64,000 nucleotides of DNA from an uncultured Leptolyngbyaceae cyanobacterium (GTDB lineage: Bacteria; Cyanobacteriota; Cyanobacteriia; Leptolyngbyales; Leptolyngbyaceae), in the NCBI GenBank assembly GCA_938023035.1, contig CALIDI010000027.1, positions 1 through 64,000 on the forward strand, in the 5' to 3' direction. The notes below the pieces were generated by a model. It was given only the letters and a program-made list of their open reading frames with translations. It searched no databases and was not told the origin of the DNA. The translations under genes and the position numbers were made by a program. Below, in pieces: positions 1 to 64,000 of the stretch. The first letter of the stretch is position 1; the number at the start of each line of letters is the position of its first letter.

Positions 1-1
1 T

Positions 2-133
2 TCGTTCAAAACGCTAGAGCAACTCCAAGCGAAGGTCGATCAACTCCTGGCTCCATTGACTCCAGAAGTTATTGCTTCGATCACAGGATATTCCTTCATC
101 CTGAATGCCCTATCTGCCCTGAACCCCATTTAA
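2..133 (+). CDS. IS630-family transposase, C-terminal end (partial)
   Basis: The window opens inside a reading frame that ends with TAA at 131-133. The 43 visible residues run from SFKTLEQL through TPEVIASITGY to ALNPI. This pattern (LxxLxxKVxxLL, then TPEVIASxTGYxFIxxAL) is the usual C-terminus of IS630/Tc1-like DDE transposases common in cyanobacteria. The catalytic DDE residues lie outside the window, so intactness cannot be judged. The identification rests on memory of the family tail only. Confidence 0.55.
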   Translation, partial: SFKTLEQLQAKVDQLLAPLTPEVIASITGYSFILNALSALNPI

Positions 134-241
134 ATTGGTATTAACCCTCTTGCGGTCAGCCGTCCCACCCCAAAATCCTCATCCCAACCTGAGTGGGTAC
201 GGCGATCGATTTCCAAAACAACAGGTTTATTTTCAGAAGAA

Positions 242-829
242 TTAAAACCGAAGGCCAGCACCAAACTGAAACCGCAGTTTTGATTCACCAGGGATGGCCT
301 TTTCATTTAGATTCAGTTTGGCATCACCGAAAACCACCAGGTTCTTACCGGCGGCGGTTTCTACCCCCGTGGATAAAACGACCCCACTGGCTCTTCCTAA
401 GGGAGTCGTCAAGTTAGGGGCATTGACCACAGCATAGCCAACTCCTGCATAGAGGTTCGTTTGCCGACCGATCGCTAGATCGTAGGAAAGCGCAGGCAGC
501 GCGGCTGTAGCTGTTTCACCAAGAAAGACGGTACCCCTCAGAGAAACAGGGCTGTGGGCAAAATCGACTCGCCCTTGAAACTGGTTCCCTTTAACCTCAT
601 TAGCGGAAGAGCGATGCGCCGGACGGCTATAGCGGTATTGCCGCAGCGCTTCATCGAACACCCAGCCCGATTGATTGACCATCCGCAAGAGGGAAGGAAG
701 GGTGTCAACACCGCGATCGCCACTGACCGAAACGCCAATATAACTCCCCTGAAAGCCCTGCTCAGCATAGGCAGCGGGAGCAGTCAGACCAACCAGGCAA
801 ATGGCCCAAAACCAATGGATGCTGCGCAT
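242..829 (-). CDS. Predicted outer-membrane beta-barrel protein
   Basis: A protein of 195 residues with a clear signal peptide: MRSIHWF, a hydrophobic core (WAICLVGLTAPAAYA) and an AYA-EQ cleavage-like site near residue 22. The mature part has alternating polar/apolar strands (GSYIGVSVSGD, TNLYAGVGYAVV) and ends in an aromatic residue (FQFGAGLRF), typical of small outer-membrane barrels, probably in the outer membrane. The start at 829 is chosen because AAGGAG lies just upstream on the minus strand. The frame extends upstream to 898, but that extension is encoded by a dispersed repeat at 857-919. Substrate or function is not recognised. Confidence 0.6.
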   Translation of the reverse strand: MRSIHWFWAICLVGLTAPAAYAEQGFQGSYIGVSVSGDRGVDTLPSLLRMVNQSGWVFDEALRQYRYSRPAHRSSANEVKGNQFQGRVDFAHSPVSLRGTVFLGETATAALPALSYDLAIGRQTNLYAGVGYAVVNAPNLTTPLGRASGVVLSTGVETAAGKNLVVFGDAKLNLNEKAIPGESKLRFQFGAGLRF

Positions 830-856
830 AAAACTCCTTGGCAAATTGACAGCTTT

Positions 857-919
857 AGTCAGAAAGGTCAGCACCAAACCCCAGTGCTCAAGCGCCAATG
901 TTGGGTCGGCTTTCTGACT
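857..919 (-). repeat. Short inverted-repeat element, family A copy 1
   Basis: A 63-bp element bounded by perfect 10-bp inverted ends, AGTCAGAAAG at 857-866 and CTTTCTGACT at 910-919. Read on the minus strand its interior (TTGGCG, then CACT, GG, TTT, CT, TCTGACT) aligns with the copies at 24735-24796 and 33884-33945. It lies just upstream of the outer-membrane protein gene. It looks like a MITE or other mobile palindromic repeat. Confidence 0.7.
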
Positions 920-1060
920 TGCCGTTGCCGCGTCTCCATGGCGACGGCGATTAACCCTACTGGCTCTTTCCCACCAAGCGCAGGATCATCAGGAATCTTT
1001 TGAGCGATCGCGCCGTCTTTTAGACGATTCTAGAACTGAGCCGCCCATGGCTAAGTGTGC

Positions 1061-2482
1061 CTAAAAATGGCGAATAATCGCATCTGCAAACTCTGAGCAC
1101 TTGAGCGGCGGATCCACTGGGGGTTCCATCAAGCGCGCCAGATCATAGGTAACTTCGCGATTTGAAATAGCCGTGCCAATTCCTTTTTTAATGAGATCCG
1201 CCGCTTCTTGCCAGCCCAGGTACTCCAACATCATCACCCCTGACAAAATCAACGAACCGGGGTTGACCCGATCCAATCCAGCGTGCTTAGGAGCCGTACC
1301 ATGGGTGGCTTCAAATACTGCACAGGCATCACCAATATTAGCCCCTGGCCCCATGCCTAAGCCACCCACAATGGCGGCAGCAGCATCAGAAAGATAGTCG
1401 CCATTCAGGTTCATCGTCGCCAGGATCGAGTACTCATCCGGGCGAGTTTGAATCTGCTGGAAAATACTATCTGCGATGCGATCGTTGACCATAATCTTCT
1501 CTTTCCATTGCCCATTTCCGTGGGTCTCCCAGATCGCCTCTAGCACCGCCTTGACCTCATTACAGACCGCTTCTCGCTTTTCCACAGTCATGGCATCGTA
1601 TCCAGGCTCAATCTGACGGGCGTTTTCCTCCAGGCTAATGTCAGGGTTTTTCTCCTTATTACTAAGAATCCAAGATTCCCGCTCGGTCACACACTCTGAC
1701 CGAAATTCACTGGTGACCAGCTCATACCCCCAATCTCGAAAGGCTCCTTCGGTGTACTTCATAATATTGCCCTTGTGCACCAGAGTCACCATTTGCTTAG
1801 CCTTGGGCAGCCGCAGGGCGTGTTTCATCGCGCGGCGCACCAATCGCTGGGAACCCGCCTTACTAATCGGCTTGATCCCAATCCCTGCATCGAGGGGAAT
1901 GCGCTTTTTGCCGTGTTCTGGCGTTGCGGGAATCAAATCGTCGTTTAACAGTTTGATTAGGCGATCGCAAAGCTCCGTGCCCTGCCGCCACTCGATTCCT
2001 AGATAGATATCTTCCGTATTTTCTCGATAAATGATGACATCCAGCTTTTCAGGGGTTTTGTGATTAGAGGGCGTGCCAGGGTAATACTTACAGGGGCGCA
2101 CACAGGCATAAAGGTCAAAAATTTGACGCAACGCTACATTCAGCGAGCGAATCCCCCCACCAATGGGGGTTGTTAGAGGGCCTTTAATCGCCACGCCATA
2201 CTCACGAATGGCAGTGAGGCTATCCTCTGGCAAATATTGATAGGTGCCATAGAGGTCACAGGCTTCGTCGCCTACATAGATCTTAAACCAGGTGATTTTG
2301 CGCCGACCACCATAGGCTTTTTCAACTGCCGCATCAAACACTTTTTGGGAAGCGGGCCATAGATCCACACCCGTCCCATCGCCACGAATAAATGGAATGA
2401 TTGGGTTATCAGGAACAATCGGCTCCCCATTCTCGAATGTGATCGGTTCACCTTCAGTCGGCGGGGTAATTTTGTCGTACAT
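1061..2482 (-). CDS. icd: NADP-dependent isocitrate dehydrogenase
   Basis: Oxidative decarboxylation of isocitrate to 2-oxoglutarate with NADP, the cytoplasmic step that feeds 2-oxoglutarate to the GS-GOGAT cycle in cyanobacteria. The 473-residue protein has the family landmarks in order: [11 protein letters not shown] near the N-terminus, the substrate loop [13 protein letters not shown] (the serine phosphorylated in E. coli Icd is present), [32 protein letters not shown], the [13 protein letters not shown] metal/substrate region and [13 protein letters not shown] for the cofactor. The start at MYDKI is preferred over MRGMYDK three codons upstream, because cyanobacterial homologues begin MY(D/E)KI. 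It is a single gene, transcribed away from the MscS gene. In this lineage icd is often NtcA-regulated, but no clear NtcA site was seen. Confidence 0.95.
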
Positions 2483-2940
2483 CCCTCTCATACTCCCAAT
2501 CGCAAGCGGTTACTTTATTAGACGCAATCTCTGCGGGCTGCGATCAGCCCCGGTGAAGTCGTCTCAGTGGCAGTAAAATACTACAGTCGAACTTGGCAAA
2601 ATGTAACCCAACACTCAATTTTTCCTAGAGCGGGATGCCACCTATCCCACCATGATCGCAACAGCCTGTTTGGGGAAAAGCGCAGCCTGCCACCCAACCT
2701 AGCCCTGAGAAGTGTGGATTCAATCAACGGCAACCCCAAGGACAGCCTCACAGAGTCGCAGGAATCCCGAAGCCACTCCTCTGTGTCCTTTATGTCTCTG
2801 TGGTGAAGGTCGGTGATAAACCCCTGATGCTTTAGTAGGGGCTACCCTCACCCGGCGCGATCGCAATTTTGGCAATTAGGAATCAAATCTCCACAAACTC
2901 CGTCACAATAGGCATAACCTTCAACTTTCTTCATATACCC
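2483..2940. other. Intergenic region between divergent icd and MscS genes
   Basis: This 458-bp spacer holds the promoters of icd (minus) and the channel gene (plus), but no convincing -35/-10 pair was found. Near 2776-2826 it carries a short dispersed repeat (CTCTGTGGT, then GGTGATAAA and CCTGA) that recurs at 30942-30975. No gene is supported here. Confidence 0.5.
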
Positions 2941-4413
2941 ATGCGCTGGCTATCCGACCAAGTACAGGAAATCTTTAGTGGGATCGGCGGCGTGTTCCTC
3001 ACTCCCATGTTCGAGATTGGAGGCAATCGCTACTCCCTTAGCCTAATTCTGACCCTAGTGGTCATTACAGTGGCCGTATTTTGGGTGTCACGAGCGGTTA
3101 GCAATTGGATCAAACGTGGGCTACTGGTAAAACTGGGGTTTGACCGGGGCAGCCGCGAAGTAGTTGCCGCTTTCATCCGCTATTCCCTAACTGTTCTCGG
3201 CTTTTTAGTCGTTTTGCAAACCGCCGGGTTTAACCTCAGTTCTCTCACTTTATTTGCTGGGGTTTTGGGGATTGGGATCGGTTTCGGGTTACAGAACCTG
3301 GCTAGCAATTTTATTAGTGGCATCACTTTATTAATTGAGCAACCCATCCGTGTTGGCGATTTTGTGGAAGTCGATAACCTTCTTGGCACCGTTGAGAATA
3401 TCTCTATTCGCTCCACCACCGTGCGAACGCTCGATGCTGTTTCAGTGATTGTTCCTAATATTCGCTTTGTAGAAAATAATGTGATTAACTGGAGTCACCG
3501 CGACTCCCGCTGTCGGATCCACATCCCCGTGGGAGTGGCCTACGGCAGTGACCCCCTACTAGTGTCTGAGGCGCTGCTAGATGCAGCCCGCAAAAGCTCA
3601 CGAGTATTAACCGACCCGGCCCCGCGGGTTTGGCTCCGCCGCTTTGGTGAGAGCGCCCTTGAATTTGAGCTGTTGATTTGGATTGACCAGCCTGCCGAGA
3701 GTGAACCCATTAAGAGTGGGTTGAATTTTTTGATCGAACGGGAATTTCGCCAAAAGGGCATTGAAATTCCCTTTCCTCAAAGAGATTTGCATATTCGCAA
3801 TCTCCACGAGGTGCTTCCCCGCTTCTATCCAGCGCCAGAACCCTTGAATGGCAGCAAGATGTTGGGGCGAGACAGCGGCAGCGAGGGGGGAGATGCCCGG
3901 CGATCGCCCCCCACCTTACCCAATAATGCGACCCTGCGCGAACTGCTGCGCCGCATCTCTTACTTTGAAGCTTGCAGTGATGAAGAGCTGCTCCAACTGA
4001 TTGAATATGGTTATCGGCAACTCTACCCTGTAGAGCAAATTGTCTGCGAAGAAGGGACTCCTGGCGAAGCGTTTTACATTATCCTTAAAGGCTCGGTCGA
4101 AATTTTTTCTCGTCGAGTCGAGCAGTACATCGCCACCCTGAATGAGGGCGAGTTTTTTGGAGAGATGTCATTATTAATGGGCATTCCCCGCTCTGCTACG
4201 GTGCGCACCCTAGAAGAAACGGTTTTATTTGTGATTGAGCGCAACGATTTGCAACGGCTACTCAATGCCCATCAGGGACTAGCCGACCAGATTGCCCGCC
4301 AATTGATGGAGCGCCAGCAAATGCTAAAAGATATGGGAATTCTCTCTGAACTTTCCGATGAAACGCCCATCGTCCGAATTCGAAAACGCCTGCAAACCCT
4401 CTTCGGCATCTAA
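2941..4413 (+). CDS. MscS-type mechanosensitive channel with C-terminal cyclic-nucleotide-binding domain
   Basis: A 490-residue inner-membrane channel. Three hydrophobic segments lie at about 31-53, 74-96 and 100-135; the third is the Gly/Ala-rich pore helix ([18 protein letters not shown]). The MscS beta domain follows ([17 protein letters not shown], then [15 protein letters not shown]). After a polar linker near residues 300-325 comes a cNMP-binding fold at about 335-450, with the phosphate-binding cassette [17 protein letters not shown] including the conserved Arg. This architecture matches the bCNG class of MscS homologues, in which nucleotide binding rather than tension may gate the pore. 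The ATG at 2941 is chosen over a TTG at 2869, which only adds a non-conserved leader. No adenylate cyclase is nearby. Confidence 0.88.
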
Positions 4414-4517
4414 AATACAGATTTGAGATCGAGCCAGCTCAAACCGAGTCGCTTCTCCAGGCAACTCGTTTGGTCTGCTCTGGGATAAGGTTTAGAGGGA
4501 TTTTATTGGGCGTTTCT

Positions 4518-5198
4518 ATGTCTACTGTTGCCAATTTTGACCTGGCCCCCCTGATTGATCACTCCCTGCTGTATCCAACCGCAACTCCTGAGCAAGTGGC
4601 CCAGTGGTGCGAAGAAGCAGATCGGTTTCATTTTGCCACCGTCTGCATTCAACCCGCCTATGTGCGGCAGGCTGTTGAATTGCTGCACAATCGCAAGCCT
4701 AAAGTGTGTACTGTGATTGGGTTTCCCTATGGGGCTACGACCCCTGCCACCAAACTCTATGAGGCCCAGGAAGCCACAGAAAACGGCGCGGCTGAGTTAG
4801 ATGTCGTGATCAACATTGGCTGGCTCAAAGCTGGCAACGTCGATGCCGTGCATCAAGAAATCGCTGAAATTCGAGAAGCTACAGGCCAAGTGGTCAAAGC
4901 GATCCTAGAAATGGCTCTTTTAACAGAGGCAGAAAAACGCCTTGCAGCCGAAATCTGTATGGATGCTGGGGTCAGCTTTTTGAAAACCAGTACGGGCTTG
5001 TTTGGCGGCGCAACCGTTGCGGATGTTCGCCTGCTGAAGGAAATTGCTAAAGATCGGGTGGGCATTAAAGCGTCTGGTGGCATTCGCACGGCAGCCCAAG
5101 CGGTAGAACTGGTGCTGGCAGGTGCCACACGGCTGGGCACCTCGCGCGGAGTCGAGCTGCTGCGCGAGCGGGAGCAATTGGCAGAGATTGGGCCATAG
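4518..5198 (+). CDS. deoC: Deoxyribose-phosphate aldolase
   Basis: DeoC cleaves 2-deoxyribose-5-phosphate to acetaldehyde and glyceraldehyde-3-phosphate in nucleoside salvage; cytoplasmic TIM barrel. The 226 residues carry the N-terminal LIDHSLLYP, the [15 protein letters not shown] strand with the catalytic Asp, FLKTSTGL, and the Schiff-base lysine in [10 protein letters not shown]. Length is normal for bacterial DeoC. The ATG at 4518 is used because the longer frame starts with a TTG and adds 16 unrelated residues. recO follows 74 bp downstream in the same direction, a common cyanobacterial pairing, so they may be co-transcribed. Confidence 0.93.
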
Positions 5199-5272
5199 CT
5201 CTAGGGGCTTTGCAGCCGGGGGATAGTCTATCGCGCTTAAAATGAAGAGTTCTACATTCAAACCTGACCTAA

Positions 5273-6190
5273 ATGTCTCGCACTTATAAAGCGACTGGTA
5301 TCAATCTCAAGGTAATGCCCCTGGGCGAGGCGGATCGGTTAGTTACGATCCTGACCCAGGAGTATGGATTGGTGCGCGTTGTGGCGATGGGTGCTCGTAA
5401 GCCTAACTCACATTTGGGAGGACGCAGTGGTCTATTTGTGGTGAATCACCTGTTAATTGCCAAAGGGCGATCGCTCGATAAGCTCGCCCAGGCCGAGACC
5501 CTGGCCTCTTTCCCAAAACTGGCTCAAGATCTGGGCAAACTGGCCGCCGCCCATTATTTGGCTGAGCTAGTGTTATATCAGGCATTAAGTGACCAACCCC
5601 AGGAGGAGTTATTTTTTCTCTTGCGGGAACAGTTGCATCAACTGGAGCAGTCGGATCGGGTGGAAATTCTGCCGCTCCTTACTCGCGGTGTGTTTCAACT
5701 TTTGGTCACAGCAGGCATTGCCCCCCAAGTGCATCGCTGTTGCCTGACACAGCAGCCCATGACACCTGACTTCAGCGAACCAAACTGGCGGATTGGGTTT
5801 AGTATTCCCGCTGGCGGAATCTGCACGCTATCAGCGCTAGAGGGTTTATCTCAGGGAAACCCGGCCAACTCTCCTCATTCTAAAAAAGAAGGCAGCCATC
5901 GTTTCGGGTATCAATCCCCACCGGCCCTTGCAGTCGCCACTCTGCATCGAACCATCACAGCGACCCAACTGGCTTTTTTGCAGGCCTTAACTCAAGCCGA
6001 ACCATCTCAAGGTGAAAATTCACAAAATTTAGGCAGAAACTTTTTGACTAAACCATCTACGCTAGAAAGTGAGTGGCTGTCAGTTGAGCGCATCTTACGT
6101 CAGTATGCCAATTACCACTTTGATCGCCCAATTCGCTCGGCTGCCCTGATTGACACCTGCTTTCCGTCTGAATCCGTAGCGGTTTCCTGA
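5273..6190 (+). CDS. recO: DNA repair protein RecO
   Basis: RecO loads RecA onto SSB-coated single strands in the RecFOR pathway. The 305-residue protein begins with the OB-fold signature (YKATGINLKVMPLGEADRL, then LTQEYGLVRVVAMGARKP) and continues with the helical domain (LAAAHYLAELVLYQAL). The C-terminal part contains a cysteine pair (HRCCLTQ) where the zinc finger of other RecO proteins lies, but a full four-Cys site is not obvious. It also contains a low-complexity insertion around residues 200-215 and a long linker before the final helical segment. It sits between deoC and an MFS gene that starts 6 bp after its stop. Confidence 0.9.
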   Translation: MSRTYKATGINLKVMPLGEADRLVTILTQEYGLVRVVAMGARKPNSHLGGRSGLFVVNHLLIAKGRSLDKLAQAETLASFPKLAQDLGKLAAAHYLAELVLYQALSDQPQEELFFLLREQLHQLEQSDRVEILPLLTRGVFQLLVTAGIAPQVHRCCLTQQPMTPDFSEPNWRIGFSIPAGGICTLSALEGLSQGNPANSPHSKKEGSHRFGYQSPPALAVATLHRTITATQLAFLQALTQAEPSQGENSQNLGRNFLTKPSTLESEWLSVERILRQYANYHFDRPIRSAALIDTCFPSESVAVS

Positions 6191-6196
6191 TTTGCT

Positions 6197-7933
6197 ATGC
6201 CCCGATCGACTCCTCCTGATTCTCAAGTGCCACCCCATCCTTTCCCAAAGCGCACTCAAGCAAGAGACAATAGCGTTAAGTGCGGTGGTTTGGAGATCAG
6301 TGTAAAGAAAGTCGGCTCTGGCTCTGCGCCCCCATTCCCTCTGGAGGCTGAAGCCATACCGTGCGATCGCTCCGTAAATCTGACGTTGAATCAGTCCCTA
6401 CAGGCCGCTGACTGTTTGGTCGATGAGGAGTTTCCCCCATCCATGTTTCGTGAAGAAGAATCCCCTAATGTCATTCCATCTTCGACTCCAGCAGTGTCAG
6501 CGATACAGCCAAGGGTCGGTGGTTTATCCACGGGGGGGGATGCCGAAATTGGCGCAGGTTCCCCCCCGTCCCCTCCTCCAGAGTCTCCTGCTTCCCAAGA
6601 AGATTTAGTTCAGGAAGAAAACACGGGCTTTCTTCCTGTTCTCCAAAACTTAAATTTTTTAACCCTCTGGAGTGGGCAGGTTTTCTCTCAATTGGCTGAT
6701 AAAGTGTATCTGGTGTTGATGATTGCGATCATTGCCAGTCACTTTCAAGCCGAAGGGCAAACCATTAGCGGCTGGGTGTCGTCGATTATGATTGCTTCTA
6801 CGATTCCAGCGGTGTTGTTTGGTTCTGTCGCTGGGGTCTTTGTAGATCGCTGGCCTAAAAAGGCTGTGTTAACGGCCACTAACCTGTTGCGAGGTGGGCT
6901 AGTGTTTGCTCTGCCCTTATTGCTATGGGTCTCTCAGGATTTTGCTCCGGTTTATGGGTTGCCCCTTGGGTTTGTCGTGCTTTTAGGCACAACCTTCTTA
7001 GTTTCTACCCTGACCCAGTTCTTTGCTCCCGCTGAGCAATCCACCATTCCTTTGATTGTGGAGCGTCAGCACCTATTATCGGCTAACTCGCTTTACACCA
7101 CCACGATGATGGCATCTGTCATTATTGGCTTTGCTCTGGGTGAGCCCCTTCTGGCTCTGGCAGACCAGGTTTTATCTTGGGTTGGTTGCTCCATACCGGA
7201 TTTAGGCAAAGAACTGCTGGTGGGTAGTGGCTATACGATTGCTGGCATGGTGTTGTTGTTGCTCAAAACCCAAGAGACTGCCGCTGGGTCTCAGGCTGCG
7301 AATGCTGCTGAACCTCATCCCCATGTTTTTCAAGATATTTGGGATGGTCTTTGCTATTTGCGCCAGCAGCGTCGAGTGCGGAGTGCCATGCTGCAACTGG
7401 GTATTTTGTTTTCGGTTTTTGCTTCGCTGGCAGTGTTGTCTGTGCGGTTAGCCGAAGTGATGCCTGCCGTTAAGTCTTCCCAGTTTGGTTTTTTGTTGGC
7501 CGCAGGAGGCGTTGGCATGGCCTTAGGGGCCGCTTGCTTGGGGCAATTTGGGCAAAACTTTAGTCATCGTCGCCTCAGTTTAGCGGGTTCTATCGGCATG
7601 GCTACTGCCCTGCTGGGGCTGTCAATTTTTACTCACCAGCTCTTGCCTGTTTTAGGCTTATTGGTATTGCTAGGCTTTTTTGGGGCAATCGTCGGAGTGC
7701 CGATGCAGACCACGATTCAAGAAGAAACCCCAGAGGAGATGCGCGGTAAAATCTTTGGTCTGCAAAATAATGCTATTAATATTGCCCTTAGTCTTCCCCT
7801 GGCGGTAACGGGATTGGCTGAGACCTTTTTGGGGTTACGCGTGGTATTTTTGGGACTGTCGGCGGTAGTAATGATCGGAGGGATCGTTACCTGCTATATT
7901 TCCGGTACAGGCGGATCCTCCGTCGGTAATTAA
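6197..7933 (+). CDS. Major facilitator superfamily exporter with long disordered N-terminus
   Basis: A 578-residue inner-membrane protein. The first ~140 residues are Pro/Ser-rich with no membrane segment. Then a typical MFS half starts at FLTLWSGQVFSQLADKVYL, followed by about 12 hydrophobic helices. The loop 2-3 motif is FVDRWPKKAVL. The fold looks like the MFS_3/EntS-like class of putative efflux pumps. The substrate cannot be told from sequence. The ATG at 6197 lies 6 bp after recO, so translational coupling is likely; a later start closer to the first helix cannot be excluded because the leader is low complexity. Confidence 0.8.
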   Translation: MPRSTPPDSQVPPHPFPKRTQARDNSVKCGGLEISVKKVGSGSAPPFPLEAEAIPCDRSVNLTLNQSLQAADCLVDEEFPPSMFREEESPNVIPSSTPAVSAIQPRVGGLSTGGDAEIGAGSPPSPPPESPASQEDLVQEENTGFLPVLQNLNFLTLWSGQVFSQLADKVYLVLMIAIIASHFQAEGQTISGWVSSIMIASTIPAVLFGSVAGVFVDRWPKKAVLTATNLLRGGLVFALPLLLWVSQDFAPVYGLPLGFVVLLGTTFLVSTLTQFFAPAEQSTIPLIVERQHLLSANSLYTTTMMASVIIGFALGEPLLALADQVLSWVGCSIPDLGKELLVGSGYTIAGMVLLLLKTQETAAGSQAANAAEPHPHVFQDIWDGLCYLRQQRRVRSAMLQLGILFSVFASLAVLSVRLAEVMPAVKSSQFGFLLAAGGVGMALGAACLGQFGQNFSHRRLSLAGSIGMATALLGLSIFTHQLLPVLGLLVLLGFFGAIVGVPMQTTIQEETPEEMRGKIFGLQNNAINIALSLPLAVTGLAETFLGLRVVFLGLSAVVMIGGIVTCYISGTGGSSVGN

Positions 7934-8025
7934 TTTTGATTCAGAGCATTTTCGTTTGAGCAAGGTTGCTTCCGGGCAAGTTTTGCGTTCGTTTTTAGTA
8001 TCAGTGTTTTACATATAGGTTTTGA

Positions 8026-9213
8026 ATGCATATTGCATGGCTAGGTAAGAAATCTCCTTTCTGCGGCAATGTCACTTATAGCCGTGAAGTCACCAACGCT
8101 CTGCGAGAGCGCGGGCATCAGGTAAGTTTTTTCCATTTTGCCCAAGAAGAAGAAGCTCCCGACAACTGGCCGGATTTCCAAGAGTTTTCTCTGCCTTTTC
8201 TCTATAAATCTCAGGTGTATACGATCCCTACCCTGCGATCGCGCAAGGTGCTCGAACAATCCCTGCGAGAGTTGCAGCCCAAACCCGATCTGGTACATGC
8301 ATCCCTCACCCTCTCAACCCTCGATTTTTCTTTGCCGGAGATTTGTCAAGAACTAGGGGTGCCCTTAGTTGCCACCTTTCACCCAGCCTTTGACCATAAG
8401 CTGCGGAATCTCTCCTCCAGTACGCAATACCTGACCTACCAGCTTTATGCCCCGTCTCTGGCCAAGTATGACCGGGTGATTGTGTTTTCTCGCTTGCAGC
8501 GTCGCCTGCTGGTACGGTTGGGGGTTCCTGCCAGTCGGGTGGCTGTGATTCCCAATGGGGTCGATGTGCAAAAATACGCTCCGGGAGTTTCTGACTTCAA
8601 GGCTGAAATCGGGGCAGACCGGGTCTTTCTATATCAGGGAAGAATTTCTCCTGAGAAAAATGTCGAAGCTCTGCTGAAAGCCTGGAAGCATTGCCGCATG
8701 GGATCACGGTCAAAACTGGTGATTGTCGGCAACCACGGCAACCTGGCCTCTTCCCTGATGCCCTTTTATGGGGCAGAGCACGGCATTCTATGGATGGGTT
8801 TCATTGCCGATGAACAACGGCGGATTGAAATTCTCCGAGGTTCTGATGTGTTTGTACTGCCTTCTCTGGTGGAGGGGCTTTCCCTTTCGCTGTTAGAGGC
8901 AATGGCCTGCGGAGTTGCCTGTGTGGCCACTGATGCTGGAGCCGATGGCGAGGTGTTGGAGCAGTCGGCAGGGGTAATTCTGAAAACCCAGGGCGTTTCA
9001 ACCCAACTCAAGGTGCTGCTGCCCCAACTGCGGGATCATCCAGAATGGGTTCAATTGCTGGGTCAGAATGCTCGACGGCGCGTCCAAGAACGTTATACTC
9101 TGAGCGACAACATTACTCACCTAGAGGCACTCTACGCCGAGATTTGCCATGGGCGTGCAGGGGTATCGGCCTATCAGCACAAAAGTATGGTCAGTCGCGT
9201 CTTTGGAGTCTGA
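8026..9213 (+). CDS. Family 4 glycosyltransferase
   Basis: A 395-residue retaining GT-B glycosyltransferase. The N-terminal Rossmann domain starts MHIAWLGKKSPFCGNVTY. The C-terminal domain has PNGVDVQKYAPG, the YQGRISPEKNVEALLKAW donor-site strand, and the E-x7-E motif in VEGLSLSLLEAMACG. Activity would be transfer of a sugar from a nucleotide-sugar. The opening motif recalls the cyanobacterial lineage that includes digalactosyl-diacylglycerol synthase DgdA, but this is from memory and lipid specificity is not shown by the sequence. An amidase gene starts 4 bp after its stop, suggesting co-transcription. Confidence 0.82.
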   Translation: MHIAWLGKKSPFCGNVTYSREVTNALRERGHQVSFFHFAQEEEAPDNWPDFQEFSLPFLYKSQVYTIPTLRSRKVLEQSLRELQPKPDLVHASLTLSTLDFSLPEICQELGVPLVATFHPAFDHKLRNLSSSTQYLTYQLYAPSLAKYDRVIVFSRLQRRLLVRLGVPASRVAVIPNGVDVQKYAPGVSDFKAEIGADRVFLYQGRISPEKNVEALLKAWKHCRMGSRSKLVIVGNHGNLASSLMPFYGAEHGILWMGFIADEQRRIEILRGSDVFVLPSLVEGLSLSLLEAMACGVACVATDAGADGEVLEQSAGVILKTQGVSTQLKVLLPQLRDHPEWVQLLGQNARRRVQERYTLSDNITHLEALYAEICHGRAGVSAYQHKSMVSRVFGV

Positions 9214-9217
9214 GGAG

Positions 9218-10627
9218 ATGGACTTGACGGATTTGGCGTTTACCTCGGCCCTAGAGCAGGCCGCGATGATTCGCCGCCGCGAAATCTCGCCCCTTGAGTT
9301 GACGGAGCTGTATTTGCGGCGTATTGAGCAGTTCAATCCCCAACTGGGCTGCTATGTACATGTGGCAGCAGAGTTTGCGATCGCCGATGCAACAGCGAAA
9401 ACGGAAGCACTGACCCACGCCTCTGACTTGCCTCCATTCTACGGGGTTCCTATTCCGATTAAAGATCTTGATCCCGTTGCGGGCATGCCCTGTAGCTACG
9501 GCTTGCGTATTCTCAAGCATCGGATTGCGGCAGCCGATAACGGGGTAGTGCGACGGGTCAAACAAGCCGGGTTTGTGATTTTGGGGAAGACCGCGACTTC
9601 AGAAGTCGGTACTCTTCCCTACACGGAAAACAATGGCTTTTTGCCTGTACGCAACCCCTGGAATTTAGATTACACAGCTGGTGGGTCAAGTGGGGGCGCC
9701 GCGGCAGCTCTCGCGGCTGGTCTATGCCCCATTGCCCAAGGCTCGGATGGAGGTGGCTCGATTCGGGGGCCAGCCTTTTGTTGTGGGTTAGTGGGCATCA
9801 AGCCCTCGCGGGGGCGAGTGACCCACGCGCCCTATGGCGATCGCCTGAGTGGTGCCGCGATTGAAGGGCCTTTGGGGCGGTCTGTCGCCGATGCCGCCGC
9901 CCTGCTCGATGTTTTGGCTGGCTATGAGCTAGGGGATCCCTATTGGTTGCCCGACCCAGAACCCTCCTTTTTGCTGTCAGCCCAAACGCCACCTCCATGC
10001 CTGCGAATTGGCTTTGCAACAACGATTGAGCCGGTCGGCATTGCCGATCCAATCTGTCAACAAGCAGTACTGGACACAGCCAGGCAGCTAGAAGACCTGG
10101 GCCATCAGGTTGAACCCGCTCCTAGACTGGATTTTAGTGAGCTGATCGATCCCTTTACTACCGTTTTTCAAGCGGTACTGGCTGAGGCGGGGGTTCCTCC
10201 TTTTTTTCTAGGCAAGATGAATCGCTGGTGGTGGGTAAAAGCCCAACTTTGTTCTAGCGGCAGCTATCTCCGGGCAGTGGCGAAAATGCAGTGCGTTGCC
10301 CGCCAAATTGTGGCCGAATTCGAAACCGCTATGGATGTTTTGGTGCTGCCGACCTACATGCACCCGCCCATTAAGGTGGGGGAATGGGCAAAATTAAGCC
10401 CACCTAAAACCCTGGAAAAAATCATCCATTGGATTGCCCCCTGCCCTCCTTTTAATGCGACCGGTCAACCCGCGATCGCCCTGCCCACAGGCTTTGCTCC
10501 CAACGGGGTGCCGATTGGTGTGCAGTTGGTTGGGCGGCCTGGGGATGAAGCCACCCTGATTGCACTAGCAGGGCAGCTAGAGGCTCAAGCGACCCAACCG
10601 CGATCGCGTCCCGCTTTTGCCTCTTAG
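9218..10627 (+). CDS. Amidase signature (AS) family amidohydrolase
   Basis: A 469-residue member of the amidase family (Ser-cisSer-Lys triad). The catalytic Lys is in [12 protein letters not shown], and the Gly/Ser-rich signature [16 protein letters not shown] is followed by [13 protein letters not shown], which contains the nucleophilic Ser. Substrate may be any amide. It is not GatA with certainty, because no gatB or gatC is present. The start at 9218 follows the glycosyltransferase stop at 9211-9213; the longer frame from 9149 lies wholly inside the glycosyltransferase gene and is rejected. Confidence 0.85.
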
Positions 10628-11266
10628 GGCTAAGCCTCGACCCAACGAGAACTGGCACTGACGCGATCGTCAAGTTGCTGAGTCCACAGGGGTTCAAAGA
10701 CAGGGGGAGGGGCGCTGCCCCCAGCCAAAGGTCACCCCTTTCCCCCGGCCTAAATCAAGCAGCGGCCATGGTCATAACAGGCATGTTAGGCAAACCTAAG
10801 ACATCAATCAGGCTACCCCTCGGCATACCGAGAAACCCAGCCCGCTGTTCTTTCATTGGGTAGTTGGCATAGCAGAAATCGCCCAGCGAGTCAGGATAAT
10901 AATCATCACCCCATAAACTTTTTCAAGAAATCGTCACATTTCTTTGCAATGCATTTGACCCATGATCAGGAACTGATCCACGTTCAAAGCTCTGAAAAGT
11001 CAGTCAGTAGTGATTTCAGTCTGATTTCTGGTCGCTTAGGGAAAGACTGAACTGTCCCTGAAACCTGAAAATGTGACACAGGGTCAATGGAGATCTCGGC
11101 TAAATTGGGTATGATTCTCTTGGTAGTGTGTTCTAACGAACATTATTTACTTGATCTACAAGAAGATCTGGATTACTCTGATGCTTAATGAAAGCCGATG
11201 CTACGGAATTCAAGAAGATCCCAGAGCGATCTTGTCGTTCATCCAGGTGTGAGGAGGACAATTTAG
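10628..11266 (+). other. Long leader/promoter region of the porin gene
   Basis: This 639-bp spacer has no supported gene. TATGAT at 11110-11115 is a possible -10 element, though no good -35 was seen. An imperfect-spaced palindrome, TGTTC-TAAC-GAACA, lies at 11129-11142, just after the likely transcription start, where an operator would be placed. A strong ribosome site (GAGGAGG at 11251-11257) precedes the porin ATG. Confidence 0.4.
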
Positions 11267-13036
11267 ATGTCGAAATTATGGTTTAGCTCTCTGTTGTGCA
11301 GCCCCGTTGCCTTGGGTGCTGCTCTGATTGCTTCGGGAAATGCCGCAATGGCAGCCGACGTAGTTGTTGCTGAGCAGACTCCCTCTGCTTCTGCGGAGTC
11401 TTTGATAGCTGCTCCGGAAGTTGGCATTAGCCCTGTTTTTTCTAGCGCGGTTGAAGCCCCAGTAAAAATTGCTTCTACACCTGTCGAGGCGAGTGCATCT
11501 GGTCTAGATACTTCGTCCCTGGAACAAGTCAATCGTTACAGCCGCGAAGGGCGTAGTACTCAAGCACAGGTGACTTCTGTTTCTCAGTTGTCTGATGTTC
11601 GCCCCACTGACTGGGCTTTTCAGGCATTGCAGTCTCTGGTTGAGCGTTACGGCTGTATTGTTGGTTATCCTGACCGCACCTACCGAGGCAACCAGGCTTT
11701 AACCCGTTATGAGTTTGCCGCTGGTTTGAATGCTTGCTTGGATCGGATCAATGAACTGATTGCTGCTGCAACCGGTGACTTGGTCAAGAAGGAAGATTTA
11801 GACACTATCCGTAAGTTGCAAGAGGAGTTTGCGGCTGAACTAGCAACCCTCCGAGGTCGGGTTGACTCGCTGGAAGCTCGTACTACAACCTTGGAAAAGC
11901 AACAGTTCTCTACGACGACGAAGTTGTCTGGGGAAGCAATTTTTGCAATTACGGATGAGTTTAGTAGCGGTGGCAACAACAAAACCGTTTTCCAAGATCG
12001 AGTTCGCTTATTGTTGAACACGAGCTTCTCCGGAAAAGATTTGTTGGTCACCCGTTTAGATGCGGGTAATGCTGAGTTGTTTAACCAGCCAGGAAATGAA
12101 GGACAGCAGACCTTCAACATCGGAAATACTGGTGGTAATAACGTTGTTCTAGGTTGGTTGGCCTACTACTTTCCTGTTGGTGAAGAGGGTCAAGTTTATA
12201 TTCCAGCCTATGCAGGTCTGCACTACGACTACGCTCCCACTAGCTCCGGCTTGATGGAAGGGTTTGATGGTGGTAATGGGCCTCTCTCGGTCTTTGCTCA
12301 ACGCAACCCTATCTATAACATCGGTGGTGGTACGGGTATCGGTGTTACCCTGCCTCTGGGTCCCCTGAAGATTAGTGCGGGTTACCTGGCTGATAACTCC
12401 AACCTGCCCAACGGAGTTGGCGGTGCTAATGTGCCGACTGCTGGTGGTGGGTTGTTTAACGGTAGCTATAGTGCCTTGGGTCAAGTCACGTTTGCTCCTG
12501 GAGATGCCTTGTCTGTGAGCTTGACCTACGTCAATGCTTATCGTAAGGGTGGTCTGGGGATCTTTGATATTGGTGGTGGTGCTTCCGTTGTTGGTAGTGG
12601 ATTTGATTCCGTTTTTGGATTATCAACAAGGGTGAATGCCTTCGGTATTTCGGCAGCCTTTAAGCCTTCACCAAAATTCTCTATCAATGGCTTTGCTACC
12701 TACGGTCGTGCTGACTTCCAGGGCGATTTGTTGGGTGATGCTGAGTTTTGGAGCTTTGGCGGTGGGGTTGCCATTGCTGACTTTGGTAGCAAGGGTAGCC
12801 TGCTGGGAATTGCAGGTGGGGTTCAACCCTACTTGGGCAACACCCAACGCTTCTTAGGCCCCCTTGGCCCTGTCTTCTTTGGCAATAAGCCTATCCATCT
12901 GGAGGCTTTTTATAAGTTCCAGGTGAATGATTTTATTTCGGTTACTCCGGGTGTGATCTGGATTCTGAATCCTGCTCAGGCGAGCTTCACTAATGATGTT
13001 GTCATCGGTACCATCCGAACCACCTTCACCTTCTAA
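11267..13036 (+). CDS. SLH-domain OprB-family porin
   Basis: A major outer-membrane porin, 589 residues. A signal peptide (SLLCSPVALGAALIASGNAAMA, then AD) is followed by an Ala/Ser/Val-rich spacer. One S-layer homology domain lies at about 105-165 (DVRPTDWAFQALQSL, GYPDRTYRGNQALTRYEFAAGL) and would bind peptidoglycan-linked polymer. A coiled-coil segment follows (LATLRGRVDSLEARTTTLEKQ), then a Gly-rich beta-barrel ending TIRTTFTF with the C-terminal Phe needed for barrel insertion. This SLH-coiled coil-OprB order is standard for cyanobacterial porins, some of which are tied to iron uptake. GAGGAGG is well placed before the ATG, and a hairpin terminator follows at 13091. Confidence 0.93.
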   Translation: MSKLWFSSLLCSPVALGAALIASGNAAMAADVVVAEQTPSASAESLIAAPEVGISPVFSSAVEAPVKIASTPVEASASGLDTSSLEQVNRYSREGRSTQAQVTSVSQLSDVRPTDWAFQALQSLVERYGCIVGYPDRTYRGNQALTRYEFAAGLNACLDRINELIAAATGDLVKKEDLDTIRKLQEEFAAELATLRGRVDSLEARTTTLEKQQFSTTTKLSGEAIFAITDEFSSGGNNKTVFQDRVRLLLNTSFSGKDLLVTRLDAGNAELFNQPGNEGQQTFNIGNTGGNNVVLGWLAYYFPVGEEGQVYIPAYAGLHYDYAPTSSGLMEGFDGGNGPLSVFAQRNPIYNIGGGTGIGVTLPLGPLKISAGYLADNSNLPNGVGGANVPTAGGGLFNGSYSALGQVTFAPGDALSVSLTYVNAYRKGGLGIFDIGGGASVVGSGFDSVFGLSTRVNAFGISAAFKPSPKFSINGFATYGRADFQGDLLGDAEFWSFGGGVAIADFGSKGSLLGIAGGVQPYLGNTQRFLGPLGPVFFGNKPIHLEAFYKFQVNDFISVTPGVIWILNPAQASFTNDVVIGTIRTTFTF

Positions 13037-13090
13037 TTTTTCTTTCAGCCGTTTATCTTAGGTTGATACCTGACTGAATTAGAAGTTTGA

Positions 13091-13117
13091 AAGCCCTGCC
13101 ATAGGACAGGGCTTTTT
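13091..13117 (+). terminator. Rho-independent terminator of the porin gene
   Basis: An 8-bp stem, AAGCCCTG at 13091-13098 and CAGGGCTT at 13107-13114, closes an 8-nt loop and runs into a T tract. It lies 55 bp past the porin stop. Confidence 0.85.
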
Positions 13118-13196
13118 AATGACTGAAAACCCTAGCGATAAACCGTAGTATAATAGAGGAGCTGATCGTGACTTGCTGAAGTAGGTCGAAGTAATC

Positions 13197-13634
13197 GTGG
13201 ATTTGTCTTGTAAAAATGAATATGCGATCGCCGCTTTGATTGAGCTAGCGATTCATTACCATAGCGGTGAGCCGCTTCAGATTCGGCAAATTTCTGCACA
13301 ACAGCAGATTCCTGATCGCTACCTGGAGCAACTGCTGGCAACCTTGCGGCGAGGGGGCTTGATTAAATCACAGCGTGGAGCAAAGGGTGGGTATGTGTTG
13401 GCCCGCGAACCCTGGAAGATCACCCTTTTGGAAGTCTTGCAGTGCCTAGATGGTCTAGAGGCACAACCCATCCGACAAGAATCCACCCTGAAGACAACCG
13501 AGGGCACTATTATCCACGAAGTTTGGCAAGAGGCCCACGGGGCGGCGAATGCTGTTTTGCAGCAGTACACCCTGAAGCATCTCTGTGAAAAGCGGGATGC
13601 CCGCCGCCAACTCGATATCATGTATTACATTTAG
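13197..13634 (+). CDS. Rrf2-family transcriptional regulator
   Basis: A 145-residue winged-helix regulator. Family features are the N-terminal EYAIAALIELAIHY, IRQISAQQQIPDRYLEQLLATLRRGGLI recognition region and the wing SQRGAKGGYVLAR. The Cys-X5-Cys-X5-Cys Fe-S motif of IscR/NsrR is missing; only isolated cysteines remain, so an iron-sulfur cofactor is unlikely. It starts with GTG; the perfect -10 hexamer TATAAT lies at 13149-13154. cysK follows 122 bp downstream on the same strand, which recalls the CymR (Rrf2) control of cysteine metabolism in Firmicutes. A role in sulfur regulation is an inference from that adjacency. Confidence 0.87.
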   Translation: MDLSCKNEYAIAALIELAIHYHSGEPLQIRQISAQQQIPDRYLEQLLATLRRGGLIKSQRGAKGGYVLAREPWKITLLEVLQCLDGLEAQPIRQESTLKTTEGTIIHEVWQEAHGAANAVLQQYTLKHLCEKRDARRQLDIMYYI

Positions 13635-13756
13635 ACAATAAAGGCGACCTGGGTCGCAACCATGCTCTCCCCTGAGAAAGGGGTTGGCTCTGCAAGCCTA
13701 ACGTTTCCTTTTGTTTTAGCTTGATTTTCCTTCTATCCTCCTCTTTGCAGATTGCC

Positions 13757-14725
13757 ATGCGGATTGCTCAAAATATTACTCAACTGATTGGTCGCACCCC
13801 CCTCGTTAACCTCAATCGAATTCCTCAGGCGGAGGGATGTCTAGCTCAGATTGTGGTCAAACTAGAGGGGATGAACCCCTCAGCGTCGGTCAAAGATCGC
13901 ATTGGCATTAGCATGATTGAAGCGGCAGAGCGGGAAGGGGTGATCGCCCCAGGTAAAACTATTCTGGTCGAGCCGACCTCTGGTAATACTGGGATTGCTC
14001 TGGCAATGGTGGCAGCAGCCAAGGGCTATCGTCTGATTTTGACTATGCCAGAAACAATGAGCGCTGAAAGGCGGGCAATGCTGCGCGCCTATGGAGCAGA
14101 GCTAGAACTAACCCCTGGAATTGAGGGGATGAGTGGCTGCATTCAGCGAGCTCAGCAAATTGTTGATCAGCTTCCCAATGCTTATATGCTGCAACAGTTT
14201 CGTAATCCGGCCAACCCCAAAATCCATCGTGAAACAACTGCTGAGGAAATTTGGGCAGATACAGACGGTCAGGTGGATGTGATTGTTGCGGGTGTGGGAA
14301 CCGGTGGCACAATTACTGGGGTTGCGGAGGTTCTCAAACAGCGTAAACCTGAGTTTCGGGCGATCGCGGTGGAGCCAGCCAATAGCCCAGTGTTGTCTGG
14401 AGGAAGACCTGGCCCCCACAAAATTCAGGGTATTGGAGCGGGCTTTGTGCCGCCTGTCTTAAACGTGAATTTAATTGATGAGGTGATCACTGTCAGTGAT
14501 GAGGATGCGATCGCCTTTGGACGGCGGCTGGCTCGGGAAGAGGGGCTGCTTTCAGGGATTTCGAGTGGAGCCGCTCTATTTGCCGCCATTCAAGTGGCTC
14601 GGCGGCCTGAGTATAAAGACAAACTAATTGTCATGATTCAAGCCAGTTTTGGTGAGCGTTATCTCAGCACTCCGCTGTTTCAAGATCCAGAACTGATACT
14701 GGCCAACACCACCAGCCCTTCCTAA
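13757..14725 (+). CDS. cysK: Cysteine synthase A (O-acetylserine sulfhydrylase)
   Basis: A PLP enzyme making L-cysteine from O-acetylserine and sulfide. The 322 residues show [17 protein letters not shown], the PLP lysine in [10 protein letters not shown], the substrate loop [11 protein letters not shown], the phosphate-binding [10 protein letters not shown], and the [11 protein letters not shown] stretch near the C-terminus. Length fits CysK/CysM; the loop types favour CysK. The ATG at 13757 replaces a TTG start 36 bp upstream whose leader is not conserved. It lies directly behind the Rrf2 regulator. Confidence 0.92.
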
Positions 14726-14929
14726 TCATTGGCTAGAGGTGCTTGGGGATGTGAAGCGGCGGTCTCATGGTTCTTGGCATTGAGAACTGTGAGGCATCAT
14801 AAGTTTTACTTAGCACACCGCTTACAAATCTCAAAACGATACTTGCAATCACGATGCCATTCCTCTTGAGAATATAGGAGATGATGAGGAAATGCATTTG
14901 CATGCAGGCAAAAAGGAAGGGAGCCGGTC

Positions 14930-15886
14930 ATGAAAGAGTTGATCCAGGGATTACGGAATTTCAAGGAGAGTTTTTTCTCCCAGCACCGTGAATTGTTTGG
15001 CGAACTGTCTCAGGGGCAACATCCAAATGTGTTATTCATCACCTGCTCTGACTCGCGGGTTGACCCAAATCTCATTACTCAAGCTGAACCTGGCGATCTA
15101 TTTGTGATTCGGAATGCCGGCAATCTGGTGCCGCCCTATGGGTCAACTAATGGCGGTGAAGGAGCCACAATTGAGTATGCCCTCCATGCCCTGGGGGTTG
15201 AGCACATCATTGTGTGTGGCCATTCTCACTGTGGTGCCATGAAAGGGTTATTGCATTTAGAAAAGCTCGAAGATGAAATGCCGCTGGTACATAGTTGGTT
15301 GAAGCATGCTGAAGCAACCCGCCGTCTTATTAAAGAAAACTATCGAACCTATTCAGATGCCGAACTTTTGGAAATTGCGATCGCCGAAAACGTCTTGACC
15401 CAAATCGAAAACTTAAAAACCTACCCCGTCGTGCATTCCCGCCTGTATCAGCGCACTCTGAAGATTTACGCCTGGATTTACTTCATTGAAACCGGCGAAG
15501 TTTTAGCCTACGACCCAGAAACCCATACCTACATCCCCCCTCAGTCTCAAATTGAGTACGACGAGCAAGGAAAAACCACACAAGTTCTTCAAACCCTGGC
15601 TCCTCCGGTTGCCTGTGAATTGCCCTACTACCCAGAAATGGATTCATCAGCAGTTTCCGCCCCGTTGCAACCAGCGGCCCACTCGAAAAATAGTAGTGCA
15701 GGCAATGTAGCAATTGCCCATGCGGCTTCAACGAGCAGAGACAACTACACCAGGCCATCTCAGGTAACCCCTGCGCAACAGAGGGCGACTCACCTGGCAG
15801 TAAAGGAAGAAACGATGAACGGCAACGGGACTCCCTGGCTATCACCAGAGCAGGTGGATCGGATCTATCGTGGCTCTAGGCCATGA
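14930..15886 (+). CDS. ccaA: Beta-carboxysomal carbonic anhydrase CcaA
   Basis: A beta-class carbonic anhydrase converting bicarbonate to CO2 inside carboxysomes. Zinc ligands Cys39 (in TCSDSR), His98 and Cys101 (GHSHCGAM), with the Asp41-Arg43 dyad, sit at the same residue numbers as recalled for CcaA/IcfA. After the catalytic core (~1-210) comes a long poorly conserved linker, then a conserved C-terminal peptide WLSPEQVDRIYRGSR, which in CcaA is the region that binds CcmM. At 318 residues it is longer than simple beta-CAs. AAGGAAGG lies before the ATG. No other ccm genes are in the window. The stop codon falls at the border of an IS982 remnant. Confidence 0.93.
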   Translation: MKELIQGLRNFKESFFSQHRELFGELSQGQHPNVLFITCSDSRVDPNLITQAEPGDLFVIRNAGNLVPPYGSTNGGEGATIEYALHALGVEHIIVCGHSHCGAMKGLLHLEKLEDEMPLVHSWLKHAEATRRLIKENYRTYSDAELLEIAIAENVLTQIENLKTYPVVHSRLYQRTLKIYAWIYFIETGEVLAYDPETHTYIPPQSQIEYDEQGKTTQVLQTLAPPVACELPYYPEMDSSAVSAPLQPAAHSKNSSAGNVAIAHAASTSRDNYTRPSQVTPAQQRATHLAVKEETMNGNGTPWLSPEQVDRIYRGSRP

Positions 15887-16059
15887 AACGCGACGACTAT
15901 CGTCATTACTTCGCTAATGCTCAGCCGGTACTGATAGCCTTTCGACTGGTCGTCGCCCAGCAGTTGATCGCTGGCGCGTTCACAGATCTGCTCACACTCG
16001 CGGTAAAAGTCGTCAATGTCGCAACAGCCCCGGGCCAGGTCAGGGTGGGCTAGACTCAA
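15880..16059 (-). pseudogene. IS982-family transposase, N-terminal remnant
   Basis: On the minus strand, 60 codons from a TTG at 16059 read MSLAHPDLA, DIDDFYRECEQICERA, and then YRLSISEVMTIVVAFHG. The LSxSEVMTIxxxFH block is the N-terminal signature of IS982 transposases. Similarity stops at FHG, exactly where the sequence becomes the end of ccaA, so the remaining two-thirds, including the catalytic core, is gone. This is a truncated insertion sequence. Confidence 0.65.
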
Positions 16060-16162
16060 AGACCTGGCTGAGGTGCTTAGAATTCAATACTTTGAGCGTA
16101 ACCCTTAGCCTTTCTTTCCGCACTCTATTCCTTGGCGAACTCACAGTGATTGAGGAAAGTCT

Positions 16163-16690
16163 ATGTCGATTCGAGTAGAAATAGTGCCTCCCAACCCCGC
16201 TTGGCCCGATGCATTTCAGTCTGAGTCTCGCCGGGTGGCGCTAGCCTTGGGGAACAACGTCACCACGATTCATCATATTGGTAGCACCGCCATTCCAGGA
16301 ATCTACGCTAAACCTGTGATCGATATGCTGGTAGAGGTTCGCGACCTTACTCAGGTAGATGCCAATGAGTCAGCCATGATTGCTTTGGGATATGAGGCAC
16401 TGGGAGAGTTTGGCATTCGGCGCTATTTTCGCAAAGACAATACCGACGGTGTTAGAACTCACCACGCCCATATTTTTGAGCATAGCTCCCCCGAAGTCGC
16501 TCGCCATCTGGCCTTTCGAGACTATATGATTGTGCATCCTGAGGTGGCGCAGCAATACGGCGACTTGAAACGACAACTGGCAGACCAACTAAACCGCGAT
16601 GATATTGAGGGATATATGGATGGAAAAGATGAATTTGTCAAAACGATGGAAAAACGCGCTCTGGATTGGTGGAAGGTAACGCACCTATAA
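16163..16690 (+). CDS. GrpB/UPF0157 family protein
   Basis: A 175-residue cytoplasmic protein of the GrpB (UPF0157) family, which has a nucleotidyltransferase-like fold. Diagnostic segments are VEIVPPNPAWPDAFQSE, IHHIGSTAIPGIYAKPVIDMLV (the GSTxxPGxxxKPxID motif) and the C-terminal HLAFRDYMIVHPEVAQQYGDLK. Function is not established for the family; some members are annotated next to coenzyme A genes. It stands alone here, with GAGGAAAG before the ATG. Confidence 0.88.
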   Translation: MSIRVEIVPPNPAWPDAFQSESRRVALALGNNVTTIHHIGSTAIPGIYAKPVIDMLVEVRDLTQVDANESAMIALGYEALGEFGIRRYFRKDNTDGVRTHHAHIFEHSSPEVARHLAFRDYMIVHPEVAQQYGDLKRQLADQLNRDDIEGYMDGKDEFVKTMEKRALDWWKVTHL

Positions 16691-17178
16691 AAATGGGAAT
16701 TCTGTAGAAGGGAAAGAGGCGATCGCGAGATCACCTAGACCTTTAATTTCTTCAAGAACTAGCAATCTAATTTAATCAACGCTCATCGATCACAGCTTGT
16801 TCTAAAAATGCTTTGAGCCACTGGTTGAGCTGAGAAGTGCGTTCACTCAACCAAGCTAGAGGAAGCCTCCAGGATTGCCTCATCTTTCCTGGCCTCCTAA
16901 GCTCGGTGCTACAGCAGAAGCCCGTGAAGGCGATCGCTTGCTCAAATGCACCCGATGGGCAATCAAAGTAGATGATGCAGTTGTTAGCAAACGACTGGTT
17001 AAACTCCAAGGAGTAGAGCCTCTCTAGAGGGTAAGTAGATAGATTTGTGTCAAAGCCTGAATTCTAGTAATTTTTTGACTAAACCTCGTTATTTTTGTGC
17101 GATCTTGCCTTTCGTCGGTTAATATCCTATCCAAGTCTTGCCGTTTTTAACGGATCTGGCGTTTCTTTTAATAAACCC
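16691..17178. other. Intergenic region upstream of the FtsL-like gene
   Basis: This 488-bp spacer has no clear gene. A plus-strand frame at about 16910-17026 (EAREGDRLLKCTRWAIK to GVEPL and a stop) looks like the tail of a lost coding sequence but has no recognisable start or family. A minus-strand open frame over the same bases is probably chance. Confidence 0.35.
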
Positions 17179-17697
17179 ATGGCTTCTGGATTGCAAAGAG
17201 CCGGTCGCTCTCGGCGATCGCCCGCTCCATCACACCTTTATCTAGTATCTGACACCCCCGTAGCAAAGACTTATTGGCCTGCAAAGGGGGCAGGCCAAGT
17301 GCGGCAGCTACCCCGTCAGGCCCCTGCCCCCCTCTGGTTACGTTGGCTAATTCACCTTCAGAGAGGTTCGGCGATTGCAGCCATTGGGATGGGGATTGCC
17401 GTATCAATCGCTTATTGCAGTACGGTCTACATTCAACAGCTTTGGGCTAAAGAGTACCGGACGCTGAAGCAATTAGAACGTAATCAGCGCCAAATGACCA
17501 CCGTTAGAGAAGTCCTAAAAGATCAGATGGCCCAACAGGCAGAAGCCCCTGAGACAGGGATGAGCCAGCTAAGCCCGCAGCGTCTAATTTTTGTGCCACT
17601 CGCCCCCACTCCGTCCCCGTCCATCGCGTCAACGCCATCCACGATTCCTGCTCCTGCCAAAGTTCCCCCTGCTCTTGGACTCCCGCTTGGCTATTGA
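17179..17697 (+). CDS. FtsL-like single-pass membrane protein preceding ftsI
   Basis: A 172-residue protein with a basic, Pro-rich cytoplasmic N-terminus, one membrane segment (about 77-97, IAAIGMGIAVSIAYCSTVY), a short coiled-coil-prone stretch (LWAKEYRTLKQLERNQRQM) and a Pro/Ser-rich tail. Topology, size of the coiled coil, and position immediately before ftsI (its stop at 17695-17697 is 8 bp before the ftsI ATG) match cell-division FtsL/DivIC analogues, which link FtsI-FtsW to the divisome. Sequence alone does not prove it. The ATG at 17179 is chosen over a TTG at 17095. Confidence 0.6.
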   Translation: MASGLQRAGRSRRSPAPSHLYLVSDTPVAKTYWPAKGAGQVRQLPRQAPAPLWLRWLIHLQRGSAIAAIGMGIAVSIAYCSTVYIQQLWAKEYRTLKQLERNQRQMTTVREVLKDQMAQQAEAPETGMSQLSPQRLIFVPLAPTPSPSIASTPSTIPAPAKVPPALGLPLGY

Positions 17698-17705
17698 TAA
17701 CGGTT

Positions 17706-19538
17706 ATGACCCCTCCCCCCCGCAGCTTTGCTGCCTCCTCTCGCCCACATAACTTGCTGCCACGGCCAACAGCCAAGCCATTGCCCCTGCGTAGGGAGCC
17801 GCGTAAACAGGCTTCCTACGCTGCCATCGTGGAGCCGACGGTTAACCGCTTACTATTGGTTTGGGGAATATTGGTCGGTGGTCTAGGATTACTGGCAATT
17901 AATCTATTTTATGTGCAAGTACGCCAGGGGGCAGTGTTAAAAGAGTTAGCACGCCAACAGCAACAAATATTTTTGCGCCCCTTCGTACCACGGCGGCACA
18001 TTGTTGATCGGACTGGCACAGCAGTCGCGCTCGATCGCCCGGTTTACAGCCTATTCGTTCATCCTAAGTTATTTAAAGAACCCAAAGAAGACGTTGCTGC
18101 CAAGCTTGCGCCTATCTTAAATCGGCCCGTCCCTGAACTGGTCAAAGCATTCAATGAGCGCAAAAGTGGCATTCGGCTCGAGCACGCTATGGCTGAGGAT
18201 GTTGCTGAGCGAATTCAGAACCTCCAGCTAGATGGGTTAGAACGCATTCAATACCAGCAACGGTTTTACCCCCAGCGGGATGTTCTCGCCACGATTGTGG
18301 GTTATACCAATATGGATCACCGGGGCCAAGCTGGGATTGAATTAAGTCAGCAAAAACTACTGGAGCGGGAAGTAAAAGCCCTGCGGTTGACTCGTATGGG
18401 AGATGGTTCCCTTATGCCAGACCAAGTGCCGGGTGGTTTTTTGAATGTAGACGACTTGCAATTACGCCTAACTGTAGATACGCGGCTTCAGCGGGTTGCC
18501 CTGGCTGCCCTACGTCAACAAGTTAAGCAATTTCAGGCAAAACGGGGCGGAGTAATTGTCATGGATGTTCGCAATGGGGCGATTCTTGCCATGGCCGCTG
18601 AACCATCCTATGACCCTAACCAGTATTTCTCTGTACCGATTGAGCGATTTAAAAACTGGCTATTAAGTGACCTATATGAGCCTGGCTCGACCTTTAAGCC
18701 AATTACCGTAGCGATCGCCCTAGAAGCAAAGGCAATTAAGCCTGACAGTACCTTCAATGATGCAGGGAGCATTACCGTAGATGGACACCAGATCGGTAAT
18801 GCCTATCGTAGTAATCACGGGCGCATGAGCCTCACCGACATCGTTCAGTACTCTAGCAACATTGGCATGGTGCGCATTGCCCAGCAAATGAAATCCACCG
18901 ACTACTATGACTGGCTCAAGAAAGTGGGTCTAGGTAGCCCCGTTGGCATTGACCTGCCGGGGGAAATCGGGGGGCAGTTTAAGCCGAAGGAAGTCTTTAC
19001 CCAATCGCGGATTGAGCCAGCCGTAACGGCGTTTGGGCAAGGTTTCTCCCTTACACCTTTACAACTAGTGCAACTCCATGCCGCCCTAGCCAATGGCGGC
19101 AAACTGGTAACCCCGCATTTGGTGGATGGCCTGTATGATAGCCAGGGCAACCTCTACTGGCAACCAAACCGGCGACCGCCCCAGACCGTATTCTCCGCTG
19201 AAACCACCAAAACAGTGCTACCCATGATGGAGGCAGCCGTCAAAACCGGCACCGGTAAGAATGCCCAAATTCCCAACTATCGGATTGCGGGTAAAACCGG
19301 CACAGCCCAAAAAGCCGTGGCTGGCGGCTACTCGAAAACAGCCAAGATTACTAGTTTTGTTGGTATCTTACCCGCCGATAATCCGCGCTATGTCGTGCTT
19401 GCTGTGGTAGATGAACCCAAGGGAGGAACCTCCGCTGCTGGTTCAACCGTCGCAGCTCCAATTGTAAAGACGGTAATGGAGTCTCTCATTACTTTGGATC
19501 AGATTCCTCCCAGCACGGCTAATCACCTGTCCAACTAA
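17706..19538 (+). CDS. ftsI: Penicillin-binding protein FtsI (class B, septal)
   Basis: A 610-residue class B transpeptidase for septal peptidoglycan. An N-terminal membrane anchor (LLLVWGILVGGLGLLAINLFYV) precedes the pedestal domain (RHIVDRTGTAVA). The transpeptidase motifs are Ser328-x-x-Lys331 (GSTFKP), Ser383-Ser384-Asn385 (YSSNIG) and Lys530-Thr-Gly (AGKTGTAQ), all intact. It sits in the inner membrane facing the periplasm. The ATG at 17706 is used because the alternative TTG at 17694 overlaps the previous gene. It forms a pair with the FtsL-like gene. Confidence 0.93.
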   Translation: MTPPPRSFAASSRPHNLLPRPTAKPLPLRREPRKQASYAAIVEPTVNRLLLVWGILVGGLGLLAINLFYVQVRQGAVLKELARQQQQIFLRPFVPRRHIVDRTGTAVALDRPVYSLFVHPKLFKEPKEDVAAKLAPILNRPVPELVKAFNERKSGIRLEHAMAEDVAERIQNLQLDGLERIQYQQRFYPQRDVLATIVGYTNMDHRGQAGIELSQQKLLEREVKALRLTRMGDGSLMPDQVPGGFLNVDDLQLRLTVDTRLQRVALAALRQQVKQFQAKRGGVIVMDVRNGAILAMAAEPSYDPNQYFSVPIERFKNWLLSDLYEPGSTFKPITVAIALEAKAIKPDSTFNDAGSITVDGHQIGNAYRSNHGRMSLTDIVQYSSNIGMVRIAQQMKSTDYYDWLKKVGLGSPVGIDLPGEIGGQFKPKEVFTQSRIEPAVTAFGQGFSLTPLQLVQLHAALANGGKLVTPHLVDGLYDSQGNLYWQPNRRPPQTVFSAETTKTVLPMMEAAVKTGTGKNAQIPNYRIAGKTGTAQKAVAGGYSKTAKITSFVGILPADNPRYVVLAVVDEPKGGTSAAGSTVAAPIVKTVMESLITLDQIPPSTANHLSN

Positions 19539-19687
19539 AATGACTGTAGGCAGTTTAGCTTGTCTGCCACAAGTAATCCTTACCGCTGACAAATAGCCTC
19601 TCAGCGGTTCGGTGCAGCGTGTTTATACCATGATTCTCTTGCAGATAGGCTTCGCCAAGGCTTACTCAATCCAGGGCTTGATCAACA

Positions 19688-20380
19688 TTATTTTTCGTTA
19701 TCAATGCTTGCAGCTTTTTGGATATGTGGCATTTGAGCATCTAAGCAGCGTTGCACGATCGCATCTATCTCCAAACCAACAATGCTTTGCTCTTGTAGCA
19801 ATGGGTTGGTAGAGCTAACAAAGGTAACCACGGATTTTCCTGCCGAAATCAGGCGTTGGGTAAAGGCTAGGGTTTTACTGTTGGGGGAAGCGTAGGCAAT
19901 AAAGATAGTGTGGGCGATCGCCCCAATCATGGCATTCCGTTTGCCCGCTAGTTCAGTCGTACTGTGAGAATAGCTGGCGCTAAAGGGCGACAGTAGCAGC
20001 AGGCGACCTTCGCCGATCGCCTGTTTTTGTTCTGAAGAAAGGCGCATTTTATGGAGACTGCGGGCAGGGCAATGGATGATTGGTTGGGGGCCGTGCAGTA
20101 AAATTTTGAGGCAGTCTTGTTCGATTGGGGTGTGAAAACCCCCAATAACGGGGATTTCTGCATCTCGTAAAACCTGTGCCAAATCGTAGGTTTTGAGGAT
20201 GAGGTCGCCAAGACATTGCTTAGAGCAAAAGAGTGCGATCGCCGGTTTTTGCAACAGACCGACATCACCAATCGTATACAGAGTAGGAGCCGACTTGAAC
20301 GCCCAACTTGTTTTCAGTGAAGTCGGATAGATCAAGTCTTCAGGGATTATGCTTCCCAAATCAGGCGTAGGAGCAGTCAT
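19688..20380 (-). CDS. DprA/Smf-like Rossmann protein
   Basis: A 230-residue protein resembling the Rossmann core of DprA/Smf DNA-processing proteins. Visible elements are TLYTIGDVGLLQKPAIALFCS, a central GRLLLLSPFSAS, RNAMIGAIAHTIFIAYAS (compare the NRxIAGLS motif of DprA) and LISAGKSVVTF. It lacks the N-terminal SAM and C-terminal winged-helix domains of full DprA and is shorter, so it may be a divergent paralogue in the SLOG/lysine-decarboxylase-like superfamily. DNA binding is not certain. The start at 20380 (MTAPTPD) is used. It is convergent with ftsI. Confidence 0.65.
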   Translation of the reverse strand: MTAPTPDLGSIIPEDLIYPTSLKTSWAFKSAPTLYTIGDVGLLQKPAIALFCSKQCLGDLILKTYDLAQVLRDAEIPVIGGFHTPIEQDCLKILLHGPQPIIHCPARSLHKMRLSSEQKQAIGEGRLLLLSPFSASYSHSTTELAGKRNAMIGAIAHTIFIAYASPNSKTLAFTQRLISAGKSVVTFVSSTNPLLQEQSIVGLEIDAIVQRCLDAQMPHIQKAASIDNEK

Positions 20381-20468
20381 AGCCAATTTATGATCTCTGC
20401 AAATGGGTTGCCCTCATTTTTCAACAGTGAACCCCCAAAAAACTCTAGTGTTGGGCGCAATACAGATA

Positions 20469-20796
20469 TTAAATCTCTCCGAGAAAGATGAGTGGTTTCA
20501 GATAATTCAATAAGTTAGGTAGGTTTTCATTAACCACTGTTCACCCTTCATCAGGATCGACTGCATTATAATCATGGGTAATGACATCACGCATTCCAGC
20601 AATTTCTTCTCAGGGAATGGTGGAATATTGTTCTCTAAAGTTTTTTGGTTGCTTTGCCAATGATGGTAATGCAGCACAAAATTGCATCTTGTTTTTTGAT
20701 GTTGGCTGCCAGGTTATCAAAATCACTGCCTTCAACATAGCGAAGAATGAGTTTGATGGCTTCTACAATCTTGATTAAGGCTTCTTGATCGTGCAA
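20469..20796 (-). pseudogene. Decayed HepT-family (DUF86) RNase toxin
   Basis: Minus-strand translation gives HDQEALIKIVEAIKLILRY, then DAILCCITIIGKATKKL and a stop; after a one-base shift it continues REQYSTIP-stop-EEIAGMRDVITHDY, a third stop, then NENLPNLLNYLKPLI. The order matches HepT: N-terminal helix, the IIGxAxKxL block, and the RNase motif Arg-x4-His-x-Tyr (RDVITHDY), which is intact. The second stop replaces the Trp of the usual IPW. One frameshift and three premature stops make it non-functional. Confidence 0.75.
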
Positions 20797-20799
20797 TAC

Positions 20800-20922
20800 A
20801 GATCACTTTGGCAGAATCTAAAATATTCTTACGCCTCAACCAGTTATGACTTTTTTCGATGGCTTTTTTGCTGACACCAAATCAGCGTCACGATGCAGCA
20901 TAGCTGAAAGTTCTTCTTGCAT
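20800..20922 (-). pseudogene. MntA-like nucleotidyltransferase antitoxin remnant
   Basis: Directly upstream of the HepT remnant on the minus strand, the frames read MQEELSAMLHRDADLVSAKK and, after a one-base shift, KAIEKSHNWLRRKNILDSAK. The ELSxMLxRDxDLV stretch and the following helix fit the C-terminal half of the minimal nucleotidyltransferases (MntA) paired with HepT. The N-terminal GSFARG-type active site is missing. Confidence 0.6.
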
Positions 20923-21024
20923 CCTGATTTTTTAATCATGCAACAAAGCCATTAATTGCGCCTAACTACTTCCCCGACCAGTTTATTCATTCCCATGCTG
21001 TTGGGGGCGCTGATGCTGAGTGCA

Positions 21025-21133
21025 TGTCACTCTTGCCCTCACCCAATTTGGGAGAGGGACTTTGAGATGGCTCGGCCCCTCTTCTCCCCGGTTGGAAGAA
21101 GGGGCTGGGGGATGAGGGCCTGCAAAGGTGACA
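21025..21133. repeat. Palindromic repeat element, family B
   Basis: A 109-bp element whose ends are inverted copies: TGTCACTCTTGCCCTCA at the left and TGAGGGCCTGCAAAGGTGACA-like sequence at the right (ends 21133). The interior holds GACTTTGAGATGGCTCGGC. The same interior and left end recur at 49418-49540, and the right end (inverted) at about 33265-33290. It lies between the HepT relic and the secreted TPR gene. Confidence 0.6.
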
Positions 21134-21249
21134 TATTCTCCTGATGCTTTTGTTAGACTCCTCCATTACGCCTTGGCATAATCCTTGCGGAAAGTGCGCT
21201 GGCAGGGGTGTAGAGGGTAATGTATTGCCTCGACCAAGGGCTGTTGGTC

Positions 21250-23472
21250 ATGGTTTGGAAGAAGGGCTGTGCTGCTGGGGTTCTGGGTAGTTTACTCTTG
21301 GGGCTAGTGTCTGGGGTGCAAATTCCTTTCACGGCGATCGCAGCGCCGGCAACCACAACCGAGTCGGCAGATGCCTCAGGCGCTGAATGTACAGAACAGC
21401 GGGGGCAAATCCTAGAGCGTCTGGTGCGAGAGCTAATCTATCGCAGCCACCATTACGTCAACACCGGGCAGTTTGACCAGGCGGCCCGTGTTCTGGGGCA
21501 GGCGACCACTATGGTGACAGTGATTGCAGACCCCTTCGCTAAGACAGATATGGTGGCAAACCTGGCGGGTATTTCCGGCGGGCAGCCGAGCGCAATAGAG
21601 CAAATTGTGGGCCATGGCATTGCGGCTAAGCAGTTCGACCGGGCTTTGTTTCTACTACGACAGATTACGGACGCTAGCCAGACTCTAGAGGGTGAGTATG
21701 GGGTCGTCAATAGCCAGCGGGCGATTTTAATTCGGTTAGGTCACTACTACAACCAATTGAATCAACCGGATCAGGCGCGCTTGCACTTTGATCAGGCTCG
21801 ATCGCGGCTGCGTTTGCTGCGGGGGGATGGATTTGGCCTGATTTCAGCCCCTGTGGCGGAGGGTTATTTGAGCCTGGGGGATCGCCAAACCGCGATCGCG
21901 ATTTTGGATGAAGCCTGGCAATACACTCAGACCATGACCACCCAGGATCCGGAGTATTTAGCCAGCATTTTCAGTACAATCGCCACCACCTATGCAAAGG
22001 CGGGTGCCACCCTGCAGGCTCTGAAAATAGCCGAACAAATTCCAGTGCCGGGGGTTAAGGCGCTTACCCTGGTGACAGTCGCCCAGGCTCTGGCCACGCC
22101 GGCTTCTGGGGAGTCAGTTCCTAGGGAGGCCATCGAGCGGTTACTAACCCAGGTCGGGGATATGGCGCGTGCGCTGCCCAAACCCACCCGTGCTCAGGTA
22201 GGGGGCCGATTGGCTGTGGTCTACGCGCGTCTGGGCCGATGGCAGAGGGCAATGCAATGGGTCGATGCGATTGCCACGCCAAAAACCAAAATTCAAACCC
22301 TAGCAGAACTGGCAACAATGGGGGCTGAGCCATCTGAAAGGGCTAATCGCTTGCTCAATCGCCTGGTCAAAACCGCCCAAACAATCGAGCCTTTCTACGA
22401 GAGCGATACCCACCTTCGCCAGATCGCAGGCCGCTATTTGGCGAATTACCAGTTTCGGCTAGCCCTGCAACTGGCGACCCAACTCGATGCCACGCTGCGG
22501 TCAGAACTCTTGTTATCGCTCATTCAAGCTGCCAGTACCGCCGGGGACTTTGCCATCGCTCAGCAAGCCCTTGCGGCTTTAGAACCCGGTTGGGAAAACC
22601 AGAGCCGCTCTCTGGGGCTGCGGGCGATCGCCCTTGGCTATCTCCACAACGGTCAGGTTGGTCAGGCAATTCAACAACTGCCTCAGATCATAGACGCGCG
22701 CGATTACCCCAGTCAGGTTTTGACCCGTCTCGCGATCGCCTGGTTCTACCGACAAAATGGACAGTTGGCGCAGGCGCTAGAACAGCTCAACCAGGCCCAC
22801 AGATCCTTAACCAAGCTGGAAGATACTTCTGCCAAGCTAGAAGCCCTGGGGCAAATTGCTTTGCAATTGGAACAACTGGGGCAATCGGAGCAAGCCAGGG
22901 CTACCCAGTCGCAGGCCCTCAAAATTGCTCAAACCCTTCACCCCTCTGATGGCATAGAGTCACTAGTACGCCAATACTTGGCCGACAATGATGCTCTGGC
23001 CCTCCAGTTCATCCAATCCCTGGCCCCCTCTGCCAATCGTGATCGGCTGCTGCAGATAGCAGTGCAACAGTTACTAGAAACAGGTAGGATCGAGGCGGTA
23101 GCCCAGGCCAGCGATGACATTCAAGATCCTTATCAAAGGGTGGCCATCGGGGTAACCCTCTCTGACTATTTCAGGGCGTTGGGGCAACAGCAGACTGCTG
23201 CTGACTACTTGGCGCGATCTTTAGCGATCGCCCAGGCTTTACCAGGGCCAGATGAAGTCAGTTTTGCCGACGCCGCCCAACACGATCCCTCAATCCCGCA
23301 ACACGACCCCCTTGATCGCGGCACTCTGCTTGCAGCCATTGCCGTTCGTTATGCCGATATCGGACAACCCGCAGCCGCTCAAAAAGCCGTGCAGGCTCTG
23401 CAACAGCCGAAGGATCAACAGCACCTGCAACAACAACTCAAGTGCTATAAACCAACAAACGCAAAGTCCTAG
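21250..23472 (+). CDS. Secreted TPR-repeat protein of unknown function
   Basis: A 740-residue protein with a signal peptide (MVWKKG, then GVLGSLLLGLVSGVQIP and an AIAAPA cleavage-like site). The rest is built of helical repeats resembling TPRs, e.g. YNQLNQPDQARLHFDQA, YLSLGDRQTAIAILDEA, YARLGRWQRAMQWVDAI and YRQNGQLAQALEQLNQA. It is probably periplasmic and a protein-binding scaffold. No enzyme domain is seen. An upstream in-frame ATG at 21220 has a GAGGG site 2 bp before it; the ATG at 21250 gives the cleaner signal peptide. Neighbours give no functional clue. Confidence 0.7.
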   Translation: MVWKKGCAAGVLGSLLLGLVSGVQIPFTAIAAPATTTESADASGAECTEQRGQILERLVRELIYRSHHYVNTGQFDQAARVLGQATTMVTVIADPFAKTDMVANLAGISGGQPSAIEQIVGHGIAAKQFDRALFLLRQITDASQTLEGEYGVVNSQRAILIRLGHYYNQLNQPDQARLHFDQARSRLRLLRGDGFGLISAPVAEGYLSLGDRQTAIAILDEAWQYTQTMTTQDPEYLASIFSTIATTYAKAGATLQALKIAEQIPVPGVKALTLVTVAQALATPASGESVPREAIERLLTQVGDMARALPKPTRAQVGGRLAVVYARLGRWQRAMQWVDAIATPKTKIQTLAELATMGAEPSERANRLLNRLVKTAQTIEPFYESDTHLRQIAGRYLANYQFRLALQLATQLDATLRSELLLSLIQAASTAGDFAIAQQALAALEPGWENQSRSLGLRAIALGYLHNGQVGQAIQQLPQIIDARDYPSQVLTRLAIAWFYRQNGQLAQALEQLNQAHRSLTKLEDTSAKLEALGQIALQLEQLGQSEQARATQSQALKIAQTLHPSDGIESLVRQYLADNDALALQFIQSLAPSANRDRLLQIAVQQLLETGRIEAVAQASDDIQDPYQRVAIGVTLSDYFRALGQQQTAADYLARSLAIAQALPGPDEVSFADAAQHDPSIPQHDPLDRGTLLAAIAVRYADIGQPAAAQKAVQALQQPKDQQHLQQQLKCYKPTNAKS

Positions 23473-24062
23473 TTGTTGAGAAACCCTGGCTAACTGACAA
23501 AACTTGAACCACCCTCACCCCAACCCCTCTCTCGGCCCCCCAACGCATGGGGTAAGGGGGAAAAGGGCCTCTAGGTCGGATTTTCTGCTCTGGCTCTCCT
23601 TCTCCTCCGGTGGGGAGGTGAGGAGCAAAAAACTTGTCAGTCAACCAGTGAGAAACCAGCATTTGTAAAGATTTGTCAGCGTTTCTCACCAAATGGAAGG
23701 TGAAACCAGCAAGAATTCACGACTTATCCACCACCGGTAGATTTTGCAAAACTTGCAATAAAAAAATTAACAAGAAATTTTGGCCTGATTTCCCCTAGTT
23801 TGTGGTTTAAGTGATGGGCATAGGTGGAGATCATTCCCCAAGGATCGCCAGTCTTTGCTCCTGAAAGAAAAGATTTAAACGGGGCTTGAGCCAAAGCACT
23901 GGGTTTTTCTTGACTGAGGAGTGGGTGAAAAGCAACGAATCACCCGGTCTGGTGATTCGAGTAGATGAGGGCAAGTCCTTATTGCCTCTATAGATTGGGA
24001 TTGTTCTACCACAGGCTGCTTTTTGGAATGTATTCGCGGGATGTTTGAGGAGTAAACCGACT
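23473..24062. other. Intergenic region with inverted-repeat element
   Basis: This 590-bp spacer carries an inverted element at about 23488-23646: GGCTAACTGACAAAACTTG on the left is mirrored by AACTTGTCAGTCAACC on the right, and the interior CCACCCTCACCCC is mirrored by GGTGGGGAGGTGAGG. Below it lies AT-rich sequence around 23740-23790. No gene is supported. Confidence 0.5.
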
Positions 24063-24260
24063 GTGATCGTAAAATCGCCCCCTAGCCACGCACAACTGAT
24101 TGATTTTCTGGAGAAAGAGTTGGCGCTTTCGCCCACGTCAATTGCGATCGCGCTGCGCCACTGTGAGCAAGACCCAGGGCCGCTGCCCATGATTTTGTGG
24201 CAATATGGCCTAGTTTCCCTTGAACAGTTAGAGCAAATTTTTGATTGGTTAGAGGGCTAG
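24063..24260 (+). CDS. DUF2949 family small protein
   Basis: A 65-residue cyanobacterial protein. The segment LIDFLEKELALSPTSIAIAL followed by EQDPGPLPMILWQYGLVSLEQLEQIFDWLE is the DUF2949 pattern. Function is unknown. The GTG at 24063 is chosen because GAGGAG lies at 24047-24052, 10 bp upstream; the longer frame would start inside that site. Confidence 0.8.
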   Translation: MIVKSPPSHAQLIDFLEKELALSPTSIAIALRHCEQDPGPLPMILWQYGLVSLEQLEQIFDWLEG

Positions 24261-24821
24261 CATTATTACACGGTATTTATCATTACACCGTATTCAAAAG
24301 ACAACTGGTGCCTACTCCGTCTGCCGACCCTGCGGGCAGCAAGCGACACCCTAGATGCTCTCCTAAATTTGGGAGTAGGGGTTTAGCCTTGGCAGGCCTT
24401 CCAACAAGGGGAATGGGGGCGGTTCGGCACTCAGAGCATCGCCGCAGTCGTTAGAGCCGCTGCCTGCCAAATGAAAAACTCCCAGGGTCTCTGTGGCAAC
24501 TTTTCTGAACAGTCGGCTGAGTTTCGTCGGGTTGCCCCCCTGGCGATCGCTGAGTTTCTGGAGTTTGCGCCCAACGTCAGGGCGACCCCAGCGTCATCAT
24601 CTCCTTCCAGCCATTGGTGATGGATTGAAATCGCTAGGGAGGTCAAGCAATCCGTGACTGAGCGATCAAAGACACTTGATACCAGCCCCAGGGCTTAACT
24701 GATAGCCGTTGCCCTGTTGCTTACCATCACAGCGAGTCAGAAAGTCTACCCAAGCATGGGCAGTTGGGCACTAGGTTTTGTCCTCAGCTTTCTGACCCAA
24801 GCTACCTATTCACGGCTTCTG
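24261..24821. other. Intergenic region, gene-poor
   Basis: This 561-bp spacer contains a short imperfect direct repeat (CATTATTACACGGTATT and CATTACACCGTATT near 24260-24295) and the family A element at 24735-24796. Open frames over it look like chance; no gene is supported. Confidence 0.4.
24735..24796 (+). repeat. Short inverted-repeat element, family A copy 2
   Basis: A 62-bp element with inverted ends GTCAGAAAG and CTTTCTGAC. It shares GGTTTTGTCCTCAGC with copy 3 at 33884-33945 and lies just downstream of the squalene/phytoene synthase-like gene. Confidence 0.7.
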
Positions 24822-25682
24822 CTAGCTCGCTGTGGTTGGCTTACTCTGATTCTGATACTGATGACTGGCCGATCGCATCACAGCCGTCAAAAGTGCCATT
24901 ACATCCGTGCGGCTGAGTTTTTCCTTACCATGGGCCAAGGCATCTAACGTACCGTGGGCCAACACCAGCGGAATCCGACAAAAATCTAGAGCTGGGCCGG
25001 GTGCTAGTTTATTCGTATAAGCATCTGCCAGGGCCAGATTACGGTGCGCATAGGCATGCATATCGGCCACAGTCCAGCCATCGGGAAAGAAGTCCACGCC
25101 CCGCTCTAGATCTTCCCCATGGTTTCTAAGAATATTGACTGATTGCAGCCCCCGACCAAAGCCAATCGCCTCAGTACGGTTCGTTTCAGTGCCATCAAAC
25201 CAGGCCCACAGGTCCGATAAGAGCAGGCCAACGGCACCGGCAACGCTAAAAGTGTAGCGATCTAGATCAGCTTCTGTATGGAGTTCCCAGTTGATATCTG
25301 CCCAATAGGCCATGCGATCAGCCATCGCTGCCGTCGCATCCCAAATTCGTGGGGCGATCGTCACTGGAGCTAACAGCGCCCATTCGCGGATCCGGAGGCT
25401 GACCTCCGGCAACACGTTTTGATAGGGCCGCAAGACATCAGCGAAGGCATTGATATCAAACCCATCGCCACCGGTTTGCAGAGTTTGACTAATTTCCCTG
25501 AGCAGATGCGCCTTGACCGAATTTTCTAAGGTTGGGTGATCTTCAACCTCATCAATTGCTCGCATACAGAGATAACCCGATGCCACTGCTTCCTGCAAGC
25601 CCGACGGCAGTTGGCTAATTGGGATATAAAACGTGCGGCTCGTTTCCTGCAGAATGGTTAGAGCAGCTTTTCTCAATTCCAT
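24822..25682 (-). CDS. Squalene/phytoene synthase family protein, atypical motif
   Basis: A 286-residue trans-isoprenyl diphosphate head-to-head synthase fold. The N-terminus (ALTILQETSRTFYIPIS) is typical. The first Asp-rich motif is Asp44-Glu-Val-Glu-Asp48 (AIDEVED) instead of DDxxD. The second motif is NILRNHGED (183-191) where phytoene and squalene synthases have NxxRDxxED, so the first Asp is Asn187. The family normally joins two prenyl diphosphates (GGPP to phytoene, or FPP to squalene). The variant motifs suggest a distinct subfamily found in several cyanobacteria; the product is not known. It stands alone with no carotenoid gene beside it. Confidence 0.75.
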   Translation of the reverse strand: MELRKAALTILQETSRTFYIPISQLPSGLQEAVASGYLCMRAIDEVEDHPTLENSVKAHLLREISQTLQTGGDGFDINAFADVLRPYQNVLPEVSLRIREWALLAPVTIAPRIWDATAAMADRMAYWADINWELHTEADLDRYTFSVAGAVGLLLSDLWAWFDGTETNRTEAIGFGRGLQSVNILRNHGEDLERGVDFFPDGWTVADMHAYAHRNLALADAYTNKLAPGPALDFCRIPLVLAHGTLDALAHGKEKLSRTDVMALLTAVMRSASHQYQNQSKPTTAS

Positions 25683-25843
25683 AAATCACTCCTCAACGGA
25701 CACCACTTCTGTGAAGACTGTAGCTTGAAGTTGAACTGGATGTGTGCTTAGTTTGTAGATTTGAGTTGAATTAGCGTTGTGATTGGCGACGTAGCAATCC
25801 TGGCGATTTGCCAAAAGAAGATCGGGAATCTTTGACGGTGGGG

Positions 25844-25886
25844 TAAAAAATCAAGGGAGCAACTCCCAGTCAGAGTTACTCCCTTT
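25844..25886 (-). terminator. Rho-independent terminator downstream of msrB
   Basis: On the minus strand the arms AAGGGAGTAACTC and GAGTTGCTCCCTT form a hairpin (one internal mismatch) around a short loop, followed by GATTTTTT. It lies 54 bp past the msrB stop. Confidence 0.75.
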
Positions 25887-25914
25887 AATGATGCATGGCT
25901 TAATGATGCATGGC
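25885..25914. repeat. Perfect 15-bp tandem duplication
   Basis: TTAATGATGCATGGC occurs twice head to tail (25885-25899 and 25900-25914), between the msrB terminator and the msrB stop. It looks like a recent slippage duplication. Confidence 0.9.
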
Positions 25915-25939
25915 TCGACTCAGGTTTGCCTAAGCCGCT

Positions 25940-26443
25940 CTAAGCCTCGGCGTTTGGCACAAACTCTAGTGCTACCCCATTCATGCAATAGCGTAACCCC
26001 GTAGGGGCAGGCCCATCGTTGAAAACATGGCCCAGGTGTCCGCCGCAGCGACTACAGTGAACCTCTGTGCGCACCATGAACAAGCTGCGATCCACAGTTG
26101 TCGCGATCGCCCCCTCAATCGGTGCATAAAAACTTGGCCAGCCCGTCCCACTATTAAACTTTGTCTCAGACGTAAACAGAGGCTGTCCACAGCCCGCACA
26201 GCGATAGGTGCCAGCGGCATAATTTTTATCCAGGGGGCTGGTGCCAGCCCGTTCGGTGCCATGTTGGCGCAAAACCCGATACTGCTCTGGGGTGAGTATC
26301 TGCCGCCACTCGGCATCGGTCTTTGTCACTTCAAATTCAATTTCTGATGCTTTCATGAGATCCTCTTGCTTCGTTACCCAATTCCATAGACCAATCACAC
26401 CTACCGTCAGGGCGACTTTCCCCAACAAATGTCGTCTTTTCAT
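25940..26443 (-). CDS. msrB: Peptide-methionine (R)-S-oxide reductase MsrB, membrane-anchored
   Basis: Reduces methionine-R-sulfoxide in proteins. The 167 residues hold an N-terminal twin-Arg/hydrophobic leader ([20 protein letters not shown]), so it is probably exported or anchored in the membrane. Then come the MsrB domain: zinc cysteines Cys82-x2-Cys85 and Cys129-x2-Cys132, [11 protein letters not shown], and the catalytic Cys153 in [11 protein letters not shown]. An internal Met (residue 30) could give a cytoplasmic form. The gene is alone, with the terminator noted above. Confidence 0.93.
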
Positions 26444-26774
26444 GTTCTACCCTGTCTGGTTGAGTTATACAATCACCCAAGTTGGTCGGTCTCTCCTGAC
26501 AGGGTGCGCCCGATCAGGTGAAGACGTCTTTCGCGTTTCAGGGGCGATCCTCTGATAGCTGTTCCAGGGTGGGGATACCCCGGTTTAACCAATACGTCAC
26601 ACCTTTCTAGTTGGATGAAGCCAGCGATACCTCAGCCAGTTTGGAGTTTTCAATGATCATTGCCTAGTTTGGGCGATCGCAGGACGGCGATCGCGAATTA
26701 TCTCAGGTCATCATTTTTCTTCGCCTTTCCTATAATGTGGGTGATAATCGTTATCACTTATGAGGACTTTCCCC
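26444..26774. other. Divergent promoter region msrB / CobW gene
   Basis: This 331-bp spacer holds both promoters and, at its right end, the -10 element and Zur/Fur-like operator listed separately. Several GCGATCGC-type sites lie near 26670-26700. No gene is supported. Confidence 0.5.
26731..26756 (+). promoter_or_regulatory. -10 element and Zur/Fur-type operator upstream of CobW gene
   Basis: TATAAT at 26731-26736 is a perfect -10. Overlapping the expected start of transcription is the inverted repeat TGATAATCGTTATCA at 26742-26756 (arms TGATAA and TTATCA). This closely matches the 7-1-7 box of Fur-superfamily repressors, and the cyanobacterial Zur consensus as recalled. Placement would block RNA polymerase when metal is plentiful. 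Confidence 0.7.
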
Positions 26775-27749
26775 ATGACGGTTGCTAATTCTGTTCCAGT
26801 TACAGTGCTGACCGGCTATTTGGGTGCAGGTAAAACAACGCTACTCAATCGAATTCTGACCTATGAGCACGGCAAAAAGGTTGCTGTGATTGTCAATGAG
26901 TTTGGTGAAGTGGGGATTGATAATCAGCTTGTGGTGGATGCGGATGAAGAAATCTTTGAGATGAACAATGGCTGTATCTGCTGTACTGTGCGGGGAGACC
27001 TGATTCGGATTATTAGCAATTTGATGAAGCGTCGGGATAAGTTTGATCACCTAGTCATCGAAACAACGGGGTTGGCTGACCCAGCTCCGGTGATTCAAAC
27101 CTTTTTTGTAGATGAGGATGTGCAGGCGCAAACTTATCTAGATGCAGTGGTAACCGTTGTGGATGCGAAACACATTGCCCAGCATTGGGAAGCCGATGAG
27201 GCTCAGGAGCAGATTGCTTTTGCCGATATTGTGCTGCTAAACAAGGTCGATTTAGTCACACCGGCAGAGTTGGATCAGCTAGAGCAGCGGATTCGGGGAA
27301 TGAATGCGATGGCAAAAATTTATCGGACCCATGATGCTGTGGTTGATATGGATGTAATTTTGGGAGTTCGGGCGTTTGATCTTGATCGCACGCTGGAAAT
27401 TGATCCGGGCTTTTTGACCGAGGACCACGCCCATGATCATGATGACTCGGTTGCCTCGATCGCGTTGGTGGCAAGGGGGGCGCTTGACGGCGAAAGGCTT
27501 AACACCTGGCTGAGTGAATTGCTCCGCACAGAAGGGCCAAACATCTTTCGGATGAAGGGCATTCTCAATATTGCCGGAGAAGACCGGCGCTTTGTGTTTC
27601 AGGGAGTTCACATGATTTTTGATGGCCGCCCGGATCGCCCCTGGAAGTCTGCCAGTGAACGCAAAAATGAGCTGGTATTGATTGGACGTGATTTAGATGA
27701 AGCCAAACTCAGGGCCGATTTTCGGGCTTGTTTAGTTGAGAAAGAGTAA
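26775..27749 (+). CDS. CobW/COG0523-family GTPase, putative zinc metallochaperone
   Basis: A 324-residue G3E GTPase. Walker A is GYLGAGKTTLLN, followed by NEFGEVGIDNQL, the metal-binding GCICCTVRGDL (CxCC), the ETTGLADPAP switch and LLNKVDLV (NKxD). A His/Asp-rich stretch (EDHAHDHDD) sits before the C-terminal CobW_C domain. COG0523 proteins deliver or insert metal, often zinc, under scarcity. The operator at 26742 supports Zur or Fur control. The ATG at 26775 is favoured over 26760 because GAGG lies 9 bp before it. The WD40 gene 54 bp downstream is probably in the same transcript. Confidence 0.88.
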   Translation: MTVANSVPVTVLTGYLGAGKTTLLNRILTYEHGKKVAVIVNEFGEVGIDNQLVVDADEEIFEMNNGCICCTVRGDLIRIISNLMKRRDKFDHLVIETTGLADPAPVIQTFFVDEDVQAQTYLDAVVTVVDAKHIAQHWEADEAQEQIAFADIVLLNKVDLVTPAELDQLEQRIRGMNAMAKIYRTHDAVVDMDVILGVRAFDLDRTLEIDPGFLTEDHAHDHDDSVASIALVARGALDGERLNTWLSELLRTEGPNIFRMKGILNIAGEDRRFVFQGVHMIFDGRPDRPWKSASERKNELVLIGRDLDEAKLRADFRACLVEKE

Positions 27750-27803
27750 ACCCGCCGGACTTTTCAGGCTTGACTGTTCCCTATTCACAAATCGCAAAAA
27801 GCA

Positions 27804-28883
27804 ATGACAATGTTTGGCCAATCAACCCGATTGTTTGAGCCGCGCTGGCGGGGGGCGTTGGCTGACTATGTAACCGCGATCGCCTGGTCGCCCTCAGGTC
27901 AACAATTTGCGGCAACATCAGCAGCCGGAGAAGTGGTGCTATTTGCCGATACCACCTTTGAGTGCATCCTTTTGCAAGCGGGAGATGGCACCTCCGTAGA
28001 TTGTCTTGCCTTTTCTCAAGATGGCCAGTTTTTAGCGGCAGGGGGGCAAACTGGAAAGGTGCAGGTTTGGCAATTGGGGGAGCGAGTGGAGGCGATCGCC
28101 TGTTTAGACAAGGCTCCCGCCTGGGTCGATCACCTAGCCTGGAACCCAAAATCCCATGAGTTTGCCTTGAGCGTGGGTAAATATCTACAAGTTTGGGAAG
28201 CGGCCTCCAGAGAGGTTGTTGCCACACTGAATTTTGATCGCTCCTCCGTGCTGGCTCTGACCTGGACAACTGATGGGCAGCGGTTCAGTGCCAGCGGTTA
28301 TCAGGGAGTCAAGGTTTGGGAGGTCGGGGATTGGCAGAAAGAACCCTATGTGCTGACCCTGCCCACCGTCAGCACGGCGATCGCCTGGTCACCCAATAGC
28401 CGCTATCTTGCCTGTGGCAATATGGATCGCACAACTGCTGTTTGGGATTGGGAGAATCCCAGCAGTCCTTGGGTGATGCGAGGCTTTCCTGGAAAAATTC
28501 GCCAGTTGGCTTGGTCAGATGTTGATGGCAGGCAACAAGCGCCCCTGTTGGCCGCGGCCAGCGCCGAAAGCATTGTCGTTTGGGAAAAACACCCCGATGA
28601 GGCGGTGGGTTGGAAGGGGCGAGTGCTCGGTAGCCATGAGGCCACCATTGCCGCGATCGCCTTTCAGCCCCAAACCAAACTTTTAGCCACAGCCGCTCAA
28701 GATGGAAGGGTTACCCTCTGGCACAATAGCACCCGGTTTGCCCAAACCCTAGAAGGTGCCGTGGGTTTTACCTGTCTGTGTTGGCATCCAAAGGGAACCA
28801 GGTTAGCAGCGGGAGGAAGTCATGGAGAACTGTTAGTCTGGGCACAAGCGATGGCTGGAAAAGGCTTTGGGCGCTCATTCTGA
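27804..28883 (+). CDS. WD40 beta-propeller protein
   Basis: A 359-residue protein consisting almost only of WD40 blades, e.g. VTAIAWSPSGQQFAATSAAGEVVLF, DCLAFSQDGQFLAAGG, ALTWTTDGQRFSASG, TAIAWSPNSRYLACGN, IAAIAFQPQTKLLATAA and TCLCWHPKGTRLAAGG; about six or seven blades, enough for a closed propeller. No signal peptide, so it is cytoplasmic. Such propellers bind partners. Sitting right behind the metal-regulated CobW gene, it may serve as its partner or scaffold; that is an inference from spacing. ATGs at 27804 and 27810 are both possible. Confidence 0.85.
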   Translation: MTMFGQSTRLFEPRWRGALADYVTAIAWSPSGQQFAATSAAGEVVLFADTTFECILLQAGDGTSVDCLAFSQDGQFLAAGGQTGKVQVWQLGERVEAIACLDKAPAWVDHLAWNPKSHEFALSVGKYLQVWEAASREVVATLNFDRSSVLALTWTTDGQRFSASGYQGVKVWEVGDWQKEPYVLTLPTVSTAIAWSPNSRYLACGNMDRTTAVWDWENPSSPWVMRGFPGKIRQLAWSDVDGRQQAPLLAAASAESIVVWEKHPDEAVGWKGRVLGSHEATIAAIAFQPQTKLLATAAQDGRVTLWHNSTRFAQTLEGAVGFTCLCWHPKGTRLAAGGSHGELLVWAQAMAGKGFGRSF

Positions 28884-28926
28884 GAGATTCGTTAAAATTA
28901 GGCTCAACTTTATTCTGGTCAGTTCC

Positions 28927-29560
28927 ATGCAGCTAGCATCTCCCCCTAAACCCGTTGGCGAAAAGCGTATGACCTTTCGGAATCTGGATTGGCCGTCGTT
29001 TAAGCAGATTCAGCAATTACTCACAGAGCGAACCCATGCTCGCTTCGCCTACGACGATGGAACTTTATAAAATTACAACGCCCTTAGAAGAGCATGAACA
29101 CTCGGCTCGACTGATTGAGCTATTTATCCGAAGTCTGGTGGTCGAAATGGGGATGAAGCTCAAGACGATGGGATCGACTACCCTTGATCGCGAAGATTTG
29201 CTCAAAAGCGCCGAACCTGATAATGGATACTGCCTCCAAAATTACGCCCTAGTGGCGGGTCGCACCATTAATCTGGAGATTGGAGATTGATCCAGCTTTC
29301 GACCGGGTGGTAGAGGTGGATATTACCAACACCGACATCTATAAAAGTAGAGTGTATGCCAGTCTGGGTGTGTCAGAATTCTGGCGATTGAATGGGCGTG
29401 AATGGAAGATTTTGTGCTTAGTGGATGGTGAGTATAAAGAGCGCGATCGCTCCCCCACATTTCCCATCATTGAGAAGACAGATTTGTACCAATTCTTACC
29501 TTTTTGGATGAGGTCACTGCTGAGACAACCTTTCGGCAACAGATTCGACAGCGACTGTAA
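28927..29560 (+). pseudogene. Uma2-family (DUF820) endonuclease pseudogene
   Basis: Three frames together rebuild a Uma2 nuclease-fold protein: MTFRNLDWPSFKQIQQLL to ARFAYDDGTL; then KITTPLEEHEHSARLIELF; then VVEVDITNTDIYKSRVYASL, GVSEFWR and DLYQFL; then LDEVTAETTFRQQIRQRL and the stop at 29558-29560. The VEVDIT and NTDIxKxRxYA motifs of the family are present. Frames break near 29067, 29281 and 29505. The second break is a duplicated 7-bp word. It is non-functional unless frameshifting occurs. Confidence 0.8.
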
Positions 29561-30003
29561 TCATTACAGCCCATACCAAAGCCACTGGAGGCTGGTCAAA
29601 GCCTGGGTACCTATCACCAACGCTGAAGCAGATGGGCAAAGGGCTTGACCCGTGCATATCCTACAATGATTGGATGGTTTCTTTCCTAGAAATCGCTTGA
29701 AGTCTTTGTCATACTCCGGTTCTCTAGGTTGATTGGGGTTTATTGGGCAACATCCCTTTAACCACAAGTAGCCGTGGGAGTTTAGTTATCATCCCATCCT
29801 AAGTGCGATTGTTCTTAGATGATGACGATGACGACGGCAGGATCAACTGCTTCAGAGAGAAGATTCAATTGGGATTTGGGGCGGTGATTGTGGTGGAGGC
29901 CATAATGATGGGCTTATTGCCAAGGCCGGGGAGGAGGAAAATGCTCCTGATGCGCAAAGATGCTTTTGACGCAGTATTCAGAATACGTTAAGGAATCGCG
30001 ATC
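29561..30003. other. Intergenic region, no gene recognised
   Basis: This 443-bp spacer holds a GAT/GAC-repeat stretch (29817-29837) and a minus-strand frame near 29600-29767 with residues such as NPNQPREPEYDKDFK that may be a transposase scrap. Neither is supported well enough to call. Confidence 0.3.
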
Positions 30004-30786
30004 GTGGCCGCAGAACCGGAGAAATTCCCAAACCCATCCCAGTCTGAAAATAGGCAAAAGCCATTTCCCCTGACAAAGTTATGGCTTTGGGGGGCGTGGC
30101 TATTCTACGTCGGGTATTTATTGCTGAGCGACGTTCCCCCTGGAGAATCACTCCTGCACACTCAGCCAGCCACGTTACAAACCGCGATGGATCTCAGCCT
30201 CAACTTTTGGTTTGTGATGCCTTTGCTGTTTCCGAAGCTGTCACCAGTGCTCAACCCTGCGCTGGAAGGGTTATTCAATATTGTAGTTGCCTGGGGTTTG
30301 TTGTTTTGGGGCTTTGCTGTTGATGGTCGGGGTCAGCGCATTGCGATCGCCCCCTTTTTGGTGGGAACGGCCTTTTTGACCAATGTGTTCTATCTCCTCT
30401 GGTTATGCGTGCGCCAGCCATCCCCAGATCCCCCGGCCCTGCCACTGAGGCCCCTGGAAAAAGTAGGAGAAAGTCGAATGCTGCCAATCGCTGTGCTTGT
30501 GGTGGTAGCTGCCGCCCTGGTATGGGCCGGGGTTGCCCGTCCTGAATTTGGTAGTTTGAGCGATCGCAGTATGGCCTTGATAGAACTGGCCCGCCGCGAT
30601 CGGCTGACCTACTCTTTTGGAGTAGATTTGCTCGTTTTCTGGCTGTTTCAAGCCGCCCTCGTCAAAGACGATATGGCTCGCCGCCACTGGCAGGAACCGC
30701 TGACTTTGTGGGTGACCCGGTTAGTCCCCCTATTTGGGTTAGGGTTTTACCTACTGCGCCGTCCACCTCTGAGGCAAAACCCCTGA
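30004..30786 (+). CDS. Polytopic membrane protein, unknown function
   Basis: A 260-residue membrane protein starting with GTG. A polar N-terminus is followed by about six hydrophobic segments: LWLWGAWLFYVGYLLL, DLSLNFWFVMPLLFP, GLFNIVVAWGLLFWGFAV, FLVGTAFLTNVFYLLWLC, LPIAVLVVVAAALVWAG and LLVFWLFQAALV, and a last one near the C-terminus. No known motif is seen; it looks like a conserved cyanobacterial hypothetical protein. It stands alone, facing the ABC exporter genes. Confidence 0.65.
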   Translation: MAAEPEKFPNPSQSENRQKPFPLTKLWLWGAWLFYVGYLLLSDVPPGESLLHTQPATLQTAMDLSLNFWFVMPLLFPKLSPVLNPALEGLFNIVVAWGLLFWGFAVDGRGQRIAIAPFLVGTAFLTNVFYLLWLCVRQPSPDPPALPLRPLEKVGESRMLPIAVLVVVAAALVWAGVARPEFGSLSDRSMALIELARRDRLTYSFGVDLLVFWLFQAALVKDDMARRHWQEPLTLWVTRLVPLFGLGFYLLRRPPLRQNP

Positions 30787-30977
30787 AGGCAGCCGCGTAT
30801 GCAAGCGAACTCAGCATTCTGACCGGGGAGTTGCTTTAAGTTCTGTTTTGAGCCTCATGCATGCAGCGGGCTGAACACCCTAACGCCCTAATACAGAGAC
30901 ACGCAGGGCATCGAGATATCTGACTCCGTATTCTCTGTGCCTCTGTGGTCAGATTTCAGGTGATAAAATCCTGATTT

Positions 30978-31847
30978 CTAAGCGAGCGATCGCCGCAGCC
31001 GTGGTTGAATCAGCAACAACGCCACTACTGTAAAGACCAATAACACAGCTAAAGCTTGGCCCATAGTCACCGACCCAAAAGGAGCTTGCATCACCACACT
31101 ACCCAAGCCCCATTGTTGGTGGAGATAGATGTAGCGAATCGGCTCAATCGCATAGCTCAAGGGGTTCAAAGACGCAACCCAGCGCAGCCAAACCGGCATA
31201 AACGATAGGGGCACTAGAGCCGTGCTAGCAAACAGCAACGGCAGATTTGTGACAAAAATCACAGCAATCAACTCAATGTGCCCTGGTAAGGAAAAAGCCA
31301 GCCCCAGACTCAGAGCCGTTACCCCCAACACCAGCAGCAACACCACCAGGGTTAACACCCCTAGCCCCAAGGGATCGGGTAGACCCGCCCCAAGCAAGGC
31401 GCTTACCACGACAATTGCGGCAGTTTGAATCAGGCTTAAGGTGGCGATAAAAATCGCAGAGGCCGCCACAATTGAATAGCGAGACGATAGCGGTGCCACC
31501 AGCAGCCTATTTAAAAAGCCAAACTCCCGATCAAACATGACGGGTAGCCCCGCATTTAGTGCGCCGCCAAAGGCCGTGAACACAATAATGCCAGCACCAA
31601 TGAATTTGCCATAGCTGACCTCACTGCCAAAGAGGCCTGCCGGAGCATTTTGAAACAAGGCCCCAAACAAAATCAGCCACATCAGCGGCTGAATAATCCC
31701 GGCTGCCAGGGTTGAAGGCCGCCGCTGTAACTGGATGAAGAGGCGACGGGTCAGGGCTGTTGTTTCCTGAAGAAATTCGCCCAGGGGGTTGGGGGCGATC
31801 GCCGCGGGTTTTAGCTCAGTAGAAGTCGGAGAAAGGGTTGTACTCAT
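30978..31847 (-). CDS. ABC-2 type transporter permease (DrrB-like)
   Basis: The 289-residue membrane half of an ABC exporter. An N-terminal amphipathic segment (LGEFLQETTALTRRLFIQLQRRP) precedes six hydrophobic helices, with the ABC-2 signature around LVPLSFMPVWLRWVASLNPLSYAIEPIR. This NP-x-SY-x-x-E-x-x-R motif is typical of DrrB and NodJ-type permeases. The start MSTTLSP (31847) replaces a longer frame at 31904. It lies 177 bp downstream of the ATPase gene on the same strand. Exported substrate (drug, lipid or glycan) is not known. Confidence 0.88.
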   Translation of the reverse strand: MSTTLSPTSTELKPAAIAPNPLGEFLQETTALTRRLFIQLQRRPSTLAAGIIQPLMWLILFGALFQNAPAGLFGSEVSYGKFIGAGIIVFTAFGGALNAGLPVMFDREFGFLNRLLVAPLSSRYSIVAASAIFIATLSLIQTAAIVVVSALLGAGLPDPLGLGVLTLVVLLLVLGVTALSLGLAFSLPGHIELIAVIFVTNLPLLFASTALVPLSFMPVWLRWVASLNPLSYAIEPIRYIYLHQQWGLGSVVMQAPFGSVTMGQALAVLLVFTVVALLLIQPRLRRSLA

Positions 31848-32024
31848 AGTTCTGGAAAAGTAAAGATAGGCATCTTGAAGAATCAAAAAATGCATAAGGG
31901 TCATCAGAAACCGGAGTAAATTCCCAGGAAGTGACCATTAAATAATAGGACAAGCTTTGACTCGGCTTGGCTCACAGTTGTATATAACGAGCCGGAGTCA
32001 GGATGGTGATGGTGAATCAATCTT

Positions 32025-33044
32025 CTATCGCATATTTTGTTTGCGTTCCTTCTTTTCGTCCCGGCTATTCGCTGCTGCCAGTTCGGCATCCAATAGCGTG
32101 CGACCTGTTGCCGCCAGATAGACATCATCCAGGCTAGGACGAGATTGAGCAATGCCAAAAGTCGGCAAACCCGCTGCTTGTAACGCCTGTTGCACCGTTG
32201 CTAGGGCATCACTTTGGGGAGTCACTACCAGGTTGAGGGAGTTACCCTGGGCGCTATTAATAATCACTTCCTGCACAACGGGTAACGCTTCTAGTAGGGA
32301 TTGAGCCTTTTCTGCCTCTGCCAGAGGGGCAAACTCACGGATGCGCAGCGTAATGCGATCGCCCCCCACTTTATCCTTCAGCTCAGTTGGTGTACCGCTA
32401 GCAATCACCTGGCCCTGGTCAATAATGGCCACCCGGTCAGCCAGCATATCAATTTCCTCCAGGTAGTGGCTGGTAAGTAGAACCGTTGTGCCCTGCGATC
32501 GCAACCGCCGTAGAAACTCCCAAACCACAAAGCGGCTTTCAATATCCAACCCAACCGTGGGTTCATCTAAAACCAACAAATCGGGTTGGTGCAACAAACC
32601 AGCAGCCAAATCCAGCCGTTTCTTTAGCCCACCTGAGTAGGTGCCACTCTTTTGATCAGCATAGTCCTGCAAACCCAAGAGTTGAATAACCTGCTCAATC
32701 CGCTCTTTCGCAAAGGCTCGGGGAAGATGGTACAGCGCCGCCTGTAACTGCAATAGTTCGCGCCCCGTCAACACTTTATCAATCGCCACCTCTTGAGCGA
32801 CATACCCCAGCTTTTGCCGGGCCTGTTTAGGCCGTTCCGTGACTGAAATACCCGAAACTTCAATACGGCCAGCATCTGGCTCTGACAAGGTACAAAGGCA
32901 CCGCAGAGTGGTCGTTTTACCTGCCCCATTCGGCCCTAACAAACCAAAAATTTCGCCTGTCTCTACCCGTAGAGAAACATCCTTAACGGCTACAACCGCG
33001 CCGTAACTTTTGCGCAAATTTTCAATGAGAACCGCAGGAGCCAT
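32025..33044 (-). CDS. ABC transporter ATP-binding protein (DrrA-like)
   Basis: A 339-residue ATPase with Walker A GPNGAGKTTT, a Q-loop (YVAQEVAID), signature YSGGLKKRLD, Walker B LLVLDEPTVGLD and the H-loop LLTSHYLEE. The extra C-terminal ~100 residues (LRIREFAPLAEAE, then SLDDVYLAATGRT) are the DrrA-type extension that contacts the permease. It pairs with the DrrB-like permease encoded next to it. The start at MAPAVLIE (33044) is preferred over 33068 for homology. Confidence 0.92.
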   Translation of the reverse strand: MAPAVLIENLRKSYGAVVAVKDVSLRVETGEIFGLLGPNGAGKTTTLRCLCTLSEPDAGRIEVSGISVTERPKQARQKLGYVAQEVAIDKVLTGRELLQLQAALYHLPRAFAKERIEQVIQLLGLQDYADQKSGTYSGGLKKRLDLAAGLLHQPDLLVLDEPTVGLDIESRFVVWEFLRRLRSQGTTVLLTSHYLEEIDMLADRVAIIDQGQVIASGTPTELKDKVGGDRITLRIREFAPLAEAEKAQSLLEALPVVQEVIINSAQGNSLNLVVTPQSDALATVQQALQAAGLPTFGIAQSRPSLDDVYLAATGRTLLDAELAAANSRDEKKERKQNMR

Positions 33045-34295
33045 CGTTACTACCTCGATTCGATACAAAACTCAACTTCATTCTAATGGGAATTGGCAGG
33101 TGCGCGGCAGTGTCATGGCCGGAGAGGTCAGGGCGTTGCCAAATCACCGATCGCGCTCGTCACCTGATTTAAGCCAGAGTGCAGGGGGGATGCCCCTGGC
33201 TAGGAGCACCGCCCCCCTTGGTTCTCCGCCGAGTGTAGCCCATCCTAAAAGGGCCGAGAGCTTGTCACTTTTGCAGGCCCTGATCCGCCAGCCCCTTGTA
33301 TCTCCAGCCCCTTGTATCTTAAGAGCGGGTGGAAGCGAGGGTTGTCTGCCCAAATCCTTTGGTCAACCTCGAATCATCGGTTGGAACGCAGATTCCGGAT
33401 GACGCAAGGTCGAGTGCAAGACCAATCATCCCTTGAGAACGGGAGTGACCCATGCAGAATGTCGCAGAGTAGATTGGCATTGATGTGTGTAAGCGCTTCT
33501 CCCAGCATGGGAGAGGAGTATCGCCCTAACGGGCATTCAAGCAAGGGGTAAGGGGAGCCAGCCAGACGCCTTAGGCCACTGGTGTTTTGTCAAATCCTAA
33601 TTTTAGAGTGAACCTACTGGCTCGTAGGTGGTGCTTTAGCGCTGAGGCCCTGACTACAAATTCTAATTTCTAGAGTGGACACGGCACGAGAGCAACATTA
33701 GCGATGGTGACAAGGGGCGATCGCTGCACGACTCTAAAGGTATGGCTCCAAAGTTAGTGGGATGGGTTTGGCAGAAGGTTATTTCTGTGGAAAAGTCGGT
33801 GTCAACCAGAGAGAACGATACCGTCAGAGGGGTTATTCGCCCAATAGGCCGACAATCATCGCCATGAGAACAGGGTGACGGTGAGTCAGAAAGCCTAGGC
33901 GGTCTTGGCGGCTGCACACTTGGTTTTGTCCTCAGCGGTCTGACTCCGCGATTGATTCAGGAACGTTTCCTCTTAATCAACGAACCAATAACCCTAAAGC
34001 CAACCTCCGAATCCAGCCAGTAACCTGTCTGAAAACGGTAACCTGAGGGTGGATAAAATCGTGTCTTCTAGAAAGGAGAAGTCCAGATCAGAGTCGTGAT
34101 CAGTTGCTGGGCGCAATTAAACTGATTTAGGGGGTGGAGGGGATGGAACTCCCTGCCTGGGGGTGCAGCCCACCACCACTCACTGCTTACAGTTCATCAG
34201 GACTACCTAGAAGCTACAGGGGTGTTGGATTGCTGGCAAAGTCTGGGGCTTGCAGCCCCGTATCTGATGAAAGCTCGCCTAGAAGGAAAATTCTC
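33045..34295. other. Large repeat-rich intergenic region
   Basis: This 1.25-kb spacer lies between divergent ABC and TPR-CHAT genes. It contains a family B fragment (TTGTCACTTTTGCAGGCCCT at about 33264), two nearly identical CAGCCCCTTGTATCT words (33289-33317), the word ACGGGCATTCAAGCAAGGG at 33529-33547 that recurs at 45349-45367, and the family A element at 33884-33945. The upstream extension of the CHAT reading frame (34134-34295) reads as non-protein-like sequence. No gene is supported. Confidence 0.55.
33884..33945 (+). repeat. Short inverted-repeat element, family A copy 3
   Basis: A 62-bp element starting AGTCAGAAAGCCTAGG and ending GGTTTTGTCCTCAGC followed by GGTCTGACT. It shares the TTGGCG and CACT blocks with copy 1 and GGTTTTGTCCTCAGC with copy 2. 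Confidence 0.7.
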
Positions 34296-37200
34296 ATGTT
34301 CTCTGTGCGTCCTTGGCTCAGCTTGATAGTGGTTTCACTCACCACCCTGATGGGGATTGAGCCATTTTTCCAGCCCCCCTTTGCCCTGGTGCTCGCGCAA
34401 ACCGCTGCCCTAGGAGCAGTTTTTCAGCCTGCCGAAGCTCTTTATCAGCAGGGAGTGCAGCAGTTTCGCCAGGGCCTTTATCGTGAAGCCGTACAAAGCT
34501 TAAATCAGAGTTTAGCAGGGTATCGGGCTAAGAGCGATCGCCCAGGAGAAGCCGCCGCCCTGACCCAACTCTCCGAGGTTTATTACTGGTTAGGGGAGTA
34601 TGCCTCTGCCCGCGAGACGGCTCAGGCGGCTCTGGCTTTGTGGCAACAAGTGGGGCATCGGGCAGCAGAAGCAATCGCCCTGGAGCGGTTGGGAGAAGCC
34701 CAATCGGAGTTAGAAGGCAATGCTAAAGCGCTGGAAACTTTGCAACAGGCTTTAGCCATTCGACAAGCAGTCGGCGATCGCCCTGGGCAAGGTAAAACGC
34801 TACTGCGCTTGGGCGCACTCTATTTCAAAAACAATCAGTATGCTGAGGCAGAGAAGGCACTGCGCCAGGCTCAGGAAATCTTAGATCAAGAAGACCCCTT
34901 TGAAGCCAGCCTAGCCCTAAGTTGGTTGGGTTGGTTTCAGTTTAATCGGGAGGATCAGGTAATCGGTTGGCAAACCCTGACAACCGCCCTGACCCGGAGT
35001 CGGTCTACAGGCCATCGGGCGGCTGAATTTATAACTCTCTACTTTATAGCCAGTGGCCATTTTCACCAGCGCGCCTATGACAAAGCCCTGGAGGCCTACC
35101 AACGCGCGCTCCCCATCGCCCAACAGACAGGAGGATGGGGCACCGTTGCTTGGGTCTGGTCATACATCGGGTTGTGTCACCGCAACCTGCAACAGTTTGA
35201 GCAGGCGGAGCAGGCTTTTAAGCAAAGCGTTGAAGCAGGACGGAAGCAACCCCACAGCAATGCGCCAGTTCGGGAGGCGTTGCTGCATCTGGTGACACTG
35301 TACGAGTTGCACTTACACCAACCTCAACAGGCCGAAGCCAGCCTGCAAGCGGCGATCGCCCATTTCCCTGAACCGGCAGCCACCCTCTCGGCAGCGCAGC
35401 GCCAGGGAATGCAGCAGGTGCAAACGGCACGGGTCTGGTTGCGCCTAGGAGAACTCTACGGAGAGCTGGGAGAGCGCCTTAAGGGGTTGGAATGGATTCG
35501 CCGGGGCTGGCAGTTGCGCCAAACGTTGGATGATCCAGTTTATGACTCCGTCCTGACGCTCAAAGACACCCGGTTTATCTATGCTTCTTTTCTTTGGGGT
35601 ACAGGGCAATTCTTCCAGCTTAAGGGGCAGTATCAGGAAGCCATCGCTTACTTTCAAGCCGCCTATGACCTCTCACAAACCATGGGTGAAGATTTCTACA
35701 CCATGGCGAAGGCTGAGTTTCAGGCACGAGTTCTGGATGGCTTGGGGCTGCTCTACGAGCGATTGGATCAATATGACCAAGCGATCGCCCAGTATGAGCT
35801 GGCCCTATCACTGCTGGCAAATCAGCCTCAACCGGATTTACAGCAATCTCTCACCCATGCGACTGCACTGGCTTACCTTAACCAGGGAGATCAGCGTCGG
35901 GCGCAGCGCAACTTTACAGCGGCGCTTGCCGCCTATCAGCGAGCGCGACAACGGGCGCAACAGGTGAAACGAGCGAGAACCGAGATCCTGGCGTTGATTA
36001 GCGTGGCCAATACCTACCGTGCTATGCAGGAGCATCAGAAAGCCTTGCCCGTGATGGAAGCGGCTTTGGCGATCGCAGAACAAACTCAAGATGAAGGCTA
36101 TCTTTATCTCACTCGGCAAACTCTGGCCCGGGTGCATCAAGCCTTGACCAACTACCCCCTAGCCCTAGAGTTGTTTGCCCAGGTGCTCACCTACAATCAG
36201 CAAAGCCAGGGACAGGTTGATCGTGCCCGCACCCTGGCAGAAATGGGCGCGATTTATCATGAGCAGGGCCAATATCGACGCGCCTATGAAGCCTATGAAC
36301 AGGTACTTCAAGCTTTTCGAGAGGCGCAACAACCCTACACCCAACCGCTGACACCTGAAAATTTTGAAGCGGCGTGCGCCAACCCCCGCAAATTGGCCGA
36401 AGGTGGCACACTAGAGCTACTGAAAAGCTTTTGTCAGAAGTCCCTTCCTCCCCTGCGTGGCTCCCAAGCGCAGATTGATATGCTCAACTCCGCCCGAAAA
36501 AAGGCGGTTCAGGGTTTTCGGGAATCGGAAGCCAGTGCCCTGAATAGCCTGAGTGCCGCCGCCGCAGATTTGGGCGAAAGTACCCAGGCCATTGAATTTA
36601 TGCAAGCCGCTTTGTCAATTATCCAGGAAGCGCAGGAGCCAGCTACCGCCGCGCTGTATTTGAATAATCTGGGTGTCCTTTACCAGGGCTTGGGCGACTA
36701 TCCCCAGGCGTTGGCAATTCATCAGCAAGCGCTACAGCAGGCAAAGGCCCTGGGTGACCGCCAGGTAATGGCTGTGAGCCTTTCCCAAATAGGCCTGGTT
36801 TACCAGAACCAGGGTCAGTACGCCCGCGCTCTAGAGACAATAAAAGCCGCACTGGAATTGGATCGGACTACTGGCAACCAGGCCTCTCAAGCACTCCGAC
36901 TCAACAACCTAGGCACCCTCTATCGCGACATGGGCGACTATCCCCAGGCGATTGCAACCCTTCAGGAAGCACTAGCGCTTCAGCGTGAGTTCGGCCTCAA
37001 GGGGCAGGAAAGCACCAGTCTGGGAAATTTGGCCAGTATTTATCGTGATCAGGGCCGGGATGATCAGGCGCTGCAAGTTCACCAGCAGGCATTGCAACTC
37101 GCTGAGACCACAGGTAGCCCTCGACAGCAGGCCAGCGCTCGCTACGGCATAGCCACTGTGTATATCAACCAGGCTAAATACGCGCAGGCGTTAACTGAGT

Positions 37201-39398
37201 ATGAGCGGGTCTTGCAACTGTTGCGGCAGATTGGGGCAAAACATGCCGAAGCCAATGTCTTGTCTGCCATGGGGGATTTGTATCAATCTCTGGGTCAATA
37301 CGACCAGGCCGAGGTGACCTATCAGCAGGCTTTAGACCTGGCAAAGACAACAGATGCCCAGGTGATGCGTACATCGATTCAACGACAAATTGCAGCCAAT
37401 GCACGACGACGCGGGCAATATGAACAAGCTTTGCAGATGGATCAACAATCCCTGGCGACGGAGCAGCAGCGCCACAATCGTTGGGGCATGATCAGTTCCT
37501 GGCTGGGCCTTGGGAATAGTTATCTGCGGTTAAACCAATTAGAGTCGGCAGAAACGGCCTTTCAGCAGGCATTGGAGTTAGCAAAAACAGTGGGTTTACC
37601 AGGATCTCAGGCCAATGCCCTGTATGGGCTGGGTCAGGTGTATCAGCGGCAAGAACGCTGGACAAAGGCAGAAACGGCGTTGAGGCAAGCTCTGGCGATC
37701 GCCCAGGCAACAAACAAACCTGAACAACAGGCCACTATCTTCAGTGAACTGGGAAAACTCTACGCCCAGCAACAGGAACCAGAGATCGCGATTGTCTTTT
37801 ACAAGCAATCGGTCAATACCTATGAGTCTATTCGCACCGGTATTCGTGGCCTCTCCCGTGAGCAACAAGAGTCTTATACCCAAACCGTGGCTCAAACCTA
37901 CCGACAACTCGCCAATTTGCTGATTAGCAAAGGCCGTATTCCAGAAGCACAACAGGTACTCGAACTGCTCAAAGCTGAAGAAATTCGTGAGTTTACCCGC
38001 AGCCCGCGCAGCCCAGGAGCCTCTGCCGCGATTGCCCTGGGGCCGGCAGAGGCTAAGATTCTCCAAGAGCATGGCAGCCTAATTGCCCTAGGCCGTGAAG
38101 TGGAGCGCTGTAAACAAAGCCGTTGCCCCCAACTGAGCCAGCTTAATGATCAGTTGCAGGTAGTCACTGAGCAATATCGCCAGATCGTGGCCGGGTTCAT
38201 TACAGTTATTCGCGATCGCCGCCGTGACGACGATATTCTAGATCCCTCAATTACCCGGAATCTCCGCAAAGTAGTAGAAGCTCAACCGGGCACAGTGTTG
38301 ATTTATCCTTTCGTATTAGAAGACAAAACCTGGCTACTCTGGGCTGCCCCTGGCGGCATTGTTAAAGCTGAGCCTGTGCCCGTTACCCAACAGCAATTAG
38401 GCGAGGCAGTGCTGACCTTTCGCCAACAACTACAAAACCCCCGCAGCTTAGAGGCCAGCGTACAGGCCCCTGGAAAACAACTCTATGATTGGCTGATTCG
38501 CCCACTAGAAGCGGAACTCAAGCCAAATTCTATTACCCATCTGGTGTTCTCGCTAGATCGGGTGACCCGCTATATCCCCATGGCTGCCCTATTTGATGGG
38601 CAACAGTATCTCATTGAGCGTTACCAGGTTTCGACGATTCTCTCTGCCGAGTTAACCGATACTCAGGAGCGCTTGCCCCCCGGCACTCAGCAAACTTCAG
38701 TGCTGGCAGTGGGAGCTTCTGAATTTCAGGGCTACCGACCTCTACCCAATGTCGTTACTGAAATGCGCGCAATTGTGCGTTCTCAAAAAGAAGCGACAGA
38801 AGGGATTTATCCAGGGCTAACGTTTCTCAATCGGGCTTTTGATTTTAGAGCAATGCGCGACCATCTCTACGGTCATCAAATTCTCCACATTGCCACCCAT
38901 GGAGAATTCATTCCCGGTCGGCCCGAAGACTCTTACCTGGTGACAGGTACCAGCGAAAAGTTGACGATTGACCAGATTGGTACCCTACCCGACTTAAAAG
39001 ATGTCCACCTGGTGGTACTTTCCGCCTGTGAGACGGCTCTGGGTGGCCCTAACCAGGATGGCATTGAAATTTCGGGAATCAGCTCTTTCTTTCTTAAGGA
39101 GGGCGCTAAGACCGTAGTAGCTTCTCTCTGGGCTGTCGCCGATGAAAGTACCAGTGAATTCATGCAGGCGTTTTATGCCAACCTCGCCAATCCAACACCA
39201 ATCTCCAAGGCGGAAGCCCTGCGACAGGCTCAATTGCGGGCATTACTTGGTAAAGACTACCAAAATACGACCTCACGGGGAATTGGGGTGATTGCTAAAA
39301 ATGAATCAGCCCGTTCAGCAAACCTTGAGCGTTATCCCTCGAAATATGCTCATCCCTACTATTGGGCACCCTTCGTCTTGATTGGTAATAGTTTGTAG
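34296..39398 (+). CDS. Secreted TPR-CHAT protein, 1700 residues
   Basis: A very large protein. A signal peptide (SLIVVSLTTLMGIEPFF, cleavage-like LAQTAA) is followed by ~1250 residues of TPRs in several blocks, e.g. YQQGVQQFRQGLYREAVQSL, LNNLGVLYQGLGDYPQALAI and LGNLASIYRDQGRDDQALQV. A helical linker (IREFTRSPRS) leads to a C-terminal CHAT caspase-like domain (~1385-1695) with the catalytic His1535 (HIATHGEF) and Cys1578 (LSACETA). Both residues are intact, so cysteine protease activity is possible. The ATG at 34296 with AGAAGGAAAA upstream gives the signal peptide; the frame opens at 34134 but that part is not protein-like. Export puts the protease in the periplasm or outside, unlike TPR-CHAT partners of type III-E CRISPR effectors. 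Confidence 0.88.
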   Translation: MFSVRPWLSLIVVSLTTLMGIEPFFQPPFALVLAQTAALGAVFQPAEALYQQGVQQFRQGLYREAVQSLNQSLAGYRAKSDRPGEAAALTQLSEVYYWLGEYASARETAQAALALWQQVGHRAAEAIALERLGEAQSELEGNAKALETLQQALAIRQAVGDRPGQGKTLLRLGALYFKNNQYAEAEKALRQAQEILDQEDPFEASLALSWLGWFQFNREDQVIGWQTLTTALTRSRSTGHRAAEFITLYFIASGHFHQRAYDKALEAYQRALPIAQQTGGWGTVAWVWSYIGLCHRNLQQFEQAEQAFKQSVEAGRKQPHSNAPVREALLHLVTLYELHLHQPQQAEASLQAAIAHFPEPAATLSAAQRQGMQQVQTARVWLRLGELYGELGERLKGLEWIRRGWQLRQTLDDPVYDSVLTLKDTRFIYASFLWGTGQFFQLKGQYQEAIAYFQAAYDLSQTMGEDFYTMAKAEFQARVLDGLGLLYERLDQYDQAIAQYELALSLLANQPQPDLQQSLTHATALAYLNQGDQRRAQRNFTAALAAYQRARQRAQQVKRARTEILALISVANTYRAMQEHQKALPVMEAALAIAEQTQDEGYLYLTRQTLARVHQALTNYPLALELFAQVLTYNQQSQGQVDRARTLAEMGAIYHEQGQYRRAYEAYEQVLQAFREAQQPYTQPLTPENFEAACANPRKLAEGGTLELLKSFCQKSLPPLRGSQAQIDMLNSARKKAVQGFRESEASALNSLSAAAADLGESTQAIEFMQAALSIIQEAQEPATAALYLNNLGVLYQGLGDYPQALAIHQQALQQAKALGDRQVMAVSLSQIGLVYQNQGQYARALETIKAALELDRTTGNQASQALRLNNLGTLYRDMGDYPQAIATLQEALALQREFGLKGQESTSLGNLASIYRDQGRDDQALQVHQQALQLAETTGSPRQQASARYGIATVYINQAKYAQALTEYERVLQLLRQIGAKHAEANVLSAMGDLYQSLGQYDQAEVTYQQALDLAKTTDAQVMRTSIQRQIAANARRRGQYEQALQMDQQSLATEQQRHNRWGMISSWLGLGNSYLRLNQLESAETAFQQALELAKTVGLPGSQANALYGLGQVYQRQERWTKAETALRQALAIAQATNKPEQQATIFSELGKLYAQQQEPEIAIVFYKQSVNTYESIRTGIRGLSREQQESYTQTVAQTYRQLANLLISKGRIPEAQQVLELLKAEEIREFTRSPRSPGASAAIALGPAEAKILQEHGSLIALGREVERCKQSRCPQLSQLNDQLQVVTEQYRQIVAGFITVIRDRRRDDDILDPSITRNLRKVVEAQPGTVLIYPFVLEDKTWLLWAAPGGIVKAEPVPVTQQQLGEAVLTFRQQLQNPRSLEASVQAPGKQLYDWLIRPLEAELKPNSITHLVFSLDRVTRYIPMAALFDGQQYLIERYQVSTILSAELTDTQERLPPGTQQTSVLAVGASEFQGYRPLPNVVTEMRAIVRSQKEATEGIYPGLTFLNRAFDFRAMRDHLYGHQILHIATHGEFIPGRPEDSYLVTGTSEKLTIDQIGTLPDLKDVHLVVLSACETALGGPNQDGIEISGISSFFLKEGAKTVVASLWAVADESTSEFMQAFYANLANPTPISKAEALRQAQLRALLGKDYQNTTSRGIGVIAKNESARSANLERYPSKYAHPYYWAPFVLIGNSL

Positions 39399-39423
39399 GA
39401 GTAGTGATGTGTGGGGGGGCTGG

Positions 39424-39577
39424 TGGTTAAAACTGCGACGAGATAAGTCTAAGTCTGCCAAGGCGGGCTGAATTTGACCGGAGCTTGTATCACCTGTGGA
39501 GGCGGGGTTTTGTCCGAAGAGTCGCGACTCTAGTCGTCAGGGTTATCGGTAGATGGGCTTTGAAGGCATTTTCTTAG
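39424..39577. repeat. Dispersed ~150-bp repeat, family C copy 1
   Basis: It aligns along its length with 48700-48855: GGTTAAAAC near the start, TATCACCTG(T/C)GGAGGC(G/A)GG-TTTTGTCCG in the middle, CGCGACT and AGTC-TCAGG, and ending (T/G)AAxGCATT(T/C)TCT(T/C)A. It sits between the CHAT gene and the convergent SH3 gene. Confidence 0.6.
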
Positions 39578-40320
39578 GGAGTTGGCCGATTTGCTAATTG
39601 ATGGGAAGCTTCCCGCACTAGGGGAGCAATTTTTTCTCGCCAATAGCGGTTATCAGGAAATGTGGGGATTTGATCGAGTACCTCCTGCCATTTGCCCTGC
39701 CGGGCCGCTCTCTGAGCCGTGTAAAAAGCGGACTCAGCCCGCTGCCAGTCGCGCTGCCACTGGGCGATCGCGGCTTGGGTTTGGGCGTGGCGGGCGTCAG
39801 TAGAAGGGATTGTTTTTGCCAGGGCGATCGCCCCTGATAGGTTGCCCTCGTGATACAGAGCGATCGCCCGCTCGCTCAAGTCCTCTGGGGCAAATGGAGG
39901 GGGTTGTCCATTGGCTTTAGGAGTGCAGCTTGTTACCGTCAGTTCTTCATAAACCCAACCCTCCAGCGGCTGACTGACCCGCAACCAGCCCTGCTGCCGA
40001 TCCACCACTTGCAGCACTGTACCATTTGCAACTTTGCCAATCACATTATCCGGAGCCACTATCGGGCTGGAACGGACATTTAAAGGCGGATTTGGGTCAG
40101 TTGCCAAGGTTTGACATAGCGAGCGCTGGGTTTTTAAAGCCGCCAACCAGGAAAGGTCTTGGTCAAGGACAAAAGCAGAGAGTAAGGCTGAGCCAGTCAG
40201 AATGGTTGCTCCTCCGGCTAACCCCAGGAAAAGGGGCGCAGGGGGCTGAGGCAACTGCACGATGGTTTCTGCCAGGGTAGACCAGACCGAGGCTTTGCTG
40301 AACTTGCTATTGCCACTCAT
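39574..40320 (-). CDS. SH3-domain membrane-anchored protein
   Basis: A 248-residue protein with an N-terminal cytoplasmic stretch, one membrane segment (LFLGLAGGATILTGSALLSAFV), a bacterial SH3 domain at about 85-130 (LNVRSSPIVAPDNVIGKVANGTVLQVVDRQQGWLRV) and a helical tail (LSERAIALYHEGNLSGAIALA) of TPR type. The SH3_3 domain usually binds peptidoglycan or proteins in the periplasm, so the tail is probably periplasmic. It converges with the TPR-CHAT gene. Function unknown. Confidence 0.75.
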   Translation of the reverse strand: MSGNSKFSKASVWSTLAETIVQLPQPPAPLFLGLAGGATILTGSALLSAFVLDQDLSWLAALKTQRSLCQTLATDPNPPLNVRSSPIVAPDNVIGKVANGTVLQVVDRQQGWLRVSQPLEGWVYEELTVTSCTPKANGQPPPFAPEDLSERAIALYHEGNLSGAIALAKTIPSTDARHAQTQAAIAQWQRDWQRAESAFYTAQRAARQGKWQEVLDQIPTFPDNRYWREKIAPLVREASHQLANRPTP

Positions 40321-40442
40321 CGGCCTCCTCCCTCAAAAGCCCCTATTCTACCTATCTTAATTTTCTCCCAAGTCGCCTACTTTTGGGATGAGGGGTAATA
40401 CCTATGTCTAAACACATATTTCATATATTTTCTGATGCGCAC

Positions 40443-41081
40443 TTATATTTGACGCGCACTCTCCGGCACGGCAACAGGAGATAAACCTGCGATGACTCGA
40501 AGATTTTGTGATCGCACCAACTCCGTAAACCCAAGGATTGGCCGACCCTCAATCTCCGCACTGTGCTCAATCGCCAGCAGTAAGGCCCGAGCCGCACTTG
40601 CTTCGTCATACCCTCGCCGCTGAGCGACTCGAATTGCGGCTTCATCCGCTTCTAGCTCGGTCAACATGCTGTAGTTCTTGCGCCAGATTTGATTAATGGC
40701 CAGGGCTGTTAGCCCTCCTGCCACTAGAATGCCCATTGGATCCGCTTGAACTAGCTCAACCCCCGTGCCTACCATCCCTGCCAGTACAGCCCCCTGCCAC
40801 CAACTAGGCTGCAACCACTTTACGCTGGTTACCCAACAAGTGGTGCGTAGTAGCAGCAGATCCCGCTCTGGCTGAGAAAGCTGCTCCCAAAGATCAAAGT
40901 TAATGGCAATGGGGCGATTACTAGCCCAGGGTTTGGGCAAGCTGGCAGCAATCACTGTGGATTGCCCTGGTTTGCTTAAGATTTTGGTGAGCATGCGCCC
41001 AGAGGCGGGCATCAGATCCAGCAGGCGGCGGATCTCCAGCTCAGAATTGAAGGGGGACGTGGTGGGGTCAGTGACAGGCAT
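40443..41081 (-). CDS. DUF3318 membrane protein
   Basis: A 212-residue cyanobacterial protein of the DUF3318 type. Recognisable are ELEIRRLLDLMPASGRM, the RDLLLLRTTCWVTSVKWL block and two hydrophobic segments around 100-130 (GAVLAGMVGTGVELVQ, GILVAGGLTALAINQ), followed by LEADEAAIRVAQRRGYDEASAARALL. The ELEADEAA stretch resembles the third zinc-site region of M48 peptidases (ExxAD), but no HExxH motif is present, so enzyme function is not supported. It is on the same strand as its neighbours. Confidence 0.78.
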   Translation of the reverse strand: MPVTDPTTSPFNSELEIRRLLDLMPASGRMLTKILSKPGQSTVIAASLPKPWASNRPIAINFDLWEQLSQPERDLLLLRTTCWVTSVKWLQPSWWQGAVLAGMVGTGVELVQADPMGILVAGGLTALAINQIWRKNYSMLTELEADEAAIRVAQRRGYDEASAARALLLAIEHSAEIEGRPILGFTELVRSQNLRVIAGLSPVAVPESARQI

Positions 41082-41168
41082 AATTCTAGGAAAAAATTAA
41101 GAGCAACAACAGTAATAGGTCACAACAGGGCATTGCACCGGATGGTCTTGTTAAAGGGGTTGTAAAGA

Positions 41169-41942
41169 TTAAAGGGGTTGTAAAGAACTGGCTAGGGCGG
41201 ATAGGGCAGAGGGAACCCGATCTTTGCCAGACTCGGTCGCTGTAATCAAACAAAGCAAAATGCGGCGAGGGGTGGGCCGCACCAGAATGACTCCATGCAT
41301 AGGGCGGCTTCTGCCAGCAATGGTTAGGCTACCCGTCCAGTCTACGACGATGCCACCCCCGGCTTCTGGTCTGGCCGCACCGGGTTGAAACCCCTCGCCC
41401 CGCTGAAAGACCGTTGTAGCCACTTGAGTGAGGGCATCGGTGTCAAAGCCAGGAGTTAGCCCTACGGCGGGGTTGGGTTGGGCCTGGACAACCACTGTAT
41501 AAGCAAGATTGCCGTCGGGGGCCTCGACCAATACTGTACCGGCTAAGGGAGTAACGGTGTAACCGCGAATCACACCCACCTCAAAGCGGCGATCGCTATC
41601 CGTCACGGGTCTGATTTCCAAGGTTGCGGCGGGTGCGGAAGAAGCAGGAGGCAGAACCGGTGGCAAGGAGGGGGCAGGCAACCCTGGCACAACAGTACCC
41701 GGAGTTGCACCGGGGCTAGGGGGTGTACCGGGAGGGCGTGCTGGTATAGTAGCAGGAGGCAGCACATCTCCAGGGGGAGGCGCTGGTGGCAGGGGAGGCA
41801 CTTCGACAGCAGGCGGCGAGTCTGGCTCTGTTTGGGCCACCCCAGGAGCACTGACCAGGTGCAGATAGAGTGCAGAGACTAGGGCAATCACTCCCCCTAT
41901 CACCAACCCCAACAGGCGTTGCCATTGTTGTCTTAATTTCAT
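41169..41942 (-). CDS. Proline-rich secreted protein, unknown function
   Basis: A 257-residue protein with an N-terminal signal or membrane anchor (LLGLVIGGVIALVSALYLHLV), then an 80-residue Pro/Ala-rich linker (VEVPPLPPAPPPGD and similar) and a C-terminal globular domain (RRFEVGVIRGYTVTPLAGTVLVE, then GGGIVVDWTGSLTIAGRSRPMHGVILVR). Probably periplasmic or surface-exposed. No known family was recognised. It lies between the DUF3318 gene and the CNT transporter, all on the minus strand, 40 bp after the transporter. Confidence 0.7.
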   Translation of the reverse strand: MKLRQQWQRLLGLVIGGVIALVSALYLHLVSAPGVAQTEPDSPPAVEVPPLPPAPPPGDVLPPATIPARPPGTPPSPGATPGTVVPGLPAPSLPPVLPPASSAPAATLEIRPVTDSDRRFEVGVIRGYTVTPLAGTVLVEAPDGNLAYTVVVQAQPNPAVGLTPGFDTDALTQVATTVFQRGEGFQPGAARPEAGGGIVVDWTGSLTIAGRSRPMHGVILVRPTPRRILLCLITATESGKDRVPSALSALASSLQPL

Positions 41943-41982
41943 CTGTATCCTCCTGTCACTTACCTAGGCAGATCCCCAGCCA

Positions 41983-43560
41983 TTACTTGCCCAAAATCGA
42001 GGGATTACCGACATCAAACAATCCGGCTACACAGCCAATCATCAGCGTGCCCAGGGTTGCTGCCCAAAGCGCTTTCCAGCCAATTTCAGCGATCTCCCGA
42101 CGGCGACTGGGAATAAGGCCAGCAAGACCGCCGACAAAGATCCCGACGGAAGGGATATGGGCAAAGCCACAGAGGGCATAGCTAATTACGAGCAAGGCCC
42201 GATTACTGAGAATCCCCTGGTTGGCGAATTCGGCCAACCGCAGGTAGGCCGGAACCTCCGTCTCTAACAGCCGTTGCCCGATGAGTTGAGAAGATAGCCA
42301 GAGTTCTTGCCAGTTGAGCGAAACCCCAGTCAGAAAGGTGAGCGGCAAAAAGAGAGCACCAACAATGTTTTGTACTGTCACGATTTGAAAGGCCCGACCA
42401 ATTTGTTGCAGTAGCGGATTTTGGCTCTCGGCTAAACTGGCGAGGTTCGCGAAGAATAGGTTGACCAGGGCCACTAACCCTAGCACAGCGATTAACAAAG
42501 CCGCGATCGCCACTGCCAGCTTCACTCCATCCATTGCCCCTGCGATCACACTTTCCATTGGGTTCATGGGGGTTAGCTCAGGCAAGGGTGGAGGCAGCAT
42601 TGACTCCGGCACACTCCCCTCTGACGCAGCCGATGGAATGTCTGCTGGCGGATCGACTGATGTAGCCTCTCTATCGGGAGGTGCCGGGGCAGATGGGGCG
42701 ATCGCGTTTGGTGCAAGGGGGAGATCTTGGCGGGGGGCTGGTTTTTCGGCAAGCACTTGACCCAGGGTTTTGGGAACCTCGGTTTCTGGCACTAGGATTT
42801 TCGCCATCACAAAACAAGCAGGAATCGCCATAATCGAGGCAGAAACCAGATGAGCTGTAATATTAGGAAAAGCAGAGCGGAGTAATTGGGAGTAGAGGGC
42901 TAACACCGTTGATGCAATACTACCAAAGCCAGCCGCCAGCACTGCACACAGCTCACTCCGGGTCATTCCTTGCAGGTAGGGGCGCACCACTACCAGTGAT
43001 TCCACCCCGACAAAAATATTGGCCGCTCCGCTCAAGGCCTCGGCTCCGCTAATCCCCATGGCCCGCCGCAAAATCCGAGCGAAGAAGTTCACAATAGGCT
43101 GAATCACCCCCAAAGCGTAGAGGAGCGCCATTAAGGCTGAAAAGAAGATGACACTGGGGAGCGCGCGAAAGGCAAAAATATAGCCCAGGCTCAGATTTTC
43201 GGGCAAGAGGCGATCGCCCGGTACAGGCACATAGGCCGGGGTGATAGCGCGGGCAATCCAGCGACCCGCCAAAACCGGCCCTGGCACAACGGCTGGATTG
43301 GGCACCAATAAATCACCGAATATAAAACGCGCCCCCGCTTCCGTTGCATCCAGCACGGCACTCACGCCATCGTTAAGCAACAAAAAGATGGCACGACTGG
43401 GGGGTAGCCAAAAGACCAATGCCCCTAGCAGCAGTTGCAACCCAATGCCCCAGGCAATGACTCGCCAGGGCACAATCTTGCGGTTTTCTGAACCCACCCA
43501 GGCAATCGCACAGAGCACGACCATACCGAGTAGAGAAATGGAGTTGAGCCAGGGATTCAT
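41983..43560 (-). CDS. Concentrative nucleoside transporter (CNT/NupC) family protein
   Basis: A 525-residue inner-membrane transporter with the CNT order: an N-terminal helical part, the gating helix region ([25 protein letters not shown]), the [19 protein letters not shown] hairpin, [13 protein letters not shown], and the C-terminal [24 protein letters not shown]. An insertion of about 75 Pro/Ala/Ser-rich residues lies between the two halves ([12 protein letters not shown] to LPELTPMNP). The CNT landmarks TEAPL and FAN are changed to VESLV and FAH, so the substrate may not be a nucleoside. The start at MNPWLN (43560) is used; the longer frame adds an arginine-rich leader. Confidence 0.82.
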
Positions 43561-43725
43561 GGGCGTTGGTCGCAAGCCTGCAAAGTTTCCTTTCAAGAGA
43601 ATACCGGACAGGGGAACCCTCCGCGATCGCCAGAGGGGATTTTTCCCCATTGCCTTTGGCCAACTTTTCCCAGGGTGGGGCTGCTTCTTTTACAATTGTT
43701 TAAGGTTGAAGCGAATGAGGGCAGT

Positions 43726-45195
43726 ATGCGAGTTGCGATCGTTGGAGCAGGGTTGGCTGGGCTGGCCGCTGCCGTGGAGTTGGTAGATGCCGGTCATACA
43801 GTTGAAATCTATGAGGCCCGTCCTTTTGTAGGAGGAAAAGTCGGCAGTTGGGTCGATGCTGAGGGTAACCATATTGAGATGGGGTTGCATGTTTTCTTCA
43901 ATAACTATGCCAACCTGTTTCAATTAATGCGCAGGGTCGGAGCCTACGACAACTTACTGCCCAAGGAGCATGTGCATCACTTTATTAATCGAGGGGGGCA
44001 GGTAGCTGCCCTTGATTTTCGCTTTCTGCTAGGTGCGCCGTTCCATGGCCTAAAGGCCTTTTTTACGACCGGCCAACTCAGTTGGCAAGATAAGTTGCAA
44101 AATGCGATCGCGCTTGGCACCAGCCCCATCGTGCCCGGTCTACTGAACTACGATTTTGCCATGAAGCAAATTCGCAACCTGGATGGCATCAGTTTTGCTG
44201 ATTGGTTTCGACGGCATGGGGGGTCGCAAACTAGTTTGAAGCGGATGTGGGATGCGATCGCTCTAGCCTTGGGCTTTATTGACACCGAACAGATTTCAGC
44301 CCGGTGTATGCTCACCATCTTCATGATGTTTGCCGCAAAAACGGAGGCTTCTCGTCTCAACTTGCTGGCTGGCTCTCCCGCCGAGTATCTGCATCAGCCC
44401 ATCGTCAACTATCTAGAGAGCAAAGGCGGCAAAATTCACACCCGCTGCCAGACCCGCCGCATTTTATTCGAGGGCAGCGGGTCTGCAACAAAGGTCACGG
44501 GGTTAGTGATAGCCAAAGGAGATCAGGAAGAAACCATCACTGCTGATGCCTACCTGGCGGCCTGCGATGTTCCAGGGATTCAGCGTCTTTTACCAGAAGA
44601 GTGGCGCCGCTTCAAAGAGTTTGACAATATCTATAAGCTAGAAGCCGTACCCGTTGCCACCGTGCAACTCCGGTTTAATGGCTGGGTGACCGAGCTAGAA
44701 GATGCCGATCAGCGCACTCAACTCAAGCAGGCCGCTGGCATTGACAATCTGCTCTATAGTACCGATGCTGATTTCTCTTGCTTTGCCGATTTAGCCCTCA
44801 CCAGCCCTAAAGATTATTATCGTCCTGGACAGGGTTCCCTGCTACAGGTGGTCTTAACTCCGGGTGACCCCTTCATTAAAATGAAGAACGAGGAGATTGC
44901 TCAACACGCCCTAAAGCAGGTTCACGATCTCTTTCCCTCCTCGCGATCGCTAACAATGACCTGGTACAGCGTGGTCAAGCTGGCGCAGTCGCTTTATCGA
45001 GAAGCCCCAGGCATGGATCCCTATCGCCCTTCACAAAAAACTCCCATAGAAAACTTCTTTTTGGCAGGCAGCTACACAGCCCAAGACTACATTGACAGCA
45101 TGGAAGGGGCGACAATTTCAGGGATGCAGGCAGCCGCAGCAATTTTACAGCCAACGGGCTACGTAGTGCAGGGTACGGGATTGTTTCGCTACTGA
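43726..45195 (+). CDS. crtQ: 9,9'-di-cis-zeta-carotene desaturase
   Basis: A 489-residue FAD enzyme of the plant-type poly-cis carotenoid pathway, desaturating zeta-carotene through neurosporene to lycopene at the thylakoid membrane. The N-terminal FAD fold is [19 protein letters not shown] and is followed by [13 protein letters not shown]. Other landmarks are [34 protein letters not shown], and the C-terminal [19 protein letters not shown] that closes over FAD. Length and motifs favour CrtQ over phytoene desaturase CrtP. The ATG at 43726 is used because the leader from 43675 is not conserved. Alone in the genome context seen. Confidence 0.93.
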
Positions 45196-45904
45196 AGCAC
45201 CAGCAGATTGGCCAAATAGAACGCTGCTGAGAATTTGGATAGGAGTCACCCAAGTCACCCTTACCCTAGCACTTTCCCAAAGCCAGAAAGCGCCAGATTT
45301 CTTGCTCCCTTCCCTCGTTGGGAAAAGGGTATACCCGGTATACCCCTGACGGGCATTCAAGCAAGGGAATGAGGGGCGTCAATTTCCAAAAGGGAGATGC
45401 CCCCGGTTGAAAAACCTATCTCTGCATAACCTTGGCGACTCCAGTCACAGCTATCTGAACAAAAACGGCCTCCACAGATTCCTAAAACCCTATTTTATTG
45501 AGTTGGTGGTGGCGGGCTTTGTCAGTATGGTCGCGGCTTAAACCGCCGAACACTCATTACAAACGCCTTCTCAGGGGGGAGTTGCCAAAGACTAGGCCTC
45601 TGCGGGAGTGCCGCAATGGGAGGAGCCATCGAGGCAAAGCCAGTAATCTAGACGATAGAGAGGGCAGAAACTGGCCGCAAACGCTACCTCTAGCAGCGGA
45701 TCCAGTATTGTTCAACTGACCCCTGCCAGAGTTGGAGGGCAACCTTGCAGAGGAGCCACCCAAGCCGTTTGATAAATTAGCCATAGAATTTTGCTCGCTT
45801 TTTAAAATCGCGGCTATTCTAAATTCAGTCAAATTTCAGTCGTGCTTTTTACATCTGAAGTGTCCCAGAGGCTTCCTTCGTTCAATCTATCGAGCCTATC
45901 ACCC
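45196..45904. other. Intergenic region downstream of crtQ
   Basis: This 709-bp spacer contains two copies of the palindrome GGTATACC separated by one base (45328-45335 and 45337-45344), directly followed by the word ACGGGCATTCAAGCAAGGG that also lies at 33529-33547. Otherwise nothing recognisable; no gene is supported. Confidence 0.45.
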
Positions 45905-46438
45905 ATGCGCAAAGTTCAATCTCCATCATCAGAGGTTTCTACCCTTGGGGTTCCACGATCCCCAGCCGTGCCGATTTCCCTCTACCGCGAAGTGGCGAGT
46001 GAGTTACAGGCGACTAAGACCCAAATCGAAACCTTGAAAACACAAAATCAGCAGTTGGTTGAGCAAAATCAGCAACTGCGGGTTGAGATTGAGCGGGTTG
46101 TACAAACTGCCCTGCGCCTACGGCAAATTGCGGATGCCCATCGGCAGGATTCTCACAGTCAGCCAGCGGTTGCTCCCAACGTTGAGGTGCACTTTGTCGG
46201 GGCAAAAAACTCTGATGCTTCTGTTTACTTCAACCCACCGAATCATCATGGAAACGAGCCAGACAGGAACCCTGACCGCCTGTACACAGAGCAAGACGTT
46301 AAGCCCCAACGATCAATGACCGTTGATCGAGCGGCGGAAGTGAGCGGTTGGTGGTTGATTTTAATTGTTTTTGTGATTGTGGTGACCGCCTTTGGTATGG
46401 GGTTTGCTATTTTAAGCTCACTTTTGCCCAAGCGTTGA
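45905..46438 (+). CDS. Coiled-coil, C-terminally membrane-anchored protein upstream of glnB
   Basis: A 177-residue protein. A short N-terminal stretch (VPISLYREVASELQATKTQ) leads into a coiled coil of ~50 residues rich in Gln/Glu/Leu (IETLKTQNQQLVEQNQQL), then a polar linker and a C-terminal membrane helix (WWLILIVFVIVVTAFGMGF). The tail-anchored topology is clear; no family is recognised by name. glnB starts 210 bp downstream on the same strand. The ATG at 45905 is chosen over a GTG at 45842. Confidence 0.68.
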   Translation: MRKVQSPSSEVSTLGVPRSPAVPISLYREVASELQATKTQIETLKTQNQQLVEQNQQLRVEIERVVQTALRLRQIADAHRQDSHSQPAVAPNVEVHFVGAKNSDASVYFNPPNHHGNEPDRNPDRLYTEQDVKPQRSMTVDRAAEVSGWWLILIVFVIVVTAFGMGFAILSSLLPKR

Positions 46439-46559
46439 CCCCGGCTGAATAGCGGCATCCCGTTGCTTCTGCCCTCTGTTCTCAAAGTTTTGAGAAAGGT
46501 TTGATACACTTACCTTCAGAATGTGTAGCAGTACGCTAAGGTGTGCAAGCCAGGAAAAG

Positions 46560-46573
46560 GTGATGTTCGTTAC
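46560..46573 (+). promoter_or_regulatory. Possible NtcA-type site upstream of glnB
   Basis: GTG-N8-TAC at 46560-46573 differs by one base from the NtcA consensus GTA-N8-TAC and lies 76 bp before the glnB start. No convincing TAN3T -10 is placed at the usual distance, so this is weak. Confidence 0.25.
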
Positions 46574-46630
46574 AAAACGTCTGCTTTTGGCGGTGGTAGA
46601 AGTGTCATGCTAACAGCAGAGGCATTTTAG

Positions 46631-46987
<357 letters not shown>

Positions 46988-47000
46988 GGTCTTGGGGTGT

Positions 47001-47777
47001 CTAGTCTCCCCATTCTTCTGCTTGCTGGGTTTGCAATTTTAACAGGCGATCGCGTAGGTCTTGCCAGTTAACGGTTGAAGCTTCAGCATCTTGAACGAGC
47101 CGACCTTCATTCAGATGAAGTAGGCGATTGCAAAAGGCTTCAGCCACTTCTAGTTGATGATTCGCCATTAGCACTGTTAAGGTTTGAGGAGTTGTCAGTT
47201 CGTGCAGCACTTGCACAATCTGATGACTCCGCCCTAGATCCAAAGCGGATGTTGGTTCATCCAAGAGTAAGACCTTCGGTTGTACGATCAGGGCGCGGGC
47301 GAGTGCAATCCATTGGCGTTGTCCCAGCGAGAGTTGCAGTTCATTCCGATCCAGCCACACTCTGGGGATTTCTAGTCGCTCCATCCAATCTTGTACGCGT
47401 TGTTGGATTACTCTTTCAGGCAAGCGACGCAATCGCAGGGGATAGCTCAGTGCCTCCTGTACATTCATCCCCAGCAGTTTTGACTCTTGTAAGACCAGCA
47501 CAACTTGGTGTCTTAACTGCACTGGGGCAATTTGACTGTAGGGGCGTCCCTCCCAGTAAAGTTTGCCCCTTGTTGGTTCCTGTAGTCGATTCAGTAGCCG
47601 TAGCAACAACGTTTTACCCGAACCAGAGGCTCCAACCAGGGCGAGGCGATCGCCGGGTTGTACTTTGAAGGAAATTTCTTTTAGCAACAAGGGTACCGTA
47701 TTTGCCCCATCTGTCGCTTTTTGGGCGAATAACTTGGGTGCCAGACTGACCTTTTCTAGGCGGAGTTGGTCTACCAC
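47001..47777 (-). CDS. ABC transporter ATP-binding protein with altered signature motif
   Basis: A 258-residue ABC ATPase. Walker A is GASGSGKTLLLRLLNRL, Walker B LLLDEPTSALDLG. The signature, usually LSGGQ, reads LSLGQRQWIALARAL. An H-loop-like residue lies in MANHQLEVAEAF. The architecture resembles small importer or FetA/YbbL ATPases. The GTG start at 47777 overlaps the stop of the upstream membrane gene by 7 bp, so the two are translationally coupled. The frame continues upstream to 48098, but that part overlaps the membrane gene and is not ABC-like. No classical permease was identified beside it. Confidence 0.8.
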   Translation of the reverse strand: MVDQLRLEKVSLAPKLFAQKATDGANTVPLLLKEISFKVQPGDRLALVGASGSGKTLLLRLLNRLQEPTRGKLYWEGRPYSQIAPVQLRHQVVLVLQESKLLGMNVQEALSYPLRLRRLPERVIQQRVQDWMERLEIPRVWLDRNELQLSLGQRQWIALARALIVQPKVLLLDEPTSALDLGRSHQIVQVLHELTTPQTLTVLMANHQLEVAEAFCNRLLHLNEGRLVQDAEASTVNWQDLRDRLLKLQTQQAEEWGD

Positions 47778-48394
47778 CTTGCATGCATTCCCTGAGTGTA
47801 AACCGTCCAAATTGTCCAACCATCCACTAGTAGTAGTAAAAGGGTGAAACCCAATAAAATCAAATACATCCAGGGCTGAGCCAGGGGCTTCACATCGGTG
47901 GTGTCGATCCCAGTCTTCTGATGCACATAGCGAACCAATCGCGAAAAACCAGCGACTCTCATCGGTAACAGGTACCCCTGCCCAGTTTGGCTGAGAAAGT
48001 AGTAAACTAGGCCGCCCTGTCCGGTGGAGCGCGGCTTGAGGGCCTTCACCTCGGCCCAGGGCAAAATCCATCCCCGGCGCACAATTGGCGGTACCCAAGG
48101 TGCATAGCCGACGCGAATCGCCTGATCATCGACCATGACGCGCTCGCTCAAGGCCCCATAGAGCAGGCCCAAACCGATCGCCAAACCAAGCCAGAGCAGC
48201 TTTGGAGAAACGGGTTGGTGGGTGACCTCGGCTAAAAAAGGGAGGGGAAGGGTAAGTGCAATGTAGAGCAACAACAGCGTTATTCGGATGATTGGAGCAA
48301 TCCGAAAGGTCTCAGTTGCAGGTAAGTCAGTGGCAGTAGCGATCGCGGCAATCGGTGCAACTGGTTCAATAGACTCTTGGAGAGATTCAGACAT
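47771..48394 (-). CDS. Membrane protein with PH-like domain, unknown function
   Basis: A 207-residue protein with hydrophobic pairs near 38-55 (IIRITLLLLYIALTLPLPFL), 70-85 (LLWLGLAIGLGLLYG) and a C-terminal helix (LILLGFTLLLLLVDGW). Between lies a soluble stretch (VMVDDQAIRVGYAPWVPPIVRRGWILPWAEVKALKP) like the beta-rich PH-type domains of small bacterial membrane proteins. It overlaps the ABC ATPase gene and may work with it. The start MSESLQES (48394) is chosen. Confidence 0.65.
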   Translation of the reverse strand: MSESLQESIEPVAPIAAIATATDLPATETFRIAPIIRITLLLLYIALTLPLPFLAEVTHQPVSPKLLWLGLAIGLGLLYGALSERVMVDDQAIRVGYAPWVPPIVRRGWILPWAEVKALKPRSTGQGGLVYYFLSQTGQGYLLPMRVAGFSRLVRYVHQKTGIDTTDVKPLAQPWMYLILLGFTLLLLLVDGWTIWTVYTQGMHARW

Positions 48395-48874
48395 TTCTGG
48401 AGTCGGCAAGGTTAATGGGTGGAAAAGAAATAAGCACTTTTCTACTGTACCGTAGCGGCAAACCCTACTTAGAAACTCTGCTAAGGACTGGGAACCAAAC
48501 GACTGATGCTATTATGCAATCCGTTCTTCTGCTTGGCTGATTGATACAACCGTCTCTTTGAAGCTTGCTTAAGAACTGCAATCTAACAAGTAGAGTCTGA
48601 CCAATAGAGCTTTAACGCCCCAAAAATGGAGCCTACCCAATTCACCACACTTAAGAGAGCATTTGAATAAAAGGTAAGAGGGCATTTGAACAGCATCCGG
48701 TAGTTAAAACGGCCACGAGATTAGCCATGTCCACTGCCGCGACGTCACCCAACCAGAACCTTGCTATCACCTGCGGAGGCAGGATTTTGTCCGCATAGCC
48801 CCGCGACTTGAGTCATCAGGCGACCAGGAAATCGACCCTTAAAGCATTCTCTCAGCTTTGTGCTCAAAAAAATG
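48395..48874. other. Intergenic region
   Basis: This 480-bp spacer lies between two minus-strand genes. It contains a short direct repeat (AAGAG(A/G)GCATTTGAA near 48653 and 48679) and the family C repeat at 48700-48855. No gene is supported. Confidence 0.45.
48700..48855. repeat. Dispersed ~150-bp repeat, family C copy 2
   Basis: The second copy of the element at 39424-39577, with the same block order (GTTAAAAC, CTATCACCTGCGGAGG, TTTTGTCCG, CGCGACTTGAGTCATCAGG, AAGCATTCTCTCA). Orientation is the same as in copy 1. Confidence 0.6.
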
Positions 48875-49318
48875 CTACCTGGGCAAATACTTCTGCACCA
48901 CATCCCAACCTGTAAGGCCCGCCAGGGTTAAAGCAACTCCTAAACATAGGTTCATTGTCAAGTGCAGTGTTCTTGCCCAGGGTTTAGCAGGGCTAATTTG
49001 CACCGCACTCCAGGCCGATAGCAGGGTCAACCCGACAACCGCCAACCCGACTGGCAGATGGATTGAATGTCCCAAGCGACCAAAATGCCCTAACGTTCCG
49101 ACAATACCAATCCCCAACAACAGCAACACCAGGGATGCCAGAATAAAGCCTAGAGTCAGGTGTAAAACCCGTAGCCAGCCGGGGCGAGGGTGCTGAGCAG
49201 TGAAACGCTTGACCCACATCCAGCCGCCTGTGAGAGCCAACAGCAGGTAGCCTATTACGGCCAATCCCATTGACCAGGCTGCAATGCGCCATAACCAGAG
49301 AAAAGAGGGAAGGTGCAC
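48875..49318 (-). CDS. DUF4079-like four-helix membrane protein
   Basis: A 147-residue inner-membrane protein with four hydrophobic helices (IAAWSMGLAVIGYLLLAL, LHLTLGFILASLVLLLLGIG, HLPVGLAVVGLTLLSAW, LHLTMNLCLGVALTLAG). Histidines at helix ends (VLHLTLGF, HSIHLPV, LHLTMNL) resemble heme ligands of cytochrome b561/ferric-reductase-like proteins, and the DUF4079 family fits. Heme binding is an inference. The GTG at 49318 is chosen with AGGA upstream; the longer frame from 49435 adds non-conserved residues. Confidence 0.65.
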   Translation of the reverse strand: MHLPSFLWLWRIAAWSMGLAVIGYLLLALTGGWMWVKRFTAQHPRPGWLRVLHLTLGFILASLVLLLLGIGIVGTLGHFGRLGHSIHLPVGLAVVGLTLLSAWSAVQISPAKPWARTLHLTMNLCLGVALTLAGLTGWDVVQKYLPR

Positions 49319-49681
49319 GAGTCGCTTGTTCCTAACGTTTCTAACAGGGTCACCGCTTTCATCTTGGCATACTTTCCTTTGAGGGTAAGGCGTGAACACA
49401 GAGGCCCTTTGGGTGCATGTCACTTTTGCCCTCACCCTTTTCTGGTATGCCCGCAGGGCTTTAATCCCACTTCCAATTCGGGAGCGAGGCTTTGAGATGG
49501 CTCGGCTCCTTCTCTCAACTTGGGAGAAGGGGCCAGAAGCTTAGGGTGGCTTAGGCTAGCCCAGCAACGTCCGCCTTGCCGTACTGGCAATTTGTCAAAT
49601 TAAATTTGCCTGACCACTGGAAAGGCCGTAAGGGTAGAGTCTTGAGGGTTTACGACTCGCCAACATTTTTCTGACGGAACC
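49319..49681. other. Intergenic region with family B repeat
   Basis: This 363-bp spacer contains a family B palindromic element (49418 to about 49540) with TGTCACTTTTGCCCTCACCC and GGCTTTGAGATGGCTCGGC in common with 21025-21133. No gene is supported. Confidence 0.5.
49418..49540. repeat. Palindromic repeat element, family B copy 2
   Basis: The left end TGTCACTTTTGCCCTCACCC and the interior GGCTTTGAGATGGCTCGGCTCC match the element at 21025-21133. The right half differs (GGGAGAAGGGGCC), so this copy is degenerate or longer. Confidence 0.5.
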
Positions 49682-49864
49682 CTAGCGCAACCCCAGCCAG
49701 GTAAATAAATCCTGACGGGTGACCAATTCCAGAATCAGTAGGACGATAAAGCCAACCATGGCAAAGCGCCCATTGAGTTGCTCAGCATAGGGAGTCCAGC
49801 CAAAGCTAGGCTCTGGCTGATTAGACTCTTCAATGGGTGGTTGCTTCTCCTGATCTAAACTCAT
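49682..49864 (-). CDS. High-light-inducible protein (Hlip/SCP)
   Basis: A 60-residue single-helix protein with the chlorophyll-binding LHC motif PYAEQLNGRFAMVGF (ExxNGRxAMxGF) followed by a hydrophobic helix (IVLLILELVTRQDLF). Hlips bind chlorophyll and carotenoid, protecting photosystems under high light. AGGAGG ends just before a TTG; the ATG at 49864 has the best spacing (6 bp). The ribosome site lies inside the end of sdhB, whose stop overlaps, so the two are coupled. Confidence 0.93.
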   Translation of the reverse strand: MSLDQEKQPPIEESNQPEPSFGWTPYAEQLNGRFAMVGFIVLLILELVTRQDLFTWLGLR

Positions 49865-49866
49865 CA

Positions 49867-50913
49867 TCAACCTCCTATGGGTTCGGCTGTTTCACTAACA
49901 GCCTCTAACGGTTGCCCAGATGCTTCTAACTGGCGAACCGACGCAATCAGCGATCGCACCTGCGCCGTACCTTCTGACGCTTCAAACTTACCAGGAAACT
50001 TACGCCTCGCCAACATCCGCACCCCCAGAGGAACCAAACTAATCAGACCGGATAAATCCCTGAAAGAGTTGCCCACCACCTGCAACCCAAACAAGCGCTC
50101 ATCAATCCAACCCCCCTGAAGCACCAGATTAATCAGAGTTTTACGGTGGCGAATCGAGCGACTTGCTTGGGCATCTTTGCGCGCTAAAATCTCACCCTTA
50201 ATCTTACTAATTTGCTCCAGGGGGGCAACCTCCATAGGACAGACGGCATTGCAGTAATAACAGCGGGTACAGCCCCAAACGCCATCGGTAGAGTGGTTAT
50301 ATTGCTCCAGACGGGCTTCAGTGCGGTCATCGCGCGTATCCGCCACCATGCGATAGGCCTTGGCCAAAGCATGGGGACCAACAAACTGAGAATTAACTTC
50401 GCGCGCATTGCACTCCGAGTAGCAAGCCCCACAAAGAATGCAATTGCCCGTTTGATTCAGACGTGCCCGCTCTTCTGGGGTCTGCAAAAATTCGCGCTCA
50501 GGAATGTGGCGAGCCGCTGTACTAACATAGGGGTCAACGGCCTTCAGGTTATCCCAAAAGCTCTGCATATCGACAACGAGATCGCGAATGACGGGCATAT
50601 TGCCCATCGGGGCGATTGTAATCGTGGGAATCGTTGCCCCATTTGCAGTCGTACTAAACCTTGAAAACAGCGCTAGCTCACTGGCTACATTTTCTTTACA
50701 AGCCAGGGCTGAGCGCCCATTAATGCGCATAGAACAACTCCCGCAAATTGTATTTCGGCAGTTTTTCCGAAAGGCGAGAGTGCCATCCTGCTCCCATTTA
50801 ATCCGATTCAGACATTCCAAAATAGTAGTACTAGGGTCAACATCCAACTCATATGTTTGCAAGTTGGGATCTTGACCGGGTGCTTGTCTGAGGATTTTAA
50901 ATTGAATGCGCAT
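49867..50913 (-). CDS. sdhB: Succinate dehydrogenase/fumarate reductase iron-sulfur subunit
   Basis: The 348-residue iron-sulfur subunit of respiratory succinate:quinone oxidoreductase. The N-terminal [2Fe-2S] ligands are Cys52, Cys57, Cys60 and Cys72 (CRNTICGSCS and LAC). The C-terminal part has CILCGACYSEC and CTRCYYCNAVCP for the [4Fe-4S] and [3Fe-4S] clusters. It is about 100 residues longer than E. coli SdhB, with an extra C-terminal tail, as in other cyanobacteria. sdhA is not nearby; cyanobacterial sdh genes are usually scattered. The start at MRIQFK (50913) is chosen. It is co-transcribed with the Hlip. Confidence 0.92.
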   Translation of the reverse strand: MRIQFKILRQAPGQDPNLQTYELDVDPSTTILECLNRIKWEQDGTLAFRKNCRNTICGSCSMRINGRSALACKENVASELALFSRFSTTANGATIPTITIAPMGNMPVIRDLVVDMQSFWDNLKAVDPYVSTAARHIPEREFLQTPEERARLNQTGNCILCGACYSECNAREVNSQFVGPHALAKAYRMVADTRDDRTEARLEQYNHSTDGVWGCTRCYYCNAVCPMEVAPLEQISKIKGEILARKDAQASRSIRHRKTLINLVLQGGWIDERLFGLQVVGNSFRDLSGLISLVPLGVRMLARRKFPGKFEASEGTAQVRSLIASVRQLEASGQPLEAVSETAEPIGG

Positions 50914-51656
50914 GGATCGGTGGATCAACCAAAAAACAACGAAAAATAGTCTAAAGAGAAGTTAGTCAGAGAGTTGCAATCGGCACAAATCGGAGGACAT
51001 AGAGCCAACGATAAGCTGACCTCACCTTTAGTCTAAGGCTGATCTTAGATGGTGTCCAAGTCCAGACCAAACGTTTTGCCAATGGAGCAACGGCAGACTT
51101 TAGAGGGATCGTTCAATCGTCTAGCGCTCTACTGCTTGGCGACTCTGTCGGCGCGGCGATAGCATCAAAGCCTACCCTTGCAGAGAGTAGGAACGCAGAG
51201 GAAAACCCGCGTGATTTCTCTGTAATTTCTGGTTCTGTGGTGAAGGCTCAGATGGGGAAGTACAGTTAGGCAGAAATTTCCTGGACTTGTCTCAGCCAAC
51301 CGCACTCCCTAGCACTTGCTCCCATCGAGGCAGTAGAGGAGCTAGATCAAAGCCTTTCTCCTGCTATGGAGAGGGGTAGAGGGGTGAGGGCAAACAGACT
51401 GATGCCTGAGTCTGCTAGGCCACATTTTTGAATCCAGTGAACGACGAACCCATCAGTTCACCCGCGTCAAAAACTAAAACTAGACGGTCTAATGGATGAC
51501 AAAGCTTAAAGACTTCTTAAAAGTTTGCTTCCTGTTGGCTTTTTGACAACTAAAAGTTGACATTTCACTAAGAATCTTTGAATAAATCTGCGTTAGTTTG
51601 TATTTTGATCGCTTTGCCCACTCATTCTCTCACGCTTCTCTATTAAGGAGTTTGGT
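50914..51656. other. Intergenic region between divergent sdhB and a hypothetical gene
   Basis: This 743-bp spacer includes a CTGTGGT-type dispersed repeat fragment near 51233, a GGGGTGAGGGCA block at 51381 like the family B interior, and a palindrome CAACTAAAAGTTG at 51547-51559 that overlaps a TTGACA box (51557-51562). An AT-rich -10 candidate follows at 51582. No gene is supported. Confidence 0.4.
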
Positions 51657-52085
51657 TTGAACGCAGCAGAACAGGCAACCAGCTTAGAGCTGACTAGCAA
51701 AATCGCTTCCCTTGTGAATCTGTTCAAGCTGGAGTTTCCAGCGGCGCGCTCCGATCTGAAACCCTGGGCCAATGACCCAGATACCCGTGAGTTGGTTGAC
51801 CCTGATTCAATTGATATCGGGTTTCATTTCCCAGGAGTATCGCGATCGCTCCAATGTCGCAGCTTACTCATTCAGATTCGCTTCCATGCCGATCTCGAAA
51901 CCAAAGCGCGCCGTGCTGTTGGCATAGAGTTAGCAGGGTTTGACCATCGCGGTAAGCAGTGGTGGCTATCCACGATTGACAGTTGGGAGTTTGTTGGGGA
52001 GCATCTGCCCTCAGCCGATGCAGGGCAACGACTGAAGGTTTTTTTGCGGCAGGCTCTAGAGTTATTTAACCAACCAGAAGATTAA
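51657..52085 (+). CDS. Conserved hypothetical protein (142 residues)
   Basis: A soluble acidic protein of 142 residues. The segment IDIGFHFPGVSRSLQCRSLLIQIRF, then GIELAGFDHRGKQWWLSTIDSWEF suggests a compact alpha/beta domain; no family is recognised. The start is TTG at 51657 with AAGGAG at 51645-51650, 6 bp away, a good site; no in-frame ATG is close. TTGACA at 51557 could be its -35. Function unknown. Confidence 0.65.
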   Translation: MNAAEQATSLELTSKIASLVNLFKLEFPAARSDLKPWANDPDTRELVDPDSIDIGFHFPGVSRSLQCRSLLIQIRFHADLETKARRAVGIELAGFDHRGKQWWLSTIDSWEFVGEHLPSADAGQRLKVFLRQALELFNQPED

Positions 52086-52265
52086 CCCACGGTGACTCGG
52101 CCCGCTTATCATATCAATGGAGACGCTTAAGTTTAACATCGGGCTTTATAGTAATAGGGGGATTGTCTTTCTCATAATTAAGCCGGGTTGAATCACATCT
52201 CGGAACTTTTACCATTTGTGACCGTCACCCAGCAAAGTAGAACGAAAAAATCTCAGAGAACGTCC

Positions 52266-52865
52266 ATGAAAGTCTCCGCTCTTGGCTGGTGCGCGCTCTG
52301 TAGCACAGTTCTTTTAGGAAGTCCGGTGCCGGGTTTTTCAGTGGCTGTTGCTGATGAGCCAGCGGCGGTGAGCACGGTGACATCGGAAACAATTTCGCCA
52401 ACGGGGCGAACGATTCCGAGTCTGTGGTGGGTACAGCAGCAATTTGCGGCGACACAAACCTTTGGCGATAAGTTGATTGAAGGCTGGCAGGCTACCCCTC
52501 AACAAGCCGAAATGCCAGGTCGGGTTGATTATCGGGTGAATGGCCAACTCTGGAGTTTGTTAGACTACCTGGCCCGCTATTCCTTTCTCCATGAATTTGG
52601 GACAGCGGCCAAAATCTTTGGCTATAACATCCGGGTATTGGACTATCGCGATCGCGTCTTAGGTGAATATATTTGCAACTTTAAGGGCGTAGACCTCACA
52701 GCCCTGAGTCAAACCAGTGCCACCCTAAGGCTCAAGCAGGTCAACCGCGAGGTTGTGGCTCAGGTTCCCTGTGAAGTAGTTCTGGAATCGGGGGGCAAAG
52801 CTGGGTTTCGCGGACGCTCTACCAACCCCCTCGGAGGCGGTGCCAAAGGTCTCGGTACTGAGTAA
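52266..52865 (+). CDS. Secreted hypothetical protein
   Basis: A 199-residue protein with a signal peptide (MKVSALGWCALCSTVLLGSPVPGFS, cleavage-like AVADEP). The mature domain has SLWWVQQQFAATQTFGDKLIEGW, YRVNGQLWSLLDYLARYSFLHEFG and GYNIRVLDYRDRVLGEYIC. It resembles the secreted cyanobacterial proteins of unknown function. Its last 47 bp overlap the convergent lipoprotein gene. The ATG at 52266 is used; the frame opens at 52188. Confidence 0.65.
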   Translation: MKVSALGWCALCSTVLLGSPVPGFSVAVADEPAAVSTVTSETISPTGRTIPSLWWVQQQFAATQTFGDKLIEGWQATPQQAEMPGRVDYRVNGQLWSLLDYLARYSFLHEFGTAAKIFGYNIRVLDYRDRVLGEYICNFKGVDLTALSQTSATLRLKQVNREVVAQVPCEVVLESGGKAGFRGRSTNPLGGGAKGLGTE

Positions 52866-54021
52866 GGGCTGTAGCCGGTAGCGGCATGAGAAACTCGCTT
52901 TGCTGAACTAAGGCTGGGTTCAGTAAAAGCAGAGGGTTTTGCTGTAACTCTAAGGGCAAATCCGGTGGTGTATGCCCCAAAAACATCGGCGAAGTCGCCT
53001 GCCCGGTTACAGTCCAAAATCGGGCGATTTCAGGTTGCCAGCTAAAGTTAAGCCAATCAACCACAAGTGGACTGGGGGGAGACGGCGCCCCCTGCGGTCG
53101 CACCCAGAGATCAGCCCAGAGGACGGTGCCCGATGGCGGCGGAACCGCAGCCAGAAGGTGACTGCGCTGCACTAGGGGGAGTAAATCGCTAGACCAACCA
53201 ACAGCAACCCAGGCATCGCCTAAAACTAGGGGTTGCAGGTAGGTATCTGAACTGTAGACTTTAACTTGCTGATGCAGCGATCGCAGTGTTGGCTCCAATT
53301 CTGCGATCGCCAACAAATCGGTCGTGTTGTAGGAATGCCCCAGCCGCTTCAAGGCCAGGCCAATGACCAGCCGTGCTTGATCAGGTAAAGCCAGACGGTG
53401 ACTAAAATCGGCCCGCCACAAATCAGCCCAATCGGTAGGCGGCTGCATTCCCCGTTGTTGCAGTAGGTCTTTACGGTAGGCAATCACCAAAGAACCCCAA
53501 CGGTAAGGGATTGCCCAGACCGGCCCTGTAGGATCTGGTTGGCCTTGGAGATTACGGCGCACCAGCGTTTGCCAGCGAGGGTCGAGTTGCGACCATGCAC
53601 TAATTGGCTGTGGATCAATGGGTTGAATCAGCTGCTGCTGAATCGCCTTTTGCAGCCAAAAATCACTCAAGCTGACTAGATCAGCCACTCTAGCTTTACC
53701 ATCTTTGCCAATCAGAGGAAGGCCATCTAGCCACCCTAGGGGGGCAGTATCTGCCTCGGCCTGGCTCTGCTTCCAGGTTTGCAGCAGGGTAAAAAGCTGT
53801 TGCGGCTGCATTTCTGGCAAAAACTGTAGTGCTGCCGCCTGGGATGATCGCCGCAGTTGCCCCCGAAACCGGCCTAATACCTGGGCAGGAATGGCCCCTA
53901 CCAAAGGGCGCACATTCAATACAGGTCGCGATCGCCCGCTACACGCCGTCAATAGGGCTGCTATGCCAGCACCAGTCGCTGTGGATAAAAAGTGACGCCG
54001 GGTTAGGAAAGAACCGTCCAT
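52819..54021 (-). CDS. Tat-type lipoprotein, extracellular solute-binding protein (PotD-like)
   Basis: A 400-residue protein with a twin-arginine leader (FLTRRHFLSTATGAGIAALL) and a lipobox LLTAC, so it would be a membrane-anchored periplasmic protein. The body follows the family 1 solute-binding fold: VWAIPYRWGSLVIAYRKDLL, PPTDWADLWRADFSHRLALPD and GDAWVAVGWSSDLL, as in spermidine/putrescine-binding proteins. No permease or ATPase gene accompanies it, so the transport role is open. The start at 54021 is chosen to give the Tat motif. Confidence 0.78.
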   Translation of the reverse strand: MDGSFLTRRHFLSTATGAGIAALLTACSGRSRPVLNVRPLVGAIPAQVLGRFRGQLRRSSQAAALQFLPEMQPQQLFTLLQTWKQSQAEADTAPLGWLDGLPLIGKDGKARVADLVSLSDFWLQKAIQQQLIQPIDPQPISAWSQLDPRWQTLVRRNLQGQPDPTGPVWAIPYRWGSLVIAYRKDLLQQRGMQPPTDWADLWRADFSHRLALPDQARLVIGLALKRLGHSYNTTDLLAIAELEPTLRSLHQQVKVYSSDTYLQPLVLGDAWVAVGWSSDLLPLVQRSHLLAAVPPPSGTVLWADLWVRPQGAPSPPSPLVVDWLNFSWQPEIARFWTVTGQATSPMFLGHTPPDLPLELQQNPLLLLNPALVQQSEFLMPLPATALTQYRDLWHRLRGGW

Positions 54022-54386
54022 TCTGTTCAAAAAAATTTCCAGGGAAGCATTGATAATTGGCAACAGCCAATTCTAGTCACAGCCTGCTGCAAAGCTTTAT
54101 CCACTTTAATGCCCTGTCAAATTATGGCCATAGCCACCTGATTGAAAACGGGGTGCAGGAGTTTCACCCCCGACTGCGGGCAGCCCTTCACGCCCCCTTA
54201 CCCCCGAGTGAACCGATCAACCAGGCGATCGCGATCAGTTTGATGGTTCAGTGACTCCCAGAACGTTGGCAAGCACTACAAACTGAGGTTGGCCGTCGTG
54301 CTATAGGGATGCAATCTTGGCAGGTCGCAGCCCCTCACAACTTTCTTGAGGCAACGCTCGTCAGCAACGCCCCGGCCACCGGCCCA
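54022..54386 (+). other. Spacer with a possible decayed plus-strand frame
   Basis: From 54057 to 54433 one plus-strand frame is open apart from a single TGA at 54252-54254 (ALSNYGHSHLIENGVQEFHP before it, LPERWQALQTEVGRRAIG after it). The residues look protein-like but match no family I know. It runs into the end of tldD. It may be a pseudogene or chance. Confidence 0.3.
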
Positions 54387-55790
54387 TTATTCCTCCAAAG
54401 CCTCACCACCCACCACCACATTACGAATGCGTAAGCTCGGCCCGCCACAACCCACGGGCAACCCACTCTGACCACCCTTGCCGCACCCCCCTGACTCATC
54501 CCAGAAAAAGTCATCTCCCAGCGCTTCAATATCTGCCAGGGTCTTAAAGGCATTGCCGGAAAGGGTTACATCTCTGACTGGCTCGGCTAGTTCCCCATTG
54601 CGAATCATCCAGGCTTCTCCGGCGGCAAAAGTAAACATCTCCCCATTGGTCATGCCTCCCAACCAGTTACGGGCATACACCCCAGTCTCAATGTCAGCAA
54701 AGAGATCTTGAACAGGGGTCTTGCCGCGCTCAATCCAGGTGTTTGTCATGCGCACAATCGGTGGGTAGTGGTAGTTGAGGCAACGCGCATTCCCCGTTGG
54801 GGCTTCCCCCAACTTACCCGCCGTTTCACGGGAGTGGAGCCGTCCAACTAAAATGCCATCTTGAATGAGTTGAGTAGTGCTCGCAGGGGTACCCTCATCG
54901 TCATAAAAGTAGCTGCCTCTGTGCCCTATAGGAGCAGCCCCATCAAAAATTTGCAGCTCGGAAGTACCAAACCGTCGCCCAATGCTCATGGTTTCCAATA
55001 AATCGGGGTTTTCGTAGGTCATATCCGCCTCCGACAGATGCCCAAAGGCCTCATGGACAAATAAACCAGTCAGGATCGGGTCAATCACAACGGTGTAGGT
55101 ATTGCCCTTCACAGAGGGTAAAGAAAGGGATGCAACTGCCCGCTCTGCGGCCCCACGCACTTGAGTATCTAACGCTTGCAAGTCTTCATAGGCTTTGCGC
55201 GAACCCATCGTTTCACGCCCGGTCTGTACTGTTTCTCCATCCCTGGCCGTAGCAGCAAACCGCATTTCCATATCGACCCAGGCTTGTTCAATCAAGCTAC
55301 CTTCTGAGGTAGCCAAAATCATGCGCTGGGCACTGTCGCCATAGCGCACTGAAATGGTGGCAATTTTGTTGCTGACACTCCGCAGAATCTCACCGTAATG
55401 GAGACATAGATTTTTTTTATCGGCCAGCGGGATCTGGCGCGGATCACTACCTGTCAGGGGCAAAACGCAGTGAGCCTGGACTGGCGCAACAGGCGCAAGG
55501 ATGGTTTCGTCGTCTCCCACCAACCGAGCCGCTGCGATCGCCTCTTCAATCCGCTCGGTCAAACCAGTCAAGCGATTAAAACTGGCAAACCCCCAACCGC
55601 CTTTATGACAGGCTCGCACTTGCCCACCAATGGAGATGCCTTCACTTAACGTCTCGATCTTACGCCCTCGCAGCAAAATATCGGAACCTTCAGCGGCCTC
55701 AATCCGAATGGCGAGGTAGTCAACTTGAGTGCGGTAACGGGCGATCAAATCGACCAAAATTTCCTTAATATTAGGCGGCAGTTCTGCCAT
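54387..55790 (-). CDS. tldD: TldD/PmbA-family metalloprotease, TldD type
   Basis: A 467-residue zinc metalloprotease of the TldD/PmbA family, which acts as a heterodimer on unfolded peptides. The HExxxH zinc motif is His246-Glu247-His251 (FVHEAFGHLSEAD), followed by the family stretch IFDGAAPIGHRGSYFYDDEG and TRN-type loop AGKLGEAPTGNARC. The C-terminal GGCGKGGQSGLPVGCGGPSLRI is intact. A PmbA/TldE partner gene is not in the window. Cytoplasmic. It is divergent from the ParA gene. Confidence 0.92.
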   Translation of the reverse strand: MAELPPNIKEILVDLIARYRTQVDYLAIRIEAAEGSDILLRGRKIETLSEGISIGGQVRACHKGGWGFASFNRLTGLTERIEEAIAAARLVGDDETILAPVAPVQAHCVLPLTGSDPRQIPLADKKNLCLHYGEILRSVSNKIATISVRYGDSAQRMILATSEGSLIEQAWVDMEMRFAATARDGETVQTGRETMGSRKAYEDLQALDTQVRGAAERAVASLSLPSVKGNTYTVVIDPILTGLFVHEAFGHLSEADMTYENPDLLETMSIGRRFGTSELQIFDGAAPIGHRGSYFYDDEGTPASTTQLIQDGILVGRLHSRETAGKLGEAPTGNARCLNYHYPPIVRMTNTWIERGKTPVQDLFADIETGVYARNWLGGMTNGEMFTFAAGEAWMIRNGELAEPVRDVTLSGNAFKTLADIEALGDDFFWDESGGCGKGGQSGLPVGCGGPSLRIRNVVVGGEALEE

Positions 55791-55978
55791 TGCGGGTTTT
55801 TCCTGGGTAAACTGCCTTCATTTTGCAATTGATCGGGGTCAAATGCCAACTGGGATGAACCTTCTATGCATCTGTTAGACATTCTGTTGAGTTTCGTGGG
55901 AAACTGTAGCGTTCTGGTAATTCCGGGCTATATTCAAGCGGGTAAGTCAACTCCCCTCTACAGTCGTGTGCCTCAACT

Positions 55979-56635
55979 ATGTCGCAAAATGTGCAGCATC
56001 CCGGCAAAATTCTGGTTGTGCTGAATGGTAAGGGTGGGGTGGGAAAAACCACCACAGCAGTTAACCTGGCGGCCACCTTTGCTGAGAAAAAGCGAGTGCT
56101 ACTGGTCGATGCCGACCCGCAAGGATCGGCGAGTTGGTGGTGCGATCGCAACAGTACGAGCATTCACTTTGACTTGACCCGAACTGCTGACCCTCCTCTG
56201 CTGGGTGACTTACCCCAATTAACTCACTATGATGTGGTCATTGTAGACACCCCGCCGGCCTTAAACTCGGATGCGCTAACGGCGATCGTTCCCATTGCCG
56301 ATTACGTGGTTCTGCCAACGCCACCCGCTCCAATGGATCTGGCCGCTCTGATTGATACCGTCAAACACACGGTCAAGCCCCGTGGTGTCGCCCATCGTGT
56401 CTTGCTAACCAAAGTCGATCCCCGTAGTTTAGGAGAGGCTCTAGAAGCCCAGAATACCCTAATGGAATTGGGGATTCCTGCTTGCCATGCCTTTATTCGA
56501 GCCTACAAAGCCCATGAACGAGCAGCCCTCGAGGGCGTTGCAATTACTCATTGGCGTGGTAAGAACGCCCGTGAGGCCGAAGCCGACTACCGAAGAGTGA
56601 TGGACGAAATTCAGAGAGACTGGAAACATGGCTAG
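55979..56635 (+). CDS. ParA-family ATPase (candidate McdA, type 2)
   Basis: A 218-residue deviant Walker ATPase. The Walker A motif is Lys18-Gly-Gly-Val-Gly-Lys23-Thr-Thr, keeping the signature lysine of ParA/MinD; then [15 protein letters not shown] and [15 protein letters not shown]. Such proteins form ATP-dependent nucleoid-bound dimers that position cargo (plasmids, chemoreceptors, carboxysomes). Its partner, overlapping by 8 bp, encodes a coiled-coil protein with a Trp near its end, as recalled for McdB. McdA is the carboxysome-positioning ParA. The window also has ccaA, proving beta-carboxysomes. The link is an inference; a chromosome- or other cargo-partition role is equally allowed by the sequence. 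Confidence 0.85.
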
Positions 56636-57254
56636 AAAACGCTTGTCGGATTTATTACGCGAGGAGGTCGGTAAACCGACTGATACTGACGCAACAGAGA
56701 TGGAGCAGACCACCGCTTCTGTCCATTCGAGTCAGACCAGAAGAAGTGCCCGTAAAACAAGTCAGTCCCGCTCTCAATCCTCCACTTCTGCCCCAAAATC
56801 AGAGTCACAAAACACCCTGATTGCAGAGCTTAAAACTGCTTTAACCCAGGCAGAAGAACGAGAAGACAGCTTAAAGCAAGAATTATCTGCGCTCAAGGAT
56901 GAGCTAAAAGAATGCAAAGCACAGATTAAAGCCCTTCAGACAAAACAAAAACGATCTGCCGATTTAGAGAAGGAATTGGAGCAGGCTAAAACGACTCTGC
57001 TACAGTTAGCAGAGGTTAATACAAACTTGCAACAGGCTCTTGAAGCCTACCAGAACCCTGTAAAACCTTCCCCCTCGCCTCTGGCAAAACTGGCACCGCA
57101 TACCGACACTTTGTCGGACACTGTAAATGACCCGATCGCGGCCCGCAAAGAAATGATGCGTCAACGTCAGCAGGCGGCTTTGGCTCATCCGGTGTTTCCC
57201 GATAAGCCACCTTCTGGTAGCTTAAATGACCAAGATTTAGGTTGGGTCGATTAA
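56628..57254 (+). CDS. Coiled-coil ParA-partner protein (candidate McdB)
   Basis: A 208-residue protein. Basic N-terminus ([17 protein letters not shown]), as in partners that stimulate ParA ATPases. Then a Ser/Thr/Gln-rich disordered region, a coiled coil over about 65-140 ([34 protein letters not shown]), a Pro-rich linker, and a short C-terminal tail ending DLGWVD, with Trp three residues from the end. An invariant C-terminal Trp is a McdB hallmark. It overlaps the ParA gene by 8 bp, so the two are co-expressed. No known enzyme domain. Confidence 0.7.
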
Positions 57255-57557
57255 GTCTGACTGCAGTCTAGAGCAGGCTGACTCCTTGACGAGTCAGGGG
57301 GTACAGAGCGAGCAGTGCGGTGTTCACCGACGCTCTGCCAACCACACCTTGACTCGCTTTTTCTAAGCAACGTTTTTTGAGCACAGTTGAAAGCAGGCAA
57401 AGGGCGCTATCTTGAAGGGGAAGATTTTGCTAGAACCCGCTGCCAACCGTGTAGGAAGGAAGACTGAAACACAGATGCACTGAGTGTCTTCACCCTATAC
57501 TCTCTTCACTTTGAACCTGATTGGTTTCACTTGCATTTTGACTTCCGCGTAGCGGTA
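57255..57557. other. Spacer between convergent ParA operon and ycf37
   Basis: This 303-bp region contains the three-tier hairpin listed below and nothing else recognisable. Confidence 0.5.
57289..57363 (+). ncRNA. Strongly structured RNA or terminator after the ParA operon
   Basis: An outer stem of 10 pairs joins CGAGTCAGGG (57290-57299) with CCTTGACTCG (57347-57356), with one G-U. Inside it, CAGAGCG (57304-57310) pairs with CGCTCTG (57331-57337), and CGGT (57318-57321) with ACCG (57326-57329) around a GTTC loop. CTTTTTCT follows. The length and nested stems exceed an ordinary terminator. It may be a processed RNA or a 3' end structure of the operon. Confidence 0.55.
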
Positions 57558-58091
57558 CTAGCTGTTCGTCGATGGTGCCAGTCGCTTTCGCAAAGATTCA
57601 GCCCGGCGTTTGGCGGTTTGATTCTCAGCATCAATGGCTAGAGCTTGCTCGTAGGCTGAGAGCGCTTGACTGGTCAACTGCTTGCGCTCATAGGCATGCC
57701 CCAGGTTATTAAAAGCTGTTGTATAGCTGGGATCCAGTTTGGTTGCCTCCTTATAGTGACGAATGGCCAGATCAAACTGATCCTGAGCAAAGTAAGCAAA
57801 TCCCAAAGCGTTATAAACAGCCGCACTTTCAACATCCGTCAAATCTTCGGCTTTGATTGCTTTTTGGAGGGCGTTCACCGCTTGGGTAAATAGCCGCTTA
57901 TCCAGGTAAATGCTGCCAAGCTCGTAATATTCTTGGGCACTGCCTTTTTCTTTAGAAAGCTTATTTTGCAATCGGGTAAGGGTGCTTTCAGTGCGTCGAG
58001 TTTTTAGAACCTGCCGCCCGATCGCGATCGCTGAAACACTGAGCAATCCCAGCAATAAAGAAATGTACAAAATGGGTGAAGGGTTTTCCAT
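57558..58091 (-). CDS. ycf37: Ycf37, photosystem I assembly/stability TPR protein
   Basis: A 177-residue protein with an N-terminal membrane anchor (ILYISLLLGLLSVSAIAIG), a short coiled stretch (ESTLTRLQNKLSKEKGSAQ) and three TPRs (EYYELGSIYLDKRLFTQAV, AVYNALGFAYFAQDQFDLA and AFNNLGHAYERKQLTSQAL). Size, anchor and three TPRs match Ycf37, which helps assemble and stabilise photosystem I in cyanobacteria and algae. Assignment is from memory of the family rather than a search. Convergent with the ParA operon. Confidence 0.75.
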   Translation of the reverse strand: MENPSPILYISLLLGLLSVSAIAIGRQVLKTRRTESTLTRLQNKLSKEKGSAQEYYELGSIYLDKRLFTQAVNALQKAIKAEDLTDVESAAVYNALGFAYFAQDQFDLAIRHYKEATKLDPSYTTAFNNLGHAYERKQLTSQALSAYEQALAIDAENQTAKRRAESLRKRLAPSTNS

Positions 58092-58181
58092 AGGACTAAC
58101 AGGTCAGCTCTCTTAAAAACAGATCCAACCCTTATCCTAAGCGCTGTTGTGGCACTCTAGCGCAAGACTCACAAATACCAC

Positions 58182-59036
58182 CTAGGGCTTTGGCGGCAGG
58201 GGGGCTGCTAGCGGCTCGAGCGTCAATGTTTTTTGCCAGGGTAAGCCCCAGTATCGAGCACGGGCTTCTAGCCAGCCGTCTACGTGCCAAGTTTCAATTA
58301 GGCGATTCACCCGGCGACGCAGAGGGTCGTGTTGCTTTCCCTTAGGCAACGCGATCGCCAGCGGTTCGACTGACAACAGTGGGTGAAGCAGGCGAAATTC
58401 AGGGAATGCCTGCACCCATCCGGTTAAGATGCTGACATCTGCCGCAAAGGCTTCCACAGTGCCCCGCTCCAACTGTTGCTTTGCTTCGATATAGGAAGAT
58501 ACAGCCACAAGTCGGGCACCAGGTAAGCGATCACGCAGAGTCGCGATTGTGCTGGAACCATTCAAAACAGCAATGGTCACTCGTTCCGCATCTCTAGTAT
58601 GCCGCAGGGCAGAACTTTTGGTCACTAGGGCAGTGCCATCAAGATAATAGGGAACACTAAAAACGACCACCCGCGATCGCATTTCTGTTGCAGTCAGACG
58701 CGCAATCACAAGATCCACTTCGCCGCGCAACACCACCGAAAGGCGATCAGCATTGGAGACAGGCACCAGCTCAAGAGCTAGACCCTCTGGCAAAATGTCC
58801 GCTGCCAGTCTCCGGGCAATTTCAATTTCAAATCCGGCCAGATTTCCGTCGGCCTGCCGCATTGCTAGAGGGGGCAAATTACTTTTAACAGCGACCCTTA
58901 ACTTACCCCGGTGCTGCAACACCGGAAGTTCTGCCGCATTAACAGATGCAATGAAAACCATAGGCATCTGTAGCAGTGCCCCCATCCCCAGACAACTCAC
59001 ACCTAAGCTCAGCAGCGTGGGTAAAACCTTCAGCAT
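58182..59036 (-). CDS. Periplasmic amino-acid-type solute-binding protein (SBP_bac_3)
   Basis: A 284-residue secreted protein with a long hydrophobic leader (TLLSLGVSCLGMGALLQMP, cleavage-like VNAAELP). The body is family 3 binding protein: GKLRVAVKSNLPPLAMRQADGNLAGFEIEIARRLA split by Gly turns, RGEVDLVIARLTATEMR, VFSVPYYLDGTALV and DVSILTGW. Substrate is probably an amino acid or related small molecule. No permease is nearby. Its start codon lies 1 bp from the end of rplT, suggesting read-through from the ribosomal operon. Confidence 0.82.
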   Translation of the reverse strand: MLKVLPTLLSLGVSCLGMGALLQMPMVFIASVNAAELPVLQHRGKLRVAVKSNLPPLAMRQADGNLAGFEIEIARRLAADILPEGLALELVPVSNADRLSVVLRGEVDLVIARLTATEMRSRVVVFSVPYYLDGTALVTKSSALRHTRDAERVTIAVLNGSSTIATLRDRLPGARLVAVSSYIEAKQQLERGTVEAFAADVSILTGWVQAFPEFRLLHPLLSVEPLAIALPKGKQHDPLRRRVNRLIETWHVDGWLEARARYWGLPWQKTLTLEPLAAPLPPKP

Positions 59037-59396
59037 TTACGGCCTGGCCGCTTTACCTGCTAACTCTAACACTTGACTAAAGCCGGCCGGATCCAGAATT
59101 GCCATCTGAGCCAACATCTTACGATTAATTTCGATACCGGCTTTCTTCAGATTGCCAATCAACTGGCTATAACTCATTCCATGAAGACGGGCTGCCGCAT
59201 TAATTCGGGTAATCCACAACCGCCGAAAGTCTCGCTTCCGTTTGCGCCGATCAGCATAAGCATAGCGCAGCGCCTTCATCACCTGCTGGTTTGCCGTGCG
59301 AAATAGACGCGAGTGGGATCCACGAAACCCTTTGGCCAACTTTAAAATCTTCTTCCGACGCTTACGCGCCACATTACCACGCTTTACCCGTGCCAT
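59037..59396 (-). CDS. rplT: 50S ribosomal protein L20
   Basis: A 119-residue basic ribosomal protein that binds 23S rRNA and starts assembly of the large subunit. The N-terminus [20 protein letters not shown] and [20 protein letters not shown] are typical L20; length is standard. It follows rpmI (L35) on the minus strand, 76 bp apart, the usual pair. Confidence 0.98.
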
Positions 59397-59472
59397 TACC
59401 TGTACTCTCTCAACAACAAAAATAAAAGCTACTTCAAAGTAAACCGAACTCCTCTACGCCGCCCTCACCTCC

Positions 59473-59670
59473 TTAAAGGTAAGGCAACATCAGGTGAACG
59501 TTGTTTTCATCCCGTTCATGCACTAAGCCCATCTTCTTTAAGCGACGAATTCGAGAGGCGCTTTTGTGTTCTAACAAGTGATTGCGATAGGTTTTGCGCC
59601 GCGCAATTCTACCAGAACCAGTTGATTTGAAGCGCTTTGCAGCGGCTCTGCGCGTCTTTAGCTTAGGCAT
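59473..59670 (-). CDS. rpmI: 50S ribosomal protein L35
   Basis: A 65-residue basic protein ([34 protein letters not shown], ending LPYL) with the usual L35 length. It is the first gene of the rpmI-rplT unit, followed 76 bp later by rplT. A -35/-10 candidate lies just upstream at 59707-59736. Confidence 0.98.
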
Positions 59671-59706
59671 AGAATTTAAAGTCTTGTAAAATCAACACAG
59701 TCTACT

Positions 59707-59736
59707 ATTCTAAATTCAAACCCTGTTTGTAGACAA
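59707..59736 (-). promoter_or_regulatory. Candidate sigma70-type promoter of rpmI-rplT
   Basis: On the minus strand TTGTCT (59731-59736) and TAGAAT (59707-59712) are 18 bp apart, 37 bp ahead of the rpmI start. No experimental support. Confidence 0.45.
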
Positions 59737-59990
59737 GACTTTTTTCCAGGTTTCTTCACGATTCATGACTGCATCAGCGAGAAAGTGAGCTAAACTGGAT
59801 ACAGGCTGATCTCGTTGCTTATCCCCTGCGGATTGGGCAAATGCAGGTTGCTGGGTTGGCAAAGGGCTGAATCTTGACGACTGCTAATTTTTCAGAGCTT
59901 TGAACCCAGCGCTGCTCTGTATTTGTCTATAGTGATGATAACTCTCAGGGCGGTGGTGGTTTTGTTCGAGAAAGCTATCACTTCAACAGA

Positions 59991-60014
59991 AGTGGGTGCC
60001 AACCCACTTTTTTT
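59991..60014 (+). terminator. Hairpin with T tract in the rimP leader
   Basis: AGTGGGT (59991-59997) pairs with ACCCACT (60002-60008) around a GCCA loop, followed by a T-rich run (60008-60014). It lies 30 bp before the rimP start, not after a gene, so it may be an attenuator or regulatory leader. Similar GTGGG...CCCAC hairpins stand before rimP in other bacteria (from memory). Confidence 0.6.
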
Positions 60015-60043
60015 ATTTGTTTTTTGTTGATGGTCGACTGCCA

Positions 60044-60508
60044 ATGACACATCCTCTGGTTCCTCAAATTCTAGATTTAGCAGCCCCTGTTGCCGAAGTC
60101 TTGGGGTTAGAAGTTGTTGGTGTGGTTTTTCATACCAATCAAAACCCACCGGTGCTGAGGGTTGATGTGCGTAACTGTGAGTGCGATACCAGCTTAAATG
60201 ACTGTGAGCGGATGAGTCGTGCGCTTGAGTCGGCCCTGGATACTGCAGATGTTATTCCCGGTACTTATGTTCTGGAGGTCTCTAGCCCAGGAATTTCACG
60301 CCAGTTAAGCAGCGATCGCGAATTTATTTCCTTCAAGGGGTTTTCAGTGCTGGTAAAACTAACCGAACCCGTCGGCGGTCAACAAGAATGGATCGGTCAG
60401 TTGATTGGGCGTGACGACACGGCTGTGCATCTCAGTCAAAAAGGCAAAGTCATTGTTTTGCCCCGTGAATTCGTCGTCAGCGTTCAACTCAACGAAAAGC
60501 GCCACTGA
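60044..60508 (+). CDS. rimP: Ribosome maturation factor RimP
   Basis: A 154-residue 30S subunit maturation factor. Landmarks are LDLAAPVAEVLGLEVVGVVF, LRVDVRNCECDTSLNDCERMSRALESAL and VLEVSSPGISRQLSSDREF, a typical RimP pattern. The start at 60044 is chosen since the longer frame includes the leader hairpin. It heads the rimP-nusA-rnpM-infB cluster, the standard order in bacteria. Confidence 0.95.
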   Translation: MTHPLVPQILDLAAPVAEVLGLEVVGVVFHTNQNPPVLRVDVRNCECDTSLNDCERMSRALESALDTADVIPGTYVLEVSSPGISRQLSSDREFISFKGFSVLVKLTEPVGGQQEWIGQLIGRDDTAVHLSQKGKVIVLPREFVVSVQLNEKRH

Positions 60509-60612
60509 AGCTGGTGTTTATTTTTAGGTCAGCTTCCTTCCTTTTTTACCACTTCCTTTTTTTACTACACCTCTTTACCACTACACCTTACACAACGGAG
60601 CTTGAAGAACCT

Positions 60613-62052
60613 ATGTCAATGGTCCCTCTTCCCGGATTGCGGGAAATGATTGATAGCATTAGTCGTGAGCGGAACCTGCCTAAAACGTCGGTGCAGGAGG
60701 CTCTACGTGAGGCGCTGCTCAAAGGCTATGAGCGCTATCGCCGTACCCAGCGCTTAGAAGGACATTTTGATGATGAGTATTTTCACAACTTTGAGGTCGA
60801 GCTAGATATCGAAGACGAGGGCTTTCGGGTTCTTGCAGCTAAAACCATCGCGGAAGAAGTCACAAACCCGGATCACGAAATTGCTCTCCAAGAAGTGCAA
60901 GAGGTTGCGGCTGAAGCTCAACCCGGCGATACGGTGGTTTTGGATGTGACACCCGATCAAGGAGAATTTGGCCGGATGGCAGCGATCCAGACCAAACAGG
61001 TGCTGGCTCAAAAGCTACGCGACCAACAGCGCAAAATCATTCAAGAAGAATTTCAAGACCTTGAAGGCACGGTCTTACAGGCACGGGTGCTGCGGTTTGA
61101 GCGACAGTCAGTGATTATGGCAGTTAGCAGCGGCTTTGGTAACCCCGAAGTCGAAGCTGAGCTGATGAAGAAAGAGCAACTTCCGAATGATAAGTATCGC
61201 TCTAATGCCAGCTATAAAGTTTATTTAAAGAGGGTTCTAGAAGGTTCCCATCGTGGGCCACAACTGCTAGTATCACGGGCCGACGCTGGATTGGTAGTCT
61301 ATCTATTTGCTAATGAAGTCCCAGAGATTGAAGACGAAGTTGTTCGGATTGTGGCTGTTGCGCGGGAAGCTAACCCACCCTCGCGGCAGGTTGGGCCACG
61401 CACAAAAATTGCTGTAGACACGGTTGAACGCGATGTTGATCCGGTTGGAGCCTGCATTGGTGCGCGCGGGTCGAGAATTCAAGCCGTTGTCAATGAACTG
61501 CAAGGGGAAAAGATTGATGTGATTCGCTGGTCTCCTGACCCGGCTAACTATATTTCTAATGCTTTGAGTCCGGCGCGGGTCGAAGAAGTCCGGTTGATTG
61601 ATCCTGAGGAAAAGCAGGCCCACGTCCTTGTACCGGAGGATCAATTAAGTCTGGCGATCGGTAAAGAAGGCCAAAATGTGCGCCTAGCTGCTCGCTTGAC
61701 CGGCTGGAAAATTGATATCAGAGACGCTGCAAAGTATGACTACGCTGCCGAAGATGAGAAAATTGCCGAAATTTTAGAAGCACGTAGACAAAAGGCCCAA
61801 TGGGAAGCAGAGGCAGCAGAGCGAAAAGCAGCAGCACAAGCGGCGGCTGAACAGGAACTGCTAGAAGAAGCCGATGAGGCAGAAGCTGAGGCAATCTCTG
61901 CGGACTTAGCAGATTTAGAAGACGAGGAGCAGGAGGAAATCGATGCATTAGAGGACAATGAGACCCTTGATGATGAAGATCTAGAGATTGATGGTGGAGA
62001 AGAGCTTGATGGTTCTGGAACCGAGTCTGCCGCGGCTTTGGAGCGCCCTTAG
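60613..62052 (+). CDS. nusA: Transcription termination/antitermination factor NusA
   Basis: A 479-residue RNA polymerase-binding factor. The N-terminal domain (MIDSISRERNLPKTSVQEAL) binds polymerase. An S1 domain (EGTVLQARVLRFERQSVIMAV) and two KH domains (GACIGARGSRIQAVVNELQGEKIDVI and LAIGKEGQNVRLAARLTGW) follow. The C-terminus is a very acidic, Ala/Glu/Asp-rich tail (~390-479), with no second NusA repeat as in E. coli. The ATG at 60613 is chosen over a frame opening at 60514. It is followed by rnpM. Confidence 0.96.
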   Translation: MSMVPLPGLREMIDSISRERNLPKTSVQEALREALLKGYERYRRTQRLEGHFDDEYFHNFEVELDIEDEGFRVLAAKTIAEEVTNPDHEIALQEVQEVAAEAQPGDTVVLDVTPDQGEFGRMAAIQTKQVLAQKLRDQQRKIIQEEFQDLEGTVLQARVLRFERQSVIMAVSSGFGNPEVEAELMKKEQLPNDKYRSNASYKVYLKRVLEGSHRGPQLLVSRADAGLVVYLFANEVPEIEDEVVRIVAVAREANPPSRQVGPRTKIAVDTVERDVDPVGACIGARGSRIQAVVNELQGEKIDVIRWSPDPANYISNALSPARVEEVRLIDPEEKQAHVLVPEDQLSLAIGKEGQNVRLAARLTGWKIDIRDAAKYDYAAEDEKIAEILEARRQKAQWEAEAAERKAAAQAAAEQELLEEADEAEAEAISADLADLEDEEQEEIDALEDNETLDDEDLEIDGGEELDGSGTESAAALERP

Positions 62053-62102
62053 ACCTGAGTGGGTGAGAGGATGATCTTATATGAACTTTAGGAGTCTGGA
62101 TT

Positions 62103-62423
62103 GTGTCTTTACCTCCCAACTACCGCCGTTGTATTAGCTGTCGAGCCACCGGATCGAAGGATCAATTCCTTAGAATTGTCCGCCTACACCCCACCCACAC
62201 CGTTCAACTGGATCAGGGTATGGGGCGCTCAGCTTACCTCTGTCCTCAGGCCGAATGCCTGAAATTGGCCCAGCGAAAAAATCGACTAGGACGGTCGCTC
62301 AAAGCAGCCATTCCAGAGGACTTGTATGCTCAACTCTGGCAACGTCTTGAGCCTGCGTTGCAAAGGGGGAACTTAGAGGGGAAAGCAAAAAGTGAAGAAA
62401 AGCGGAGGATGCTTGAGCGATAG
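62103..62423 (+). CDS. rnpM: RNase P modulator RnpM (YlxR family)
   Basis: A 106-residue small RNA-binding protein of the YlxR/DUF448 family. The start YRRCISCRATGSKDQFLRIVRL and GRSAYLCPQAECLKLA are typical. The family, now called RnpM, binds RNase P RNA in B. subtilis. GTG start at 62103, 50 bp after nusA. The usual nusA-rnpM-infB order holds. Confidence 0.92.
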   Translation: MSLPPNYRRCISCRATGSKDQFLRIVRLHPTHTVQLDQGMGRSAYLCPQAECLKLAQRKNRLGRSLKAAIPEDLYAQLWQRLEPALQRGNLEGKAKSEEKRRMLER

Positions 62424-62967
62424 CTTCCTTGGCGATCCATCAAACTCAAATAGCTGAGTCGGAGAATTGGTTGAAATCGGAGGATCAGGATTAGAATGTT
62501 ATCCTAGACTAGGAGGCTTTCGTTCAGATCTAAGCTTGAGTAACTTAGCCTAGCTAGTTTCAAGATGCTCCTAGTTTACCCTGGTAAAACACCGGAAGAC
62601 TGGCTAGTGTCTGGTAATGTTAGTTGGGTTTTACCATTCAGGTGATGACCTGCTAGTTTGGAGAGGGGCTTTTGGTTTTGAGTCATGTGTATAAGTTTGG
62701 CGGTTTCACCAGGTACATGGTGCTCTTTGCGGCGAGGTTAAGCCAGTATCAGGAGGTTGAGGCAAAATTGAAGAGTTAGGCTTTTCTGAAACGGTTGCTA
62801 TGACGATCAAGGTATAGCAACGGCTTGACATTCCGTCCCTTGCTGAGCAGTATGAAGGTTCGAGATTTCTCTGAATGGGCTAGAGAGGTTTGGATTGATT
62901 AACGTTTAGTGAAAAGCGGCAGGTAACTTTATGTGACACGGTTAGAGTAGGCAGAGAGGAAGACTGG
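62424..62967 (+). other. Long leader of infB
   Basis: This 544-bp spacer is unusually long for the nusA-infB cluster. Short inverted pieces are present (e.g. CCTGGTAAAACACCGG), but no known riboswitch or other RNA is recognised and no gene is supported. GAGAGGA precedes the infB ATG. Confidence 0.45.
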
Positions 62968-64000
62968 ATGAGTGGTGGCAAAGTTAGAATTTACGATCTT
63001 TCACGGGAATTAAATTTGGATAATAGAGACATACTTGCGGTCTGTGAGCAACAAAATATCGCGGCAAAGAGCCACAGTAGCACAATCACAGATGCTGAGG
63101 CTGAGATAATTCGAGCTGCGATTAGCGAAAAGCAAACCACTGCCTCAGTTTCTCAGAAGCAACTCCAGCCCCGTTCAGTTGTATCGGCACAGGAGCCGAG
63201 TGGTCGTTCGAGTGTACCCATCCAAAAGAAGCCTCAGATTCTTGAAGTCAGGGCTGTGAAGCCTGCTGTAGCCCGCCAACCTGTGAGTCCCCAGCCGCCA
63301 GTCAGTCAACCTTCTCTGGCGACCGATGCGTCGGCGACGCCATCGCCGACGGCTCCTAAGAAGCCGTCTTCTCCTGTCCGCCCTTCACCTCCAGCTAGCC
63401 CTGCTAGGGCCGAGGAGAAGCTGATTTCGGAAAAGAGTCGATCGGATGGTTCTACTCCTGCTGCGATCGCCGGTACAACGGCCAAGCGGGAGTCATCAGA
63501 GGCAGAATTATCGAAGCCAGAGTTGTTGAAACCAGCGTCTCCCCCCGCTCAGACGAAAGTGGCTGAAGCAAAAGCTTCAGAAGCCAAGCCTCCCCGGTTA
63601 GTGAAGCCCCCGGTGAAGCCATCGGCTCCAACACCCTCGGGTTCGAGTTCTGCGCCAGCGAAGCCCAGTTCCCCCAGTCGCCCTGTTTTAAAAAAGCCCT
63701 CTGAGGTCACAGGGGAGCGTCTTGGTACAACCAGTAAACCTGAACGGGCGACGGCTAATGTAACTCGGTCACCTGTTTCCAAGTCAGTTGATGGTCGTCC
63801 GGCGCGTCCTCAGACCATTGTTGAGTTGCGTCGGCCTAATAAGCCTGTTCCAGAGGAGCCAGACCCTCTGCTCAGCGATGACGAGGGGAGTGAGACTCCA
63901 GAAATTTTGCTGAAAGCACGGCCTAAGCGTGTAAGGTTGGGTGGTGCACCGGAAGAAATCAAGACTGAAACCGTTCAGTTACATCGCCCAACCCTGCCGC
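62968..64000 (+). CDS. infB: Translation initiation factor IF-2, N-terminal part
   Basis: The frame starts [22 protein letters not shown] with the IF2_N fold ([20 protein letters not shown]), then a long Pro/Ala/Ser/Lys-rich N-terminal domain typical of cyanobacterial IF-2, and is open to the window edge. The GTPase, with its GHVDHGKT motif, is outside. ATG at 62968 with GAGAGGAAG upstream; order after nusA and rnpM supports the call. Confidence 0.9.

Follow-up and report, generated by a model that had tools for sequence, protein, structure and literature searches.

The minus strand at positions 20469–20933 almost certainly carries a dead type VII toxin-antitoxin locus that descends from an MntA-HepT pair. 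It lies in a 64,000-nucleotide stretch of a Leptolyngbyaceae contig (the window, by which we mean the whole stretch that was analysed), from a genome of 4.75 Mb in 62 contigs. Together with a transposon end, the remnant pair occupies 20469–20950, between a DprA-like gene on the minus strand (19688–20386, PF02481) and a TPR protein gene on the plus strand (21220–23472). The preliminary description had read the minus-strand frames of 20469–20922, with their shifts and stops, as HepT and the end of MntA. The PF01934 match and the MntA residue matches bear this reading out and the locus had been placed correctly, but about ten MntA bases and the transposon scar were left out, and the real end is at 20950. 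That scar and a second nonsense change in HepT are the new elements. As for the neighbourhood, the DprA-like protein has a match in one of the 28 relatives searched (G023, 75%), and its 27 bits fall far under the 191-bit NCBIfam dprA cut-off.

According to PMC7641770, the RNase toxicity of HepT is neutralised by AMPylation, which MntA carries out on the Tyr of the RX4HXY motif; this motif of HepT and the GSX10DXD motif of MntA are defined there. A scan of one genome per species supplied relatives for comparison, the best 80 of 475 loci; further relatives came from a second set of genomes. Among the matches listed, the nearest intact relative is a pair from Petrachloros mirabilis ULC683 (L055), with 79.6% DNA identity in a 500-column alignment; the next by DNA among these matches are L054 (75.6%), L067 (78% over 376) and, from the second set, L006 (82% over 232). 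In the Petrachloros pair, MntA (112 aa) and HepT (113 aa) overlap by 11 bases, and the similarity continues to the end of HepT and about 20 bases beyond. Both proteins match their Pfam families. At 42.8 and 44.7 bits, they stay below the NCBIfam equivalog cut-offs of 60 bits, which places this cyanobacterial branch away from the source branches of the models. Within 3 kb of the first pair, Petrachloros carries a second MntA/HepT pair (L055, 3616–4279) and a third MntA piece (5025–5156, the first 44 aa) that is 93% identical to the L006 MntA. L006 itself (1501–1925, genome G015) has an open MntA beside a HepT that matches for about 34 residues only.

The HepT pseudogene extends over 20469–20799 on the minus strand, as seen from the PF01934 match, the frames and the alignment with the intact Petrachloros HepT. 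PF01934 (HepT-like) is matched at 20496–20645 with 39.6 bits (cut-off 23.5) across two TGA codons, and at 20626–20766 with 22.1 bits across one TAG; joined with X at the stops, the pieces reach 60 bits. BLAST of the Petrachloros HepT against the 501-bp stretch gave 82.4 and 73.6 bits. Out of 1000 single-base shuffles of the same stretch, 93 gave any BLAST match, the best at 20.0 bits.

Several lesions interrupt this gene. The ATG is lost (the homologous triplet is 20797–20799), and an 11-bp deletion, whose approximate junction at 20643–20646 follows from alignment gaps against L055, L054, L051, L053 and L067, shifts the frame. The stop that had been described as an inactivating replacement of the Trp of IPW is present as a TGG to TGA change at 20610–20612. 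A second TGG to TGA change, at 20541–20543, hits a later conserved Trp (EVWTV in relatives). RDVITHDY, already recognised in the preliminary description as the RNase motif, is found at 20568–20591 and corresponds to the RX4HXY motif (RNase/AMP-acceptor); since it lies between the two stops, an open frame carrying it is impossible, and it exists at the level of DNA only. The gene has retained its own TAA, at 20469. The lesions are the same when L054, L051 and L053 are used for comparison, and also with L067 as far as that sequence reaches. Recoding of TGA was considered and ruled out, because it leaves the frameshifts and the missing half of MntA unexplained. L053 (Tildeniella; identical in locus to L017) and, in the second set, L033 (genome G006) show the same Trp to TGA change, which we read as repeated loss at a codon that a single step turns into a stop, and not as a signal.

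Upstream of HepT, the C-terminal part of MntA (codons about 66–112) aligns at 20789–20933 on the minus strand, so that the antitoxin end proposed earlier is indeed there, with a broken frame. Residues 66–89 are found at 20863–20934 (75% identity) and residues 84–112 at 20792–20878 (79% identity), and a 2-bp insertion at 20875–20878 causes a frameshift. The stop codon is changed, and the remnant overlaps the start of HepT as in intact pairs; this order, with an overlapping antitoxin upstream, is that of L055 and L018/L051. The N-terminus of MntA, the half that bears GSX10DXD, is absent at the locus, and elsewhere in the genome its sole match has 31% identity. With frameshifts and stops in both genes, a working toxin or antitoxin from this locus is impossible.

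The MntA remnant breaks off at the end of a transposon. The sequence from 20950 to 20927 on the minus strand, GGCTTTGTTGCATGATTAAAAAAT, matches one end of an IS5-family element in L011 at 24 of 24 bases. GGCTTTGTTGCATGA stands at either end of this element, which measures 1063 bp, has inverted ends of 15 bp and is flanked by a target repeat of 9 bp, ATTTCTACT; its transposase belongs to the IS5 family (NF033579, 323 bits). From the 9-bp target repeat and the GGCTTTGTTG ends, we take elements of this type to be IS903-like. The same kind of element end is found in L012 and L016, and diverged pieces of related IS elements are present elsewhere in the genome. At the locus itself neither a transposase nor a second end was found; the terminus alone matches, and GGCTTTGTTGCA occurs once in the window. 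A dispersed repeat of about 105 bp (21036–21140), of which the genome has 39 or more additional copies at 79–91% identity (40 of 264 candidates scored), was rejected as part of the break, being a separate family that has no contact with it.

The match to MntA begins at a single base, 20933, whether L055, L054, L067 or L006 is compared, and it overlaps the IS match by the 7 bp AAAAAAT (20927–20933). Because the two matches share these bases, a deletion from the IS into MntA at a 7-bp microhomology is likely and would be the simplest history, although the shortness of the IS match (24–28 bases) and the absence of the IS body count against it. The transposon might instead have landed inside MntA, and an IS5-family end at the break would fit this as well. 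However, after an insertion alone MntA would remain outward of the IS end, and here the outer side is devoid of MntA sequence, with MntA attached directly to the inner side. Such a sign might be hidden by a later rearrangement, and we regard an insertion as possible but rather unlikely. The ancestor was an MntA-HepT operon in which MntA would have AMPylated the Tyr of RX4HXY in the HepT RNase. Nonsense changes and the 11-bp deletion destroyed the toxin. Before or after this loss, an IS5-family element beside mntA probably recombined with mntA through AAAAAAT, which would have removed the IS body and the first ~65 mntA codons. The comparisons show the homology, the lesions, the transposon end at the break and the relaxed evolution; the order of events, the deletion mechanism and an arrival by horizontal transfer are steps that we infer from them.

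The substitutions on the remnant were assigned to branches with L054 as outgroup and counted by codon position (1:2:3). The window branch has 5:1:4 changes in MntA and 17:10:23 in HepT, in sum 22:11:27, and all differences between L055 and L054 amount to 12:8:45. Positions 1 and 2 against position 3 thus give 33:27 versus 20:45 (Fisher p 0.007), a comparison of one branch with one pair, which differ in kind, so that we use it as supporting evidence only. The deviation from the neutral two thirds is not significant for the window branch (p 0.07) and is significant for L055/L054 (p 6e-9); the contrast is weakened by the L055 branch of HepT, which has few changes and no third-position skew (4:4:3). 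On the window branch, position 2 still has the fewest changes, and part of this branch was therefore probably under selection before the decay. Taken as support, the counts suggest that the window branch evolved as a gene without constraint, with relaxed positions 1 and 2.

These data also bear on the idea of an active pair that merely appears broken through errors in sequencing or assembly. The assembly is in 62 contigs, and individual single-base errors are possible. However, within about 470 bases errors would have to explain the loss of the HepT start and of the MntA stop, two nonsense changes, 2 bp inserted and 11 bp deleted, and also about 65 MntA codons replaced by unrelated sequence at the IS end, while both neighbouring frames are open. 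The relaxed codon-position pattern disfavours sequencing error further, and we give this explanation practically no chance. A functional remnant, for instance a regulatory RNA or a short piece of HepT interfering with other HEPN toxins, also seems very improbable. A 53-aa frame (TTG start, 20635–20796) does correspond to the N-terminal half of HepT, but this fragment is without RX4HXY, the substitutions are relaxed, the genome offers no second PF01934 copy as a target, and no RNA gene was matched by Rfam in 19500–22000. The locus is thus best described as an ordinary toxin-antitoxin pseudogene pair of a common family, a reading that is well supported.

It had been proposed that the module was acquired and then lost. 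The loss is well supported by lesions in both genes. The scattered distribution, in turn, agrees with an acquisition by transfer without proving it: the nearest relatives belong to other genera, for example Petrachloros (Petrachlorosaceae in the NCBI taxonomy), and the best HepT match in the one genome of the same genus that was searched (G001) has 50% protein identity. This would suit a mobile module, as which the MntA-HepT family is described in PMC2701414. The check for intact copies elsewhere that accompanied the proposal turned up no other HepT of the PF01934 family in the 4.75-Mb genome. On contig C13 of this genome (G000; L003, 1381–2254), open frames encode another kind of overlapping pair: a nucleotidyltransferase that has GSX10DXD, and a HepT-like_2 protein (PF20797). 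The latter has the motif RHVVRNVY, with Asn at the usual His; among the 16 copies read of 19 matches, its own included, this position is His in 11, Asn in 4 and Ser in 1. A search for the DprA-like and TPR proteins in 29 genomes, including the one studied here, revealed no shared site, and consequently an empty site is unreadable. The TPR protein has two matches elsewhere, in G019 and in G001, where its halves are on separate contigs. As to the vehicle, no match was found among 72,556 plasmid records, and phage matches were limited to four records at no more than 41% protein identity.

The related loci offer a hint on the order of decay. Among the best 80 of 475 loci, HepT is broken in 10, by an in-frame stop in eight (L053, L065, L080, L082, L086, L104, L120, L129), a frameshift in L062 and a truncation in L067. 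In the same set, a stop interrupts the upstream MntA in one of 79 readable cases (L104), L065 lying at a contig end. The difference gives a Fisher p of 0.009, unpaired and without regard to the tree. Since many of the records are MAGs, some of the stops may be errors; on the other hand, HepT peptides served as seeds for the scan, a choice that makes broken HepT harder to find. Counted as unbroken were seven MntAs without the exact GSX10DXD spacing (L066, L076, L077, L079, L103, L111, L114) and a short, divergent one (L116), and likewise four HepTs with a substituted motif in an open frame (L081, L096, L110, L126). In six of the former (L066, L076, L077, L079, L103, L111) the GS...DXD spacing exceeds the X10 of the family. 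Relatives with an open MntA beside a ruined HepT do exist. We therefore put forward, as a tentative and at present rather doubtful idea, that the toxin dies before the antitoxin, that an orphan MntA is kept to disarm related HepTs (anti-addiction), and that the locus described here is a late stage in which the antitoxin is gone too. The locus alone matters little, being a single case in which a very common mobile module was lost; the side count suggests a decay order for addiction modules that can be tested, and the locus shows clearly how a toxin-antitoxin gene can break off at the end of a transposon.

Compared with known systems, the transposon piece resembles an IS5-family IS in its 24 identical terminal bases at the break and differs from one in that the end stands alone, without a transposase. 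The pair itself resembles the MntA/HepT (HEPN/MNT) type VII system, which combines PF01909 or PF18765 with PF01934, in having two small overlapping genes with MNT first, a HEPN domain with RX4HXY and DNA about 80% identical to that of an intact pair from a cyanobacterium. It departs from that system in that both genes are broken and the GSX10DXD half of MntA is missing.
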